Of a stretch of DNA of 64,000 nucleotides, positions 1 through 64,000 are shown piece by piece. Origin of the DNA: Lysobacterales bacterium (GTDB taxonomy: Bacteria > Pseudomonadota > Gammaproteobacteria > Xanthomonadales > Marinicellaceae); assembly GCA_026982315.1 (NCBI GenBank), contig JALSHI010000025.1, positions 1 to 64,000 on the forward strand, read 5' to 3'. The translations under genes and the position numbers were made by a program. Position 1 is the stretch's first letter, and the number at the start of each line of letters is the position of its first letter. The notes under the pieces are model-generated. The model saw only the letters and a list, made by a program, of their open reading frames with translations, searched no databases and was not told the origin of the DNA.

Positions 1-36
1 CTTTTTATCTTCGTTCTCTCATATAAGGATGTTCTT

Positions 37-810
37 ATGTTTGCATTGATTGGTGACTCGCCGGTTTGGCAAGTTTTTTGGTATGCGTTGTTAACGGCGG
101 TGGCCACGGGCCTGGGCGCCATCCCTTTTGCTTTTATCAAAAAGCAAAGCCCTAGCATTATGGGGGTCTCCAATGCGTTGGCGGCCGGTTTGATGTTGGG
201 GGCCAGTTTTGGCCTGATTTACGAGGGTATTGAATATCACCTGGCCAAAACGGTTCTGGGGGTTATTGCCGGTCTGGTGTTTATTTACCTGACGCATAAA
301 GTTCTTGAGCGTTTTGAAGGCATGCACCATTTTGAGGGTGAAATTTTTGCCGGTCTCAAACAGGGCAGTCTGAAAAAAGCGGTGCTTATCGTGTTAATTA
401 TGACGGTTCACTCTGCGGCAGAAGGCATTGGCATTGGCACGTCTTTTGGAGGCGGCATGACTTTTGGTTTGATAATGAGCCTGGCCATCGCTGTGCATAA
501 CATTCCAGAAGGTCTGGCCATTTCTGCGGTTCTGACCAGTCGTGGTATGCCATGGTGGAAAGCGGCGTTGTGGAGCATTTTTACGTCTCTGCCACAGCCG
601 CTCATGGCTGTACCGGCCTTTCTGTTTATCCAGGCTTTCAAACCTTTGTTGCCGGTTGGTCTGGGTTTTGCCGCCGGGGCCATGTTGTGGCTGACCTTGT
701 CTGAAATTGTTCCTGACGCCTATGAGGATATCAAACCGGAGAAAACCGCGCTCGTTACGGTGTTTTCACTGATCCTTATGGTGGCTTTTCAGGTTTATTT
801 GGGGGATTAA
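37..810 (+). CDS. ZIP family divalent metal transporter
   Basis: A 257-residue, almost entirely hydrophobic inner-membrane protein of the ZIP family, which imports zinc, iron or manganese into the cytoplasm. Two successive helices carry the expected metal-site residues: H125 and E129 in VHSAAEG, and H154, N155 and E158 in AVHNIPEG. A short His-rich loop (MHHFEGE, about residues 96-102) lies between early helices, as is common in the family. The ATG follows an AAGGA ribosome site (about 26-30). The gene converges on the metallophosphatase on the opposite strand with only 15 nt between them. The metal cannot be told from sequence. Confidence 0.88.
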   Translation: MFALIGDSPVWQVFWYALLTAVATGLGAIPFAFIKKQSPSIMGVSNALAAGLMLGASFGLIYEGIEYHLAKTVLGVIAGLVFIYLTHKVLERFEGMHHFEGEIFAGLKQGSLKKAVLIVLIMTVHSAAEGIGIGTSFGGGMTFGLIMSLAIAVHNIPEGLAISAVLTSRGMPWWKAALWSIFTSLPQPLMAVPAFLFIQAFKPLLPVGLGFAAGAMLWLTLSEIVPDAYEDIKPEKTALVTVFSLILMVAFQVYLGD

Positions 811-825
811 CCCTTTGTCCGCGGG

Positions 826-2487
826 TTATTCCGTACATGAGTCGCGGAGGGTATTGCATATGCGCCCATCGACAACCGGCGCAATGCCTTCCGGGTGCTG
901 GCGCAGGCGCTCGATCAGCAAGGTTTTCAGTTCCGTGCCATTGAGTTGGCAGGGCACAACCATGTCGGCATCAATCACGTGATATCCGTCGTGGTCGCTG
1001 TGGGGGCTGATAAGGTATTCCGGCACCACCAGGCGCAATGAGTCGGTGTCTTTCACTGGCCGCCCGTCGGCATAATGAAGGTTGAAGAACTTTTGCTTTT
1101 TGGGGTCATGAGTAAAGCCAAATCCGGCAATTAACAGCCAGTGACCGTTAGCGGTCCATTTGTCGATATCGTGTTGTAGCATGGCCTTGAGCGTCTTGCC
1201 GTCAATCTGAATCAGCATGAGGGGCGACGGGTAAGCAAACATGGCTTCCATATGCCCGCTGGTGATGGCGCTGCCAGCAGTAATGTTCTGGTTAAGCCGT
1301 ATGCTGCCGGAATTAATCGCCGCCATGTCAGCTTTGCAGGCGGAAAAAGCCGCCAAGGCGGTGTCGGCAATAAAATTACCCAGGTTGGTTTCAAATCGGC
1401 GGATTTCGCTTTCCTCGCCAATGAGATCGACCCGGGTTTTTCCATATACGGTTTGTAAACAATCAGCCGGCTTGCCGACTTGCTGGCAATAGCGTTGATT
1501 TAACAGGGTCAGCCACTGATCGGCAGCGGCCAGCGCCTCGGCATCCGGTGAAACGCTTTTGTTCAGTTCGATGCGTATTGGCAAAGTGTGAATCCCGTGT
1601 CCGGAAGATTCCAGCGGGGCGATAACCGCGGATACCGCGTCGGCATCCGCTTTGACTATCCAGTGGCCGTTTATGTTTTCGAGTTGATGATAGTGCTCGT
1701 GGCCGCCCATAATCATGTCTGGTCGCAGGGGGGGCGGCAATTGCATGAGCTTTTTATCTCGATCAAGGGACTGGTGCGTCAGAGCAATAATGAAATCCGC
1801 ACCTTTTTGGCGCAACAGGGGAACGTATTTTTTGGCTGTGGCCGCAGGGGAATCAAAAGATTCAATGTATTCTGGATGGACCATGTCGGTGCTAATGGAA
1901 AACAGGCCCACACGTATGGGAGCGGTTTTTCCGGGCAATTCAACAATGGCCCATTTTTTCAGGTTGTCGCTGCGGATCAGCGGTTGGCCTTGCTGGTTCT
2001 TTTTCCACTCGATATTGCTGTCCAGCCAGGTGAATTTTGATTCCTGAATACGGGCTTCGAGGGTGCGGGCATGTTTGAGCGCACCTTTGTCAAACTCGTG
2101 GTTGCCAAAAGTCACAAACATCAACGGGTCGAATACACCCGGGCGCGCATCCAGCCGGTTGAGCATATCGATCATTGCCTGGCCGTGAAAGACGCGGCTG
2201 GAAAATGATGGGTGTAAAAAATCGCCTGCGTGCAGCAATAGTACAGGATGACCTTGAAACTGTAGTTTTTTACGCAGGGTGACGACGCGGGGCAAGCCAC
2301 CCACTTGACCGTTATACAGACCTTTCAGCTGATAGACATCATTGATGCCCAGAATAAGCGGCCAGGCATGTTCCGGGGCTGTTTCAGCCTGGTGAGCGGG
2401 TTGCTTGACCGGTTTTTGGCAACCTGTCAGCATGGCCAGCATACTGACGCAAAAAGCCAGGAAATAGCGCCGGGGGAATGTATCCAT
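826..2487 (-). CDS. 5'-nucleotidase/UshA-like metallophosphatase lipoprotein
   Basis: A 553-residue exported protein of the bifunctional metallophosphatase/5'-nucleotidase family, which hydrolyses nucleotides or related phosphoesters outside the inner membrane. The N-terminus is a lipoprotein signal with lipobox LTGC, giving Cys23 as the lipidated residue. The metallophosphatase core shows D88 (HAGDF), N129-H130 (FGNHEF) and a GGHEH block. The C-terminal half (from about residue 340) matches the 5'-nucleotidase substrate domain. The first metal motif reads IND50-V-Y52, where UshA-type enzymes have D-x-H; I recall a subfamily with NDVY, so this may be a lineage trait rather than loss of activity. 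It is divergent from rnd. The natural substrate is unknown. Confidence 0.82.
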   Translation of the reverse strand: MDTFPRRYFLAFCVSMLAMLTGCQKPVKQPAHQAETAPEHAWPLILGINDVYQLKGLYNGQVGGLPRVVTLRKKLQFQGHPVLLLHAGDFLHPSFSSRVFHGQAMIDMLNRLDARPGVFDPLMFVTFGNHEFDKGALKHARTLEARIQESKFTWLDSNIEWKKNQQGQPLIRSDNLKKWAIVELPGKTAPIRVGLFSISTDMVHPEYIESFDSPAATAKKYVPLLRQKGADFIIALTHQSLDRDKKLMQLPPPLRPDMIMGGHEHYHQLENINGHWIVKADADAVSAVIAPLESSGHGIHTLPIRIELNKSVSPDAEALAAADQWLTLLNQRYCQQVGKPADCLQTVYGKTRVDLIGEESEIRRFETNLGNFIADTALAAFSACKADMAAINSGSIRLNQNITAGSAITSGHMEAMFAYPSPLMLIQIDGKTLKAMLQHDIDKWTANGHWLLIAGFGFTHDPKKQKFFNLHYADGRPVKDTDSLRLVVPEYLISPHSDHDGYHVIDADMVVPCQLNGTELKTLLIERLRQHPEGIAPVVDGRICNTLRDSCTE

Positions 2488-2555
2488 GGTGGTAAAATGC
2501 CTGATTCTTGAAAAATGGGTGCAATGTCGTGGGCGGTGATGCCAAAAGCAGCGTT

Positions 2556-3614
2556 ATGATAACAGATTACCTGTGGGTAGATGATGCCCGCCAGTGGCAG
2601 GCATTGGCGGGCAATTTTTCGGGTACGCAATTGTGTTTGCCGTTTGACTCGGAATTTGAACGGACCAGCACGTTCTATCCGAATCCGTCGTTACTACAAA
2701 TGATGATGGGCGAACAAATCGTATTGCTGGATGTGCAGGCAATCAGCGACTTGCGTCCGCAGGCGGAGGTATTTGATACCGTTTTGTGCCACTCTGGCAG
2801 TGAAGACATGGAAATCCTGCAATTACTCACCGGCCGGCTGCCACGGCAGGTGTTTGATACCCAGGTGGCTGCATCCCTGTGCGGTTATGGTTTGCACATG
2901 AGCTACCAGAATCTGGTTAAAAACCTGCTGGGCATCACGCTGGAAAAAGCCCATAGCCGCTCGGATTGGACACGCCGGCCGTTAAGCGCTGAGCAAATTC
3001 AATACGCCATTGAGGATGTGATCTATCTGCCGCAGATGCGCGATATGCTCCTGCAAAAGCTACGGGAGAAAGATCGCGAGCCGTGGTTTTGGGAGCTCAT
3101 GGAAATCTGGAAGAAAAAGGCCTTGAGTGACCAGAATGTCACCAAGACATTCATCAAAATCAGCCGCAGCAAACGCTATGATTTGCCTCGACAACAAAAG
3201 CTGTTTGCTTTGCTGGGATGGCGTGACGAGGAAGCCCGTCGTCGCAATAAACCCCGCCAGTGGATTTTGAAGAATCACGAAATAGAGGCGCTGGTGGAGC
3301 GCAATCCGCAGAATCATCAGGATTTATTGCGGACGTGCCGGTTAAGTTCCGGTTTGGTCAAGCACCAGGGTGAACGGTTGTTGCGTTTGCTGGCGCAGGC
3401 TGTATCGATGGATCCGGCTCTTTTACCACCGTTGGGTCAGTTGGATGAAAAACAAAGTCAGCGTTTCAATGCCCTGAAAAAAACGCTGACAGAAACCGCT
3501 CAGCGCCTTGATGTGCCAGCCTCGGTTTTTGCCAGCACTCAGGAGTTGAAGCAGCTGGTGGCAGCCGGTGGTTCCCTCGATGATTTGCCAGGATGGCAAT
3601 ACGCGTGTCAGTAA
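2556..3614 (+). CDS. rnd: Ribonuclease D
   Basis: A 352-residue 3'-5' exoribonuclease that trims tRNA precursors and other stable RNAs. The DEDD exonuclease core is complete: D31 and E33 (PFDSEFERT), D84 (HSGSEDME) and Y150/D154 (YAIEDVIYL). An HRDC-type helical region occupies about residues 205-290, followed by a C-terminal helical tail, the usual RNase D layout and length. I chose the ATG at 2556 (MITDYLWVDD), where family similarity begins. An upstream in-frame start at 2508 would add 16 residues that look unrelated. ribD starts 13 nt downstream, so the two may be cotranscribed. Confidence 0.93.
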   Translation: MITDYLWVDDARQWQALAGNFSGTQLCLPFDSEFERTSTFYPNPSLLQMMMGEQIVLLDVQAISDLRPQAEVFDTVLCHSGSEDMEILQLLTGRLPRQVFDTQVAASLCGYGLHMSYQNLVKNLLGITLEKAHSRSDWTRRPLSAEQIQYAIEDVIYLPQMRDMLLQKLREKDREPWFWELMEIWKKKALSDQNVTKTFIKISRSKRYDLPRQQKLFALLGWRDEEARRRNKPRQWILKNHEIEALVERNPQNHQDLLRTCRLSSGLVKHQGERLLRLLAQAVSMDPALLPPLGQLDEKQSQRFNALKKTLTETAQRLDVPASVFASTQELKQLVAAGGSLDDLPGWQYACQ

Positions 3615-3627
3615 CGCAGGATAATCC

Positions 3628-4848
3628 GTGAGCCACTTTGCTTCTGATCAACATTTTATGCGTGAAGCGTTGGCCCTGGCCCGGCTGGGGCTGGCCAGCA
3701 CGGATCCGAACCCACGGGTGGGCTGTGTGATTGTGCGTGATGAACGCATCGTGGGCACTGGCTATCATCGGCGCGCAGGCGAACCCCATGCGGAAGTTTA
3801 TGCCTTGCGGGAAGCCGGAGAACAGGCTGCAGGGGCTACGGCTTATGTCACTTTGGAGCCCTGCAGCCATTACGGCCGCACACCGCCGTGTGCCGATGCG
3901 CTGATTGCCGCGGGCATCGCGCGGGTGGTGGTGGCCATGGCCGATCCTTGTGACAAGGTGGCCGGCGCCGGGCTGCGGCGAATGCGCGAGCATGGCATCG
4001 AAGTGGTCGAAGGCGTGTTGGGTGAGGCCGCCGAAGCATTAAGTCAGGGATTTTTTCATCGGATGCGAACCGGTAGGCCATGGGTTCGCCTGAAACTGGC
4101 GCAATCACTGGATGGGCGTAGCGCCATGGCCAGCGGAGAAAGTCAGTGGATAACGGGGCAGGCCGCACGAGCCAATGCACAACTGTGGCGCGCACGCAGC
4201 AGCGCCATTGTCACTGGTATCGGCACGGTTCTGAGCGATGATTGTCGGTTAACGGTGCGCCCTGAACAGTTGCCCGAGTCAATCCCTTTTGACAATGAGC
4301 GTGACCAGCCGGTGCGCGTGGTGCTGGATTCCAGACTGCGTATGCCGGCTTCGGCGGCTTTATTGCGCCAGCCTGGCCGCACTGTGTTGTTGACCGGCAG
4401 GGATGATGCCACAGGCCAGCAATGGCTGCAGACGGTGACCAATCAGCATCCATCGCTCCGGCATAAGCTGGTGGTGCACTCGCTGCCTGTCGATTCCAGC
4501 GGAAGGCTGGATTTGAAAGCGGTACATCGGTGGCTGGCCGGGCAGGACTTCAATGAGATTCTGGTAGAGGCCGGAGCGACACTGGCCGGGGCTTTTCTGC
4601 ACGCGGAACTGATTGATGAGTTGCTGGTCTATACGGCGCCAGTCTTGCTGGGCAGCGAGGCGCGGCCTAGCGTCATTTTGCCCTTGCAGCGCATGGCCGA
4701 AAAGGTCCGCCTGGAGATTCAGCAGCGCCAAATACTGGGTAACGACGAGCTGGTGCGGGCGTGGCTTGTCAAATACACCCGAAATGATGCAGTTGGGATG
4801 ACAGCATGCCAACTGGCTCCAGATGTCTCCACAACAGCAAAAGGGTGA
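3628..4848 (+). CDS. ribD: Bifunctional diaminohydroxyphosphoribosylaminopyrimidine deaminase / 5-amino-6-(5-phosphoribosylamino)uracil reductase
   Basis: Catalyses the deamination and side-chain reduction steps of riboflavin synthesis after GTP ring opening. The N-terminal cytidine-deaminase-like domain (about 1-145) holds the zinc site H54-A-E56 and the C79/C88 pair in LEPCSHYGRTPPC. The reductase domain (about 150-375) follows. The start is a GTG at 3628 with AGGAT 5-6 nt upstream; the next ATG (3658) would cut into the conserved N-terminal helix. At 406 residues it is a little longer than E. coli RibD, through a C-terminal tail without recognised features. First gene of the rib run, 4 nt before ribE. 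Confidence 0.95.
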   Translation: MSHFASDQHFMREALALARLGLASTDPNPRVGCVIVRDERIVGTGYHRRAGEPHAEVYALREAGEQAAGATAYVTLEPCSHYGRTPPCADALIAAGIARVVVAMADPCDKVAGAGLRRMREHGIEVVEGVLGEAAEALSQGFFHRMRTGRPWVRLKLAQSLDGRSAMASGESQWITGQAARANAQLWRARSSAIVTGIGTVLSDDCRLTVRPEQLPESIPFDNERDQPVRVVLDSRLRMPASAALLRQPGRTVLLTGRDDATGQQWLQTVTNQHPSLRHKLVVHSLPVDSSGRLDLKAVHRWLAGQDFNEILVEAGATLAGAFLHAELIDELLVYTAPVLLGSEARPSVILPLQRMAEKVRLEIQQRQILGNDELVRAWLVKYTRNDAVGMTACQLAPDVSTTAKG

Positions 4849-4852
4849 TGCA

Positions 4853-5497
4853 ATGTTTACCGGAATTATCCAGTCCATGGGGCGTATTGCCCGGGTTGAG
4901 CCCATCGAAGGCGATATGCGCCTGGGCATCGATGTTGCGGCGTTACTGCCGAGCACAGAAATCCGCATGGGTGACAGCATTGCGGTCAATGGCGTCTGCC
5001 TGACGGCCAAAAATCAGCCAGATAGCTGTCAGCCAGTCATGTGGGTTGACGTATCGCGCGAGACGTTGGACAAAACCACCGTGGCAGACTGGCAGCCGGG
5101 ACAATTGGTGAATCTGGAACCGGCTTTGCGATTGGCGGATCGTTTGGGCGGACATATCGTCAGCGGACATGTGGATGGTGTGGTGCAGGTACTAACGCGG
5201 CAGGCAGACGCCCGTTCTTTACGCCTGTGCTTGCAAGCGCCTGCGGAACTGGCCGCTTTTATTGCCCCCAAGGGGTCGGTGTGTCTTGATGGAGTCAGCT
5301 TGACGGTGAACGCGGTCAGTGGCCGGGAGTTCAGTGTAAATCTGGTGCCGCATACCGCTGAGGTAACGACCCTGGGCACATGCAAGCCTGGTTCTGAGCT
5401 AAATTTGGAAGTTGATACCCTGGCACGATATGTGGCCCGTTTGCACGAATGGGGTATTCCCGCACAAAACAACGTCAGAGAAGGTGATAAATCCTGA
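4853..5497 (+). CDS. ribE: Riboflavin synthase, alpha chain
   Basis: Converts two molecules of 6,7-dimethyl-8-ribityllumazine into riboflavin and the pyrimidine precursor. The 214-residue protein has the usual internal duplication: one lumazine-binding barrel begins MFTGIIQ, and the second begins near residue 98 ([12 protein letters not shown]). The C-terminal helix [11 protein letters not shown] is typical of the trimerisation helix. The ATG at 4853 matches the universal MFTGII start; an upstream in-frame start at 4823 would lie inside ribD. The stop codon overlaps the ATG of ribB as TGATG, so translation is probably coupled. Confidence 0.96.
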
Positions 5498-6627
5498 TGA
5501 CACACACACAACAACAGCCCGTTGAGGCAAGCAGTCTTGACAGCACCATGGAGCTAATCGATGAGTTGCGTGCGGGCAGAATGGTCATTCTCATGGATGA
5601 CGAAGACCGCGAGAATGAAGGCGATTTGCTTATCGCGGCTGAAAAAGTGACACCGGAAGTCATTAACTTTATGGCGCGCGAGGCCCGAGGCCTGATCTGC
5701 CTGACGCTGACACCGGCCCACTGCCAGAAACTGGGCTTGCCAATGATGGTGCAGGACAATGGCCTGGGCCTGGGAACGAACTTTACGGTTTCCATTGAAG
5801 CGGCCACCGGTGTCACCACAGGAATTTCCGCGGCGGATCGCGCCCGGACTATCCAGGTGGCGGTTAATCCGGCAGTCAAGCCGGAGGACATTGTGACTCC
5901 GGGCCATGTTTTTCCCCTGCGGGCGCGTCCCGGCGGCGTGTTACAGCGGGCAGGCCACACTGAAGCCGGATGTGATCTGGCTCGCCTGGCGGGGTTTCAG
6001 CCGGCCGCGGTCATTGTGGAAATCATGAACGACGATGGCAGCATGGCCAGAAAGCCCGATTTGCTGGCGTTTGCCCAGCGTCACGGTCTGAAAATCGGCA
6101 CCATTGCGGATTTGATCCAGCACCGCATGTTGCATGAACAAACGGTGCAGGCAGTTGATCGTTTTCCTCTTCAGACTGAATTCGGGGAGTTTACTGCCGT
6201 ACGCTTTCTGGATACCGTCACACAGCGGCAGCATCTGGCGTTGCTGAAAGGCGATATCAAGGCCGATGAACCGACTTTGGTTCGGGTGCATGCGGGTCAC
6301 TGGTTGCGGGATTTGACCGGGGCGTATGACGCCATTCCCCACTGGACGTTCCGGCGGGCCCTGCGGGAAATCGAACAGGCTGGGCAGGGCGTGGCGGTTT
6401 TGCTGGACGATGGCCAGCGGAATTTCTCCCGGGAACTGATGCAACTGAAGTCATCTGATCAGCGCCAGCTGGAAAAGCCCATGTCTCTGGCTTATCAGGA
6501 TATTGGCACTGGTTCCCAGATTTTACGCGCTCTGGGCGTGGGAAAAATGCGTCTGATGAGCCCACCGGTGCGATTCCCGGCCTTGTCCGGATTTGGTCTC
6601 GAAATTACTGAATATGTGGAGTTATGA
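5497..6627 (+). CDS. ribB: 3,4-dihydroxy-2-butanone 4-phosphate synthase with degenerate GTP cyclohydrolase II domain
   Basis: Makes the four-carbon unit of lumazine from ribulose 5-phosphate. The DHBP synthase domain (about 15-210) is intact, with [10 protein letters not shown] (34-43) and the H153-T-E-A-G-C159 block. The C-terminal half (about 222-376) is shaped like GTP cyclohydrolase II, as in RibBA fusions, but the zinc block is gone: after VRVH (262-265) the cysteines are missing, and there is no cysteine after C159. That half therefore cannot be a normal GTP cyclohydrolase. A complete RibA is encoded two genes downstream. Similar RibB proteins with inactive tails are known in Pseudomonas and relatives. 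ribH follows with a 1-nt gap. Confidence 0.93.
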
Positions 6628-6628
6628 C

Positions 6629-7108
6629 GTGAATATCAAAATAATCAGCGGCCGCTTTGGCGACTTTTCCCGCACGCGCGTGGTGGTTGTCTCGGCGCGA
6701 TTCAATGAGCTGGTGGTTAAACACTTAACTGACGGCGCCATTGAAACACTGCTTCGTTACGGAGTGAGCGAACATCATTTGCTGCACGTTACAGTGCCCG
6801 GCGCCCTGGAAATTCCCCTGGCCGCCAGGCAAGCCGTGGCTTCATTCCAGGCAGATGCCGTGATTGCTGTTGGCACGGTGATTCGTGGTGAAACCACTCA
6901 CTATGAATCGGTGTGTACCGAAAGCGCTGCCGGTTTGTCGCGCTTGTCGGCCGATGCGGGTGTGCCGGTTATCAATGCCATTTTGACGGTTGAAACCATG
7001 GATCAGGCTTTGGCCCGAGCCGGCGGCAAGGCCGGCAACAAGGGCCGGGAAGCGGCGGAAGTGGCGCTGGAAATGGTGGATTTGGCCCGGCAGTTACAAA
7101 ACGGATGA
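6629..7108 (+). CDS. ribH: 6,7-dimethyl-8-ribityllumazine synthase
   Basis: Condenses the RibB product with the ribitylamino-pyrimidine to give lumazine, the substrate of RibE. The 159-residue sequence has the family blocks SARFNELV, VPGALEIPLAA, VIRGETTHYE (with the catalytic His) and GNKGREAAEVAL near the C-terminus. I start it at the GTG at 6629 (first residues M-N-I-K-I-I), 7 nt after GGAG (6618-6621) and 1 nt after the ribB stop. An ATG at 6614 would overlap ribB and has no good ribosome site. In many relatives nusB comes next; here it is ribA. Confidence 0.94.
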   Translation: MNIKIISGRFGDFSRTRVVVVSARFNELVVKHLTDGAIETLLRYGVSEHHLLHVTVPGALEIPLAARQAVASFQADAVIAVGTVIRGETTHYESVCTESAAGLSRLSADAGVPVINAILTVETMDQALARAGGKAGNKGREAAEVALEMVDLARQLQNG

Positions 7109-7124
7109 GTCCCTGGTGAAAAAA

Positions 7125-7808
7125 ATGCCTTCAAATCCGACCCGGGAGCTTTCCAAACGGGAGCTTTCCAAAGTGGTCAAAAAGCCAGCTAAATCTGGCA
7201 TGTTCCGGCATGTATCATCGGCCCGCCTGCCCACAGCTTGGGCGGAGTTTACCTTACATGCTTTTGAAAATGAAGCCGGGCAGGAGCATGTAGCCTTGAC
7301 GCTGGGCGATGTCAGTGACTCGCATGCAGAACCAGTACTCAGCCGCATTCATTCCGAGTGTCTGACAGGTGATGCCTTGTTCAGCTTGCGTTGCGATTGC
7401 GGCGCACAATTGCAGTATGCCCTGCAGTCGCTGGCGGCTGCCGGTCGCGGCATTTTGTTCTATTTGCGGCAGGAAGGTCGGGGCATTGGTCTGGTCAACA
7501 AAGTTCGCGCCTATCATTTGCAGGACGCTGGCGCTGATACGGTTGAAGCCAACGTACACCTGGGCTTCGAGGTCGATATGCGTTCTTACGATGCGGTGGC
7601 GGATATCTGCCGGCATTTCGGCATCCGGCGTTTGGCCTTGATGACGAACAATCCAGCCAAAGTCAAAGCGCTACAGCAATTGGGTATTGAAGTGGCCCGA
7701 CGGCTGCCAATCCAGATATCGGCCAATCCCCATAACCGCTTTTATCTGCACACCAAGGCCAGGAAAATGGACCACCTGCTGTCGGGTGAAGATAGTGACT
7801 CTCAGTGA
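7125..7808 (+). CDS. ribA: GTP cyclohydrolase II
   Basis: Opens the imidazole ring of GTP, the committed step of riboflavin synthesis. From the ATG at 7125 the protein has 227 residues. The zinc site is complete: C79 in HSECLTGD and C90/C92 in LRCDCG. The catalytic stretch LYLRQEGRGIGL and the C-terminal TNNPAKV block are also intact. Family similarity begins near the Met at 7200 (MFRHVSSARLP). The 25 residues before it are a basic extension containing RELSKRELSK, encoded by a perfect tandem 15-bp duplication. A GTG at 7116 is another possible start. RibA makes up for the dead domain of RibB. Confidence 0.92.
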   Translation: MPSNPTRELSKRELSKVVKKPAKSGMFRHVSSARLPTAWAEFTLHAFENEAGQEHVALTLGDVSDSHAEPVLSRIHSECLTGDALFSLRCDCGAQLQYALQSLAAAGRGILFYLRQEGRGIGLVNKVRAYHLQDAGADTVEANVHLGFEVDMRSYDAVADICRHFGIRRLALMTNNPAKVKALQQLGIEVARRLPIQISANPHNRFYLHTKARKMDHLLSGEDSDSQ

Positions 7809-7965
7809 GATGCCCTTAGCAGACGGCGGCGTCAGGATGCAGAGTGACGGGAGCTGGGCAACGGAGTTATCATTCGAGTGCGTTCTGTGCCGTTAAATAT
7901 GGTTTTACCGCGCTGCTTTTCCAAGGATAATCGATTATTTGCGGCTTGATACCAGGGTCTGTCTG

Positions 7966-7994
7966 TTAGACAATCCTCCCACGCTGAATATATA
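7966..7994 (+). promoter_or_regulatory. Predicted sigma-70 promoter for the thioredoxin-like gene
   Basis: TTAGAC (7966-7971) and TATATA (7989-7994) are separated by 17 nt, and an AGGAG ribosome site lies just downstream at 8000-8004. The 204-nt gap after ribA holds no other gene that I can see. Confidence 0.45.
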
Positions 7995-8012
7995 TAAATA
8001 GGAGCATAAAAA

Positions 8013-8570
8013 ATGGTACGCATGACGACACCGCCGGTGGAAACCGGTCAGCAACTGCCGGATTTTGAGCTGCCAGGGGTTGACGGACAGCACTGGTCCG
8101 TAAAAAAAGCCATGGGGGAAAACGGCCTGGTGGTGATGTTTATCTGCAATCACTGCCCTTATGTAAAGTCCATTCAGGATCGTCTGGTGGAGGACTGCAA
8201 AACCCTGCAAGAAATGGGTGTGAATTGCCTGGCCATTATGTCCAATGACCCGGCTGAATATCCTGAGGACTCATTTGACAACATGAAAAAGGTGGCGGAA
8301 GAAAAAGGCTACCCGTTTCCCTACGTGATGGACGAGGATCAATCAGTGGCCAAGGCCTGGGGTGCTGTCTGCACGCCGGATTTTTTTGGCTTGGATAAAC
8401 ACGGGCGGGTTCAGTACCGGGGGCGTCTGGATGCTGCCGGTAAAGACGGCAGCGCGGTCGGTTTGCGTCGTGATCTGGTGGAAGCCATGCGGGAGTTGGT
8501 GGAAACCGGCACCATCACCAGTCAGCAATGGCCCAGTATGGGCTGCTCCATCAAGTGGAAACAATCATAG
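8013..8570 (+). CDS. Thioredoxin-family (AhpC/TSA-like) protein
   Basis: A 185-residue cytoplasmic thioredoxin-fold protein without a signal peptide. The N-terminal strand and loop (FELPGVDGQHWS) are of the redoxin type. The active site is C45-N-H-C48 in MFICNHCPYVK, a CxxC pair in the position of the thioredoxin motif, which suits a reductase or thiol-peroxidase-related role rather than a one-Cys peroxidase. A cis-Pro-like TPDFFGLD segment follows near residue 120. The family is widespread and poorly characterised. The start has a strong AGGAG site 8 nt upstream. parE follows 46 nt later but need not be related in function. Confidence 0.82.
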   Translation: MVRMTTPPVETGQQLPDFELPGVDGQHWSVKKAMGENGLVVMFICNHCPYVKSIQDRLVEDCKTLQEMGVNCLAIMSNDPAEYPEDSFDNMKKVAEEKGYPFPYVMDEDQSVAKAWGAVCTPDFFGLDKHGRVQYRGRLDAAGKDGSAVGLRRDLVEAMRELVETGTITSQQWPSMGCSIKWKQS

Positions 8571-8613
8571 GATCGATTTCGGTGAGCCATCAAAACCATG
8601 CAGGGATACCTGA

Positions 8614-10500
<1,887 letters not shown>

Positions 10501-10546
10501 ACCGGTTCTGTCTTTCCCACCGGTACAGATGAAAAAGTTCCGATTT

Positions 10547-10570
10547 GACTTGCAATGTGGTCCGCAAGTC
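10547..10570. other. Inverted repeat in the leader of the secreted-protein gene
   Basis: GACTTGC (10547-10553) and GCAAGTC (10564-10570) form a 7-bp inverted repeat around a 10-nt loop, 38 nt before the ATG at 10609. No T-tract follows, so an operator or leader hairpin fits better than a terminator. Confidence 0.35.
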
Positions 10571-10608
10571 GGTAAGTATCAGGGACTAAATACAAAAAGA
10601 GGGAAGAA

Positions 10609-13500
10609 ATGGTGGGCATTATTACACGATGGGGTTATGGGTTTTTCATGGCTGCGGCGTTTTGTTTAACCGCCCAGGCAGCCACGACAGCACCCAAGGA
10701 AAGTCAGAGTGGAAAAACCGTCGTTTCCCAGCCCGGCATTGCTGTTTTGCGCAGCGATGTTCAGGTAACGCGATTTGATATTTCCCTGCCTTTGCGTTTG
10801 CTGCCACCCAAGCCGGTCCCCGCCATGGCGCACCGGGGTGGATTGATTGTTGACCCGGGCCCGATAAACGCCACCTCTGGTGGGGGGCAGGATGTCGATC
10901 CTGTTGTGCAAGACACTTTGGATAGCCGGTTGCGTATACCCGCCCCCATGGTGAGCTTTGATGCCATCAGCAACCTTTCTGGCGTGGCGCCTCCGGACCC
11001 GGTGGGCGCGGTGGGGCCTAACCACTATGTGGCCATGAGTAACCTGTCCTTCGCGATTTACGACAAGACGGGCAATGTGGTTTTTGGACCTGTGGCCAAT
11101 AATACGCTGTGGTCTGGTTTTGGGGGTGACTGTGAAACAGACAATGCCGGCGACCCCATTGTGTTATATGACCAGTTTCATGATCGCTGGATATTATCCC
11201 AGTTTACCTCACCGGGGTCTGGCCCACCTTTTTACAATTGTGTGGCCATTTCCCAGACTTCAGACCCCACCGGCGCCTATTACCGCTGGGCCATTAGCAC
11301 CGGAAACGCTTTTCCCGATTATCCCAAATATGGCATTTGGCATGATGCCATTTATATCAGTACCCGGGAGTTCACCAACAACAGTTTTAGCGGTATCGGG
11401 GTGTATGCCCTGGAAATTAACGGGTTTATGGCCGGTAACCCCAATGCCCAGGTGATTTCTTTTGTGGTGCCGCCGGGTTCAACACCCTATCACACTGGCG
11501 ATGGCTTGTTACCGGCAGACATTGATGGCTATACCTTGCCACCGGCAGGTTCCCCTGAATATTTTGTCGGCAGTATGGACGATGGCGGCCCCAAAAACGC
11601 CCCTCAGGATGCATTGACCTTATGGCGTTTTGCCGCGGACTTTACCACACCGGCGAATTCTTCATTTGTCTTGACCGATACCATCCCCATCGCCCCTTAC
11701 GACACCATTTTTGATGATTGTTCCGGCAGGGATTGTATTCCGCAAAAAGACACCAGCAATGGCCTTGATATCCAGTCATATCGCCAGCGGCCGCTCTTTC
11801 GGCTGGCTTACCGCAACTTTGGCACTCACGAGTCACTGGTGACCAACCAATCGGTGGAGGCGGCCAGCAATCCCAGTATGGCGGGAATCCGCTGGTGGGA
11901 AATCCGGGGCCTTGACAGTGCGCCTTTTGTTCATCAGGAAGGCACGTTTGCGCCGGGAGTCAGCGACGGCATTCACCGTTGGATGGGTTCGGCGGCCATG
12001 GATGCCGAAGGGAATCTGGCGTTGGCCTATAGCGCCAGTTCCGCCGGGATGTTTCCTGATTTGCGTTACACCGGGCGACTGGTCTCCGACCCTTTGGGGC
12101 AAATGACGCAGGGTGAGGGAGTCCTTGTTCAGGGAACAGGATCCCAAACCGGGGGAGGCAGTCGTTGGGGGGATTATGCTTCACTGAACATCGACCCGGT
12201 GGATGATTGCACATTCTGGTTTGTGAGTGAGTACGTGCCTGTGACTTCGGAAAGAGGGTGGCAGTTACGAGTGGGGGCTTTCAAATTCAACGAGTGCGGT
12301 GATCCTGGTTTCTACTTGTCTTCTGTTTCCACCCGTGAATCTGTGTGCAGCAGTACGCCCGGCGCCAGTGGGAGTTACCCAGTTCATGTGGGTTCAATCA
12401 GCGGTTTTGATTCGCCGGTGACACTGGCCATCAGCGGCTTACCTGCAGGGGTGGCGACAACTTTTTCACCCAATCCAGTCACGCCGCTACCAGGAGATAC
12501 GCAGCTGGCCTTAGGCAATGTGGCGAGTCTGGCCGCGGGCAGTTATGCGTTTAGCGTTGATGGTTCAGCCAGTGGCGCCAGCGATAAAAGCCTGGATATG
12601 ATACTGGACGTGTTTGATGCGCCACCTGCCAATGCTCAGCTTGTCGCTCCGACTGATGGCGCGCTCAATCAGGATATTCGTCCCAGCCTGCAATGGTCGG
12701 CCGATGGAGCAGAATCATACTATGTGGAAGTGGCCACAGATGCGGCCATGACTAACCTGGTGTTTTCCACCACGGTGACCGGGACCTCGGTGGCGGTGGA
12801 TGTGGATCTGAATACCAACAGTGTGTATTACTGGCGTGTGAGCCCAGTAAATGTGTGCGGGACTGTTTCCACGCCAGTGTACTCGTTCACGACAGCGCCG
12901 GCGCCGGGGGATTGTGGTACGGGCACGATGGCGGTGAATCATTTCTCTGAAAACTTTGAAGCCGGAGCAGCAGGCTGGACCAGTTCCGGTACTGGCGACA
13001 CCTGGGGGCAGTCCGATGTCCAGGTGCATTCTGGTACATTCTCCTGGCATGCGGTTGATCCAGCCAGTGTCAGCGATCAGCAACTGGTTTCACCAGCTGT
13101 GCTGTTACCGCTAGGGCAGTTGCCATTGACCCTGCAATTCTGGAACCGTCAGACCATTGAGTCCCGATCAGGTGGACAATGCTGGGATGGCGCCATGCTG
13201 GAAATATCCACCGATGATGGTGTCAGTTGGACGCAAATTGATGCCAGTCTGCTACTCACCGATGCTTACGACGGGGAAGTGGCAGCCTTCAGCAATGCGC
13301 CTGGCTGGTGTGGCGATCCCCAGGACTGGTTAAAATCAGTGGTGGACTTAAGTCCATGGGCGGGCCAAACAGTCCGGTTCCGTTTTCGTTTGGCGTCTGA
13401 TGCCTCCGTGTCACGCGAGGGCTGGTATCTGGATGATATCTCTGTGCAAGGCTGTGCGCCCACTGTGGACCTGATCTTTATGCATGGGTTTGAGTCCTGA
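10609..13500 (+). CDS. Large secreted protein with Fn3-like and MAM/choice-of-anchor-like domains and a C-terminal IFMHGFES tail
   Basis: A 963-residue exported protein of unknown function. A signal peptide ends near AQA-A (residue 24). A large N-terminal domain (about 110-590) is rich in Gly, Asp and aromatic residues (DPVGAVGPNHYVAMSN, DQFHDRWILSQF), suggesting a beta-propeller-like surface domain. An Ig-like stretch (about 590-670), an Fn3-like domain (about 672-765) and a MAM or choice-of-anchor-J-like jelly roll (about 775-950, NFEAGAAGW to GWYLDDISV) follow. The last residues are VDLIFMHGFES; I recall many secreted gammaproteobacterial proteins with a similar -IFxxGFE end, which may be a sorting signal. 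The ATG has an AGAGGG ribosome site. No partner genes are adjacent. Confidence 0.75.
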   Translation: MVGIITRWGYGFFMAAAFCLTAQAATTAPKESQSGKTVVSQPGIAVLRSDVQVTRFDISLPLRLLPPKPVPAMAHRGGLIVDPGPINATSGGGQDVDPVVQDTLDSRLRIPAPMVSFDAISNLSGVAPPDPVGAVGPNHYVAMSNLSFAIYDKTGNVVFGPVANNTLWSGFGGDCETDNAGDPIVLYDQFHDRWILSQFTSPGSGPPFYNCVAISQTSDPTGAYYRWAISTGNAFPDYPKYGIWHDAIYISTREFTNNSFSGIGVYALEINGFMAGNPNAQVISFVVPPGSTPYHTGDGLLPADIDGYTLPPAGSPEYFVGSMDDGGPKNAPQDALTLWRFAADFTTPANSSFVLTDTIPIAPYDTIFDDCSGRDCIPQKDTSNGLDIQSYRQRPLFRLAYRNFGTHESLVTNQSVEAASNPSMAGIRWWEIRGLDSAPFVHQEGTFAPGVSDGIHRWMGSAAMDAEGNLALAYSASSAGMFPDLRYTGRLVSDPLGQMTQGEGVLVQGTGSQTGGGSRWGDYASLNIDPVDDCTFWFVSEYVPVTSERGWQLRVGAFKFNECGDPGFYLSSVSTRESVCSSTPGASGSYPVHVGSISGFDSPVTLAISGLPAGVATTFSPNPVTPLPGDTQLALGNVASLAAGSYAFSVDGSASGASDKSLDMILDVFDAPPANAQLVAPTDGALNQDIRPSLQWSADGAESYYVEVATDAAMTNLVFSTTVTGTSVAVDVDLNTNSVYYWRVSPVNVCGTVSTPVYSFTTAPAPGDCGTGTMAVNHFSENFEAGAAGWTSSGTGDTWGQSDVQVHSGTFSWHAVDPASVSDQQLVSPAVLLPLGQLPLTLQFWNRQTIESRSGGQCWDGAMLEISTDDGVSWTQIDASLLLTDAYDGEVAAFSNAPGWCGDPQDWLKSVVDLSPWAGQTVRFRFRLASDASVSREGWYLDDISVQGCAPTVDLIFMHGFES

Positions 13501-13635
13501 GTTTGTTGCATCTGCATAACAGTGGCATGTATTGGTCATGTGGCTCGGGGCTGGTCGGGCGTGTTTTATGCGCCTTTCCCTGAATTTCCCCAATCATGTT
13601 AGACTTTGGAAAGTTTTTGGACTTCGCGATTTTTT

Positions 13636-15483
13636 ATGATTGAACAACAAGTGGCCATTGGCGCGCCGCAGCCTCATGCCATTGGAGTGCTAGTGCTGAC
13701 ATTGATAGCGCTCTTTCTGTTCACCCGGGAGCGGATCCCCCTGCAAACCTCCAGTCTGTTTGTGTTTTGCGTCCTGCTGGTGGCTTTTTATCTCTTTCCA
13801 TATCGCCTGGCGGATGGTTCCATATTGCAGGTCAAGGAGTTCTTTCTGGGGTTTGGCAATGAGGCCCTGATCGCGGTTTCGGCGCTGATGATTGTGGGTC
13901 AGGCGCTGGTCCGTACTGGCGCCATGGAGCCCATTGGCCGCTTTCTGGCCAAAATCTGGCGGGTCAAACCGTCCTTGAGCTTTTTGCTCACCTTGGTGAC
14001 TGGCGCCGTGTTAAGCGCATTTATCAATAACACGCCCATTGTGGTGCTGTTGTTGCCCATTCTGATTAACGTTTCCCTGCGCACGGGGCAATCGCCTTCC
14101 CGGACATTGTTGCCCATGGGATTAGCCACCTTGCTTGGAGGCATGGCCACCACCATTGGCACCTCCACCAACTTGTTGGTGGTCAAGGTGGCAGAAGACC
14201 TTGGTATGCCGCCTTTTGGCATGTTTGATTTTGCCAAGCCTGTGGCCATTGCGGCGTTTTTTGCAATTTTGTACCTCTGGTTGATTGTGCCGAAAGTATT
14301 GCCAGAGCGGGAGCCGCCATTACAGGACACTTCCCCCCGGGTATTTACCGCCCAGCTGGAAATTTTGCCTGGGAGCTTTGCTGATGGAAAAACACTGGCG
14401 GAAATTCGGGATAAAACCAACGGTGAAATCAATGTTGAACGAATTATTCGTGGAGATAACCTCAGTATTACCACCTTGCCGGATGTGGAAGTGAAAGCCG
14501 GTGACCGCCTGGTGGTTTCGGACACCGCTGATCGGCTGCGGGACTACGAGGTGGAGCTTGGTGGCAAATTGTACGCTGGTGAAAACCCTGAAAATGCCGA
14601 ACAGCCATTCAAGGCCGGCGACCAAAGTATTGCCGAAGTCGTGGTGATTGGCGGCTCTACACTGGATCGGGTGCGCGTGGGTGATGCGCGACTGAACTCC
14701 AAGTATGGTTTGCGCTTGTTGGCCATTCACAGTCAGGGTAAGGAAACCCAGGCCCGCTCCAAAGGTGTCAATGATATGGTATTGCGGGCCGGAGACGTGT
14801 TACTGGTTCAGGGTGACAAACAAGCCATGAGGGAAGTCAAAAATGCAGGCACATTGCTGGTTCTTGATGGCGGCGAAGAACTGCCCCATACCCGTAAAGC
14901 CCCCTTGGCCCTGCTGGTTATGGCTGTGGTAGTGATAACCGCAGCCACGGGTCTGATGCCAATTGCCGTGAGCGCCGTGGTGGGGGTGTTTATTCTCATT
15001 GCTACCGGCTGTTTGCGCTGGCGTGACGCCACCAACGCCTTGAGCACCCAGGTCATTCTGGTGATTGTGGCCTCACTGGCGTTGGGTACGGCGCTTATCA
15101 AAACCGGTGGTGCGGACTTCCTCGCGCATGTTTTTGTCTCAGCCACCGATGGTCTGTCGCCTGGGGTGATTCTGGCCATGTTGATTTTTTTTATGGCCAT
15201 TCTGACCAATGTGGTTTCCAACAACGCCGCTGCCGTTATTGGGACTCCCATTGCCGTGAGTATTGCCCAAAGGTTGGGAATGCCTATTGAACCTTTTGTT
15301 CTGGGGGTTTTGTTTGGCGCCAACATGAGTTACGCCACGCCTATGGCCTATCAGACCAACTTGCTGGTGATGAATGCCGGCGGTTACAAGTTTTCCGATT
15401 TTGTGCGGGTCGGTGTTCCGCTGAGCATCCTTGTCTGGCTGGTGTTGTCGGTGGTTCTGACATGGGTTTATCACTTGTACTAA
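13636..15483 (+). CDS. SLC13-family permease with two RCK/TrkA-C domains
   Basis: A 615-residue inner-membrane transporter. An N-terminal block of helices (about 1-225) and a C-terminal block (about 425-615) carry the repeated SLC13/ArsB-type signatures INNTPIVVLLLPI and VVSNNAAAVIGTPIA. Between them lie two soluble TrkA-C modules (about 235-320 and 330-415), each ending in an AGDRLVV or AGDVLLV strand. Proteins of this layout include sulfate and other anion permeases, but the substrate is not settled. I prefer the ATG at 13636; a TTG at 13606 would add ten residues. Neither start has a strong ribosome site. It lies 184 nt upstream of the GCS2-CBS gene on the same strand. Confidence 0.85.
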   Translation: MIEQQVAIGAPQPHAIGVLVLTLIALFLFTRERIPLQTSSLFVFCVLLVAFYLFPYRLADGSILQVKEFFLGFGNEALIAVSALMIVGQALVRTGAMEPIGRFLAKIWRVKPSLSFLLTLVTGAVLSAFINNTPIVVLLLPILINVSLRTGQSPSRTLLPMGLATLLGGMATTIGTSTNLLVVKVAEDLGMPPFGMFDFAKPVAIAAFFAILYLWLIVPKVLPEREPPLQDTSPRVFTAQLEILPGSFADGKTLAEIRDKTNGEINVERIIRGDNLSITTLPDVEVKAGDRLVVSDTADRLRDYEVELGGKLYAGENPENAEQPFKAGDQSIAEVVVIGGSTLDRVRVGDARLNSKYGLRLLAIHSQGKETQARSKGVNDMVLRAGDVLLVQGDKQAMREVKNAGTLLVLDGGEELPHTRKAPLALLVMAVVVITAATGLMPIAVSAVVGVFILIATGCLRWRDATNALSTQVILVIVASLALGTALIKTGGADFLAHVFVSATDGLSPGVILAMLIFFMAILTNVVSNNAAAVIGTPIAVSIAQRLGMPIEPFVLGVLFGANMSYATPMAYQTNLLVMNAGGYKFSDFVRVGVPLSILVWLVLSVVLTWVYHLY

Positions 15484-15511
15484 ACCACGAAAAGCAGCGG
15501 TTGCTATCTGC

Positions 15512-15540
15512 AGCAAAAAAGTTTCTGTGGCTTTTTTGCT
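15512..15540 (+). terminator. AT-rich hairpin after the SLC13 permease
   Basis: AGCAAAAAAG (15512-15521) pairs with CTTTTTTGCT (15531-15540) around a 9-nt loop, 29 nt after the permease stop codon. The stem has few GC pairs and no clean U-tract, so termination would be weak. Confidence 0.35.
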
Positions 15541-15667
15541 ATTTTCCGCCATGACCGCCTTGCACCGGGTTGTGAATGCGGGCATGATATTTGTTAAAGC
15601 CGGATTTGCCGCTTGGCGCGTCGTCTCCGGGATAAAACCCGTCTGTTAGTACAAAAAGAGGGAAGTT

Positions 15668-17587
15668 ATGGGCGACCTGCATGTTTCCACAGAGCACGAT
15701 GAAAAAGCCCGGCGGCGGTTTATGCGTGCATTGTTGAACGACCAGCGCGCGTTGGAGCTGATGATTGAGGAGGGCATGATTGAAGACGGCGTGCGCCGGA
15801 TTGGGGCCGAGCAGGAAATGTTTCTTGTGGACGCTGCCTGTCGCCCAGCCAACAAGGCCGTGCAAGTTCTTGATGGCATTGATGACTCCCGATTTACACC
15901 GGAAATCGCCCAATTCAATCTGGAAGCCAATCTGACCCCGAGAGAGTTTAAAAGTCACTGCCTGGAGGAGCTGGAAGATGAACTAAACCAGGTGCTGGAT
16001 ATCGCCCGTCAGGAAGCGGACAAACACGAAGCCCGAATTGTGTTAACCGGCATTCTGCCAACGCTGCGGCAAATGGATTTGACCCTGGATAACATGATGC
16101 CCATCGATCGCTACCGGGAGTTGAACGAAACGCTCAAGTGCATTCGCGGCTCTGATTTCCGTTTGAATGTGCGGGGCATCGATGAGTTGAATGTGACCCA
16201 CGACAATTGCATGCTGGAAGCCTTGAATACCAGCTTTCAGATCCATATTCAGGTGGGCGCCGATGAATTTGCCCGGTTATACAATATTGCCCAGGCCATT
16301 ACCGGGCCGGTGCTGGCCGCTGCGGTCAATTCGGGGTTGATTCACCACTATCGTTTATGGCACGAGACCCGCATTGCTGTTTTCCAGAATTCCATCGATA
16401 CCCGTTCCGATCTGTTGCAGCAACGGGGCATTACGCCGCGTGTGCACTTTGGCGAGCGCTGGGTGAAACATTCAGTGCTGGAAATATTTCGGGATGATAT
16501 CGCCCGCTATCCGGTCATACTGACCACCGATGTTGAAGATGATCCGGTGGCCATGGTGGAACGTGGCGACGTGCCCGCGCTGAAAGCCCTGATGATGCAC
16601 AATGGCACGGTGTACCGCTGGAACCGTCCCTGTTACGGCGTAAAAAACGGCGTGCCTCACCTGCGTATCGAGAACCGGGTGTTACCCAGTGGCCCCACTG
16701 TGCTGGATGAAGTCAGCAATGCTGCATTCTTCTTTGGTTTAATGACCGAGCTGTCTCGTTCTGTGGAAGACATCAGCGAACTGATGCGATTTGAAGATGC
16801 CAAGGGTAATTTTCTGAATGCCGCCCGTATTGGTCTGGGGGCGCAAATGACCTGGTTTGGCGGCAAAACCTTGCCCGCAGACCGGCTGATTCTGGATCAA
16901 TTGTTGCCTTTGGCAGTGGAAGGACTGTATCGCGCCGGGCTCGAGAAGAAAGATGTGCTTCGCTATGCAGAGACCCTGGAAGAACGGGTTAAATCCCGGC
17001 AGACGGGGGCTGCCTGGGCCATTCGCTCCCTGACGGAAATGGAAGAAGAGGCGCATCCTGACCAAAAGGTACGCTCCATTGTCGCAAAAATGATTGACCA
17101 GCAAGAAAAAGAAATCCCAGTCCACCAATGGCCGCTGGCGAGTCTCGATGACGACCAGGACTGGCGAGCCTCTTATGCACGACTGGGGCAATTTATGACC
17201 ACGGAGCTTTTTACCGTGCGCCCGGATGACTTGATTGATCTGGCCGCCAGCATCATGGATTGGCGCCATGTGCGGCATGTGCCGGTGGAAAATGGTAAAG
17301 GTGAGTTGGTGGGGCTGGTTTCGCATCGCGGCATTTTGCGCCATGTGGCCAAAGGACTTGGAAAAGATCATATTGAAACCGTAGCCGTGCGGGATATTAT
17401 GCGTACGAACCCGGTGTGTGGCACCCCCGACATGCCTACCACGGAGGCCATTCGCTTGATGCGCGAGAAAAAACTGTCTTGCCTGCCCATTCTTGAGGAT
17501 AGAAACCTGGTGGGCATTGTCACAGATCAGGACTTAATCAAGCTGGCAGGCAAGTTGCTGGAAGATTATTTGGGGGAGTATCAATAA
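15668..17587 (+). CDS. Glutamate-cysteine ligase-like (GCS2) protein fused to tandem CBS domains
   Basis: A 639-residue soluble protein. Residues about 30-430 match the GCS2/YbdK-type carboxylate-amine ligase family, with the early acidic block GAEQEMFLVD, the EANLTP strand and a later RIENRVLPSGPT block. These enzymes join glutamate to cysteine or a similar amine. The C-terminus holds a pair of CBS domains (about 508-565 and 573-632), modules that usually bind adenine nucleotides and control the attached enzyme. The ATG at 15668 has GAGGGAAG just upstream. Its neighbour upstream is a permease that also carries regulatory domains. Whether it makes gamma-glutamylcysteine or another product is unknown. 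Confidence 0.83.
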   Translation: MGDLHVSTEHDEKARRRFMRALLNDQRALELMIEEGMIEDGVRRIGAEQEMFLVDAACRPANKAVQVLDGIDDSRFTPEIAQFNLEANLTPREFKSHCLEELEDELNQVLDIARQEADKHEARIVLTGILPTLRQMDLTLDNMMPIDRYRELNETLKCIRGSDFRLNVRGIDELNVTHDNCMLEALNTSFQIHIQVGADEFARLYNIAQAITGPVLAAAVNSGLIHHYRLWHETRIAVFQNSIDTRSDLLQQRGITPRVHFGERWVKHSVLEIFRDDIARYPVILTTDVEDDPVAMVERGDVPALKALMMHNGTVYRWNRPCYGVKNGVPHLRIENRVLPSGPTVLDEVSNAAFFFGLMTELSRSVEDISELMRFEDAKGNFLNAARIGLGAQMTWFGGKTLPADRLILDQLLPLAVEGLYRAGLEKKDVLRYAETLEERVKSRQTGAAWAIRSLTEMEEEAHPDQKVRSIVAKMIDQQEKEIPVHQWPLASLDDDQDWRASYARLGQFMTTELFTVRPDDLIDLAASIMDWRHVRHVPVENGKGELVGLVSHRGILRHVAKGLGKDHIETVAVRDIMRTNPVCGTPDMPTTEAIRLMREKKLSCLPILEDRNLVGIVTDQDLIKLAGKLLEDYLGEYQ

Positions 17588-17697
17588 CAGTTTGACTGTC
17601 TCCTGAAGGCAGGTGAAAAGCATTTTTTGCCGCATAAAATTCTGCGTCATGGCTGGAATTCAAACCGGAATTACGGTATAGTTCGCAACCTCAAATT

Positions 17698-17750
17698 GGA
17701 GCGCATGGATGCGCGGAATAATGCACCGGTCGGCCAGGCGTTAGCCTGGC
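17698..17750 (+). other. tRNA-Ser-like 5' fragment followed by a perfect hairpin
   Basis: Positions 17698-17731 resemble the first 33 nt of the tRNA-Ser gene 93 bp downstream: both begin GGAG, share GCGG, and share the 12-nt string AATGCACCGGTC (17720-17731 and 17812-17823). Directly after it, GCCAGGC (17733-17739) and GCCTGGC (17744-17750) form a perfect 7-bp stem with a GTTA loop. It looks like a tRNA-gene remnant or a leader structure. It has no T-arm and no 3' acceptor, so it is not a functional tRNA. Confidence 0.4.
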
Positions 17751-17790
17751 AAGCCGGCAAACGCAGATGCAACAAAGGATTAATGAGTTT

Positions 17791-17880
17791 GGAGAGGTGG
17801 CAGAGCGGCTGAATGCACCGGTCTTGAAAACCGGCAGGGATTAACGTCCCTCGTGGGTTCAAATCCCACCCTCTCCGCCA
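17791..17880 (+). tRNA. serT: tRNA-Ser (anticodon UGA)
   Basis: A complete class II tRNA of 90 nt. The acceptor stem pairs GGAGAGG (17791-17797) with CCTCTCC (17870-17876), followed by discriminator G and an encoded CCA (17878-17880). The anticodon stem CCGGT/ACCGG encloses the loop CTTGAAA, giving anticodon TGA at 17825-17827, which reads UCA and other UCN codons. A long variable arm (AGGGA/TCCCT) and the T-loop GTTCAAATC are as expected for serine tRNAs. Confidence 0.97.
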
Positions 17881-17890
17881 TTGTTTTGGA

Positions 17891-17920
17891 GCCTGGCCAC
17901 AATGCCGGGCTTTTGTTTTT
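17891..17920 (+). terminator. Rho-independent terminator of tRNA-Ser
   Basis: GCCTGGC (17891-17897) pairs with GCCGGGC (17904-17910), with one G-U pair, and is followed directly by TTTTGTTTTT. It lies 10 nt after the tRNA 3' end. Confidence 0.8.
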
Positions 17921-18020
17921 CCGGCAGTTGTTGCTCGCCACAGCAATTGCCAGAAAAGGGCTGGCTTTCTATTAAGACCGGTTTCCAGTAAAATGCATAC
18001 TTTACATAAGGACGATGGCC

Positions 18021-18470
18021 ATGAGCGTAAAAGTTGGAGATATTGCACCGGACTTTACTTTAACGGCTGACAACGGTAAGCCCTATCAATTGTCCAAAAA
18101 CATCAAAGACAAAATATTGCTGGTTTTTTATCCTGGTGACGGCACGCCAGTCTGTACAGCGCAATTATGTGAATACCGTGATGGCATTAGCGAATTCAAG
18201 GATTTAGGCGTTGAGGTGGTGGGCATCTCCGCCAATGACACCAAGTCCCATAAGAAATTCAAGAAAGACCAGAACCTGCCTTTTCCTTTATTGACCGATG
18301 AAAATGGAGAAGTGGCCGAGCAATACGGCGCCAAAGGGTGGTTTGGCATCAAGCGAGCGGTGTATGTGCTGGATAAGGATCGGAAAGTTCGCTATGCCCA
18401 TGTGGAACCGGTTTCAGTTTTTCGCCGGAGCCTGTCGGAGTTAACTGACGTCATCAAACGCATTTCATAA
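18021..18470 (+). CDS. Peroxiredoxin, PrxQ/BCP type
   Basis: A 149-residue thiol peroxidase that reduces hydrogen peroxide and organic hydroperoxides in the cytoplasm. The peroxidatic Cys45 lies in PGDGTPVCTAQLCEYRD, and Cys50, five residues later, is placed as the resolving cysteine, the pattern of atypical two-Cys PrxQ/BCP proteins. The start codon is taken at 18021 because AAGGA (18008-18012) is 8 nt upstream; an ATG at 18015 would be only 2 nt from it. A possible promoter is TTGCCA (17947-17952) with TATTAA (17970-17975), 17 nt apart. It converges on the PHA-system gene. Confidence 0.9.
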   Translation: MSVKVGDIAPDFTLTADNGKPYQLSKNIKDKILLVFYPGDGTPVCTAQLCEYRDGISEFKDLGVEVVGISANDTKSHKKFKKDQNLPFPLLTDENGEVAEQYGAKGWFGIKRAVYVLDKDRKVRYAHVEPVSVFRRSLSELTDVIKRIS

Positions 18471-18483
18471 CCTAAGCCTTTAT

Positions 18484-18517
18484 CGCTATCATGCCAAGAA
18501 TTTTCGGCATGATAGCG
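18484..18517. other. Perfect 12-bp inverted repeat between convergent genes
   Basis: CGCTATCATGCC (18484-18495) and GGCATGATAGCG (18506-18517) flank a 10-nt loop, between the convergent peroxiredoxin and PHA-system genes. No U-tract follows on the plus strand. It may still end transcription from both sides or protect mRNA ends. Confidence 0.5.
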
Positions 18518-18533
18518 TGGTCGCTTGCCTGTT

Positions 18534-18812
18534 TTAGCTGAAGTGCTGCTTCAGTTTTGCGGTGATTTTTTCCTCTAACACGGGTTTGATCGCCATGGCC
18601 AAAAAGCCCAGCTGCGCTTCCACCATGATCGCATCGGCTGTAACCTGCACTGTGCCATTCACACCGGATCCGGAAAAGGCGTATTGTCCCTCTGCGCGCT
18701 GCTCTATGCCGACGCCATATTCGCGGCTGAGTTCTTCCAGCAGCTGTTCGGCCTCTGAGATGGCTTTCTCGTGGTCCAGACAGTGGTTGTGTTGAATCGA
18801 AATATTGGACAT
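18534..18812 (-). CDS. Polyhydroxyalkanoic acid system family protein
   Basis: A 92-residue soluble protein that fits the family of small proteins found with polyhydroxyalkanoate (PHA) genes: a conserved N-terminal strand with H-x-H (ISIQHNHCL), a long helix (AISEAEQLLEELSREYG), a GSGVNGTV strand turn and a C-terminal amphipathic stretch (LGFLAMAIKPVLEEKI). A molecular function has not been settled for the family; a granule-associated or regulatory role is inferred. The ATG at 18812 is chosen because GGAG lies 9 nt upstream; longer in-frame starts run into the preceding ppk2 gene. It lies 26 nt downstream of ppk2, so the two probably share a transcript. Confidence 0.78.
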   Translation of the reverse strand: MSNISIQHNHCLDHEKAISEAEQLLEELSREYGVGIEQRAEGQYAFSGSGVNGTVQVTADAIMVEAQLGFLAMAIKPVLEEKITAKLKQHFS

Positions 18813-18838
18813 GAGCGGTTTCTCCATTTGTGCAAAGC

Positions 18839-19705
18839 CTAGGTTTCTTGTTTGAGCAACTTGGCCAACAACGCTTTTTCCTGTGATGTGAAATCTGCAA
18901 GGCCAGGGTAGCGGGGCTGCATCTCTTGTAAATGACTGTGAATGATACGGGCAACGATTTTTCGCATGAGCTTTTTGTCGTCTGCGGGTATGGCGTACCA
19001 TGGCGAAGCGGTAGTGGAAGTGTGTTTCAGGGTTTCCCGGTAGGCGGCCTGGTATTCATCCCAGTAAAGGCTTTCGGCGTAATCGTTGATGCTGAATTTC
19101 CACTGCTTTTCCGGCTTGGCATAACGGTCAAGAAAACGCCGCAGTTGTTCCTGTCGCGAGACGTTCAGAAAAAACTTGATGACTTTTGTGCCATTGCGGT
19201 GCAAATGCGCCTCAAAGTCACAAATACTGGCATAGCGTTGTTGCCAGAAGTCATCAGGTAGAGGCCAGTCAAACCCTTGGCTTTTCAGCCAATGCGGGTG
19301 AACTCGTACCACCAGGGTTTCCTCGTAATGGCTACGGTTGAAAACGTGCACACGCCCTCGTTGAGGCGTGGCTTTGTGGCAGCGCCACAGAAAGTCATGG
19401 CGCAGTTCTTCGAGCGAGGGTTTTTTGAATGAAATGGTCGAGAAGCCGGCCGGATCGCAGTAACGAAACACCCGTTTGATGGTGCTATCCTTGCCAGCGG
19501 CATCCATGGCCTGAAAAACCACCAGCAGGGCACGTTTTTTTTCCGCCATCAGGGCTTCAGTCAGTTTGCCAATGGCTTTTTGGGTTTTTCTTAATTTCAG
19601 GTTTGCGCGGGTCGCCACGTCTTGCGCGTGTTGGACGGATGCGAAGGGTTGTGGGTTATCCGGTTCGATGACAAAGTGCTGGCGAATGTCGGTTATGGTT
19701 TGCAT
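18839..19705 (-). CDS. ppk2: Polyphosphate kinase 2 family protein
   Basis: A 288-residue kinase of the PPK2 family, which transfers phosphate between polyphosphate and nucleotides, usually making ATP or GTP from polyphosphate. The Walker A loop is MDAAGKDST (67-75) and the Walker B/lid region is NRSHYEE (123-129) followed by VVRVHP. The one-domain length fits the class that phosphorylates nucleoside mono- or diphosphates; the subclass is not certain from sequence. The ATG at 19705 has GGAAG about 10 nt upstream; an alternative start at 19738 has none. The PHA-system gene lies 26 nt downstream, so phosphate and carbon storage genes are paired here. Confidence 0.9.
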   Translation of the reverse strand: MQTITDIRQHFVIEPDNPQPFASVQHAQDVATRANLKLRKTQKAIGKLTEALMAEKKRALLVVFQAMDAAGKDSTIKRVFRYCDPAGFSTISFKKPSLEELRHDFLWRCHKATPQRGRVHVFNRSHYEETLVVRVHPHWLKSQGFDWPLPDDFWQQRYASICDFEAHLHRNGTKVIKFFLNVSRQEQLRRFLDRYAKPEKQWKFSINDYAESLYWDEYQAAYRETLKHTSTTASPWYAIPADDKKLMRKIVARIIHSHLQEMQPRYPGLADFTSQEKALLAKLLKQET

Positions 19706-19874
19706 GGGTTGTGGCTTCCAGAAAGGCTCGCAGTGCATTGTGCGTTATTTTTGTGGCGCTCTCAAGGGTGTGCGCTTTGAACTGGGAAAAATAACCGTCA
19801 TTGCTGTTGCTGCTGAGTGGCGTTTTGTGGCGATTCTCCACCCGGAGCTCAACGCGCTTCAGTGGAAAGACTAT

Positions 19875-19901
19875 AAAAAACCGGCGCGTGGCCGGTTTTT
19901 T
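19875..19901. terminator. Bidirectional-looking rho-independent terminator
   Basis: AAAAAACCGGC (19875-19885) pairs perfectly with GCCGGTTTTTT (19891-19901) around GCGTG. It lies 25 nt past the acnA stop codon on the minus strand and upstream of ppk2, so it should end acnA transcription and insulate ppk2. Confidence 0.85.
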
Positions 19902-19925
19902 ATGGCGGGTGCGGCAAGGCAGGTT

Positions 19926-22577
19926 TTAGGCTGCCAATTGCTTCAGCACATAGCGCAATATGCCGCCGTTTTTATAGTAGTGCCACTCCTTGGGTGTGTC
20001 GATGCGAACAGTGGCCTGAAAACTTTTCTGCTCACCTTTGTCGTTGGTGGCTGTCACAGTGACAGTTTTTGCCCCTTCTTGCAAACCTGTGATGTCATAG
20101 GTTTCATAACCGGTCAGACCATGGGTTTCGGCATTTTCGCTATCCATGAACTGCAGGGGCAATACGCCCATGCCCACCAGATTAGAACGGTGAATGCGCT
20201 CAAAGCTTTCGGCCAGAACAGCCTTGACCCCCAACAGGTTGGTGCCTTTGGCGGCCCAGTCACGGGAGGAGCCGGTGCCATATTCCTTGCCGGCGATTAC
20301 AACCAGGGGTTCTCCCCGTTGTTTGTATTCCATGGCGGCATCAAAGATGGGCATGATTTCTCCTTCAGGCAGCAACTTTGTCCAGCCGCCTTCCTTGCCG
20401 CCAGCCAGTTCATTTTTCAGGCGGATATTGGCGAAAGTGCCGCGCATCATGACTTCATGATTACCGCGCCGGGAACCATACGAGTTAAAATCTTTCGGTT
20501 CAACGCCTTTGGATTTCAGGTACTGGCCAGCAGGAGAGTCAGGCGCAATGGCGCCTGCCGGGGAAATGTGGTCTGTGGTTACCGAGTCGCCGAGTTTGGC
20601 CAGTACACGAGCGCCATGAATGTCTTTGATATTGCTTTCCGTACTGTCGATGCCTTCAAAAAATGGCGGACGGCGAATGTAGGTGGAGCTGTCTTTCCAG
20701 TCAAAACGCTCGCCACCTGATGTTTGAATGGCTTGCCAGTGCTTATCACCGGAGAAGATGTCCTCATAGCTGCGTTTGAACATGTTTTCGTCGATGGCTC
20801 CGGCAATGGTTTCCGCCACTTCGTGGGTGCTGGGCCAGATATCGCGCAAATAAACAGGATTTCCATTCTGGTCTGTGCCTAATGGTTCGTTCAGCAGGTC
20901 GTGATCCATGCTGCCAGCGATGGCGTAGGCAACCACCAGCGGCGGCGAGGCCAGATAGTTCATTTTGACATCCGGGTGGATGCGGCCTTCGAAATTGCGG
21001 TTGCCAGACAGTACCGAGGTGGCAACCAGGTCATTGTCGCGAATGGTTTGCGATAATGCCTCGTCAATGGGACCGGAATTACCAATGCAGGTGGTGCAGC
21101 CATAGCCGACCACATAAAAGCCCAGTTTTTCCAGGTCATCCAGTAATTGCGCTTTTTCCAGGTAGTTGGTGACCACTTTTGACCCGGGCGCCAGGGAAGT
21201 TTTCACCCAGGGTTTGACGGTGAGGCCTTTGTTGGCGGCATTGCGGGCTAACAGGCCAGCGGCCAGCATGACAGCCGGATTGGATGTGTTGGTGCAGGAG
21301 GTAATTGCGGCAATCACAATGTGCCCGTCTTGCATCTCATAGTCTTTTCCGGCCACCGGCGCGGATTTTTTCTCCGCACGGCCGGCGATTTTTTCGAAAT
21401 CGTGCCGAAACTGGGATTGTGCCTGGTCCAGTTCAATGCGATCCTGTGGCCGTTTGGGGCCGGAGATGCTGGGCTTGACTGAGCCCATGTCCAGTTCCAG
21501 CAGGGATGAGTAATCCGCCTGGCGGCTGTCGTCCCGCCATAAGCCCTGTGCTTTGGCGTAGTCTTCCACCAGCTTGATCTGGTTTTCCGGGCGGCCGGAG
21601 ATATCCAGATAACGCAGGGTTTCCTCGTCGATGGGGAATACACCAATGGTGGCGCCATATTCCGGGGCCATGTTGGCGATGGTGGCCCGGTCGGCCAGTG
21701 GCAGGTCTTTGAGTCCGTCGCCAAAGAATTCCACGAACTTGCCCACAACACCATGTTTGCGCAGCATTTCTACAATGGTTAATACCAGGTCAGTGGCGGT
21801 GACACCTTCAGGCAACTTGCCGGTTAGCTTGAAGCCCACGACTTCAGGAATCAGCATGGAGATGGGTTGGCCGAGCATGGCGGCTTCTGCTTCAATACCT
21901 CCAACACCCCAGCCCACAACGCCCAGGCCGTTAATCATGGTGGTGTGGCTGTCAGTGCCCACCAGGGTGTCGGGATAGGCCACCGGCTGGCCGTTTTTTT
22001 CACTGCCAAAAACGCCGCGAGCCAGATATTCCAGATTGACCTGGTGAACAATACCGCTTTCCGGCGGCACCACTTTGAAGTTATCGAAAGCGCCTTGGCC
22101 CCACTTGAGAAACTCATAGCGTTCCTGGTTGCGTTGGTATTCGCGCTCGGTATTGATGGCCAGAGATTGCGGGTTGCCGAAGCTGTCCACCTGGACTGAA
22201 TGGTCAATAACCAGTTCAGCCGGTGCCAGCGGATTGATTTGGCTGGTTTCTCCGCCGAGTTCCACCATGGCATCGCGCATGGCAGCCAGGTCAACCACGG
22301 CAGGCACACCGGTAAAGTCTTGCAACAACACGCGCGCCGGAGTAAAGGCAATTTCCCGGGATGGCTTGGCCTTGGGATCCCACTCGCAAATGGCCTGGAT
22401 GTCGTCCTCGGTAATGTCGACGCCATCCTGGTGGCGGATGATATTTTCCAGCAAGATCTTGATGCTGTAGGGAAGACGGTCAATGTCGTACTTTTTCTTC
22501 AGTGCGTCGAAACTGTAAATGGTGTAATCCGTTCCGGATGATGTGAGGGTTTTGCTGTATTTGGCCGCATCGCTCAT
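19926..22577 (-). CDS. acnA: Aconitate hydratase A
   Basis: Interconverts citrate and isocitrate in the TCA cycle with a [4Fe-4S] cluster. The 883-residue protein has the cluster cysteines in TSCTNTSNP and [11 protein letters not shown], the substrate block [20 protein letters not shown], and the mobile C-terminal domain with [19 protein letters not shown] and [13 protein letters not shown]. Length and the N-terminal start ([19 protein letters not shown]) are those of the AcnA/IRP1 type rather than AcnB. It has its own promoter (22655-22683) with an inverted repeat over the predicted transcription start, and a strong terminator 25 nt downstream. Confidence 0.97.
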
Positions 22578-22627
22578 GGTGGTTCCTCAATAATGTGATG
22601 TCAGGGTTGGCGGCGTATGGCGCATTG

Positions 22628-22683
22628 ACCGGCCGCAGATAAAATCAGGCCGGTATTATGCGGTTTTTTTAATGAATTGTCAC
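22628..22683 (-). promoter_or_regulatory. Predicted acnA promoter with inverted repeat at the start site
   Basis: On the minus strand, GTGACA (22683-22678) and CATAAT (22660-22655) are 17 nt apart. ACCGGCC and GGCCGGT (22628-22634 and 22648-22654 on the plus strand) form an inverted repeat right after the -10 box, about where transcription would begin, as an operator or 5' hairpin would. The rest of this 236-nt gap (to 22813) is clearly AT-rich and holds no gene. Confidence 0.5.
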
Positions 22684-22813
22684 TAGTCTTAGTAGTTTAG
22701 TGATGTCTAATATCTTTTAATATCAGTGTATTACGCAATCTTTTTAATGTAATAAAACATATTGTAACCAAACTTTTGTCCAGCGTTTGGAAGAACACGT
22801 GACAGAACGCGGT

Positions 22814-23479
22814 TTATGCGGCCCGTTGCAATCTGGCAGCGGTGTCGATGAGGGCCTTGCGTTTGAACAGGAGCTGCCACTGGCTGCCACCCAGTTGCTG
22901 CCACAACACGGCCGAGCGGATCCCGGCCAGCAATATTGCCCGGATTTTTTCGGTGATGGCCGGTTGCTTGAGATAAAAGGGCTTGCCAGACACCACAATT
23001 CGGGGCTGTAGCAGGCTTACTGTCTGGGTATAGGTGTTGGCGAGTTTTGCAATTACCGGCTCGGGAAAGTCATCATCGCCCTGGCGTAAGATTTTGGAGT
23101 CCAAAATGCCTTTCTGGATGGTGTGCAGGTAGTCCGGGCGTTTCATTAACTTGCGCTGCAAGGCCAGCAGCGTCAGGCTGTATTTCAGCACGTTGAGATA
23201 ATCTTCGTTACGGTCGAAAGCTTCTTGAAGGCTGCGCAGACCCAGCTGTAACCCTTGAGTGTCACCGCCATAGACATCCAGGGTGGTTTCTGGATTGATG
23301 ACATACAAGCTCTGTAAACTGGTGTCAAAGGCTTTGAAGTCGCTGACTGCGCCATTGTTAGCCAATTGATCGGCGAGGGTTGCGGCCTGAAAAACGCCCG
23401 CCAGGGCCAGTGTTCGTTCTTCCAGAGTGTGGCCGGAGTCTGCTTGGGTATGTTCGGACATGTTTTTTGTGTCAGTCAT
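22814..23479 (-). CDS. hflD: HflD family protein (high-frequency lysogenization protein)
   Basis: A 221-residue helical, membrane-associated protein homologous to E. coli HflD, known there for binding phage lambda CII and typically encoded beside mnmA and purB. Family features are [17 protein letters not shown] near the N-terminus and a conserved C-terminal helix ([17 protein letters not shown]). Its ATG overlaps the mnmA stop codon by 4 nt, the usual mnmA-hflD arrangement. Two in-frame ATGs (23479 and 23461) are possible; similarity starts after both. The cellular role outside phage biology is unclear, and purB does not follow here. Confidence 0.9.
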
Positions 23480-24591
23480 CGTAGTTCACAGCGGGAATTG
23501 AGTCGTTCGGTGTCTTCAATAATGGCACCACCCAGGCATTCGTCTCCCAGATAAAAAACCACCGATTGCCCTGGCGTCACTGCCCGTTGTGGCAAGTCGA
23601 AAACCACTTCGATGCGATTATCGTCAATGTGAGTAATCACGCAGTCCTGGTCTGCCTGGCGATAACGTGTCTTGGCCTTGCAGCGAAAAGGCGCATCGGG
23701 GGGGCGGCCAGCAATCCAGCTGGGATGGGTTGCAGACAGTGTTCGGCTGTAAAGCCACCGGTGGTCGCCCTGAACGGCAATCAGGCGATTGGCTGTGTGA
23801 TCTTTTGCCGCCACAAACCAGGGCTTGTCCGGCCGATTTTTAACCCCGCCGATTCCCAGGCCGTGACGTTGTCCGATGGTGTAGTACATCAGGCCATTGT
23901 GTTGCCCGATAACGTCCCCGTCTTCGCTGACAATTTCTCCCGGATTCGGCGTTAAGTAGCGGCTTAAAAAGGCCTGGAATTTTTTTTCGCCAATAAAGCA
24001 GATGCCAGTCGAGTCTTTTTTGTTATGGACCGCCAATCCCAGGGCCTGGGCCTGGGCGCGAACCTGGGGTTTTTCCAGCTCACCCACAGGAAATTCGCTC
24101 ATGGCCAGTTGGGCTTGGCCAATTGTGTAAAGAAAATAACTTTGATCCTTGTTGTTGTCGCGGCCTTTTAGCAAACGAAAGCGACCGTCCTTGTGGTCTT
24201 TGCGGACATAGTGGCCAGTGGCGATTTTATCTGCGCCCAGATCGCGGGCATGGTCAATAAAGGTTTTGAACTTGATTTCCCGATTACAAAGGATATCGGG
24301 ATTGGGTGTGCGGCCGGCCTGATATTCCCGCAAGAAATCCTCAAAAACGAAATCCCAGTATTCGGCTGAAAAGTTACGCTTATGCAAGGGAATACCCAGG
24401 TGATCGGCCACGTGCTGGGCGTCCTGGGCATCCTGGGCGGCTGTGCAGACTTCGCTGGTGTCGTCTTCTTCCCAGTTTTTCATAAACAGGCCCTCTACGG
24501 TATGGCCCTGCTGATGTAACAAAGCGGCAGACACTGATGAGTCCACACCACCGGACATGCCGACCAGAATCTTTTTTCTGTCTTTAGGCAT
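23476..24591 (-). CDS. mnmA: tRNA-specific 2-thiouridylase MnmA
   Basis: Adds sulfur to uridine 34 of tRNAs for Lys, Glu and Gln, with ATP and sulfur relayed through persulfides. The P-loop is SGGVDSS (13-19). The two catalytic cysteines are C102 ([12 protein letters not shown]) and C198 ([10 protein letters not shown]), matching the E. coli enzyme. The 371-residue length is normal. I start it at the ATG at 24591, where similarity begins ([15 protein letters not shown]). It overlaps the end of nudJ by 8 nt and the start of hflD by 4 nt, so three genes appear coupled. Confidence 0.96.
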
Positions 24592-25057
24592 CGTAGTCAC
24601 TAAACAGCTCGAGGGGGAAACGTTTGCCTTTGATATAGTGGTCAATGTGGTGCAAGACAAGGGGCGAGCGCAAACGATGGGTGTTGGCGGCGACTTCATC
24701 CCGGCTCATCCAGATGGCGCGTACAATTCCTTCATCCAGTGTGCGATCGGGCTCGTGGCTTAGGGGAGAGCCGGCAAAGCAGGCGCGCACAAAGTGTGTG
24801 CCGCTGTTGGGGCTGGTCCATTGGGAAATTTCGATCACGTGGTCGATATTCACATGCCAGGCGGTTTCTTCCAGGGTTTCGCGAATGGCCGCGTCAACCA
24901 GTGTTTCACCGGCATTCAAGTGACCGGCAGGCTGGTTCAAAATCAGTTGGCCATGAATGTCTTCTTCCACCATCAGAAAGCGTCCGTCTTTTTCCACTAC
25001 TGTGGCAACTGTCACATGGGGCAGCCATAAACCTGTTTCGGTGCTTGCATCTGTCAT
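24584..25057 (-). CDS. nudJ: NUDIX hydrolase, NudJ-like
   Basis: A 157-residue hydrolase of nucleoside or thiamine-type diphosphates. The Nudix box is complete: it runs from GHLNAGETL through [11 protein letters not shown], giving the G-x5-E-x7-R-E-x2-E-E spacing. E. coli NudJ also precedes mnmA and acts on hydroxymethylpyrimidine pyrophosphate, so the order supports the name. The ATG at 25057 is preferred because GAG lies 8 nt upstream; an ATG at 25069 lacks a ribosome site. It overlaps mnmA by 8 nt. Confidence 0.9.
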
Positions 25058-25169
25058 GCGATGTCTCATTATCAGTCGAACCGGCCATTATAGCCGAAAC
25101 CGCAGGAGAGGGAAAAAGCGGCCAGCCGCCTAGGACGGTTTCAGGCTGTGGTGGGGAAAACGGCCGAGT

Positions 25170-26858
25170 TTAGCCAATAGCAATAGCGTGGTCCGGCACT
25201 TTTTTACCGAACAGCCACAGGCCCAGGCCCAGCACCAGAGCTGACAAGAGTAACGCCAGCCACACCGGCCAGCCAAAACTGACGGGAATAATCCCCAGGA
25301 ATATGGCCACGCTTCCGGCATACAGCGCATAGGGAATTTGGGTGCGGACGTGCTGGATATGGTCACAGCCTGAGGCCATGGAGGATAAAATGGTGGTGTC
25401 GGAAATCGGCGAACAATGATCTCCCCAGACGGCACCGGCGAGAATACTGGCAATGGCCACATACATTAAATACATGTGGGATGGGTCTGCCAGCCCCTGG
25501 GCTTGCATGACTGTCCACATTAATGGAACCAGCAACGGAATCAGTATACCCATGGCGCCCCAGCTGGAACCAGTGGCGAAAGCTGTGGCGGCAGCCAGCA
25601 GAAAAATCAGGGTTGGAATCCATTGGGCGGTGACCCGGCCACTGACCAGCGAGGCCAGAAAATCCTTGGTGTGCAGGGCGTCAGTGACTGCCGCCAAGGA
25701 CCAGGCCAAGATCAGAATAACCATGGCGATCAGCATGGATTTCATACCCTGATACCAGGCATCAACCACTTCTTCCAGGGTCAAAATGCCTTGAACCAGG
25801 CTTAACAGGGCGGCTGTCAGCATGCCCACCAGAGAACCCCATAACAGCGCCTTGTAGGCATCGGCATCGCCGATAATTTGTTGCAGGCTTTTTCCATCGC
25901 CATAGCCAGTGTGGTACAAGCCCAGCATCACCGTGATAATCAGTGCGGCGATGGGTAGCAGGGCATTGATGGCCCGCCGGGGCTTTCCTTCCTTGGGCGA
26001 GATTTCTTCCTGGGGGTGGTTAACCAGCCGGTTATCCTGCATTTTGCCTTGACGGGCCAGCAGTTCGGCTTGATACATGGGGCCAAAGTCCCGGCCGCTG
26101 GCGGCGACCAGAATGGTGAGCAGCAAGGCCAGGATGGGATAAAAACTGTAGGCAATGGTTTTCAGAAAAACCGAGTAACCGGACTGGGCGGGAAAATCCG
26201 TCAGGGGCGCAATGGCGTCGCCGATCAACCCGGACTCAAACCCTACCCAGGTGGTAATCAGGGCTATGGCGGCAATGGGCGCGGCGGTGGAATCGACAAA
26301 ATAGGCCAGTTTTTCCCGTGAAATACGTAACTTGTCAGTGACCGGACGCATGGTATTACCCACCACCAAGGTATTGGCATAGTCATCGAAAAAAATGGCC
26401 AGTCCCATGCCCACGGTGGCCAATGAAGCCCGGCGAACGCTGTTGGCCCATTTGATAATGTGGTTGACGATGCCCACCATGCCGCCATTGCGTGCAGTGA
26501 TGCCTACCATGCCGCCAATCATCAGGGAAAACAGGATCACGGTGGCGTGATCGCGATTGGCCAGCGCATCCACAGTGTATTTCTGGAAGCTTTCCAGAAT
26601 TGACCAGCCCAGCCCGGGTAGGGTCAGGCCGTTATGTATCCAGATACCAGCCACCAGGCCAATAAACAAGGCGGGAATCACATTGCGAAAAATCAGTGCG
26701 ATGACAATGGCCAGCAGAGGCGGCAATACAGACACCCAGGTGCCTTGCCAGGGAGAACTGGCCGTCGAGCTTTCCGCCGCCATGACCGGGGTGATAAGTA
26801 AAGCAGAGCAGACCAGGGCCAATAACAGGCGGGTCGGGTTTATCATTGGTTTTGTCAC
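25170..26858 (-). CDS. NhaC-family Na+/H+ antiporter
   Basis: A 562-residue polytopic inner-membrane protein of the NhaC (IT) family, which exchanges sodium, or sometimes an organic ion, for protons. Signatures include MIGGMVGITARNGGM, FFDDYANTLVVGNTMRP and GSSWGAMGILIPL near the C-terminal half. The N-terminus (VCSALLITPVMAAES) looks like a cleavable signal peptide, a trait seen in some family members. The ATG overlaps the murU stop by 4 nt, so it appears to be the last gene of the mod-amgK-murU chain. The ion specificity cannot be read from sequence. Confidence 0.87.
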   Translation of the reverse strand: MTKPMINPTRLLLALVCSALLITPVMAAESSTASSPWQGTWVSVLPPLLAIVIALIFRNVIPALFIGLVAGIWIHNGLTLPGLGWSILESFQKYTVDALANRDHATVILFSLMIGGMVGITARNGGMVGIVNHIIKWANSVRRASLATVGMGLAIFFDDYANTLVVGNTMRPVTDKLRISREKLAYFVDSTAAPIAAIALITTWVGFESGLIGDAIAPLTDFPAQSGYSVFLKTIAYSFYPILALLLTILVAASGRDFGPMYQAELLARQGKMQDNRLVNHPQEEISPKEGKPRRAINALLPIAALIITVMLGLYHTGYGDGKSLQQIIGDADAYKALLWGSLVGMLTAALLSLVQGILTLEEVVDAWYQGMKSMLIAMVILILAWSLAAVTDALHTKDFLASLVSGRVTAQWIPTLIFLLAAATAFATGSSWGAMGILIPLLVPLMWTVMQAQGLADPSHMYLMYVAIASILAGAVWGDHCSPISDTTILSSMASGCDHIQHVRTQIPYALYAGSVAIFLGIIPVSFGWPVWLALLLSALVLGLGLWLFGKKVPDHAIAIG

Positions 26859-27535
26859 GAATTACGCTCCTGGTTCAGATTGTGATTGGCTTGCAGCAAG
26901 CGTTCAACCGTACCAATGTCATACCATTTTCCACGGTGATGATGACCGCTTGCCCGTTTGGCGGCAATGGCCTGGTGGATCAGTGGCGCGATCGGCCACG
27001 TCCCCGGTTGGCTGTTGGCAAACAGGCGCGGGTGATAAATGCCGACACCACTGTAAGTGAGCGCCGGCTTTGTTGGTTGGCGCTCGTACAAGCGGCCATT
27101 GTGCAGATGAAAGTCGCCTGCAGGGTGATGCGGGGGATTGTTCACCATCACCAGGTGCAGCAAGTCATTTTCGGGTAACGTGATGGCGGAAAAATCGATA
27201 TCGTGCCATGTATCGCCGTTGACCACCAAAAAAGGGTCTTCACCCAGTAGCGGCAAGGCATTGAACATGCCGCCACCGGTTTCCAGAGGCTCATCGCCTT
27301 CGTGCGAGTAACGTAAGCGCACACCAAACTGTTTGCCATTACCCAATCGGTCGAAAATGTGTTGGGCCAACCAGGCGGTGTTAATCACAATATCCTGGAT
27401 GCCTGCGGCTGCCAGCCGTTGAATGTGGCGCTCGATCAGAGGCTGCTTGCCCACCTCCAGCAAAGGTTTGGGCTTGAACAAGGTTAGCGGGCGCATGCGT
27501 TCGCCCTTGCCAGCGGCCAGAATCAGTGCGCGCAT
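26855..27535 (-). CDS. murU: N-acetylmuramate alpha-1-phosphate uridylyltransferase
   Basis: Converts MurNAc-1-phosphate and UTP to UDP-MurNAc in the MurNAc recycling bypass known from Pseudomonas, which avoids the fosfomycin-sensitive MurA step. The nucleotidyltransferase signature LAAGKGERMRPLT and the KPKPLLEV block open the protein, and LVVNGDTWHD is the catalytic metal motif. The 226-residue length fits MurU rather than longer sugar-nucleotide synthases. It overlaps amgK by 13 nt, and AmgK makes its substrate, so the pair supports both assignments. The nhaC-like gene follows with a 4-nt overlap. Confidence 0.92.
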   Translation of the reverse strand: MRALILAAGKGERMRPLTLFKPKPLLEVGKQPLIERHIQRLAAAGIQDIVINTAWLAQHIFDRLGNGKQFGVRLRYSHEGDEPLETGGGMFNALPLLGEDPFLVVNGDTWHDIDFSAITLPENDLLHLVMVNNPPHHPAGDFHLHNGRLYERQPTKPALTYSGVGIYHPRLFANSQPGTWPIAPLIHQAIAAKRASGHHHRGKWYDIGTVERLLQANHNLNQERNS

Positions 27536-28608
27536 TGACGGGTAATGCGTGGGCGGCAGTTTTCCACAAGTGTGAGCAAATCATGAAGCTCCGGATAAGT
27601 CGGCGCCAGATCATGCAGATAGCTCAGGGTGCGGGGAATATCGCGCAGATAGCGGTTTTTGCCATCGCGGTAATTCAGCCGGCAAAAAATCCCCACGGCT
27701 TTTAAATGCCGTTGGGCGCCCATTAGATCAAACCAGCGCCGCCATTGGTCGGCATCAATGCTTTCGCCGTTGGCGGATTGCCACTGTTGCCGGTATTCCT
27801 CGCTCCAGCGATGAATATGCTCACTGGGCCATTTGATATAACAGTCTTTGAACAGGGAAACCAGATCATAGGTCACAGGCCCAATGACGGCATCCTGAAA
27901 GTCCAGCACGCCCGGATTGTTATCGCTGACAACCATCAGGTTGCGGCTGTGGTAATCGCGGTGAACAAAAACCCGGGGCTGCCCCAAGGCGTTTTCTGCG
28001 AGGCATGCAAAAACATCAGTCAGTACTTTTTCGTCGGCAGTTGAAAGGGAAGCGTCCAGGTGTTTGATTAAAAACCAGTCGCGAAACAGATGCATTTCTT
28101 CAAGCAGTTTTTCCCTGTCATAGACCGGCAAGCCGGTCGTGTCTGTGGCGGTTTGCATGCGCAACAAGGCAGCCAGGGCATCGCCGTACAGGCGCGCGAC
28201 TTCCGGATGTATGTTATCTTCGCAGGGTATTGACTCGACCACTTCATTCAAGGCTTGAAGATAGTCTTGATTGCCAAAATCTTCCAGCAATAAAAAGCCA
28301 TCAGTCAAATTCCGGGCCAGAATTCGGGGAACATGTACTCCGGCAGCCGTCAGTTTTTGCGCCACATGGCAAAAGGGACGGCAGTCTTCATGATCGGGGG
28401 GCGCGTCCATAAGAATATGGGATTGACCCTGGCGGTAAACCCGCCAGTAACTACGGAAGCTGGCATCGGCGGACACCGCTTGCAGGGAAAAGGTTGCATC
28501 GCCAAAGACTTCCCGTAGCCATTGCTTGGCCTGTTGCAGCCGGGGTGAAAAAACAGGCGTCGACGGGTCTGATGGTGAGTCGTCCGCCAGGGGCTTATTG
28601 GTGTTCAT
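27523..28608 (-). CDS. amgK: N-acetylmuramate/N-acetylglucosamine kinase
   Basis: A 361-residue kinase of the aminoglycoside-phosphotransferase fold that phosphorylates MurNAc (and GlcNAc) at the anomeric position, feeding MurU. The catalytic loop is VFVHRDYHSRNLMVV and the metal-binding motif is LDFQDAVIGP. The ATG at 28608 (MNTNKPLAD) is taken as the start. Longer reading-frame extension upstream lies inside modC and is not protein-like. It overlaps modC by 14 nt and murU by 13 nt, so it is embedded in a tightly coupled chain. Confidence 0.9.
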   Translation of the reverse strand: MNTNKPLADDSPSDPSTPVFSPRLQQAKQWLREVFGDATFSLQAVSADASFRSYWRVYRQGQSHILMDAPPDHEDCRPFCHVAQKLTAAGVHVPRILARNLTDGFLLLEDFGNQDYLQALNEVVESIPCEDNIHPEVARLYGDALAALLRMQTATDTTGLPVYDREKLLEEMHLFRDWFLIKHLDASLSTADEKVLTDVFACLAENALGQPRVFVHRDYHSRNLMVVSDNNPGVLDFQDAVIGPVTYDLVSLFKDCYIKWPSEHIHRWSEEYRQQWQSANGESIDADQWRRWFDLMGAQRHLKAVGIFCRLNYRDGKNRYLRDIPRTLSYLHDLAPTYPELHDLLTLVENCRPRITRQCAH

Positions 28609-29752
28609 GGCCAGATTGTAAACCAATCGCGGGGATGTTTGAAGTCGGCGCAGGTGGTGACTCGCTAATGCGTGAGCCCTTGATAAGCGCCACAACGGAT
28701 TGCCCAGGGCGTAACTGAAGGGATTGGACAGACGCCACGGAAACAGTGGCCAGCAAAGGCAGGTTTTGGTGCTGCAGGGCAACCAAATGGCTGCCATTAC
28801 GTGGCGCATGAATGGTTTGAACCTGGCAGGGAAGGGCGTTAAGGAAACTGGTGTCGTCCGGTGGGCTGAGTGCGACGGCAATGTCAGTGGGCGCCAACAT
28901 CACGCGCAAGGACTCACTGGTTTGGGCCGGTTGCGTATGGGCTGGCAGCCACAGGCTTGTTCCGCCCTTGCTGGCCTGAATTAATTGCCGCCGAGGGTCG
29001 AAATCGATCACTGTTACGTCAAAAATATTGACAGGCGCATGTGGCGGCAGACCGGTAGCAGAAGTGGCCAAATGCCAGGCTGCGGTCTGGATATCAGCGT
29101 CATAGCGCAAGGTTCCTTTATCCAGAACCATCACTTGATCGGCCAGATGCGCGATTTCAAGCCAGTCGTGGCTGACATAAAATGTTAAGAGCTGGTTGTT
29201 CCGATGCAGATTTTGTAAAAAAGGCAGGATCTCGTCCTTGGCGTTTTGATCCAATCCGCTTAATGGTTCGTCCAGTAGCAGGATATGGGGTTGGCTCATC
29301 AGGGCGCGGCCGATAGCGACGCGTTGTTTCTGGCCGCCGGATAACTGTGCCGGGCGGTAGTCAAGCAAAGGTTCCAACCCCAAAGTCATGATGGTGTTTT
29401 TCCACAGTACCGGATCAAAGTCCAGGCGGCGTTGGCGCTGGCCAAACAGCAGATTATCCCGCACGTTGCGGTGGGGAAACAAACGGGCGTCCTGGAACAC
29501 ATAGCCGATTCGCCGGTGATGTGGAGCCAAACTGTGCCCATGCTCCAGCCAACGGTGGCCATTGACACGTATATGGCCGGTGGCGGTTTTTTCCAGCCCC
29601 GCCAGAATACGCAAAAGTGAAGACTTGCCGCTACCAGAAGGGCCAAACAGGCCGACAAATTGCGGGGTATGGATGCATGTGGCGACGTGTAAATTGAACC
29701 CGTCACGGGCCAGGTTCACGACGCAGTCCAGAGCAGGTACGTGTTCAGTCAT
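28595..29752 (-). CDS. modC: Molybdate ABC transporter ATP-binding protein
   Basis: The ATPase of the molybdate importer, acting on the inner face of the membrane with ModB. Walker A is GPSGSGKSS, the signature is LSGGQKQRVAIGRAL and Walker B is ILLLDEPLSGLD. A C-terminal Mop/TOBE domain (about 290-360), which senses molybdate, is present. At 385 residues it is slightly longer than E. coli ModC, through a tail that overlaps amgK. It overlaps modB by 8 nt. Gene order modA-modB-modC is standard. Confidence 0.94.
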   Translation of the reverse strand: MTEHVPALDCVVNLARDGFNLHVATCIHTPQFVGLFGPSGSGKSSLLRILAGLEKTATGHIRVNGHRWLEHGHSLAPHHRRIGYVFQDARLFPHRNVRDNLLFGQRQRRLDFDPVLWKNTIMTLGLEPLLDYRPAQLSGGQKQRVAIGRALMSQPHILLLDEPLSGLDQNAKDEILPFLQNLHRNNQLLTFYVSHDWLEIAHLADQVMVLDKGTLRYDADIQTAAWHLATSATGLPPHAPVNIFDVTVIDFDPRRQLIQASKGGTSLWLPAHTQPAQTSESLRVMLAPTDIAVALSPPDDTSFLNALPCQVQTIHAPRNGSHLVALQHQNLPLLATVSVASVQSLQLRPGQSVVALIKGSRISESPPAPTSNIPAIGLQSGHEHQ

Positions 29753-30422
29753 GGGAAACCCAGCGGCGACTAACCCAGAAGACCAGCATCAAAGCCATGA
29801 AAGACAGAGCCAGTAAAATCATGGACAAGCGATGAGCCGCGCCATATTGCATGGATTCCACCAGATCGTAAATGGCAATGGAAACCACCCGGGTTTCACC
29901 GGGAATATTGCCGCCCACCATCAAGACCACGCCAAATTCACCCATGGTATGGGCAAAGCCCAATACCACCGCCGTAAGTAACCCACGCCTGGCCATGGGC
30001 AATACGGTATTGAAAAATCCCCGCCATGGTGTTGCCCCCAGAGTCACGGCGACTTCGAGATATTTTTTACCCTGCTGTTCGAAAGCCGTTTGCAATGGTT
30101 GAACCACGAAGGGCAGGGAGTAGATTACCGAGGCAATCACGAGCCCGGTAAAAGAGAAAGCGAGAGGGTGCCCCGTGGTTTCAACCCAGAACCGCCCCAG
30201 TGGTCCCCGGTTGCCCAAAAGTATCAACAGGTAAAAACCCAGCACGGTGGGAGGCAGCACCAGGGGCAGGGCCACCAATGTTTCAACCAGTGGTTTGGCA
30301 CGGTTGTTTGTGATGGCCAGCCACCAGGCCAGAGGCAAGCCGATCAACAAGAGAATGACCACGGTAATGGCGGCCAGTTTGAAAGACAGCAGAAGAGGGG
30401 CAAATCCTGGAAACAAGTCCAT
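29745..30422 (-). CDS. modB: Molybdate ABC transporter permease
   Basis: A 225-residue inner-membrane channel subunit with about five helices. The coupling-helix EAA loop is EVAVTLGATPWRGFFNTVLPMA, here given as its two parts EVAVTLGATP and RGFFNTVLPMA around Trp. The N-terminal LVETLVALPLVLPPTVLGFY block is typical of ModB. It starts 48 nt after modA and overlaps modC by 8 nt. The shared CysT/ModB fold leaves some room for tungstate, but ModA and ModC next to it support molybdate. Confidence 0.94.
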   Translation of the reverse strand: MDLFPGFAPLLLSFKLAAITVVILLLIGLPLAWWLAITNNRAKPLVETLVALPLVLPPTVLGFYLLILLGNRGPLGRFWVETTGHPLAFSFTGLVIASVIYSLPFVVQPLQTAFEQQGKKYLEVAVTLGATPWRGFFNTVLPMARRGLLTAVVLGFAHTMGEFGVVLMVGGNIPGETRVVSIAIYDLVESMQYGAAHRLSMILLALSFMALMLVFWVSRRWVSHD

Positions 30423-30470
30423 GGTCGGTGTCCATCAGGCAAGAAAAAGTCAGTATATCGATTGACTCTG

Positions 30471-31292
30471 TCATTCTACCGTATAGCCGGTGCGACGGAT
30501 AATGTCCTGGCCGCGCTGACTGCGCATAAAGGCCAAAAACTTCCGAGCCGCCTCGGGATGATGGCTGTTTTTCAAAATAACAGCTTTTTGCTGGATGGGT
30601 GTGTGCAGTGAGGGAGGCACCGACCAGGTACAGCCACGGCGATGCTTTTTTGGTAATAATTGCCATTGGCTGCGCGCTATAAAACCTGCATCGGCATTGC
30701 CCGAGTCTAGCACTTGCAGTACCTGGGAAATATCGCCCATGGTGATTTGCTGGCTGGCTGATACAGCCTGGGGATAGTGTTGCAGAACCTCCTTGCTGGC
30801 CCGGCCATAGGGTGCGGTTTTCGGATTAGCGATAACCAACCGCTGGAAAAGCCCGTTTTCCAGTGCATTCTGGCAGTTTTTGTTGCGTTGTGGAGAAAAT
30901 TGCGGCACCCAGAGCATCAACCGGCCGGTGGCATAAACAAAAGCGCTGCTGGCGTCAGCCAATCCGGTGGCGACAAGTTGTTCGGGGCGCTGGCTATCGG
31001 CGGCCAGGAAGATATCGTAGGGCCTGCCATTGTGAATCTGGGCGAACAAGGCGCCGGTGGAACCCGGACTTAAGGCTGTATTCAAACCGGTTTTTTCCTT
31101 AAAAGCCTGGGCGAGTTGTCTTGCAGTGGCCAAAAAGTTGGCCGCCACCGCCACCTGCAGGACAGGCTTGTTCGCTGCTGGTTTACTGGGTGATGGCCGG
31201 GTTTGCGTATTTTTTTGCCACCAGCCAACGACAAAGGCCAGGCCAACAAAGAACAACCACACAAAAGCCAGGACTTTCTTCATGTTCTGCAT
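30471..31292 (-). CDS. modA: Molybdate-binding protein of ABC transporter
   Basis: A 273-residue periplasmic binding protein that delivers molybdate to ModBC. The mature part starts near LQVAVAANFLATARQLA, and the ligand residues are carried by GSTGALFAQI and PYDIFLAADSQRP. The N-terminus (MKKVLAFVWLFFVGLAFVVG) is one hydrophobic segment without a clear cleavage site or lipobox, so the protein may stay anchored in the membrane. ATG 31292 has AGG about 9 nt upstream; ATG 31283 is possible. Only 30 nt separate it from the prk stop, with no terminator between. Confidence 0.92.
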   Translation of the reverse strand: MQNMKKVLAFVWLFFVGLAFVVGWWQKNTQTRPSPSKPAANKPVLQVAVAANFLATARQLAQAFKEKTGLNTALSPGSTGALFAQIHNGRPYDIFLAADSQRPEQLVATGLADASSAFVYATGRLMLWVPQFSPQRNKNCQNALENGLFQRLVIANPKTAPYGRASKEVLQHYPQAVSASQQITMGDISQVLQVLDSGNADAGFIARSQWQLLPKKHRRGCTWSVPPSLHTPIQQKAVILKNSHHPEAARKFLAFMRSQRGQDIIRRTGYTVE

Positions 31293-31322
31293 GCAAGGAA
31301 CCTGCTATTTGTGACCTACAGG

Positions 31323-32207
31323 CTACGGGCTGCGGCGGGACTTTTCCATCATATTCTCAATAATTGGGTGCAGGATAATCTCCATGGCCAGCCGCATTTT
31401 TCCGCCGGGAACAACAATGGTATTGCGGCGCGACATCCAGGAACCATGCAGCATATCCAGCAAGTAGGGAAAATTGACATTGTACTGACGAATATCGCGA
31501 AAGCGAATGACCACCATGGATTCATCACTGGTGGGAATGTCCCGGGCGATAAACGGGTTGGACGTATCCACCAACGGCACGCGCTGGAAGTTGATATCCG
31601 TATTGGAAAACTGGGGCGTAATCACGCTGACATAGTCCGCCATACGCCGCAAAATGGTGTCAGTGACATCTTCGGGCTTATAGCCGCGTTGGGCTGTGTC
31701 CCGGTGAATTTTTTGAATCCACTCCAGGTTGACAATGGGAACCACACCGATTTTCAAATCGGCATACTGTGCAATATTAATGCCGTGTTCTTCATCGACA
31801 ACTGCGCCGTGCAGGCCTTCATACAACAGCAAATCGCTATCTTTGCCCACATCTTCCCAGGGGGTGAAGGTGCCCGGTTCCTGCTGGAATGGCTCGGCTT
31901 CCTTGTGGTTGTGCAAGTAGTAGCGACGTCGGCAACGGCCGGCTTCACCGTACGTTTTGAAGGTTTCCTGCAGTTCCTTAAGCAGATTGGCCTCAAGACC
32001 AAAATGACTGAAGTTGGTGTGTTTTTCCTGGGCTTCTTGCACTTTTTCTTTCATTGCCTGACGGTCATAGCGGTGAAACGAGTCGCCTTCAATAATGACC
32101 GGGTTAATTTCCTGACGACGGAAAATATGCTCGAAGGCGGTTTTGACCGTGGTCGTACCGGCACCAGAAGAGCCGGTCACAGCGATAATGGGATGTTTAA
32201 CAGACAT
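31323..32207 (-). CDS. prk: Phosphoribulokinase
   Basis: Phosphorylates ribulose 5-phosphate to ribulose 1,5-bisphosphate, the RuBisCO substrate. The 294-residue length and sequence are of the proteobacterial class I, octameric and typically allosteric type, not the longer plant/cyanobacterial type. The P-loop is GSSGAGTTTV, followed by EGDSFHRYDR and a conserved YEGLHGAVV segment. It is the last Calvin gene of the cbbM-tkt-fba-cbbY-prk run and overlaps cbbY by 11 nt. Confidence 0.95.
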   Translation of the reverse strand: MSVKHPIIAVTGSSGAGTTTVKTAFEHIFRRQEINPVIIEGDSFHRYDRQAMKEKVQEAQEKHTNFSHFGLEANLLKELQETFKTYGEAGRCRRRYYLHNHKEAEPFQQEPGTFTPWEDVGKDSDLLLYEGLHGAVVDEEHGINIAQYADLKIGVVPIVNLEWIQKIHRDTAQRGYKPEDVTDTILRRMADYVSVITPQFSNTDINFQRVPLVDTSNPFIARDIPTSDESMVVIRFRDIRQYNVNFPYLLDMLHGSWMSRRNTIVVPGGKMRLAMEIILHPIIENMMEKSRRSP

Positions 32208-32991
32208 GGTGTGCTCCCTGTTGGAAGGTCATGGATACAAGTCTCTTTAAATAGGGCAGGTCAATGTAACCTTGGGCCGTCGGGCCAGCGGTAACCTGGC
32301 AAGGGTTGTCAACCTCGCCCAAGTGGTCGGTAACCGCCAGCGCCTCACTGAAATCCTGTTGACGGGTGTAGGCATTAAAAGTGACAAGCGTGGGAACGCC
32401 GGCATTGACGGCAGACAACAAGCCGGCGCGGGAATCCTCCAGCGCCAGGCACTGCCCGGCGGTGAGGCCGGTTTCTTTTAAGACCAGGTGGTAAATATCT
32501 GGCGCCGGTTTCTTGGCCGATACAATATCGCCCGCGGCAATCACCTGGAACCAGTCGATGCTGCCAGGCCCTAAAGTGTTTTCCAGTAAGGCCGTGACAT
32601 TCACCGGTGTGGTGGTGGTAGCAATGGCCAGGGTCAGCCCGGCTTCACGGGCTGACTCGATCAGGCGTTTAACCCCGGGTCGCAGCGGGATTTTGCCGCT
32701 TTGCAGCAACTGCACATAGGCCTCGGTTTTTCGTGCATGCAGGCGGGCAATATCCGCATCGCTCAGGATGCGTTTGCCAAGAAATTTGTCTTGGTAATGA
32801 CGGATTCGCTCTTTGCCTCCAGTGACAGCCAACAAGTCGCCATACAAGCGCTCATCCCAATGCCAGTTCAGCCCGTATTCGGCAAAAGCCGTGTTAAACG
32901 CCAGCCGGTGGCCGTTACGCTCGGTATCGGCCAGGGTGCCATCCACATCAAAAATCAGGCATTCCAGGGTGTTCTTTGCGGTGTGTGCCAC
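32197..32991 (-). CDS. cbbY: CbbY-type HAD phosphatase
   Basis: A 264-residue haloacid-dehalogenase hydrolase. CbbY removes the RuBisCO inhibitor xylulose 1,5-bisphosphate made by misprotonation. The HAD motifs are visible: I in FDVDGTLADTE, II with T in ATTTTPVN, III with K in KKPAPDIY, and IV in LEDSRAG. A helical cap (about 25-95) follows motif I. The family also holds phosphoglycolate phosphatases, but the N-terminal block and its place inside the cbb operon favour CbbY. It starts 2 nt after fba and overlaps prk by 11 nt. Confidence 0.88.
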   Translation of the reverse strand: MAHTAKNTLECLIFDVDGTLADTERNGHRLAFNTAFAEYGLNWHWDERLYGDLLAVTGGKERIRHYQDKFLGKRILSDADIARLHARKTEAYVQLLQSGKIPLRPGVKRLIESAREAGLTLAIATTTTPVNVTALLENTLGPGSIDWFQVIAAGDIVSAKKPAPDIYHLVLKETGLTAGQCLALEDSRAGLLSAVNAGVPTLVTFNAYTRQQDFSEALAVTDHLGEVDNPCQVTAGPTAQGYIDLPYLKRLVSMTFQQGAHHVC

Positions 32992-32993
32992 AG

Positions 32994-34037
32994 TTACTGA
33001 ACGCCGTAGCGATCCGCCATGGCTTCCAGGCTAAGCGGTTTGATTTTATCCGCGTGTCCTGCCGAGCCAAAGGCTTCAAAACGCTGTTGACAGATTTCCT
33101 GCATGGCGTCAGTGGCTGCCTGCAAGAACTTCCGGGGATCAAAAACGCTGGGGTTTTCCGCCAGATAGCGCCGGATTGCACCCGTACTGGCCATGCGTAA
33201 ATCGGTATCGATATTTACCTTACGCACGCCATGTTTAATGCCTTCCTGAATTTCCTCCACCGGTACGCCATAGGTTTGCCCCATGTCGCCACCGTAGCTG
33301 TTAATGATGGCCAGCCATTCTTGAGGAACCGAAGACGATCCGTGCATCACCAGATGGGTGTTGGGGATTTTTTCATGAATCGCCTTGATGCGCTCGATGG
33401 CGAGAATATCTCCAGTGGGCGGGCGGGTAAATTTGTAGGCGCCGTGGCTGGTGCCGATGGCGATGGCCAGCGCATCCACACCGGTTTTGTCGACAAAATC
33501 CCGGGCTTCGTCTGGATCAGTCAGCAACTGGTCCATGTTCAAGACGCCTTCGGCGCCAGAGCCGTCTTCTTCGCCGGCCAAGCCGGTTTCCAGAGAGCCC
33601 AGGCAACCAAGTTCACCCTCCACGGAAACACCGCAGGCATGGGCCATGTCCACCACCTTTTTGGTCACATCCACGTTGTATTCGTAGCTTGAGGGCGTTT
33701 TCATATCGCTCATCAGGGAGCCGTCCATCATCACCGAGGTGAAGCCGGACTGAATGGAGCGCTGGCAGACAGCCGGACTGGCGCCATGGTCCTGGTGCAA
33801 AACAATGGGAATATGGGGCCATTGTTCGACAGCGGCATGCACCAGGCCTCGTATGAAGGCCGGGCCGGCGTATTTGCGGGCGCCAGCGGAGCCTTGCAGG
33901 ATCACGGGGGAATTAACGGCATCGGCAGCCTTCATGATGGCATGGATCTGTTCCATGTTGTTGACATTGAATGCGGGCATGCCAAAGTCGTTTTCAGCGG
34001 CATAATCCAGTAGCTGTCTCAGACTGATAAGGGCCAT
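32994..34037 (-). CDS. fba: Fructose-bisphosphate aldolase, class II, Calvin-cycle subtype
   Basis: Condenses dihydroxyacetone phosphate with glyceraldehyde 3-phosphate, or with erythrose 4-phosphate to give sedoheptulose bisphosphate. The 347-residue sequence is class II, metal-dependent: the zinc/catalytic segment is [10 protein letters not shown], followed by [13 protein letters not shown], and a C-terminal [14 protein letters not shown] block. Length and sequence fit the subtype found in proteobacterial cbb operons. It begins 1 nt after tkt and ends 2 nt before cbbY, so the operon is tightly packed. Confidence 0.95.
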
Positions 34038-34038
34038 G

Positions 34039-36051
34039 TTATTTCTCCTGAGTGTTGTGAATAGCGGTCTTCACCGCTTGACGGACTTTTTCCGGGGTAA
34101 AACCAAAGTGCTCAAACAATACCGCGCCTGGCGCAGACTCGCCGAAGGTGTTTTGGCCGACCACGATACCGTTCAAACCCACATATTTGTGCCATAAGTC
34201 CGGCATGGCGGCTTCCACCGCCACACGTGCTGTGACTTCCGGCGGTAACACCTGGTTTTTGTAGTCGTTGTCCTGGGCGTCGAAGCGGTCGGTTGACGGC
34301 ATGGAGATCACGCGGACGAAGATATTTTCCTTTTCCAGCTCGGCAGCGGCATCCATGGCCAGCCCCACTTCACTGCCAGTGGCGATGATGATGGCGTCTG
34401 GTGTGCCTTTGGTGTCTTTAAGGATATAGCCACCACGTGCGATATTGGCGATTTGTTCCTCAGTGCGATCTTGATGCGGAACGCCCTGACGGGTGAATAC
34501 CAGTGTGGTGGGGCCTTCAGTGCGCTCAATGGCCTGTTGCCAGGCTACAGCAGATTCGACCGCATCGCAGGGACGCCACATGGACATGTTGGGTATCAGG
34601 CGGATGGTGGGCAATTGCTCGACCGGCTGGTGAGTGGGGCCATCCTCGCCCACGCCGATGGAGTCGTGTGTATACACAAAAATGGGGGCAATACCCATCA
34701 GGGCCGCCATGCGCAAAGCATTGCGGGCATATTCGCTGAACATCAGAAAAGTGGCACCATAGGGACGCAATCCGCCATGGAGTTGCATGCCGTTCATCAT
34801 GGCTGTCATGCCGAATTCGCGCACGCCATAGGAGAGATAATTGCCGCTGAAATCTCCATCATTGATGGATTTTGAACCGCTCCAGAAGGTGTTGTTGGAG
34901 GGGGTTAAGTCGGCCGAGCCGCCAAACAGCTCCGGCAACAGGGGGCCAAAGCCTTCCAGGGCTAGCTTTGACGCCTTGCGGGTGGCCATCTGGGGTTTTT
35001 CAGCAGCGACTTTCTGGATGAATGCGGCGGATTCGGCCGCCCAGTTTTCTGGCAAATGATGCTGCATGCGGCGTTCAAATTCGGCGGCCAGTTCGGGGTA
35101 AGCGGTCTGGTAGGCGGCAAAGCGTTGTTTCCAGTCGTTTTCGGCCGCCTCGCCCTGGGAGCGGGCATCCCAGCCGGCGTAAACGTCTTTGGGGATCATA
35201 AAGGGTGGATACTCCCAGCCCAGTTCCTTGCGGGCTGCGGCGATTTCTTCCTCACCCAGTGGGGCGCCATGAACATCATGCGTGCCAGCTTTGTTAGGAG
35301 CGCCGAAACCAATGGTGATTTTGCAGCAAATCAGTGTGGGTTTGTCTGTGATGGCTTTGGCTTGTTCGATGGCCTGGTGGACTTCATCGGCATCATGGCC
35401 ATCCACGTTGGGAATCACGTGCCATCCGTAGGCCTCAAAGCGGGCGGGTGTGTCGTCGGTAAACCAGCCATCCACTTCGCCGTCAATGGAAATGTTGTTA
35501 TCGTCATACAGGGCGAGCAGTTTGCCCAGCCCCAATGTGCCTGCCAGGGAACAGGCCTCATGGGAAATGCCTTCCATGAGGCAGCCATCACCCAGAAAAA
35601 CATAAGTATTGTGGTCTACGATGGTATGTCCTGGGCGATTAAACTGCTCGGCCAGCAGCTTTTCCGCCAGCGCCATACCCACGGCGTTGGTCAGGCCCTG
35701 ACCCAATGGGCCTGTGGTGGTTTCCACACCCGGGGTATAGCCATATTCCGGATGCCCCGGCGTTTTGGAGTGCAGCTGGCGGAAGTTTTTAATGTCTTCC
35801 ATGCTTAAATCATAGCCACTTAAATGCAAAGCGGCATACAACAGCATGGAACCGTGGCCATTGGATAACACCACCCGGTCACGATCTACCCAATGAGGAT
35901 TGCCGGGGTTGTGTTTGAGAAAATCGTTATAGAGCACTTCGGCCATATCAGCCATGCCCATGGGGGCGCCAGGGTGGCCGGAATTGGCTTTTTGCACGGC
36001 GTCCATGGCCAGTACGCGGATGGCATTGGCCAGTTTTTTTCTGTCAGTCAT
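34039..36051 (-). CDS. tkt: Transketolase
   Basis: A thiamine-diphosphate enzyme that moves two-carbon units between sugar phosphates; it regenerates pentose phosphates in the Calvin cycle. The 670-residue protein shows the substrate motif [11 protein letters not shown], the TPP-binding [13 protein letters not shown], and the pyrimidine-domain stretch [20 protein letters not shown]. It follows cbbM after a 106-nt gap that contains a strong hairpin, so expression is probably lower than that of RuBisCO. gap, pgk and the bisphosphatase of the cycle are not in this window. Confidence 0.95.
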
Positions 36052-36083
36052 GGTGCGCTTCTCGGGTTAAATGGAAAACGGGA

Positions 36084-36116
36084 GCACCCGGTGCTGAACG
36101 AATTCAGCCCGGGTGC
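36084..36116 (-). terminator. Hairpin between cbbM and tkt, partial terminator
   Basis: GCACCCGG (36084-36091) pairs with CCGGGTGC (36109-36116), and inside it GCTGAA (36093-36098) pairs with TTCAGC (36103-36108) around CGAA; a single T is bulged. On the minus strand it is followed by a T-rich stretch (CCCGTTTTCC). It would reduce readthrough into tkt or stabilise cbbM mRNA. Confidence 0.65.
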
Positions 36117-36157
36117 GGATATTGTAACGGTTATGGCGAACAAGCGGGTTCCGCGTT

Positions 36158-37543
36158 TTACTCAAACCCCAGCTTTTCCCTCCATCCCGGGTAGAGGGCG
36201 TCGGCATCATGGGGGAAGGAGATAAAGGCGCGGCGGAATTCCTCATGGGTTTTGGCAAACTCGATGGGGTCAGCCCCTTCGCGCCAGCATTGTTCGGCTT
36301 GTCGCAAGGATTTGGCGCCGGCTGCCGGGCCATCCACGTGGCCATAACTGCCGCCCCCTGCAGTCAGTATCAAGTTGGAGTGGCCAAGGTTTTCAAAAAA
36401 ACCCGGGATGCGCAGGGCATTCATGCCGCCGGAAATGATCGGAGTGGTGGGCTTCATGCCCAGCCATTCCTGATGATAGAAAGGACCGTCAGCAGAGTCA
36501 CGTTCAATCATATAGGCAATGTTGCGGTCGTCCTGCTCGCCTTCCATTTTTCCATAGCCCATGGTGCCCACGTGAATGCCTGAAGCACCCATCAAACGGG
36601 ATAGCTTGGCCAGCACGAAAGCCGTGTAACCGCGTTTGGACTGGGGGGAGGTGACAGCGCCATGGCCAGCCCGGTGATAATGCAGATATTGGGCGGGAAA
36701 TTGCCGACGGGCGGTGCTGATGGCGGTGGGGCCGGCTACATAGCCGTCCACCAGAAAAGCCACATGATTGGCGTTCTCGCCAAAGGTTTCCAGAATGTAT
36801 TCCGCCCGGGCGATCATTTCAAAGGGATCATCAGCAGTGATATTGGCAGAAAACAGTTTGGCCTCACCGGTTTCGTCCTGGGCCCGACGCATGGCATCAG
36901 CCACCAGGGGAATGGTTTCTTTCATGGGAGAAAACACTTGGTTGCCCTGGGGTTCATCATTTTTGATAAAGTCCCCGCCCAGCCAGAACTCATAGGCGGC
37001 ATCGGCAAATGGCTTGGGGCGCAAGCCCAGCTTGGGTTTGATAATGGTGCCGACAATAAAGCCGCCATCTACCACAGGACGACCCAGCACCCGCCACAAA
37101 TCCTGAATCGAAGTCGCCGGTCCGTCATAGAGTTGCAACATTGCCGGTGGGATATAAAAATCGTGCATTTTGGCATATTCAACATCGCCCATGCCTTGAT
37201 TATTGCCAATGGTCAGCGTCAGAAAAGAAGCCACCATGGTCCGGCCGTCGGTGATATTGCGGTCGAACAATTCGTTGGGGTAGGCGATTTTCATGAGTTC
37301 GTTTTCTTCGTCGATCTCATAGACAATCGCATCCACGCCTTTGGTAAAGTCATCCGTGGTGCTTACAGAGACATTGGTGCCAGTGGATGATTCTGCCGCA
37401 AAGTGGGCAGCCGTCTGGAGGTAATTGCCAAAGCCCGGTTTGGGCTTCATTTTGTAGGCCACCAGAATATGTTGGCCATTTTTTATCAGTTCTTCCTCGT
37501 TCAGGCTCAAATCGGTATAGCGGTCAGTTTGGTCCAGTGCCAT
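36158..37543 (-). CDS. cbbM: Ribulose-bisphosphate carboxylase, form II
   Basis: Fixes CO2 onto ribulose 1,5-bisphosphate; form II enzymes consist of large subunits only and suit high CO2 and low O2. The 461-residue sequence aligns with Rhodospirillum rubrum CbbM with a shift of three residues. The catalytic residues are present: K169 (IIKPKLGL), the carbamylated K194 with D196/E197 (FIKNDEPQG), H290 (LHYHRAGHG) and loop-6 K332 (GYGKMEG). No small-subunit gene, cbbQ/cbbO activase or carboxysome gene is adjacent. The ATG has GAGGAG upstream. cbbR is divergent. Confidence 0.98.
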
Positions 37544-37611
37544 GGGTGTCTCCTCGTGTTGTTTAGGTGTTTATTTTTTGCCCGTGTTGGGCTTCTCAGT
37601 CAATGGCTGGC

Positions 37612-37671
37612 ACTATACTCCAGCTCTTGTATAATGAAAAGTCACGTTTTCTTATTTTGGTATCAGAATAA
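37612..37671. promoter_or_regulatory. Divergent cbbM/cbbR promoter region with two inverted repeats
   Basis: For cbbR (+) the -10 is TATAAT (37630-37635), with TGGCAC 16 nt upstream (37608-37613). For cbbM (-) the -35 is TTTTCA (37640-37635) and the -10 is TATAGT (37617-37612), 17 nt apart, so the two promoters overlap. Inverted repeats GAAAA-N6-TTTTC (37636-37651) and TTATT-N10-AATAA (37652-37671) lie next to them, as expected of binding sites for a LysR-type regulator such as CbbR. Confidence 0.55.
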
Positions 37672-37674
37672 ATT

Positions 37675-38556
37675 ATGAATATAACCGTGCGACAAATGCG
37701 TATCTTTGCCACAGTGGCTGAAACCCTGAATATGTCGCGGGCGGCTAAACGCCTGTTTTTAACCCAACCGGCGGTGTCCATGCAATTGAAACAGCTGGAA
37801 GAAACCCTGGGGGTTAAATTGTTTGAGCAACATGGCAGAAAACTGAATTTGACAGAAGCGGGCCGGGATTTTCTGGGCTATTGTCAGCGGATTCTGGCGC
37901 AGTTACAGGAGGCGGAGCAAGTCATGGGGGAATACAAGGGTGTGCATCGGGGCACTTTGTCCATTGCGGCGGCCAGCACCATTAGTCACTTTGCCGTCGC
38001 CATGATTGCGGAATTTCGGCAGATACACCCCAATATTAAGGTTGATTTGGAAGTCACCAACCGTTCAACAGTATTGTGCCAATTGGAAAGTAACAGCAAA
38101 GACATTGTATTAATGGGGCAACCCCCTGAGCGGGCTGATCTTGAGCATGTTGTTATCAAGGACAACCCGTTGGTGGTCATTGCCCATCCGGAGAATCCAT
38201 TATGCCAACACAAGCAGATACCTCTGGCCAAGCTGGTGCAACACACTTTTGTGATTCGGGAGAAAGGTTCAGGCACCCGCGAGGCTCTTAAAAATCTCTT
38301 GCGTACTCACAATCTTTATTTGGAAGAGGCCATGGTTATGAACAATAACGAATCCATTAAACTCTGTGTCAAAGCCGGGTTGGGGTTGGGGGTGGTTTCT
38401 GTTCATACCATTAGAGAGGAGATAGAAAAGGGCAGTTTGCGCATGCTGGGTGTGGAACATTTTCCGATTATTAAAAAATGGCATATGGTTCACCGTAAAA
38501 TGCATCATTTGCCACCGGTGGCAAAGGCCTTTCGGGACTTTCTTGTTAACGCATGA
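37675..38556 (+). CDS. cbbR: LysR-family transcriptional regulator CbbR
   Basis: A 293-residue LysR-type regulator, divergent from cbbM, the usual position of CbbR. The N-terminal winged helix-turn-helix (about 1-60) contains MRIFATVAETLNMSRAA and QPAVSMQLKQLEETLG. The C-terminal effector domain (about 90-290) resembles a periplasmic binding protein. CbbR activates Calvin operons in response to metabolites such as ribulose bisphosphate or NADPH in other species. Its own start codon lies only 4 nt from the inverted repeat, so autoregulation is likely. The ATG has no strong ribosome site. Confidence 0.92.
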   Translation: MNITVRQMRIFATVAETLNMSRAAKRLFLTQPAVSMQLKQLEETLGVKLFEQHGRKLNLTEAGRDFLGYCQRILAQLQEAEQVMGEYKGVHRGTLSIAAASTISHFAVAMIAEFRQIHPNIKVDLEVTNRSTVLCQLESNSKDIVLMGQPPERADLEHVVIKDNPLVVIAHPENPLCQHKQIPLAKLVQHTFVIREKGSGTREALKNLLRTHNLYLEEAMVMNNNESIKLCVKAGLGLGVVSVHTIREEIEKGSLRMLGVEHFPIIKKWHMVHRKMHHLPPVAKAFRDFLVNA

Positions 38557-38688
38557 GCAGGGTGCAAAAAAGTGTGCAAAATTAGTATGAAAACTCTAGA
38601 CATCATGCCCATAATGTCCGTGTAATCAGGAAGCCGGATCCAGTTTGAGTCGGCTTCAACTTTTGAATCCGATAAATGAGGTAATATC

Positions 38689-39414
38689 ATGGCGACCAAG
38701 AAAACCGTCAGTAAAAAAACCACTACCCGCAAAGTGGCCAGCAAAAAAACCGCCACCACCAAGTCGGCAGAATCGACCCAAAGCCGTGTGACTGACAGCA
38801 TTTTGGGCTCTGCCAGTGAAATCTGGCTGGCTGGCCTGGGTGCTTTTGCCAAGGCCCAGCAGGAAGGGGTAAAAATCTTCAGCAAACTGGTTAGTGAAGG
38901 TAAAGAATTTGAAGAAACCTTCAAAAAGGTACCAGAAAAGGCTGTCAAGGAGGTATCCAGCAAAGTCTCCGAAGTGAAGTCGAAGGTTGACGATGTCAGG
39001 AAAAAGGCGTTTGAAAGTGTGGAAAAACTGGAGTCGCTGTTTGAATCCCGAGTGGAAAAAGCCCTGAAAAATCTGGGGGTACCCACAAACCTGGACATCA
39101 GCACCTTGCTGAAACGTATTGAAGAGCTAGCCATGCAAGTGGCCAAACTGGCAGAGCAACTCGAACAGAAAGTTGAAGGTAAAGCCGATCTGGACAAAGC
39201 TGCAGAAGAAGCCAAAAAGACTGTAAAAAAAGTCACGCAAAAGAGCGCCAAGACGGCGGCTGCGGGCAGCAAAACAACACGGAAAACCACGAAAAAAACC
39301 GCTTCAGCGGCCAAAAGCTCTGCTGAACGATCAGCTGATGAGGCCATGAAAAGCGTTTCCCGGGCGGCCAAGAGTGCGAAAACCACCGCGAAAAAGACCG
39401 CTACGAAAAAGTAA
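38689..39414 (+). CDS. Phasin with lysine-rich tails (PhaF-like)
   Basis: A 241-residue protein with a phasin core (about 30-170), which coats polyhydroxyalkanoate granules, between basic tails. The N-terminal 25 residues and the last 65 or so are rich in Lys, Ala and Thr (KKTTRKTTKK-like repeats), like the histone-like C-terminus of PhaF that links granules to DNA. The core shows GSASEIWLAGLGAFAKAQQ and a heptad helix (EELAMQVAKLAEQLEQKV). The start has GAGGT about 8 nt upstream. A strong terminator follows. PHA synthase genes are not in the window. Confidence 0.88.
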   Translation: MATKKTVSKKTTTRKVASKKTATTKSAESTQSRVTDSILGSASEIWLAGLGAFAKAQQEGVKIFSKLVSEGKEFEETFKKVPEKAVKEVSSKVSEVKSKVDDVRKKAFESVEKLESLFESRVEKALKNLGVPTNLDISTLLKRIEELAMQVAKLAEQLEQKVEGKADLDKAAEEAKKTVKKVTQKSAKTAAAGSKTTRKTTKKTASAAKSSAERSADEAMKSVSRAAKSAKTTAKKTATKK

Positions 39415-39442
39415 CGCACCAGTAGCGGCTGCCGCGTTCCTG

Positions 39443-39470
39443 AAAACCCCGCCGTCATGCGGGGTTTTTT
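39443..39470 (+). terminator. Rho-independent terminator of the phasin gene
   Basis: AAAACCCCGC (39443-39452) pairs with GCGGGGTTTT (39459-39468) around CGTCAT, and the T-run continues to 39470. It starts 28 nt after the stop codon. Confidence 0.88.
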
Positions 39471-39513
39471 GTTACCAGAAATCACTGGTCTGTGGCCACT
39501 TGTCATGCCGGCA

Positions 39514-39985
39514 ATGGATTCCGGGTCTCGCTCACGCTCACCCGGAATGACGATCCTCCCCGTCATTCCCGCGAAGGCGGGAATCCATGCTGTAAATAGT
39601 AGAGAGTGAAGCAAAAGCGCAGGACTCACCGGAGCAGGCACTCATGGGTGACATTCGGAGAAGCCATGGCTTTGCGTCTATTGGATATGCCGTGCTGCCT
39701 GGGAGATGGATTCCGGGTCTCGCTCACGCTCACCCGGAATGACGATCCTCTCCGTCATTCCCGCGAAGGCGGGAATCCATGCTGTAAATAGTAGAGAGTG
39801 AAGCAAAAGCGCAGGACTCACCGGAGCAGGCACTCATGGATGACATTCGGAGAAGCCATGGCTTTGCGTCTATTGGATATGCCGTGCTGCCTGGGAGATG
39901 GATTCCGGGTCTCGCTTACGCTCACCCGGAACGACGATCCTTCCCGTCCTGCCCGCGGCGGCGGGAGGCTCGCTCGGAATGACGG
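39514..39985. repeat. Tandem 192-bp repeat with REP-like palindromes, 2.4 copies
   Basis: Units begin at 39516, 39708 and 39900, exactly 192 bp apart. Units 1 and 2 differ at only two positions that I can find; unit 3 is partial and diverges after about 60 bp. Each unit opens with ATTCCGGGT and ACCCGGAAT as an inverted repeat, then ATTCCCGC-GAAG-GCGGGAAT, the palindrome common in intergenic repeats of many proteobacteria. The remaining sequence of the unit is unique. The short reading frames in the units are translations of the repeat and not genes. The whole gap 39415-40069 has no gene. Confidence 0.85.
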
Positions 39986-40006
39986 TGGTTTGAGAGAGTC
40001 CTGCAC

Positions 40007-40032
40007 AAAAAAGGGCAAGCGGATGCTTGCCC
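40007..40032 (-). terminator. Rho-independent terminator of the porin gene
   Basis: On the minus strand GGGCAAGC (40032-40025) pairs with GCTTGCCC (40020-40013) around ATCC, followed by a T-run (40012-40007). It lies 38 nt past the porin stop codon. Confidence 0.82.
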
Positions 40033-40069
40033 AGGGCCAATTGGCGGGGAAGAAATAAGCGTTATCCGA

Positions 40070-41341
40070 TCAGAATTTCCAGCTCACGTCCACTTGCAGG
40101 CGGTCATAATCCACAGGATTGTCGCTGTCTTTGCCCTTCTGCGAATCAATATAGTTGAAGCCAGCCTTGGTTTTTTTGTTGATGGCATACTGAAAGCGCA
40201 GTAGCGAGCCTTTGGCGTTGGTGGTGCCGCCGGCAAAGTCCGAATCATTGAACAAGGCTACCACACTGTCAGCGTCTGTTTCCAACCAGGCATAGCTTAA
40301 CTGCCATGTGCCGGGCTGTTTGGCCTTGCCAAAGGTGAATCCGGCCGCCCAGGCGGTGTCCTGATTGGTTTCAGCAGCTGTATTTTTGACATAGTCAGCA
40401 AACAGCATAAAGGGGTGTTGCATCAGCTTTGTATGGTATTCCCCAAACAGCTCAAACTGATTGAAGTCACTGAGATAACCGCCATTGGCATCCAGCAGAT
40501 TGCCTCGCGCCTTGCCATCGTAGAGGGGTTGAAAGCCTTGCAAATGCCGATAATCGAAATAGCTGGCAGCCACTTTCAGGCGGTTCTCATCAGAGAGGTT
40601 GATGGTTTTACGCACCTGTGCGCCCCAGAGTTGCGTGTCTTTTTCGGTTTTGCGTTCTTCCACCGAAAACCAGCCAAGAACCGCCTCAAATCCGCCGGGA
40701 GAGTAGGTGAGTGCGGCGCCTTCTGGCACCAGATCGTTATCCCAAACCAGCGGGTTTTTATTGGGGCGATCATAAGGATTGCTGAACTTGCCGAACTCGG
40801 CGCTGAGCTTCGGACTGAGTTTCCATTGCACGTAGGCCTTGTTCAGGCGGATATCCTTGTTGGAGAAGGCGTGATCCAGGGTCACATTGTTGGAAACCGG
40901 ATTATCATCGCCACTGGCCAGTTGAAAGCCCAGCAGGGTATTGTCACTGACGCGCATTTTCATACCGGTGCGAAAACGAATCCGATGCCGGAAACGCGTG
41001 TCCTTGCCCTTTTCATCAATGTATTCCTGGCGGTAACGCAAATCGGCATTAAAAGCGATGCGATGGGGCCAGTGGTTGAACTGAGGGTGCTGCAATGATT
41101 TTGTCTTCTGACCAGCAGGTTCGCTTGCTGTGCCGGTGGACTTTTCACTGGCCTTGCCGTTGCGTTCCAGTTTTTCCAGCCGTTGGGTAAGCTGGGCCAG
41201 TTGGGCTTTTAGTTGACGGATTTCTTCATCCTGGGAGTCTGCAAAAGCCGGTGGCATGGTGGCAAGCAGGGTCGTCAGGGCTAACAGTTGCCCGGCGTGA
41301 CGGCCAGAGGGCAGCAGACGATGGAAGTCAAAGGATTTCAT
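40070..41341 (-). CDS. Outer-membrane porin, probably phosphate-starvation induced
   Basis: A 423-residue outer-membrane protein. A signal peptide ends near AFA-D (about residue 35), followed by a coiled coil (EEIRQLKAQLAQLTQRLEKL, about 39-58), a linker and a beta-barrel with alternating polar/aromatic strands ending in the C-terminal phenylalanine (VDVSWKF). This layout matches a putative porin family. The upstream Pho box (41431-41452) and its position beside the phoBR genes suggest a role in phosphate or polyphosphate uptake, by analogy with OprP/OprO, though sequence alone does not show ion selectivity. Confidence 0.82.
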   Translation of the reverse strand: MKSFDFHRLLPSGRHAGQLLALTTLLATMPPAFADSQDEEIRQLKAQLAQLTQRLEKLERNGKASEKSTGTASEPAGQKTKSLQHPQFNHWPHRIAFNADLRYRQEYIDEKGKDTRFRHRIRFRTGMKMRVSDNTLLGFQLASGDDNPVSNNVTLDHAFSNKDIRLNKAYVQWKLSPKLSAEFGKFSNPYDRPNKNPLVWDNDLVPEGAALTYSPGGFEAVLGWFSVEERKTEKDTQLWGAQVRKTINLSDENRLKVAASYFDYRHLQGFQPLYDGKARGNLLDANGGYLSDFNQFELFGEYHTKLMQHPFMLFADYVKNTAAETNQDTAWAAGFTFGKAKQPGTWQLSYAWLETDADSVVALFNDSDFAGGTTNAKGSLLRFQYAINKKTKAGFNYIDSQKGKDSDNPVDYDRLQVDVSWKF

Positions 41342-41430
41342 TGGGTTCTCCTTATTGTTTCCCGGTTAAGGTTGTGTTGAGCCTGGAAGCACGGCAGTAT
41401 CCGCGCATCACCGACGGTGAGTTTAGGCTC

Positions 41431-41452
41431 TTTATGTGACAGGTTTATGACA
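41431..41452 (-). promoter_or_regulatory. Pho box upstream of the porin gene
   Basis: On the minus strand the site reads TGTCATAAACC followed by TGTCACATAAA: two direct TGTCA repeats 11 bp apart, as in the PhoB consensus. TAAACT (41425-41420) follows as a possible -10. The porin starts at 41341. Confidence 0.8.
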
Positions 41453-41556
41453 CAGCGCCGGTGTTTCTAAACGGGGCACTTATCCTGGTGGCTGGGTTTG
41501 ACGAGTACAGACTTTGGTTGCCTGGTTTTGGGCGCCGGTTTTCGTCTCAAAGAAGG

Positions 41557-42879
41557 TTAATCGCTACAGGTTGTCACCAGATCAGCTGGCAAGACCACCA
41601 GAAACTCGCAGCCTTTACCTGGTTCGCTGTGGATTTCAAGGCGGCCCCGGTGGCGATTGACCACATGCTGCACAATGGCCAGGCCCAGGCCAGTGCCACC
41701 AGTGTTCTTGGAACGCCCCTTGTCAACCCGATAGAAGCGCTCGGTCAGATGCGGCAGGTGTTCCTGGGCGATGCCTGGCCCGTTATCACGCACGCTCAGG
41801 CAAGCCTCTCCTGAAAGATTTTTGTGCCAGGATACCTGAATACGGGTTTGGGGCGGCGTGTGCCGGATGGCGTTGGTAATGAGATTGGTGACAATGCTTT
41901 CCAGCTCTGTGGGATTTCCCAGAACGGCCAGTGAATCATCCAGTTCACATTCAAAATGGTGAGCGTCCTGGTCGGTTTTTTTGTGATTTTCGATAATGTT
42001 TCGGATGATTGTGGCCATAGTTACGGCTTGCAGGCTTTGCGGGTCAATGGCCGAGTTTTCCAGCCGGGAAATGGTCAGCAAATCTTCAACCAGTGCCTGC
42101 ATGCGTCGGCTTTGCTCGGTGAGACTGTGTAGTATGGGCGTTACGCTTTCTGGCAGATTGGGTGTTTCTTGCAGCATTTCCAGATAGCCGGAAATAACGG
42201 TCAAGGGGGTTCGCAGTTCATGCGAGGCGTTGGCAATAAAGTTGCGCCGCATGCGCCGCAGTTGCATTTCATCGCTGATATCCTGGGCGATTAACAAGCG
42301 CAAGTTGTCTTCGACCGGCACGATCTGGATGGCCAGGCAGGTGTGGCGGCCAAATGGATTTTTCAAAACGATTTCATTGTTGGAAGGCGCTGCGCTGCGA
42401 TCACTTTGTGCGGATGCCAGAAACTGCTGAAATTCCGGGTTGCGAACCAGATTGTCCAGCCGTTGGCCTGGATCGGTTTCGCGGTTCAGTCCAAGCGTGG
42501 CAATGGCGTGGGTATTGAACCACTGGATATGGTTCTCTTTGTCCAGGACAACCGTTGCATAGGGGAGCTTGGATATGATGTTTTGTAACCGCCTGACCAG
42601 GGCCCGCAAACGTTGCTTGCGGGCCGTGCTTTTGCGCTTTAGTGTCTGGATGTGGTAGATGAGCTCGCCCCAGATACCTGTGGCATCCGGAGCCTGTTCG
42701 TTTTTGGCTCCGGTTTTCAGCCATCCAATCACCTGGCCCAGCCGATACCAGAACCAGGCCATGTAGCTGATGGCGGTCAACAGAAAGCTGGCGAGCCAGT
42801 GGCCAGTAAGCAAACCACCGAGGACCGCTGTGATCAGGGCGAAAAGCACTCGCCAGATTTCGTATTGGTGACTGTTCAC
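41557..42879 (-). CDS. phoR: Phosphate regulon sensor histidine kinase PhoR
   Basis: A 440-residue membrane sensor kinase that phosphorylates PhoB when phosphate is scarce. Two hydrophobic N-terminal segments (about 8-50), a PAS-like domain (about 95-205), the dimerisation helix with H220 in NASHELRTPLTV, and an ATPase domain with TNLITNAIRHTP, DNGPGIAQEHL and GGTGLGLAIV follow. There is no large periplasmic sensor domain, as in E. coli PhoR, so sensing goes through Pst and PhoU. It overlaps phoB by 4 nt and is the last gene of the pst-pho run. Confidence 0.95.
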   Translation of the reverse strand: MNSHQYEIWRVLFALITAVLGGLLTGHWLASFLLTAISYMAWFWYRLGQVIGWLKTGAKNEQAPDATGIWGELIYHIQTLKRKSTARKQRLRALVRRLQNIISKLPYATVVLDKENHIQWFNTHAIATLGLNRETDPGQRLDNLVRNPEFQQFLASAQSDRSAAPSNNEIVLKNPFGRHTCLAIQIVPVEDNLRLLIAQDISDEMQLRRMRRNFIANASHELRTPLTVISGYLEMLQETPNLPESVTPILHSLTEQSRRMQALVEDLLTISRLENSAIDPQSLQAVTMATIIRNIIENHKKTDQDAHHFECELDDSLAVLGNPTELESIVTNLITNAIRHTPPQTRIQVSWHKNLSGEACLSVRDNGPGIAQEHLPHLTERFYRVDKGRSKNTGGTGLGLAIVQHVVNRHRGRLEIHSEPGKGCEFLVVLPADLVTTCSD

Positions 42880-43592
42880 TGGAGAGAAGAGTCGTTTTTC
42901 AGCGTCGTGGCGTCTTTCCTGAAACGATACCCGGCGCCACGGACTGTTTCCAGGGCGGTGTCCAGGTGAAAGGGTTTCAATATTTTTCGCAATCGCATCA
43001 CGTGAACATCCACCGTGCGTTCTTCAATGTAGCTGCTATGTCCCCAGATTTGGTCCAGGAGTTGCCCGCGGCTGAAAACCCGGTCAGGTTTTTGCATAAA
43101 AAATAATAACAGGTCATACTCCTTACCGCTCACTGGCAAGGTTCGATCATCCACTGTGGCGATATGTGATTCCGGGTTCAGGCGCAGGCGGCCAAGCACC
43201 AGTTGGTTATCGGCATTAAGCCGTTGCGTGCGGCGCAATAAGGCGCGGATGCGGGCCAGCAGCTCTTTGAGCGCCACAGGCTTGGTCAGGTAATCATCCG
43301 CACCGGACTCCAGCCCTCTGACCTTGTCTTCTTCCTGGGCTTTCGCAGTGAGCATTAATACCGGGAGCTCAGACAAGGCATCTGTCGAGCGAATTTTTTT
43401 CAGAACCCGAACGCCGCTGGCATCCGGCAGCATCCAGTCCAGCAACAGGCAATCAGGCGGGTTTTCATACAGGGAATCCAGTCCTTCCCTGGCGGTCATC
43501 GCCACATTAACTTCAAATCCATGGCCGGTTAAGAAGGTGTGCAACATGTGGCAAATAGCCGCGTCATCTTCAATGAGTAACAAGCGGGACAT
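42876..43592 (-). CDS. phoB: Phosphate regulon response regulator PhoB
   Basis: A 238-residue OmpR/PhoB-type response regulator. The receiver domain has D9/D10, the phosphoacceptor D52 (LLLDWMLPD), T82 and K104. A C-terminal winged helix (about 140-230) has FSRGQLLDQIWG and ERTVDVHVMRLRK. It would bind the Pho boxes found before pstS and the porin. The gene sits 6 nt after phoU and overlaps phoR by 4 nt. Confidence 0.96.
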   Translation of the reverse strand: MSRLLLIEDDAAICHMLHTFLTGHGFEVNVAMTAREGLDSLYENPPDCLLLDWMLPDASGVRVLKKIRSTDALSELPVLMLTAKAQEEDKVRGLESGADDYLTKPVALKELLARIRALLRRTQRLNADNQLVLGRLRLNPESHIATVDDRTLPVSGKEYDLLLFFMQKPDRVFSRGQLLDQIWGHSSYIEERTVDVHVMRLRKILKPFHLDTALETVRGAGYRFRKDATTLKNDSSLQ

Positions 43593-43598
43593 ATTTTA

Positions 43599-44348
43599 CT
43601 AGCTTTCAGATAGCGTATTCATACCAGCGGCGGCCGACGGACTGTCCGGGAAATATTTCTGGCGGATATGTTCCAGTGATTTATGCCGCACGTCTTTGCC
43701 CTTGACCAGATAAATCACATACTCGCAAATGTTCTGGGCATGGTCGCCGATGCGTTCCAGGGAACGCGCGCACCAGTTTACGCGCAAGGCGCTTTTGATT
43801 TGCCTGGGATCTTCCATCATGTGGGTAATGAGCAGGCGCGAGAGATTGTTGAATTCCTTGTCGATGGCCTCATCGCGACCCAGAATTTCCACCGCCTTGT
43901 TGGCGTCCAGACGGGCAAAGGCGTCCAGGGCATCGCGCAGGGTATCCAGTGCCAGTACACCCAAATGAGACAGCTCAGAATGTAAGTCATCGACGGTATT
44001 GCGCATGGACAACCGCTGGGTGTATTTGGCGATTTTCTGGGCCTCATCGCCAATGCGCTCCAGGTCGGTAATGACTTTGATGACAGCGATGACCAGCCGC
44101 AAGTCGCTGGCAGCCGGTTGCCGCTTGGCGATAACACGCGTGCATTCTTCGTCAATGGCCACTTCCATGGCATTGACTTCATCATCCCTTGAGGCCACTG
44201 TTTCAGCCAGAATGGCATCGTGTTTCAGCAAGGACTGAAGGGCGTGGGTGGTTTGCTGCTCCACCAGTCCACCCATTTTGAGCACCTGGTTACGAATGTC
44301 TTCCAGTTCCTGGTTGTAGCGCTGGGAAATATGTTGTCCGAGATTCAT
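43599..44348 (-). CDS. phoU: Phosphate transport system regulator PhoU
   Basis: A 249-residue helical protein with two PhoU repeats (about 15-110 and 120-220), which links the Pst transporter to PhoR and keeps the Pho regulon off when phosphate is ample. Typical segments are GDEAQKIAKYTQRL in repeat one and ERIGDHAQNICEYVIYL in repeat two, both acidic metal-binding helices. It lies 9 nt after pstB and 6 nt before phoB. Confidence 0.95.
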   Translation of the reverse strand: MNLGQHISQRYNQELEDIRNQVLKMGGLVEQQTTHALQSLLKHDAILAETVASRDDEVNAMEVAIDEECTRVIAKRQPAASDLRLVIAVIKVITDLERIGDEAQKIAKYTQRLSMRNTVDDLHSELSHLGVLALDTLRDALDAFARLDANKAVEILGRDEAIDKEFNNLSRLLITHMMEDPRQIKSALRVNWCARSLERIGDHAQNICEYVIYLVKGKDVRHKSLEHIRQKYFPDSPSAAAGMNTLSES

Positions 44349-44357
44349 CGCATTCTC

Positions 44358-45254
44358 CTAGCCGAAACGGCCGGTAATATAGTTTTCGGTAAGGGGGTGT
44401 TGCGGGGTGGTAAAAATGCGGTCGGTGTCATTGACCTCCACCAGTTTTCCCATGTGGAAATATGCCGTGCGGTTGGAAACGCGCGCCGCTTGCTGCATGG
44501 AGTGCGTGACAATGGCGATGGTGTAATTCTCACTCAATTCAATCATGAGTTCCTCAATCAGGGCGGTGGCAATGGGGTCCAGCGCGGATGTGGGTTCATC
44601 CATCAGGATCACTTCCGGGTCGATGGCGATGGTGCGGGCGATGCACAAGCGCTGTTGCTGGCCGCCGGACAGACCAGTTCCCGGCTTGTGGAGGTCGTCC
44701 TTGACTTCATCAAACAAACCGGCGCGGCGCAGGCTTTTTTCGACGATTTCGTCCAGTTCCGCGCGATTTTTGGCCAGCCCGTGCAGGCGCACGCCATAGG
44801 CCACATTGTCGTAAATGGACTTGGGAAAAGGATTGGGCTTCTGGAACACCATACCTACCCGGGAGCGCAACAGCACAGGGTCCTGGCCGGGGGCGTAAAT
44901 GTCTTCACCATCGAGCCGGAAATCACCTTCTACGCGACAAGTGGGGATGGTGTCGTTCATGCGGTTCAGGCAACGCAAAAATGTGGATTTACCACAGCCG
45001 GAAGGACCTATCATGGCCAGCACCTGATTCCGGCCGATATCGAGACTGATATCCTTGATGGCCGGTTTGTCCCCATAGAAAACATGAACGTGACGGGTGC
45101 TGATTTTGGGATTTTCGACAAAAGGCTGGCCGACGGTTTTGTCCACGGTCACATCCAGTGCGGCCCGATTATTTTCCCGGGCTTGTTGCAATGCGGCGGA
45201 TTCTGCTGATGGGTCGGTATTGGGCAGGGCTTCTGTTGTCATTGGGGTTACCAT
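44358..45254 (-). CDS. pstB: Phosphate ABC transporter ATP-binding protein
   Basis: The ATPase of the high-affinity phosphate importer. The 298-residue protein has Walker [12 protein letters not shown], signature [13 protein letters not shown] and Walker [14 protein letters not shown], followed by the H-loop TH. About 35 residues precede the conserved [14 protein letters not shown] start of the domain, an extension that shows no known motif. It overlaps pstA by 7 nt. Confidence 0.96.
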
Positions 45255-46528
45255 TTCTTTTCATATTTTTTGCGCATGAAAACGGCCAGTCCGTTCATGG
45301 CGATGAGGAAAGTCAATAATACAATAATTGCGGCTGATGTGCGTTCCACAAAGGCGCGCTCGGGGCTGTCGGCCCACAGAAAAATCTGCACTGGCAAGGC
45401 GGTGGACGGGTCAAAAATGCCGTGCGGCACATCGGCCACAAAGGCCACCATGCCAATCAGCAGCAAGGGAGCGGTTTCTCCCAGTGCCTGGGCCATGCCA
45501 ATAATTGTGCCAGTCAGAATACCCGGTAATGCCAGGGGCAAGACATGACCAAAGGCTACCTGGGTTTTGGATGCACCCAAGGCCAAGGCGGCTTCGCGGA
45601 TGGACTGGGGCACGGCTTTAATGACCGCACGGCTGGTGATGATGATGGTGGGCAGGGTCATGAGCGTCAACACCAGGCCACCGGCTAGGGGCGCAGAGCG
45701 CGGCACGCCGAAAAACCCGATAAAAACCGCCAACCCCAGCAGACCGAACACAATGGATGGGACTGCAGCCAGATTGTTGATATTGACTTCAATCAAATCC
45801 ACCCAGCGGTTGTTCTGGGGGGCAAATTCCTCCAGGTAGATGGCCGCCAGTACTCCAATCGGGAAAGACAGCGCCAGGGTGACCAGCAAGGTGAGTACCG
45901 AACCCACAAAAGCGCCACGGATTCCCGCCTGTTCCGGCTCGCGGGAGTCGCTGGCTGTAAAAAAGGTTTTGTTGAAGCGTTTTTCCAGACGATTTTCGGC
46001 AAGCAGCCGGTCGATCCAGGCCAGTTGATAGTCCTTAAGGCGCCGCTGGCTTTCAGGCAGGGTGCGGTCGATGCGGCCTTTCATATATTGGTCCACGTCG
46101 TCCTTGGCCAGAAACCAGAAAGACTGGGTGGTGCCCAGTAATGAAGGATTAGCCAGCACGGCGTCCCGTAAGTCGTAAGCTGCGGACTTGCTCACCAATT
46201 GTTTGAGGTCGCGTCGCTGTTTGCGGGTCTTGGCATCGGGGAACATCTTTTTCAGGGTTTCGGTAATCAGACGGCTGTAATTGGCATGGAATAACGCATC
46301 GCGATCGGGGTGATCGCCAAGCCCCAATTGCTGCGGATCCAGCGTAATATCCAGTTTGATACGGGTTTCGGTAAAAGCGGGCAGGCCTTTGCTGACGATA
46401 TCGGTGAGCAAAAGAAGTAAAAACAGAATACTGACACTGACGGACAATAGCCCATAGAGACGAAACCGGCGTTCACGGGCATGACGCTTTTTCAGACTGT
46501 TGCGGATTTTTTCCTGATGATTTTTCAT
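45248..46528 (-). CDS. pstA: Phosphate ABC transporter permease PstA with long periplasmic insert
   Basis: Inner-membrane channel subunit for phosphate. The last 220 residues or so match E. coli PstA, with the [13 protein letters not shown] coupling loop and [15 protein letters not shown]. The 426-residue length exceeds the usual 290-300. After the first membrane helix (about 25-45) comes a charged, soluble stretch of about 150 residues, which should be periplasmic. PstC is extended too. It starts 3 nt after pstC and overlaps pstB by 7 nt. Confidence 0.94.
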
Positions 46529-46531
46529 AAT

Positions 46532-47938
46532 CTACTCGTATTGTTCACGGTATTTTCGCACCACATGCAAGGACAATATGTTAAGGGTCAGGGTGACCAC
46601 AAACAGGCCGAGCCCCAGCGCAAATGCGGCCAGTGTTTTCGGACTGTCAAAAGCCTGATCACCAGTGAGCAGAGTGACGATTTGTGTGGTAATGGTTGTG
46701 ACTGAATCCAGCGGATTCAGCGTGAGCTTGGCGGCCAGCCCGGCCGCCATGACCACAATCATGGTTTCGCCAATGGCTCGGGAGGCCGCCAGCAAAACAC
46801 CACCGACAATGCCGGGTAAAGCCGCTGGAATCACCACTTTGCGGATGGTTTCGCTCTTGGTGGCGCCAAGGGCATAGGATCCGTCGCGAAGAATGGCGGG
46901 GACGGCTGAAATTACATCATCAGACAGTGAGGAAACGAAGGGGATGATCATGATTCCCATAACCAGGCCGGCTGCCAGCGCGCTTTCCGAAGAAGCGCTG
47001 ATGCCGAAACTTTCAGCCGTTTCGCGAATAAAGGGTGCGACGGTCAAGGCGGCGAAGAAGCCATATACCACAGTCGGGATGCCTGCCAGCACTTCCATGA
47101 CCGGCTTGGCTACGGTGCGAATACCCGGAGAGGCGTATTCGGCCAGATAAATCGCCGAAAACAGGCCCAGGGGGACGGCCACCACAAGGGCAATGGCGGA
47201 GATGAGTAAGGTTCCTGTCAGCAGCGGAATGGCCCCAAAACTGCCGGAGCCGCCAACCTGGTCGGCCCGGATGGCGGTTTGAGGGCTCCAGTGTGTTCCG
47301 AACAGGAATTCACCAGGCGGCACATGGCGAAAAAATGCCAGTGCCTCAAACAAGACGGAAAAGACAATGCCAACCGTGGTCAGAATGGCAATGGATGCCG
47401 AAACAATCATCAGTCCTTTAATGATGGTTTCCACGCTGTTACGCGCCTTGAGCTGTGGTTGGACTCGGTGCAATGTAAACCAGATAAGCAATGCCGCCAG
47501 AGACAAGGTCACCGCGGCCTTTAATTGTTGGCTAAGCCGTGTCAGCTGAATATACCGTTGTGCGGCCTGATAGGCTACGGCAGTGGAATCACTGGATTTG
47601 ATGGCTTCTGTAGGGATGTGTTTTTTAACATCAATTTCATTTGCCAAATTCTTGAATTCATTAGTAAAAAGGCTTTTTTCTGAAGCAGGCATCTGCTGGA
47701 TGCGAGCCGGCAGTTCGGCGACGACTAAACGCGTGATGACAGATTCGCTCGCAAATGACCATACCATGACTACCAACAAAGCGGGAATCAGCGTCCACAG
47801 CGCCACTAAATAGCCATGATAATGTGGCCGGGAGTGTGAGCGGACTTGGGTGGATGCCAAGCGGGCTTTGTGTTTTCCGGCAAAAAAACCAGCCAGGGCC
47901 AGTAAACCAACAGTCAATACCAAGGGCAGGGTGTCCAT
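46532..47938 (-). CDS. pstC: Phosphate ABC transporter permease PstC with extended N-terminus
   Basis: The second channel subunit for phosphate. The conserved core (about 175-468) shows VPLGLFSAIYLAEYASP and the coupling loop SYALGATKSETIRKVV. The 468-residue length exceeds E. coli PstC (about 320). The extra N-terminal part has three predicted helices (about 3-20, 42-63 and 140-158) with a soluble loop between the last two. It follows pstS after 143 nt holding a hairpin, and precedes pstA by 3 nt. Confidence 0.94.
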   Translation of the reverse strand: MDTLPLVLTVGLLALAGFFAGKHKARLASTQVRSHSRPHYHGYLVALWTLIPALLVVMVWSFASESVITRLVVAELPARIQQMPASEKSLFTNEFKNLANEIDVKKHIPTEAIKSSDSTAVAYQAAQRYIQLTRLSQQLKAAVTLSLAALLIWFTLHRVQPQLKARNSVETIIKGLMIVSASIAILTTVGIVFSVLFEALAFFRHVPPGEFLFGTHWSPQTAIRADQVGGSGSFGAIPLLTGTLLISAIALVVAVPLGLFSAIYLAEYASPGIRTVAKPVMEVLAGIPTVVYGFFAALTVAPFIRETAESFGISASSESALAAGLVMGIMIIPFVSSLSDDVISAVPAILRDGSYALGATKSETIRKVVIPAALPGIVGGVLLAASRAIGETMIVVMAAGLAAKLTLNPLDSVTTITTQIVTLLTGDQAFDSPKTLAAFALGLGLFVVTLTLNILSLHVVRKYREQYE

Positions 47939-48012
47939 TCAATGTTCCTTATGGAGGTTAATGTGCATAGGGGCTGTTGAGGCAGAAAAACCGCAAACGC
48001 AAAAATACGCAA

Positions 48013-48043
48013 AAACGTCAAGGGCTGTGAGCCCTTGACGTTT
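48013..48043 (-). terminator. Hairpin between pstS and pstC
   Basis: AAACGTCAAGGGCT (48013-48026) pairs perfectly with AGCCCTTGACGTTT (48030-48043) around a 3-nt loop. It lies 39 nt past the pstS stop. On the minus strand a short T-rich tail follows, so partial termination is likely; this would give more PstS than channel subunits. Confidence 0.7.
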
Positions 48044-48081
48044 GTTCAGGCATTGTAAGCCTAAAGGAAAACCCATGGGTT

Positions 48082-49191
48082 TTATTCTTCCGGTGCTTGC
48101 ATGGGGATTTCCTTTTTGACCGCTTCTGCGATACGTTGACGCTGGTCGCGTGGCAGGGGAATCAGACCCTCATCGGTGAGATAGCCTTCATCGCCCCAGG
48201 CGTCTTCGCTGGTGAACTCGGCAACATACCCGCGCATGCCTGGAATTTTACCCAGGTGGCTTTTTTTGACGTAGAAAAAGAGTGGCCGGGAAAGGGGGTA
48301 ATGACCATTGGCGATATTTTCAAAGCTGATTTCTTTTCCATTGACTGTGGCGCCTTTCACCTTGTCGCTGTTCTGATCCAGAAAACTGAAGCCGAAAATG
48401 CCCAAAGCTTTTGGGTTTTTTTGCAGTTTCTCGACAATCAGGTTATCGTTTTCACCGGCTTCAACATAAGCGCCGTCTTCGCGAATGCTATGACAAATAT
48501 TCTTGTAACGTTGCTTGAGTGCGCTGGCGCGGGATTTGTCACCGGCTTTTTTTGCAGCCTTGGCATCAGTCTTGATCTGCTTGATCCAGGGAAAGGTTTT
48601 GCATCCCCCTTCCATGGCCAGCTCAACGAAGGCATCCCGGGTGCCGGAAGTGGGAGGCGGGCCAAGAACCTCAATACGGGTGTCGGGCAAGGCCGGATTA
48701 ACTTGTTTCCAGGTTTTGTATGGATTGTCAATTAGTTCTCCGGGCTTGTTGCCGGGCACTTTTTTGGCCAGAGCCAGAAAAATATCGCGTTCACTCAGGT
48801 CAAATTGAGGCGCTGTCTTGGCGTTTGCAATGGTGATGCCGTCAAAGCCGATAGGCACTTCAATAATCTCTTTGACGCCATTGGCCTGGCAATTGTTGAA
48901 TTCAGATTTTTTGATTCTCCGCGAAGCATTGGTGATGTCGGGCGTATTGATGCCGGCTCCGGCGCAAAACAGCTTCATGCCGCCACCGGATCCTGTGGAT
49001 TCCACTTTCGGTGTCCGGTTGCCGGTTTTATTGCTGAAAGTTTCCGCAACAACCGTGCTGAAAGGGTATACAGTGGATGAGCCAACAATATCGATATGAT
49101 TACGGGATGCGGCAAAAACTGAACCGCTTAAACACAAAGCGGCTATCGCTGAAGACGCGGTTGCATAATGGGACAAGAAGCGATTTTTCAT
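48082..49191 (-). CDS. pstS: Phosphate-binding protein PstS
   Basis: A 369-residue periplasmic protein that captures phosphate and passes it to PstCAB. A signal peptide ends near VFA-A (about residue 27). The phosphate loop starts with GSSTVYPFST, and STGSGGGMKLFC and PTSGTRDAFVELA carry other ligand residues. A charged insert of about 40 residues (near 200-240, AKAAKKAGDKSRASALK) is seen in a subset of gammaproteobacterial PstS proteins. It is the first gene of the pst operon, with a Pho box 50 nt upstream. Confidence 0.95.
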   Translation of the reverse strand: MKNRFLSHYATASSAIAALCLSGSVFAASRNHIDIVGSSTVYPFSTVVAETFSNKTGNRTPKVESTGSGGGMKLFCAGAGINTPDITNASRRIKKSEFNNCQANGVKEIIEVPIGFDGITIANAKTAPQFDLSERDIFLALAKKVPGNKPGELIDNPYKTWKQVNPALPDTRIEVLGPPPTSGTRDAFVELAMEGGCKTFPWIKQIKTDAKAAKKAGDKSRASALKQRYKNICHSIREDGAYVEAGENDNLIVEKLQKNPKALGIFGFSFLDQNSDKVKGATVNGKEISFENIANGHYPLSRPLFFYVKKSHLGKIPGMRGYVAEFTSEDAWGDEGYLTDEGLIPLPRDQRQRIAEAVKKEIPMQAPEE

Positions 49192-49226
49192 ACCTTATTT
49201 CCTCTGTCAGGTGGATGATGCTGCGT

Positions 49227-49262
49227 ACTTTACCCTGTGTGTATGACAGTTTTATGACACAG
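49227..49262 (-). promoter_or_regulatory. Pho box and -10 element upstream of pstS
   Basis: On the minus strand CTGTGTCATAAAACTGTCAT runs from 49262; the two TGTCAT repeats are 11 bp apart, close to the PhoB consensus. TAAAGT (49232-49227) follows 8 nt after the box as the -10. pstS starts at 49191. Confidence 0.85.
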
Positions 49263-49442
49263 GAGCAAAGGAGTGAACGTGCCGTGGTCAGGCAAACTGC
49301 TCTCTATTTGCCTGGCTACTGGCCCCGGCCCGCATGGTGGTTAACCCGGTTGCTGACTGGCGCATGGAACCGGGCGATTTCCAGGGTAGAGATCAAAAAG
49401 ATGTATACTCTGCTTGCAACTTGCTGTAAACGGAGGCAGAAC

Positions 49443-49649
49443 ATGAGCATGAAAAAGAATATTGGTCAGATTGACAAAGTGGCAAGAATTGTTATTGGCC
49501 TGGCTTTGCTGGCCTGGGGTGTGATGGAGAAGAACTGGCTGGGCGCCATCGGCCTGGTGCCATTGGTGACAGCCTTGGCGGGTTGGTGTCCTTTGTATTC
49601 GATACTCGGCGTCAAAACCTGTACTCTAAAGGATGGAGATTGCGAGTAA
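49443..49649 (+). CDS. DUF2892/YgaP-like small membrane protein
   Basis: A 68-residue protein with two membrane helices (about 14-27 and 34-50) and a C-terminal pair of cysteines (GWCPLYSILGVKTC). It matches the transmembrane part of YgaP, without the rhodanese domain. Proteins of this family are common and mostly uncharacterised; thiol or sulfur handling is a guess based on YgaP. The ATG has GGAGG (49432-49436) with good spacing. It is divergent from pstS and is followed by a terminator. Confidence 0.85.
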   Translation: MSMKKNIGQIDKVARIVIGLALLAWGVMEKNWLGAIGLVPLVTALAGWCPLYSILGVKTCTLKDGDCE

Positions 49650-49652
49650 CAA

Positions 49653-49679
49653 CAAAGCCCCGCACATGGCGGGGCTTTG
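49653..49679. terminator. Terminator between the DUF2892 gene and etfA
   Basis: CAAAGCCCCGC (49653-49663) pairs with GCGGGGCTTTG (49669-49679) around ACATG, with T-rich sequence after it and A-rich before it. It can serve the two convergent genes on either side. Confidence 0.85.
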
Positions 49680-49704
49680 TTTTGTGCCGGATAACCCGTT
49701 GCTG

Positions 49705-50643
49705 TTAGAGCTTTTCTGTTAGCTCCGGCACGATTTTGAACAGATCTCCCACCAGGCCGATGTCAGCCACTTCGAATATCGGCGCTTCCGGATCCTTGTT
49801 AATGGCGACAATGGTTCCAGCGTCCTTGATGCCGGTCAGGTGCTGAATGGCGCCGCTGATGCCAATGGCCACGTACAAATCCGGCGCGATAATCTTGCCG
49901 GTTTGTCCTACTTGCATGTCATTGGGCACAAAGCCGGCATCCACTGCGGCGCGAGAAGCGCCGGTGGCCGCGCCAAGTTTGTCGGCCAGGTCATAAATCA
50001 TCTGAAAATTTTCTGCGCTGCCCACACCGCGGCCGCCGGACACCACGGTGCTGGCGGTTTGCAAGTCAGGGCGTTCGCTGTCGCCGCTTTCCAGCGTGAT
50101 AAAGCGACTATGGGTCGGGGCGTTCTTCAGTTCTTGGTGTTCAATGGACGCGGCTTCGTTTGTGTAGTCAGCCGGTTTGAAGGAAGCCGTGCGAACAGTG
50201 CCTACCACTGGTTTGTTGTCGGGTGTTTTAACCGTCACAATAACGTTGCCAGCATAAATGGGGCGCTTGAATGTGTGGCTGTCCAGCACCTCCATGATGT
50301 CACTGACCTGGTTCACGCCCAATAACGCCGCCACTCGAGGCATGACGTCTTTGCCAAAAGTGGTGGATGGACCAAATATATGGCTGTGATTTTGGCCAAG
50401 GGTGGCGATGGCCGGGGCAATGGCTGCCGCCAGACGCCACTGGTTATCATCGGTTTTCACCGCATACACGGTTTTGACGCCCGGTAGGCTGGCAGCCTGG
50501 GTGGCGAGACTCTCCGGCTCATCAGCAAACAGCACGATATTGATTGTTTCCGGGTTCAGTGCCTGAGCTGCGGTCACAGCCTTGGCGGTGCTTTGGTTGA
50601 GTTGTTGGCCATCGTGTTCGGCCAGAATCAGAACGTTACTCAT
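49705..50643 (-). CDS. etfA: Electron transfer flavoprotein alpha subunit
   Basis: The FAD-binding subunit of ETF, which carries electrons from acyl-CoA and other dehydrogenases to the membrane. The 312-residue protein has the C-terminal FAD domain with [37 protein letters not shown] and [11 protein letters not shown]. The typical ETF type of oxidative metabolism is indicated rather than the nitrogenase-linked FixB type. It overlaps etfB by 4 nt. ETF-quinone oxidoreductase and dehydrogenase genes are not in the window. Confidence 0.95.
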
Positions 50644-51392
50644 GCCACCAATCCCTTTTCTTTCAATAGTGTAATCAATTCATCAACGCTTTCCACCATG
50701 ACGCCTTTTTGCCGGGGCTGTGGCGCTTCGTATTGCGTGATGGTCAATTCCTGCTCGGAAAAGTCGCCGGTTACGTCGCTCAATGGGCGCGTTTCCAGGG
50801 GTTTCCGTTTGGCTTTCATAATGTCTGGCAGTTTGACAAAGCGTGGCTCATTCAGCCTCAAGTCTGTGGAAATGACGGCAGGCAGTTCCACTTCGATGGT
50901 TTCCAGGCCGGCATCCACTTCGCGGGTGGCAGTGGCTTTGTTGTTCTCCAGTGAGAGCTTTGAGACAAAAGTGGCCTGGGGGCGATCCCATAATGTGGCC
51001 AGCATTTGCGGGGTCTGGTTATTGTCGTCGTCAATGGCCTGTTTGCCCATGATCACCAGCTCAGGCTGCTCTTCCTGGACAATTTTCAGCAGGGCATTGG
51101 CGGCTTGCAGTGGCTGCACGGCTTCACCGCTTTGCAACAGGATGGCGCGGTCAGCCCCCATGGCCAGTGCAGTGCGTAATTGTTGCTGGGCTTCATCGGG
51201 GCCGATGCTGACGACCACCACTTCATCGGCTTTGCCTTGTTCTTTCAGGCGCAAGGCCTCTTCAATGGCGATTTCGTCAAATGGGTTGATGCTCATTTTA
51301 ACGCCGTCAGTGGCGACGCCGCTGCCGTCGGGCTTGACTTGCACGCGGACGTTATAGTCAACAACGCGCTTGATGGGCACAAGTATTTTCAT
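50640..51392 (-). CDS. etfB: Electron transfer flavoprotein beta subunit
   Basis: The 250-residue partner of EtfA, which binds AMP and docks with dehydrogenases. It starts MKILVPIKRVVDYNVRV and carries NPFDEIAIEEALRLKE and the conserved KQAIDDDNNQTPQMLA signature. The C-terminal tail reaches onto the alpha subunit in known structures. It is first in the etfBA operon; its promoter region (51393-51554) is shared with the divergent FHA gene. Confidence 0.95.
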   Translation of the reverse strand: MKILVPIKRVVDYNVRVQVKPDGSGVATDGVKMSINPFDEIAIEEALRLKEQGKADEVVVVSIGPDEAQQQLRTALAMGADRAILLQSGEAVQPLQAANALLKIVQEEQPELVIMGKQAIDDDNNQTPQMLATLWDRPQATFVSKLSLENNKATATREVDAGLETIEVELPAVISTDLRLNEPRFVKLPDIMKAKRKPLETRPLSDVTGDFSEQELTITQYEAPQPRQKGVMVESVDELITLLKEKGLVA

Positions 51393-51554
51393 GGAGGATT
51401 TTCCCTGACTTGAAAGGATGCGGAATTATACCAAGGCGACCACCAAAAAGCACGTCAGACAGGCTGCCGCACATGCTGGCCGCTGGTGGGTATGGCCTTT
51501 TTGGCGCTGGGCGGTATAATCACAACAAAAGGATTGGTAAAAAGGGGACAAGGT

Positions 51555-52355
51555 ATGAAACTGGTTTTTCCACATGGCGAGCACAAAGACATTACGCTGG
51601 AAGGCGATCTGTATCGCATTGGCAGCGCCGATACGGCCGATATTTGCCTGAAAACCACAGGGGTGGCCGATGAGCATGCGGTAATCCGGAAACAGGGTGG
51701 CGAATATGTGCTGGAAATTGACAATCCGGCGCATTTGGCCTCGGTTAATGGCAAACTGGTGCAAGATAAAAAAACCTTGCGTGAAGGAGATCTGTTAATT
51801 ATTTCCCAGGTGCATTGCCGGGTACAGCCGCATGAGGAAAAGGCAGACGACCCGGCCCAAACGGTAGTGCGTATGGCCCTTCCCAAGTTTGTGTTGCGTG
51901 GGGTTTCCGGCCCTTATTTTGGCAAAACCTATCCGTTGCGCGGGAAAACGTTGTTTGGCCGCCATGCCGACTGTGATGTGCGGATTAACAGTGAAGGCAT
52001 TTCTCGCCGCCATGCCGAGATTGTTGTGACCCCTGATGGTTTGTTGGTGCGGGATCTGGATTCAAGCAATGGCACGTTTGTCAATGGTGAGCGCATTTCG
52101 GAGCAAATCGTCAACATTGGCGATGAAATTCGTTTCGATGCCTTACGGTTTCTGGTGCAAAATCCGGCCTTGCCGGATAAGCCGCACAGTGGTTCATCCG
52201 ATGAGAGTGCCTCTACCGCTTCGCGTGGCCGTAAGCCTGCCAGGAATGCACACAGCAAAACTCAAGCCTCGATGGGCAAGTGGATACTGACAGCCGTGGT
52301 ACTGGCTGCTGCCATAGGTGCATCTGCCTGGTATTTGGGTTATTTAACATTTTAG
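51555..52355 (+). CDS. Double FHA-domain protein with C-terminal membrane anchor
   Basis: A 266-residue protein with two forkhead-associated domains, which bind phosphothreonine peptides. The second (about 120-205) is canonical: FGRHADCDV, SRRHAEI and SSNGTFVNGE. The first (about 5-95) has YRIGSADTADICL and ADEHAVI but lacks the SxxH Ser-Arg pair, so it may not bind phosphopeptide. A basic linker leads to one helix (about 240-262) at the C-terminus, with the bulk of the protein in the cytoplasm. The ATG at 51555 has AAGG just before it. No Ser/Thr kinase gene is adjacent. Confidence 0.85.
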   Translation: MKLVFPHGEHKDITLEGDLYRIGSADTADICLKTTGVADEHAVIRKQGGEYVLEIDNPAHLASVNGKLVQDKKTLREGDLLIISQVHCRVQPHEEKADDPAQTVVRMALPKFVLRGVSGPYFGKTYPLRGKTLFGRHADCDVRINSEGISRRHAEIVVTPDGLLVRDLDSSNGTFVNGERISEQIVNIGDEIRFDALRFLVQNPALPDKPHSGSSDESASTASRGRKPARNAHSKTQASMGKWILTAVVLAAAIGASAWYLGYLTF

Positions 52356-52530
52356 TTATCCCAATCTGTATCAGCCGGCCTTGGTGGAGAACAGGCTGAA
52401 TTAAAGCCGCTTGAACAAGACGCGATGTGACCTCGCTGGGTGGTACGGTTCTTCAGCGCCGCTTTTGTGCGAACACTGTTATTTATCGAAAGCAGCTCTT
52501 TTCCCGGGCTGACTCACGACTTGGATTCCT

Positions 52531-53901
52531 ATGACTGAAACGCCTTTAAAACAGCGGCTTCAAGCCTATCTGCAAGCCGGCCAGCAGGCCGCGGCCAGGG
52601 CCTTATGCGAACACACCCTGAAAGCTGAACCGGAAAACCTGTTGTGCCTTTCCTTTCTGGCGCAACAGGCATTTATGGCTGGTGACTTACAGGAAGCTGA
52701 GAGTTATCTCCAGCGCGCACTGGCTATTCGACCCGAGGCGCCGACTCTGCGGCAGAATATGGGCATGCTGTATCAACAAAAAAGACAGCATCAGACCGCC
52801 GCGCGTGAGTTTTTACTGGGTTTGAAAGCTTTGCCGGATGAGCAGGTGGCCGGTGAAATGGCGCTCAGATTGGCAGATGCCCTGAGGCATGTGGATAAAG
52901 TGCTGGCTGGCCGGTTACTGGCCTGGCTGTTCGCCCAGCAACCGGCTTTGGCACAAGCCTGGCAGTTACCCCAGGCGCCAGCGGCGATTCGCGAGCTGTC
53001 TGCCAGCAATGGACAGTTTCTGGCCCGGCACCGGTTTGAAAGCCAGTGGCACGTTGCCCAGGAGTTTCTTTCGGATTCCACCGAAAGCGCTGGGAGAGTG
53101 CGGCTTTTTCTGGAGTATTTTCACGGACTTCGACCTGTGCAGTGGGCGCACCCCTTGCAACGCCCCAGCTACCATTTTTTTCCCGGCCTGCGAGCCCAGC
53201 CCTTTTACGACATGGACGAGCCATGGCAAATGGCTTTACGCGCTGACTGGGAGAAAGTCCGCGAAGAAAAAAATGCCATTTTGCAAACCCGCACCGGCAT
53301 AAAACCCTATGTGGATGAAAAAACCCCGGATGACCCGGACTGGAAAAAGCTGGAAAAAAACTTGCAATGGACATCGGCGCATTTGCTCAAAGGGGGCGAG
53401 GTCAATGCAGAAGTGGCCTCCCGTTGTCCCCACACAATGCAGGTATTACAGAAACTGCCTTTGGTGCGCATGGCAGAACACGCGCCAGAAGCCTTTTTCT
53501 CGATTTTGCGTCCAGACACTTATATCCCGCCGCATTTTGGCTTGTCAAACCTGAAGCTGACAGTTCATTTGGGCCTGGATATTCCCGCAGATTGCGCCAT
53601 CGAGGTGGGGCGTGAGCGCCGGGGCTGGGCACCTGGCGAGATTCTGGTTTTTGATGACAGTTTCCGCCATGCGGCCTGGAATCGTTCGCAGGCAGAGCGT
53701 GCGGTGCTGATTACTGAAATTTGGCATCCGGATTTGCGTCTTGAGGAACAGCAGGCGTTGTCTGCCATCATGCAGGAACAAGCGGCTTATCAGCATGCTT
53801 TGCAGCAAGTGCAATGGCCCCAGTTGCTTGCGGATATGATGGCAGTCGTGCTGGAACCGGCTGGGGAGCCAGTCGGTGAGCTCAAACACAGACAACAGTA
53901 G
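52531..53901 (+). CDS. TPR-containing aspartyl/asparaginyl beta-hydroxylase-like protein
   Basis: A 456-residue soluble protein. The N-terminal 115 residues form TPR-like helix pairs ([21 protein letters not shown]). The C-terminal part (about 240-405) is an Fe(II)/2-oxoglutarate oxygenase of the aspartyl/asparaginyl beta-hydroxylase family: H335 in IPPHFGLSN and H380 in [10 protein letters not shown] bind iron, and the Arg in VGRERRGW is placed for 2-oxoglutarate. The family includes LpxO, which acts on lipid A, and protein hydroxylases; the target here is unknown, and no membrane segment is seen. pdxJ follows after 7 nt. Confidence 0.85.
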
Positions 53902-53908
53902 GGAAAAC

Positions 53909-54652
53909 ATGGCTGAAAAACTGATTGCCCTCGGGGTGAATATTGATCATGTGGCCACGTTGCGTAATGCCCGTGGAGAAATCTATCCTGACCCGGTTCA
54001 GGCCGCTTTTGTGGCCGAGCAGGCTGGCGCAGATGCCATTACCATTCATTTGCGTGAAGACAGGCGGCATATTACCGACAGGGATGTGCGCCTGTTGCGC
54101 GAAACCATCCAGACCCGCATGAATCTGGAAACCGCGGTGACAAAAGAAATGCGGGAAATTGCGACCAGCGTGGGCCCCGAAGATGTCTGCCTGGTGCCGG
54201 AAAAACGGGAAGAAATCACCACAGAAGGCGGGCTGGATGTGGTTTCTGGACTCACCCTCATCCGCGAACATTGCCGGGCACTGGCAGAAGCCGGGATCCG
54301 CGTGTCCCTGTTTATTGACCCGGATGAACAGCAAGTCCGGGCTGCCAGCGATACAGGCGCGCCAGCGATTGAACTGCATACAGGCGCCTTTGCCAATGCG
54401 GCTAATCCAGCGCAAGCACAGGCAGAGCTGGTCAGAATTCAACAGGCGGCGGTTTTGGCGGATTCATTGGATTTGCAAGTCAATGCCGGCCATGGTTTGC
54501 ACTATCACAATGTACAGGCGATTGCGGCCATTGAGCCAATGAGAGAACTGAACATTGGCCATGCCATTGTTGCCCAGTCTGTTTTTTGGGGGTTGGAAAA
54601 AGCCGTGGCGCACATGAAAGCACTGATGCTGGCAGCCAGAAAACTGAAGTAA
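53909..54652 (+). CDS. pdxJ: Pyridoxine 5'-phosphate synthase
   Basis: Closes the ring of pyridoxine 5'-phosphate from 1-deoxyxylulose 5-phosphate and 3-amino-2-oxopropyl phosphate. The 247-residue barrel opens with [16 protein letters not shown], and [24 protein letters not shown] and [10 protein letters not shown] carry active-site residues. I start at the ATG at 53909, after GGGAAAA; a GTG at 53876 would overlap the previous gene. In many relatives pdxJ follows recO and era; here its neighbours are unrelated. Confidence 0.96.
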
Positions 54653-54694
54653 CTTGAGCCATCCGGCCTGTTTAGCGCGGACGGCCAAGGGCGT

Positions 54695-55501
54695 TTACAG
54701 CGCGGCGTTATTGGTCTCCAAAACGGCTTTTGCTGCCTGTTCCACGCGACGTAAAGCCGAGAGCCATTGCTCAGGCGTGCTGTCATCGTTTTTAATGACA
54801 TGCCCATATTCCCGCAAGCGCTGTCCCAGCGTTACCGCGCCGCAAAAACTGGTTGACCCCAGCATGCGGTGCAGCAGTTCGCGCAAGGCCATGGCATCGC
54901 CGGCTTCATTTAATTCACGCATCTGCTGTAATTGGCCAGGTAACTCCTGCACCAGCATGGCATACAAACGCCGGGCGATTTCAGGGTTATTCCCCACAGC
55001 GGCCAGACTTTTTTGTTGATTGATGCCGGGGTTCAGGGTTGCTGCTGCATTGTGGGCTTTTTTTGCAGAAGGTTGTATGGTTTTGCGGGGCTTTTCTGAA
55101 GGTTTTTTTAGCACAAAGCGGGATGCCACATCCAGTAAATCCTGCTTGCTGACAGGCTTGATAAGAAAGTCTGCGAACAAGTGGTCTTGACCGGCAGGTA
55201 AGGGTTCTGCAGAAATGGCCACCACCGGTGTATGGCAATTGGGACCTGCGCCCTGGCGCAGGGTCTGGGTTGCCTCATAGCCGCCCATCAATGGCATGCG
55301 AATATCCATGAGAATCACATGGAAACGCTGCTTTCCAGCGATATCCAAAGCTTCCAGACCATTGATGGCTGACCGTGTGCCGAAGCCAGCCTTTGCCAAT
55401 GCAGCGCTAAAGTAAGCCTGATTGATGGGGTTGTCATCGACGATGAGCACATCACATGCGGCGCCAGCAGGTTGCGGGGTGTTTTCCAGTGACTTGTCCA
55501 T
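54695..55501 (-). CDS. Orphan receiver-Hpt two-domain protein
   Basis: A 268-residue signalling protein with an N-terminal receiver domain (about 15-130: D22/D23, phosphoacceptor D66 in VILMDIRMP, K115 in FLIKPV) and a C-terminal histidine phosphotransfer domain (about 165-260: H211 in ELLHRMLGSTSFCGA). This is the tail of a BarA-type hybrid kinase without the kinase. It could take phosphate from a kinase elsewhere and pass it on. No DNA-binding or enzymatic output domain is present. It is divergent from the YdbH-like gene. Confidence 0.87.
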   Translation of the reverse strand: MDKSLENTPQPAGAACDVLIVDDNPINQAYFSAALAKAGFGTRSAINGLEALDIAGKQRFHVILMDIRMPLMGGYEATQTLRQGAGPNCHTPVVAISAEPLPAGQDHLFADFLIKPVSKQDLLDVASRFVLKKPSEKPRKTIQPSAKKAHNAAATLNPGINQQKSLAAVGNNPEIARRLYAMLVQELPGQLQQMRELNEAGDAMALRELLHRMLGSTSFCGAVTLGQRLREYGHVIKNDDSTPEQWLSALRRVEQAAKAVLETNNAAL

Positions 55502-55604
55502 GAGGTGCTCTCCGAAGTCATTATGCTTTACAAACGCAAACCGATGTAAAAGGCGGTCGAAAATGCTCCATCCCTTATTAGCTGAACAATAGTATCATGC
55601 GCTT

Positions 55605-57731
55605 ATGCAATGGTTGGCGCGATTACTCTGTTTGATGCTGAGCCTCGGCGGGCTGCCGGAAGCAGGCCATGCTGGTGCGCCGTCCGTCGGGGCCATAGAC
55701 GAAAACAATACGGTGCCGGAGATTCTGGCTTCGTCAGAAAAGCCGGCCAGCCCCGTCTGGTCGGTAGACAGTGTGCGCCTTGGGCCCTCAGTATCGGCTG
55801 CTACATCCGGCAAACACACAGCGATCCCCCAGCAGTCGCATGTCTTGCAGTGGTCAGGTGCCCGCTGGCCATCGTGGGGCTTGTTTTCGCCGCGAGGGAT
55901 GATCGACTGTGCCGGTAACCAGCAGGTTTTTCCGGAAATGAGCTGCCCCAATGGCCACATTCAGGCCGAGCTGATAACAGCGCATAGCCAAGTGACGCTG
56001 GATTATCCGGTTGCCGCCTTCTATAACGCCATTACCGGCCGGTGGCGCGTGACGTTGAACCACTCGGACGGCGGACAATGGCGACTGGAATATGCGCATA
56101 ATAGTGCAGCAGAGGCACGCGTTAACGACTGGCCTGTGCCGGAATTATTGCGATGGTTTGGCATGGACACCGCATCATTTGTGGACGTATTAACAGGTTT
56201 TTTGAACGCCCATTGGCAGGTGATGCCTGTTGACAGTAAAAGTTGGCTCAGAGGGGATTTTTCCCTGCGAAAGATTAACTGGGAAAGCGCTCAAGGGGAC
56301 TGGGTTCTGGCTGATGTGGATATTTCGGCGGCAAGCGTGGTAGCGCCTGGACATCATGTGTCTGGCACCAAGGACAAAAAATGGCGCATTCGTTTTACTC
56401 ACGGCCAGATAACCGCTGGAGAGGCGCTGCTGGGCGATTTTTATTTTGACTGGCAACAGCAACCTCTGGACTGGTCACTTGAGGTATGGCTAACAGCGAC
56501 CGGCCATGTGGAAAAGATGCAAGGCTCAGTAGGTGTTGACGGTGTGTTCATCCTTGATTTTCATGCCGTGAACTTGAATAAGAAAGGGAAGCCGAAAAAC
56601 GGCTTTATCCGCTTTCAGGTGGATAGTCTGGAACGCCTGAACACGTTGTATCTGAAGGATTTTCTGGCACTTAAAGGCTGGGCTGATGCCCGGTTCTTCG
56701 GCAAAATGCACGGTGAACTTCACTGGCGTGACAACCAATGGCACAAGGCGGATATCAGCTTGTCTGATGTGGACATGACGGTGAAGACGAAAAAACTGGC
56801 CACGAAAGCCCTTTCCGGAGAGCTGCACTGGCGCGCTTTCAAGCCTGTGCCACCATCCTGGCTCCATTGGCGACAGATGATGTTGGCAGGCTTGCCGGTT
56901 CAGGCTGCCGGTCTGGGCTTTTTCTTCGCCGGAGACAGTCTCCGATTTCCCGACCGGACGACCTTGCCTGTTTTTGACGGGGCGTTGGTAATCGATCATC
57001 TGTTTATGAGCCGGCTGTTTTCTGCGGCAATTGATGTTGATTTCAGTGGCCGCATTGAACCGATTTCCCTGGCGCTGATTACAGCAAAAATGGGTTGGCC
57101 GGTGATGCAGGGAACCTTGTCCGGTATCATTCCGGGGATGCACAAAAAAGGTGAGCAAATTGCGTTTGACGGCACCATCGATATTTCGGTTTTTGGTGGT
57201 CAACTCAAGGTCAGTCACTTGTCCATGGAGCGGCTGTTCGGGGTGGCACCGGTGATAGCCGCTGACATTGCTTTTGACAAACTGAATCTGCAGAACATCA
57301 CCACCACGTTTGATTTTGGCGAAATCACCGGCCTGGTGGCTGGAACAGTGAACGGTCTGCGAATCACCAATTGGAAAACCGACCGCATGGATGCCGAAAT
57401 TCATTCAGTCAAAAGCCCGGGCGTCAAGCAAACCCTGAGCCAAAAAGCCTTGGATCGAATCAGTTCGTTAGGGGGTGTTCAAGGCGCCATATCACGCTCA
57501 TTTTTGCGATTCTTCAAGCGTTTCCGCTATCATCGTTTGGGCCTGCGTTGCCGTTTGCGGCAAGAGGTCTGTGAAATGGGCGGTATTCGGCCGTTCAAGG
57601 GCGGTTACTTGCTGGTAGAAGGCGGCGGTTTGCCCCGAGTCAATATTATTGGCTATCAGCGATTTATTGACTGGGAAGAGTTTCTCGACCGCTTGCTGAA
57701 CCGGGACTACACCGATGCACAAGTGGAGTAA
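55605..57731 (+). CDS. YdbH-like (AsmA-related) intermembrane lipid-transport protein
   Basis: A 708-residue protein with a short signal/anchor segment (1-22) and a long beta-rich body, as in the AsmA-like proteins that bridge the inner and outer membranes and carry phospholipid. The C-terminal block (about 560-690) is the best match to YdbH: DFGEITGLVAG, RISSLGGVQGAISRSFLRFF, YHRLGLRCRLRQEVCEMGGI and YLLVEGGGLPRVNIIGY. E. coli YdbH works with lipoprotein YnbE and chaperone YdbL; a related lipoprotein is encoded next. The ATG lacks a clear ribosome site. TATCAT (55593-55598) is a possible -10. Confidence 0.78.
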   Translation: MQWLARLLCLMLSLGGLPEAGHAGAPSVGAIDENNTVPEILASSEKPASPVWSVDSVRLGPSVSAATSGKHTAIPQQSHVLQWSGARWPSWGLFSPRGMIDCAGNQQVFPEMSCPNGHIQAELITAHSQVTLDYPVAAFYNAITGRWRVTLNHSDGGQWRLEYAHNSAAEARVNDWPVPELLRWFGMDTASFVDVLTGFLNAHWQVMPVDSKSWLRGDFSLRKINWESAQGDWVLADVDISAASVVAPGHHVSGTKDKKWRIRFTHGQITAGEALLGDFYFDWQQQPLDWSLEVWLTATGHVEKMQGSVGVDGVFILDFHAVNLNKKGKPKNGFIRFQVDSLERLNTLYLKDFLALKGWADARFFGKMHGELHWRDNQWHKADISLSDVDMTVKTKKLATKALSGELHWRAFKPVPPSWLHWRQMMLAGLPVQAAGLGFFFAGDSLRFPDRTTLPVFDGALVIDHLFMSRLFSAAIDVDFSGRIEPISLALITAKMGWPVMQGTLSGIIPGMHKKGEQIAFDGTIDISVFGGQLKVSHLSMERLFGVAPVIAADIAFDKLNLQNITTTFDFGEITGLVAGTVNGLRITNWKTDRMDAEIHSVKSPGVKQTLSQKALDRISSLGGVQGAISRSFLRFFKRFRYHRLGLRCRLRQEVCEMGGIRPFKGGYLLVEGGGLPRVNIIGYQRFIDWEEFLDRLLNRDYTDAQVE

Positions 57732-57835
57732 AAACGAAATCGGCTTGAAAGATTATTTCATGGAAACCATCGGGCGGTTCAGCTGGCGTTGGCAAGCCGC
57801 GTTATAATGGCCCCAAGTGATTCGGGAGAAGAACA

Positions 57836-58477
57836 ATGTCTACGGCAACTCAGTTATATTCACCTGGCGCCACCGTCAAACGTAGCGGCTTCCGCTGGCT
57901 TTTGCTGGGGTTGGCTGCTGCACTGATTAGTGCTTGTGTCACCATCAATGTGTACTTTCCGGCTGCCGAAGCCGCCTCGGCGGCCGGAAAGCTGGTGGAA
58001 GAAATTATTGGCGATGAAGAAAGTGATGCCAGCAAGCATACACCTGCCGGTGAAAACCCGCAAGGCGCATTATGGCCGCGGCTTAACCCGCTTAACTGGC
58101 TGATTCCTGTGGCGCATGCCCGGGCCAATATTGATATTTCCTCGCCAGCCATCAATGAAATCAAACAACGCATGAAGCAGCGTTATGAGCAATACCTGAA
58201 AAAGTGGTTGGATGCGGGTGTGATTGGCTTTAATAATCAGGGGTTTGTGGAAATTCTGGATATGAGCAAGCTGGGCCTGAAAGACCGGCAGCGGGTCAAA
58301 AAAGTGGTGGCGGATGAAAACCGTGACCGCAAGGCGCTGTACCGTGAACTGGCTGTGGCCAATGGCCATCCGGAATGGGAAGAAGAAATTCGCCAGGTGT
58401 TCGTGAAACAATGGATCGCCAAGGCCCACACAGGTTGGCATTATCAAAAGCCGGATGGTTCCTGGGCGGTGAAGTAG
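57836..58477 (+). CDS. Lipoprotein joining a YnbE-like N-terminus to a YdbL (DUF1318) domain
   Basis: A 213-residue lipoprotein with lipobox ISAC and lipidated Cys34. Straight after the Cys comes TINVYFPAAEAASAAGKLVEEI, here split as TINVYFPAAE and AGKLVEEI: a beta strand then helix reminiscent of the short outer-membrane lipoprotein YnbE. A linker (about 65-100) leads to a DUF1318/YdbL domain (about 100-213) with EIKQRMKQRYEQYLK, ADENRDRKALYRELA and GWHYQKPDGSW. In E. coli YnbE and YdbL are separate. The gene lies 104 nt after the YdbH-like gene on the same strand. GGAG precedes the ATG. Confidence 0.75.
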   Translation: MSTATQLYSPGATVKRSGFRWLLLGLAAALISACVTINVYFPAAEAASAAGKLVEEIIGDEESDASKHTPAGENPQGALWPRLNPLNWLIPVAHARANIDISSPAINEIKQRMKQRYEQYLKKWLDAGVIGFNNQGFVEILDMSKLGLKDRQRVKKVVADENRDRKALYRELAVANGHPEWEEEIRQVFVKQWIAKAHTGWHYQKPDGSWAVK

Positions 58478-58546
58478 GTGTTCACCAGTCCTGTGGACTG
58501 GCACAGTACCGCCAGCGCCATTGAGAGGCATGTTTTTGATTGTGAT

Positions 58547-58566
58547 GGCCGGTATAATCGCCGGCC
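58547..58566 (+). promoter_or_regulatory. Hairpin-flanked TATAAT element before rlmD
   Basis: TATAAT (58553-58558) sits in the loop of GGCCGG (58547-58552) and CCGGCC (58561-58566), 43 nt before the rlmD ATG. No good -35 is seen at the right distance. It may act as a promoter -10, or the hairpin plus the following CTCTTTT may be a weak terminator for the upstream gene. Confidence 0.35.
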
Positions 58567-58608
58567 TCTTTTATTGTGAACTTTTTATGACTCATGATGG
58601 AATAACCC

Positions 58609-59949
58609 ATGGCACGAAAACGGATACGTGATCGCGAACCGGTAGAGGTGGAAATTGAAGACCTGAGCCACGATGGTCGCGGCATTGCCCGGGTAGAGAA
58701 AAAAGTGCTGTTTGTCAATGGCGCCTTGCCTGGCGAGCGTGTCATTGCACGTTACATCGGCACCACGCGACAATTCGACGAGGCGCGTGCAGAAACGGTT
58801 CTGCGGGCATCCCCGGACCGGGTGGAGCCCCGTTGCGAGTTTTACGGGGTATGCAATGGCTGCTCCATGATGCATCTGGCGCCGGACAAACAGTTGGTTT
58901 TCAAGGAAAACACCCTGCGCCATAACCTGGAAAAAATCGGCCATGTGCAGCCACAGCAGTGGTTACCGCCGCTATCGGATGCCCAATGGCATTACCGCCG
59001 CCGGGCACGGCTGAGTGTGCGCTATGTCAAAGGTAAGGAGCGTGTGCTGGTGGGTTTTAGGGAAAAGAACGGCCGCTATGTGGCGGATATGACCGCCTGT
59101 TATGTGTTAAAGCCGCCACTGAATACATTGATTGAACCGCTGTCTGAACTCATTGGCAGTTTGCGGATTCGCCAGCACATTGCACAAGTGGAAGCATCGG
59201 TTGGCGAGGCGGATACAGCCCTTATTTTCCGCCACCTGAAACCGGTCAACGAAGCAGACAGGCAGAAGCTGCTGGCCTTTGCGGAACAACATTCGGTGCG
59301 CATATTCCTGCAACCCAAGGGGCCTGCCACTGTGCATGAAATCACCACCGGGCAGCAACCCTTGTTCTTTACCTTTCCCGAGGACAATATCCGCCTGGAA
59401 TTTGAGCCGGGGGATTTTATCCAAGTCAACGAAGGAATGAACCGGAAGATGTTGCAGCGGGTCAAGGATTTACTGGATATCCAGCCGGATGACCATATTC
59501 TCGACCTGTTTTGTGGCTTGGGCAACTTTACCGTGCCGCTGGCTCGTCATGTGGCGGCGGTGACTGGTGTGGAAGGCGATGCCGGCTTGATTCGCCGCGC
59601 CCGCAAAAACGCGGAAATCAATGCTTTGGACAATGTGGATTTTCATGTGGCGGATCTGCGTCAGGACCACAGTGGCGCAGACTGGATGCAGCGCACTTAT
59701 GACAAAGTGCTGATTGACCCACCGCGGAGCGGCGCCTGGGAAGCGTTGCCACTGATTGCACAAACAGGCGCTGAAACCGTGGTTTATGTTTCCTGCCATC
59801 CGGCCTCGCTGGCGCGGGATGCCGGCCGGTTGGTGAATGAGTTGGGTTATACGCTGGTGTCCGCCGGTGTGATGGATATGTTTCCGCACACATCGCATGT
59901 GGAATCCATCGCCTTGTTTCGCAAAAACCGGTCTCACAAACGTCCGTGA
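58609..59949 (+). CDS. rlmD: 23S rRNA (uracil(1939)-C(5))-methyltransferase RlmD
   Basis: Methylates U1939 of 23S rRNA with S-adenosylmethionine. The 446-residue protein has an N-terminal TRAM domain (about 10-65), an Fe-S cluster site (C76, C82, C85 and C164), the SAM motif ILDLFCGLGNFT, DPPRSG and the nucleophile C396 in YVSCHPASLARD. The cluster and length mark RlmD rather than TrmA or RlmC. It is followed by ampE after 45 nt. Confidence 0.95.
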   Translation: MARKRIRDREPVEVEIEDLSHDGRGIARVEKKVLFVNGALPGERVIARYIGTTRQFDEARAETVLRASPDRVEPRCEFYGVCNGCSMMHLAPDKQLVFKENTLRHNLEKIGHVQPQQWLPPLSDAQWHYRRRARLSVRYVKGKERVLVGFREKNGRYVADMTACYVLKPPLNTLIEPLSELIGSLRIRQHIAQVEASVGEADTALIFRHLKPVNEADRQKLLAFAEQHSVRIFLQPKGPATVHEITTGQQPLFFTFPEDNIRLEFEPGDFIQVNEGMNRKMLQRVKDLLDIQPDDHILDLFCGLGNFTVPLARHVAAVTGVEGDAGLIRRARKNAEINALDNVDFHVADLRQDHSGADWMQRTYDKVLIDPPRSGAWEALPLIAQTGAETVVYVSCHPASLARDAGRLVNELGYTLVSAGVMDMFPHTSHVESIALFRKNRSHKRP

Positions 59950-59994
59950 GCCTGTTCAGCGAGTGTCAGGCATGCTTGTGTTAAAATTCCCGCC

Positions 59995-60867
59995 ATGAAA
60001 CTGCTAGTCTTGTTAACCGCTTTTGTCCTGAGTCATTATGTGCCGGGCATCGGCCGCTTACGGCTTTTTGGCTGGTATCGCTGGTGGGTCAACACAATGA
60101 TTCAGTTAGCGCCGGGTATGCCCGGAGAGTGGCTGGTGCTGTTGATTGTAGGCCTTCCGACTGTTGTCATTTCCGCTTTCTTGGGGTGGTTGACCGGAGA
60201 CAATCACCTTTTGCAGATGCTGGTTTCCACAGTGGTTCTGGTCTGGTGCCTTGGCCCTGAAAGCGTCGAACAAGAAGTGAAGGCGATGCAAAAGCGTGCC
60301 GAGGCCGCGGGCAAAAACTCACGTGCACAGGCGGAGGGCAGCAACGACAATTCGGACATTCAACTGCGACAGGGGCGCGATCCGGTCACACAGCGCTTCA
60401 GTATTGCGGAATTCAACGCGGTGGATCAGGTCACCCAGGCCACACTGGAGCGTTGGTTCGCGGTTTTTTTCTGGTACTTGCTGCTGGGTGTGGGTGGTGC
60501 GCTGCTATATCGGCTCGCAGAGCGACTGGTTCATTATAAAATCCCGGAACATACCCGGCAGGCGGCTGCCACACTCAAGCTGATTCTGGAATACCCGGTA
60601 TCCTGGTTGATGGTGTTAGCGCTGGCGGTGGTGAGTGATTTTGAGAAAATATGGGAAATCAAAAAGCGTTATCTGAACTGGGAGAACATTCGCCACCTTG
60701 AGCAGAAATTCCTGTATCAAAGCATGGAATTTGCGGTCGCCAACTGCCTGGGCGGGGATGACCCGGATTGTCAGGTGTCATTGCTTGAGCGTGTTCGCCG
60801 GTTGACCTGGCGTATGTTGGTGGTGTGGTTTGTGTTGTTGTCGTTGCTGGTTATTGCCGGTTTTTAG
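59995..60867 (+). CDS. ampE: AmpE-like inner-membrane protein
   Basis: A 290-residue membrane protein of the AmpE (CobD/CbiB-related) family, with hydrophobic segments near 40-66, 68-86, 155-175, 195-215 and 270-289. Conserved blocks are QRFSIAEFNAVDQ, WFAVFFWYLLLGVGGALLYR and LEYPVSWLMVLALAVV. AmpE is known in enterobacteria as an unessential membrane partner in beta-lactamase induction; its molecular role is unclear. The usual neighbour ampD is absent here. It lies between rlmD and the DUF4124 gene. The ATG has no clear ribosome site. Confidence 0.82.
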   Translation: MKLLVLLTAFVLSHYVPGIGRLRLFGWYRWWVNTMIQLAPGMPGEWLVLLIVGLPTVVISAFLGWLTGDNHLLQMLVSTVVLVWCLGPESVEQEVKAMQKRAEAAGKNSRAQAEGSNDNSDIQLRQGRDPVTQRFSIAEFNAVDQVTQATLERWFAVFFWYLLLGVGGALLYRLAERLVHYKIPEHTRQAAATLKLILEYPVSWLMVLALAVVSDFEKIWEIKKRYLNWENIRHLEQKFLYQSMEFAVANCLGGDDPDCQVSLLERVRRLTWRMLVVWFVLLSLLVIAGF

Positions 60868-60932
60868 CGTGAGTTGTGAGAAAAGCGATCGGTCATCGAG
60901 ACGTTTTATCAAAGTTTGATGAGGAATTTGTC

Positions 60933-61577
60933 ATGAGCAAAAAAACAATAATCCTGTGGCTTTCACTGGCTCTGCTGGCCACCCCTGCGGCCATGGCAAA
61001 AAAGCTCTATCGCTGGGTTGATGAGGATGGCAAGGTTCATTACAGCGACCAGATACCACCGGACCAGGTCAAGGCGGCGCATGAAAAGCTGAATGCGCAA
61101 GGCGTGGTGGTGGACAAAGTGGCCAGGGCGAAAACCCCCGAGGAGTTGGAGGCTGAAAGAAAACGCAAGGCAGCTGAAGAAAAAGCCCGGCAACTGGCCG
61201 AACAACAGCGCAAAGAGCGTGAAAAAATTCTGAAAATTTATGGCAGTGAGGCGGAAATCATGCGCTTGCGTGATGAGCGCAAGGCGGCTTTGGACCGCAA
61301 TATCGAAACGGCCCAGGCTAATTTGTCACTGCAACAGCGAAATCTGACTGACTTGCTCAAACGGGCGGCCGATCGCGAGCGTAGCGGAAAAGTGGTGTCC
61401 GAGGCGTTTTTGTCCCAAATTGAAACGGTGCGGGAGCAAATTGCCTATCAGCAGAAATATATTGAGAAAAAACAAAAGGAAAAAGCCGATTTGATGGCCC
61501 GCTTTGACAAGGACTTGGCGCTTTATCGTGAAATTATGGCCATGCGCCACGGCAAGGCCAAAGACAACAGCGAATAA
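60933..61577 (+). CDS. DUF4124 domain protein with long coiled coil
   Basis: A 214-residue exported protein. A signal peptide ends near AMA-K (about residue 22), followed at once by the DUF4124 domain (about 22-58, KLYRWVDEDGKVHYSDQIPP), and then by a charged coiled coil (about 80-205) rich in Lys, Glu and Arg. The family is common in gammaproteobacteria and has no known function. The ATG at 60933 has GAGGAA upstream (60921-60926). It is 65 nt after ampE and converges on the ABC transporter gene. Confidence 0.85.
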   Translation: MSKKTIILWLSLALLATPAAMAKKLYRWVDEDGKVHYSDQIPPDQVKAAHEKLNAQGVVVDKVARAKTPEELEAERKRKAAEEKARQLAEQQRKEREKILKIYGSEAEIMRLRDERKAALDRNIETAQANLSLQQRNLTDLLKRAADRERSGKVVSEAFLSQIETVREQIAYQQKYIEKKQKEKADLMARFDKDLALYREIMAMRHGKAKDNSE

Positions 61578-61592
61578 AAAAGAGGACGATAA

Positions 61593-63428
61593 CTATAGAG
61601 CCTGGGGTGGTTCGCCCGCGGCTAACTGGCCGGTTTGCACGCGCCACAGCTTTGCATAAATGCCGTTGGTCTTGTTGATAAGTTCTGTGTGAGTGCCGGT
61701 TTCAACAATTCTCCCGTGGTCCAGGACCACGATATTGTCGGCGCCGACCACAGTAGACAGGCGATGTGCGATGATAATCACCGTGCGGTTTTTGGCGATT
61801 TTGGCCATGGAACGCTGAATGGCCGCCTCGGTATCATTATCCACGGCCGATGTGGCTTCATCGAGTACCAAGACTGGTGGGTCTTTTAGAATCGCCCGGG
61901 CAATGGACAGGCGCTGCCTTTGCCCGCCAGACAAACGAATCCCGCGCTCTCCGACGATGGTATCGTAGCCTTGGGGCAAGGCGGCGATGAAATCATGGGC
62001 TTCGGCCAGCCGGGCGGCTTTTTCGATTGCTGCGTCATCCGCCTCCGGTTTGCCATAGGCGATATTGTCGCGCACGCTGCCGTCAAACAGGTAAATGTCC
62101 TGGCTCACCAGGCCGATTTGTTCCCGCAGATTATCCAAACAAATATCCTGAATATTGTGTCCGTCCATGTAAATTGCGCCTTGCTGTGGTTGATAGAAGC
62201 GCAATAACAGTTTGACCAATGTGCTTTTCCCCGATCCGGTTTGGCCCACCAACGCAACGGTTTTTCCGACCGGAATATGCAGGCTGATATTATCCAGTAC
62301 CGGAATTCCCGCAGATTGTTCGTAAGCAAAGGAGACCCCGGAAAATTCCACATTTCCTTGCACGGTCGTGCGGATGCAGTCGCGGTCATCCCGGTTTTCC
62401 GGTTCCCCTTCAATCAGGTTCAGCACGCGGCGGGCGGAAGCCATGGCGCGCTCATACAAGTCCATGGTCACCGCCAGGTTGGTAAATGGCCAGAGCAGGC
62501 GCTGGGTCAAAAAAACCAATACGCCGTAGGCGCCGACATTCAAGCGGCCAGCCAGGACATCAAGCCCGCCAATCACAAAAGTGGCGAGAAAACCGGCAAG
62601 AATGGCCATGCGAATAATGGGAATGAAAGCTGAAGAAATGGCAATGGCTTTGGCATTGGCGCGGCTGTAGGCCGAGGATACGGTTTCCAGTTGACGGAGT
62701 TCATGTTCTTCGCGGGTAAAGCTTTTAATGGTGGCGATACCGGCGATATTGTTGCTGATGGTTTTGGCCAGCCGCCCGGCCAGGTCACGCACCCGGGCAT
62801 AGCGGGGCTGGGCTTTTTTCTGAAACCAGAATGCCCCGGCAATAATAGCCGGAATGGGCGCAAAGGCCAGCAATGCCAGTTTTGGAGAAACATAAAAAAA
62901 CACCGAGCCGACGCCGATCACAGCGGTTAAGACTTGAATCAGATCATTGGCACCGCCATTGAGAAAGCGTTCCAATTGATTGATATCATCATTGAGAATC
63001 GCCGTCAGATTGCCTGAGGACTGAGACTCGAAAAAGGCCATGCTGCGTTTTTGTAAATGACGCCAGGCGTCCAGACGTAAGCGATGCTGCAACTCCTGAG
63101 CCAGATTGCGCCACTTTATGGCATACAAATACTGAAAAACAGACTCGCCCAGCCAGATTAGAAAGGTCAGTCCGGCCAGAAAAAACAATTGCTGCTGTGG
63201 ATTCGTGATGCCAAATCGCGCCAGAAATGAATCTTCCTGCCGAACCACCACATCAATGGCCATGCCAATCAGAATTTCCGGCATGATGTCAAAGAGCTTG
63301 TTAAGCACGGAATACAGGCTGGCCAGCGCCACCTGTTTTTTCAGGTCGCCGGCGTAACGCAACAATCGGCGCAAGGGATGATTAGCCGCGGTTTCAGCAA
63401 GATGCGCGCTGATAGCAGGTGAGTTCAT
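61593..63428 (-). CDS. ABC exporter, fused permease and ATPase
   Basis: A 611-residue type IV (MsbA-like) ABC half-transporter. Six membrane helices (about 30-325) precede the ATPase domain with Walker A GQTGSGKSTLVKL, signature LSGGQRQRLSIARAI and Walker B VLVLDEATSAVD with a following H-loop. Sequence and length fit a lipid or drug exporter, but the substrate is not evident, and the lipid A flippase motifs specific to MsbA are not clear. It overlaps the DUF3301 gene by 4 nt and is transcribed after it. Confidence 0.88.
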   Translation of the reverse strand: MNSPAISAHLAETAANHPLRRLLRYAGDLKKQVALASLYSVLNKLFDIMPEILIGMAIDVVVRQEDSFLARFGITNPQQQLFFLAGLTFLIWLGESVFQYLYAIKWRNLAQELQHRLRLDAWRHLQKRSMAFFESQSSGNLTAILNDDINQLERFLNGGANDLIQVLTAVIGVGSVFFYVSPKLALLAFAPIPAIIAGAFWFQKKAQPRYARVRDLAGRLAKTISNNIAGIATIKSFTREEHELRQLETVSSAYSRANAKAIAISSAFIPIIRMAILAGFLATFVIGGLDVLAGRLNVGAYGVLVFLTQRLLWPFTNLAVTMDLYERAMASARRVLNLIEGEPENRDDRDCIRTTVQGNVEFSGVSFAYEQSAGIPVLDNISLHIPVGKTVALVGQTGSGKSTLVKLLLRFYQPQQGAIYMDGHNIQDICLDNLREQIGLVSQDIYLFDGSVRDNIAYGKPEADDAAIEKAARLAEAHDFIAALPQGYDTIVGERGIRLSGGQRQRLSIARAILKDPPVLVLDEATSAVDNDTEAAIQRSMAKIAKNRTVIIIAHRLSTVVGADNIVVLDHGRIVETGTHTELINKTNGIYAKLWRVQTGQLAAGEPPQAL

Positions 63429-63745
63429 GGATTAATCTGCTCCATATGATCGGGATACCAGAATTGCACGTCCTGGATGCGCGTGCCCAGCATGTGGATG
63501 CTGCCCGGATAGCGTTGGTGGCCATCCACGGTGAACTCAAAAGACCAGCGCCGCTGCCACTGCAATCGGTTGCCGCGCCACAAGGGCTTTAGTTGTTTCA
63601 GTGCCACGCTGTCATCAAGAAAGAGCACACCCTGTTTTGCCGCCATGCGTTTGGCCATGTGACGGGCTTTTTCCCGCGCCTGGGCCTGGTGCAGCCAGAA
63701 CCAGAACAGCAGACCGGCCAGTAAAAGCAGATTCAGTTCAGTCAT
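63425..63745 (-). CDS. DUF3301 family membrane protein
   Basis: A 106-residue protein with one N-terminal membrane helix (about 3-20, LNLLLLAGLLFWFWL) and a conserved cytoplasmic segment: QAREKARHMAKR, LDDSVALKQL and WSFEFTVDGHQRYPG. The family is found in gammaproteobacteria and has no known function. It overlaps the ABC exporter by 4 nt. Confidence 0.85.
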   Translation of the reverse strand: MTELNLLLLAGLLFWFWLHQAQAREKARHMAKRMAAKQGVLFLDDSVALKQLKPLWRGNRLQWQRRWSFEFTVDGHQRYPGSIHMLGTRIQDVQFWYPDHMEQINP

Positions 63746-63805
63746 TGGGGTATTTTATCGGTTTTGTCATGGCGCCTGGTTATTTCTGTTAGCACATTGT
63801 CAGTT

Positions 63806-64000
63806 TTAAATTGCGCTGAGACTGCCATGACGCCAAAAAATGGCAGTCACAATGGTGATAACGGCAACGCCAATCAGGTTAAGCATTACTCCGGTTTTCA
63901 TCATGGCTTGTATCGGCACCTTGCCGCTGCTGAATACAATGGCATTGGGCGGTGTGGCGACAGGCATCATAAAAGCAAAGCTGGCACTGATGGTGGCAGG
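63806..64000 (-). CDS. DASS/SLC13 anion:sodium symporter, C-terminal end (cut by window edge)
   Basis: The last 64 residues and stop codon of a membrane transporter whose start lies outside the window. The sequence FAFMMPVATPPNAIVFSSG is the C-terminal signature of the divalent anion:sodium symporter family, which takes up dicarboxylates, sulfate or similar anions. A helix (GVMLNLIGVAVITIVTAIF) ends the protein. This is a different branch from the RCK-containing permease at 13.6 kb. Confidence 0.85.
   Translation of the reverse strand, partial: PATISASFAFMMPVATPPNAIVFSSGKVPIQAMMKTGVMLNLIGVAVITIVTAIFWRHGSLSAI

Follow-up and report, generated by a model that had tools for sequence, protein, structure and literature searches.

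Organization of the locus

The window, a stretch of 64,000 nucleotides from a 2.24 Mb assembly that is 99.02% complete, carries on its forward strand a single frame of 213 codons (57836–58477; open reading frame analysis). It encodes the precursor of a lipoprotein combined with a YdbL domain, an assignment drawn from the frame itself, Pfam matches, homologues and their alignment. A Shine–Dalgarno-like GGGAG (57824–57828) lies before its ATG. Upstream on the same strand is a gene of 708 codons for a YdbH-like (AsmA-type) partner (55605–57731), recognized from its open reading frame, from the homologues found upstream in fused loci and from the beta fold predicted for the L060 homologue. The original prediction of a single lipoprotein after a YdbH-like gene holds: the gene is real, correctly placed and on the same strand, and its 213 codons include a lipobox with Cys34.

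The precursor begins with a lipoprotein signal peptide (residues 1–33; 57836–57934) ending in the lipobox ISA/C, and in the window protein ISAC34 is followed by VTINVYFPAAEAASAAGKLVEEIIG. Cys34, Val35, Thr36, Asn38, Tyr40, Phe41 and Pro42 do not vary across 24 aligned sequences, a conservation of the N-terminal motif (N-motif) that is overstated because the filter used to collect the sequences asks for C...FP; the filter ignores the Ala-x-Ala site described below. The lipobox suggests that Cys34 is lipidated. Sorting of lipoproteins to the outer membrane is governed by the residue that follows the Cys, here Val and not Asp, and the lipoprotein is thus probably sorted to the outer membrane.

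Residues 34–59 (57935–58012; CVTINVYFPAAEAASAAGKLVEEIIG), referred to here as the N-part, comprise a short extended stretch and then a helix, which is predicted in the L060 homologue both with and without the partner. The alignment, and the presence of this part as a separate gene in three genomes, mark it as a counterpart of YnbE by position. A hydrophobic segment, LNPLNWLIPV (residues 83–92; 58082–58111), delimited from the sequence, the alignment and the hydropathy values of the family, precedes Ala-His-Ala (residues 93–95; 58112–58120). Conservation among homologues makes the latter a predicted internal signal peptidase I site, at which the cut would be expected after 58120. The chain ends with the DUF1318/YdbL domain (residues 119–213; 58190–58474).

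The YdbL domain

Residues 119–213 match the Pfam family DUF1318/YdbL (PF07027; E 1.3e-18; score 67.7 bits, cut-off 27), and E. coli YdbL (PDB entry 28oj) is matched by profile (E 3.7e-7). The predicted fold agrees. In the model of the L060 homologue, residues 829–923 superpose on 28oj (VIA-align Z 10.0, r.m.s.d. 1.9, 86 residues, 26% identity), and 28oj is the only match at E ≤ 0.001 in a Foldseek search with the L060 lipoprotein model (E 7.6e-4, TM 0.81 by target). A DUF1318/YdbL C terminus had been proposed, and the PF07027 match together with the predicted fold of the homologue bears it out. The name of the PDB entry is 'probable chaperone-like protein YdbL', and in E. coli YdbL reportedly acts as a chaperone for YnbE, a finding attributed to Kumar in 2024.

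The C-terminal domain, as modelled in the L060 homologue, shares its fold with E. coli YdbL but is preceded by approximately 25 extra residues and by the lipoprotein part. The extra residues fall between the Ala-x-Ala and the DUF1318 match (residues 96–118; 58121–58189) and contain a conserved segment, ISSPAIxxIxxxMxxR, for which no counterpart is seen in E. coli YdbL when the sequences are read by eye.

The N-terminal part and its split relatives

The link between the N-part and YnbE comes from gene order. PF13617 (YnbE) has no match anywhere in the window's genome at E up to 10, in a search which, like that with PF11739, gives a match in the E. coli control; a separate ynbE gene elsewhere in the genome, which had been named as grounds against the proposed combination, was accordingly not found at this limit. 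Profile comparison of the N-part with YnbE gives a probability of 2.5% and aligns three columns (TIN) only, and the YnbE-like appearance suggested for residues 34–65 is not detectable beyond these letters.

In three genomes of the phylum sample (G315, G505 and G467), a gene for a small lipoprotein with CVTINIYFPAA stands next to one for a secreted DUF1318 protein. In G315, the first is a 58-residue frame ending ...CVTINIYFPAAAAEKAADKIIEEVWQLDQEKNEEEQ, and the secreted protein encoded after it has a signal peptide that ends ...LLFFLIFVLIPLTGLAQA before NLEVNTPAI; the arrangement in G505 and G467 is the same. The YdbH-like gene is on the same strand as the lipoprotein gene, within approximately 50 bases of it in G315 and G505 and at approximately 0.6 kb in G467. 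The resulting order of YdbH-like gene, small lipoprotein gene and secreted DUF1318 gene is that of ydbH-ynbE-ydbL in E. coli K-12. Because the split relatives keep this order, we infer that the N-part stands for YnbE, by context and not by similarity. A small lipoprotein between the YdbH-like gene and the DUF1318 gene is found in the split relatives only; in the window its place is taken by the N-part of one gene. Of the earlier proposal that YnbE and YdbL are joined in one lipoprotein, the YdbL part stands and the gene order of the split relatives speaks for the rest, whereas likeness of the N-part in sequence does not. A single gene appears to serve in place of both ynbE and ydbL, and the arrangement suggests that the lipoprotein part and YdbL work as a pair.

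In a midpoint-rooted tree of the DUF1318 part (70 rows, 136 columns), a long branch with full support separates the 15 classical rows from all others, of which 52 are fused and 3 split. The split rows sit in three different places among the fused rows, with weak support, and the split genes may therefore have arisen by repeated splitting. Judged from these sequences, the combined gene looks like an old sister lineage of ydbH-ynbE-ydbL. A recent fusion of E. coli-type genes was rejected on account of the long branch and the lack of a shared N-part.

E. coli YnbE has been proposed to pair by strand with the C terminus of YdbH (cited in PMC12045153), and an N-terminal strand extending the YdbH groove had been expected here. 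A joint AlphaFold2 model was calculated for the L060 homologue as one chain running through the intergenic stop, from 121 aligned rows (21 such chains). The model (mean pLDDT 87.8) is long and mostly beta, with strands from residue 32 to 674, followed by a disordered intergenic stretch, a helix at residues 752–767 corresponding to the N-part after CVTINVYFP, a short helix at residues 792–800 just before the Ala-x-Ala, and the YdbL domain. In this single joint chain no strand is assigned to the residues after the Cys (residues 741–750, pLDDT 58), which neither establishes nor contradicts such strand pairing. The N-terminal helix differs little in confidence with the partner (pLDDT 94 and 90 in two blocks of ten) and without it (93 and 82), and docking is thus not clearly indicated by the models. 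When the L060 lipoprotein is modelled alone, the same N-terminal helix and YdbL domain are obtained, and the linker and the Ala-x-Ala are coil (pLDDT 59–71).

The YdbH-like partner

For the product of 55605–57731, neither Pfam nor NCBIfam gives a match at E up to 10, and at the same limit PF11739 (YdbH) has no match in the window's genome. Nor is PF11739 among the 11 Pfam families matched by any of 34 YdbH-like members. The weak Pfam matches of these members to YhdP (4 of 34, best E 0.0077) and T2SSN (1 of 34, E 0.051) point, at the level of sequence, to the same broad group as YhdP and T2SSN/GspN. Profile comparison of the YdbH-like family with 19 classical YdbH proteins gives a probability of 81.5% (E 1.1e-5), against 39.8% for the reversed control; for the C-terminal parts only, the value is 50% over 109 columns. 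Single YhdP or E. coli YdbH sequences score under 3%. On the strength of the 81.5% against 39.8%, and of single sequences under 3%, the partner is called AsmA-like, and YdbH-type by context. The identity first given to the upstream gene thus stands to the extent that an AsmA-like gene precedes on the same strand, and fails in the match to PF11739.

The best hit of the YdbH-like family in a PDB sequence search is a putative cell adhesion protein (E 0.011), and E. coli YdbH finds no solved entry at E up to 1. Searches with the joint L060 model (Foldseek and VIA-align) return long beta proteins, the best being apolipoprotein B100 with a large r.m.s.d.; these matches do not tell which AsmA-like family is at hand.

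Of 141 fused loci, some of which are the same gene fetched twice, 110 have the YdbH-like gene immediately before the lipoprotein gene and in the same orientation. The other 31 comprise 3 loci with less than 600 bases upstream and 28 with at least 1.5 kb upstream, holding other genes and no partner. Where the two genes are apart, the partner is usually located elsewhere: 20 of 25 genomes searched have a YdbH-like gene. The five without it are G002 and G003 (lipoprotein absent too), G023 (87% complete), and G077 and G240 (odd lipoproteins). Conversely, G017, which is 94% complete and belongs to the same family, carries the YdbH-like gene and lacks a lipoprotein match.

The N termini of the YdbH-like proteins (55605–55680 in the window, and 96 homologues) look like cleavable signal peptides and not like a membrane anchor. 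Ala-x-Ala follows the hydrophobic core in 57 of 96, as counted by a simple script that also chose the start codons. A cleavable N terminus would be unusual for a bridge from the inner to the outer membrane; for E. coli YdbH, PMC12045153 describes an inner-membrane anchor.

The window genome encodes a YhdP (L226, G000:C43:1133-4903; E 4.9e-175), in a gene distinct from 55605–57731. The TamB model has no match in this genome at E up to 1. With the YhdP match clear and a TamB match absent, the genome seems to hold, of the three E. coli phospholipid transporters, only YhdP and the YdbH-like unit.

Distribution of the combined form

A relative of the lipoprotein is present in 31 of 41 genomes searched, the window's own included. 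Among 184 genomes sampled from the class, DUF1318 occurs in 51, PF13617 in 18 and PF11739 in 19, one of these weak and below the cut-off. The 18 genomes with PF13617 are the 18 with PF11739 above the cut-off, and all have DUF1318. The long form is found in 33 of the 184 and the E. coli form in 18; the two sets do not overlap, and the 33 have neither PF13617 nor PF11739. A survey of fused against separate forms had been proposed, and on these counts the fused form is the commoner. The YdbH-like profile A2 matches strongly (E below 1e-130) in 32 of the 33 long-form genomes and in none of the 18 E. coli-form genomes; 19 of these 32 supplied rows to A2 and so match it by construction, and 13 did not. 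The long-form genome without an A2 match is G077. Two more class genomes, both without DUF1318, match A2 weakly (2e-6 and 2e-5).

The lipoprotein profile matches 82 genomes in a larger class sample of 370, and in 73 of them the protein is encoded in one frame. The remainder consist of one split case (G315), two that are neither fused nor split (a broken frame in G556 and a run of N in G599) and six distant ones that hit the C-part; at least four of these six (G048, G078, G153 and G161) belong to the classical type. In the phylum sample of 299 genomes there are 32 matches, and one-frame forms were found outside the class too. Among the best 80 of at least 568 loci from named genomes, fetched with two peptide patterns of which one was the N-motif, the best matches are to Lysobacterales, with Marinicella among them. 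Being widespread, the combined form is no oddity of the window genome; restriction of the feature to that genome is ruled out by the matches in 31 of 41 genomes and 82 of 370 class genomes.

The alignments were built from parts of the collected sequences: A1 from 24, A2 from 34 of the 96 complete YdbH-like genes together with window rows, A3 from 121 rows and A4 from 72 rows.

A conserved internal Ala-x-Ala site

In the 24 aligned proteins Ala93 and Ala95 are invariant, within a linker that varies in length and letters. The wider count was made on 132 distinct sequences, left after removal of nine exact duplicates from the 141 fused loci; the window protein (Ala-His-Ala) is not among the 132, the motif filter left out the G240 protein (L199), and L200–L205, which match in the C-part only, stand outside the count. 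Ala-x-Ala is present in 129 of the 132, Val-x-Ala in two and neither in one (L076, from G077). With shuffled linkers (200 runs), Ala-x-Ala appears in a mean of 46 and a maximum of 62 of the 132, and the upstream stretch of the real linkers contains it in 32. A set of 38 loci fetched later gave 36 sequences, L253 having been missed by the filter and one sequence repeating the first set; 34 of the 36 have Ala-x-Ala, and the other two have Val-Ser-Ala and Ala-His-Ser. The middle residue is free (His, Gln, Tyr, Glu and others), and Gln, Asp or Ala often comes next. AXA is the most common signal peptidase site according to PMC8844934.

The stretch before the Ala-x-Ala is hydrophobic, with a mean best-10 Kyte–Doolittle value of 1.57, compared with −0.59 for the preceding linker. 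This is below true signals, which reach 2.42 in the lipoprotein signals of the same proteins and 2.4–3.7 in the three split genes; these two groups served as the reference, the classical YdbL rows being left out because at least 4 of 15 were cut wrongly (L098, L096, L090 and L085). The ten residues before the Ala-x-Ala carry 0.8 charged residues on average. Being weaker than true signal peptides and containing charged residues, the stretch may be an uncleaved relic. The arrangement resembles a signal peptidase I substrate in that small residues occupy −3 and −1 behind a hydrophobic segment, although this segment is weaker than usual. In the AlphaFold2 model of the L060 homologue the Ala-x-Ala lies in a low-confidence linker (pLDDT 48–72) between two folded parts, and folding thus does not explain its invariance.

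The signal peptides of the split-off YdbL proteins end where the fused proteins carry the Ala-x-Ala. That YdbL is tied to the outer membrane, as first supposed, is for this reason doubtful, and its release is at least as likely. Given that Ala-x-Ala is nearly invariant and that the split genes carry the YdbL signal peptide at this place, we infer that signal peptidase I probably frees YdbL.

In two genomes, the lipoproteins (L076 in G077 and L199 in G240) have a degenerate N-motif and no Ala-x-Ala, and no YdbH-like partner was detected. Their N-parts read CATTNAYFPARA in G077 and CATTQPQFNSD in G240. These cases, two only, would tie the site, the N-motif and the partner together.

Proposed processing and alternatives

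We favour, by a little more than even chances, a precursor from which two components of a YdbH-type system for lipid transfer derive: a lipopeptide at the place of YnbE, and YdbL, freed by cleavage. The precursor would be exported by Sec, lipidated and cleaved by signal peptidase II at Cys34, as the lipobox suggests, and cut by signal peptidase I after Ala95, releasing YdbL into the periplasm, as suggested by the Ala-x-Ala and the split relatives. The lipopeptide would then be sorted to the outer membrane, where it would presumably meet the YdbH-like beta-groove protein. The predicted products are an outer-membrane lipopeptide (residues 34 to ~95) and the YdbL domain (residues ~96–213); YdbL and its client would be produced in a 1:1 ratio, with delivery in cis. 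Such a cut would reconcile the single chain with the separate genes if YdbL has to be free, as the E. coli gene encodes it; otherwise the chaperone would be tethered. That the whole amounts to a Gram-negative polyprotein, which two signal peptidases cut into a lipopeptide and a soluble, chaperone-like YdbL made 1:1, with the chaperone released only after both have crossed the membrane, seems to us an evenly balanced proposition.

The protein might instead stay whole and be held at the outer membrane by its lipid, with the Ala-x-Ala as a relic or as an element that binds the partner. The single open frame in 73 of the 82 matching class genomes, the weakness of the hydrophobic stretch and the protein's own lipobox all agree with a tethered YdbL. 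A relic should decay, yet 129 of 132 and 34 of 36 sequences retain both Ala residues within a variable linker, and the site is predicted to lie outside the folded parts. We think tethering the less likely of the two readings, possible and rather doubtful. A different route, in which YdbL is also translated on its own from an internal start codon, besides the full-length lipoprotein, with the hydrophobic stretch and the Ala-x-Ala as its signal peptide, appears very improbable. An in-frame ATG, GTG or TTG does occur 13–32 codons before the site in 77 of 131 genes (46 of them ATG), but a Shine–Dalgarno-like 4-mer precedes such a codon in only 3 of the 131, and residues 63–82 of the window protein include none of the three codons. 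The starts are not conserved and, with a Shine–Dalgarno-like 4-mer in so few genes, an internal translation start was rejected.

A further possibility is that the system is not of the YdbH type. It could be another AsmA-like system, nearer for example to GspN or YhdP, with a cleaved N terminus, another task and an N-part unrelated to YnbE. The missing PF11739 match, the weak Pfam matches to YhdP and T2SSN, the cleavable look of the YdbH-like N termini and the long branch separating classical YdbL from the fused and split DUF1318 rows are in keeping with this. The YhdP of the genome is a different gene, however, the order ydbH-ynbE-ydbL recurs in the split loci, the YdbL part is predicted to fold like YdbL, and in the 51 DUF1318 genomes of the class sample the long form does not overlap with PF11739 or PF13617. 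We accordingly regard another AsmA-like system as unlikely, and a YdbH-type unit with a cleaved precursor as the preferred reading.

Relation to known systems

The closest known system is ydbH-ynbE-ydbL of E. coli (PF11739, PF13617 and PF07027). The three functions and, in the split relatives, the gene order are the same, as are the C-terminal DUF1318/YdbL fold and the position of a lipoprotein beside a long, mostly beta, AsmA-like protein. The locus differs in that the lipoprotein and YdbL are one chain, with an N-part that lacks detectable similarity to YnbE, and in that the partner falls outside PF11739, is shorter than E. coli YdbH (708 against 879 residues) and has a cleavable-looking signal peptide. 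The findings point to a second, apparently alternative form of ydbH-ynbE-ydbL. In the class sample this form outnumbers that of E. coli, and its lipoprotein part and its partner both escape current Pfam models. In the literature covered on YnbE, YdbL, DUF1318 and internal signal peptidase sites, with the main YdbH–YnbE study outside its scope, the combined protein was not found described. The form makes the role of YdbL testable: whether it must be free or bound, and whether or not it acts on its client in cis.

Staphylococcus aureus LtaS, which SpsB cuts (PMC10865820), offers a precedent for a signal peptidase that frees a domain by internal cleavage. As in LtaS, a folded extracytoplasmic domain would here be freed from a membrane-anchored part, by a cut that is a predicted one. 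LtaS is a polytopic Gram-positive enzyme, whereas the anchored part of the present precursor would be a lipopeptide. Should the internal cut prove real, the precursor would be a simple example of a bacterial envelope polyprotein.

Upstream of some fused lipoproteins the place of the YdbH-like gene is taken by another gene. In Wenzhouxiangella and allied metagenome-assembled genomes (L046/L133, L118, L120, L129, L130, L131 and L136), the fused lipoprotein is preceded by an unrelated gene ending GELRPVYNGEERLREAAGQGF, which we take to be RadA-like.
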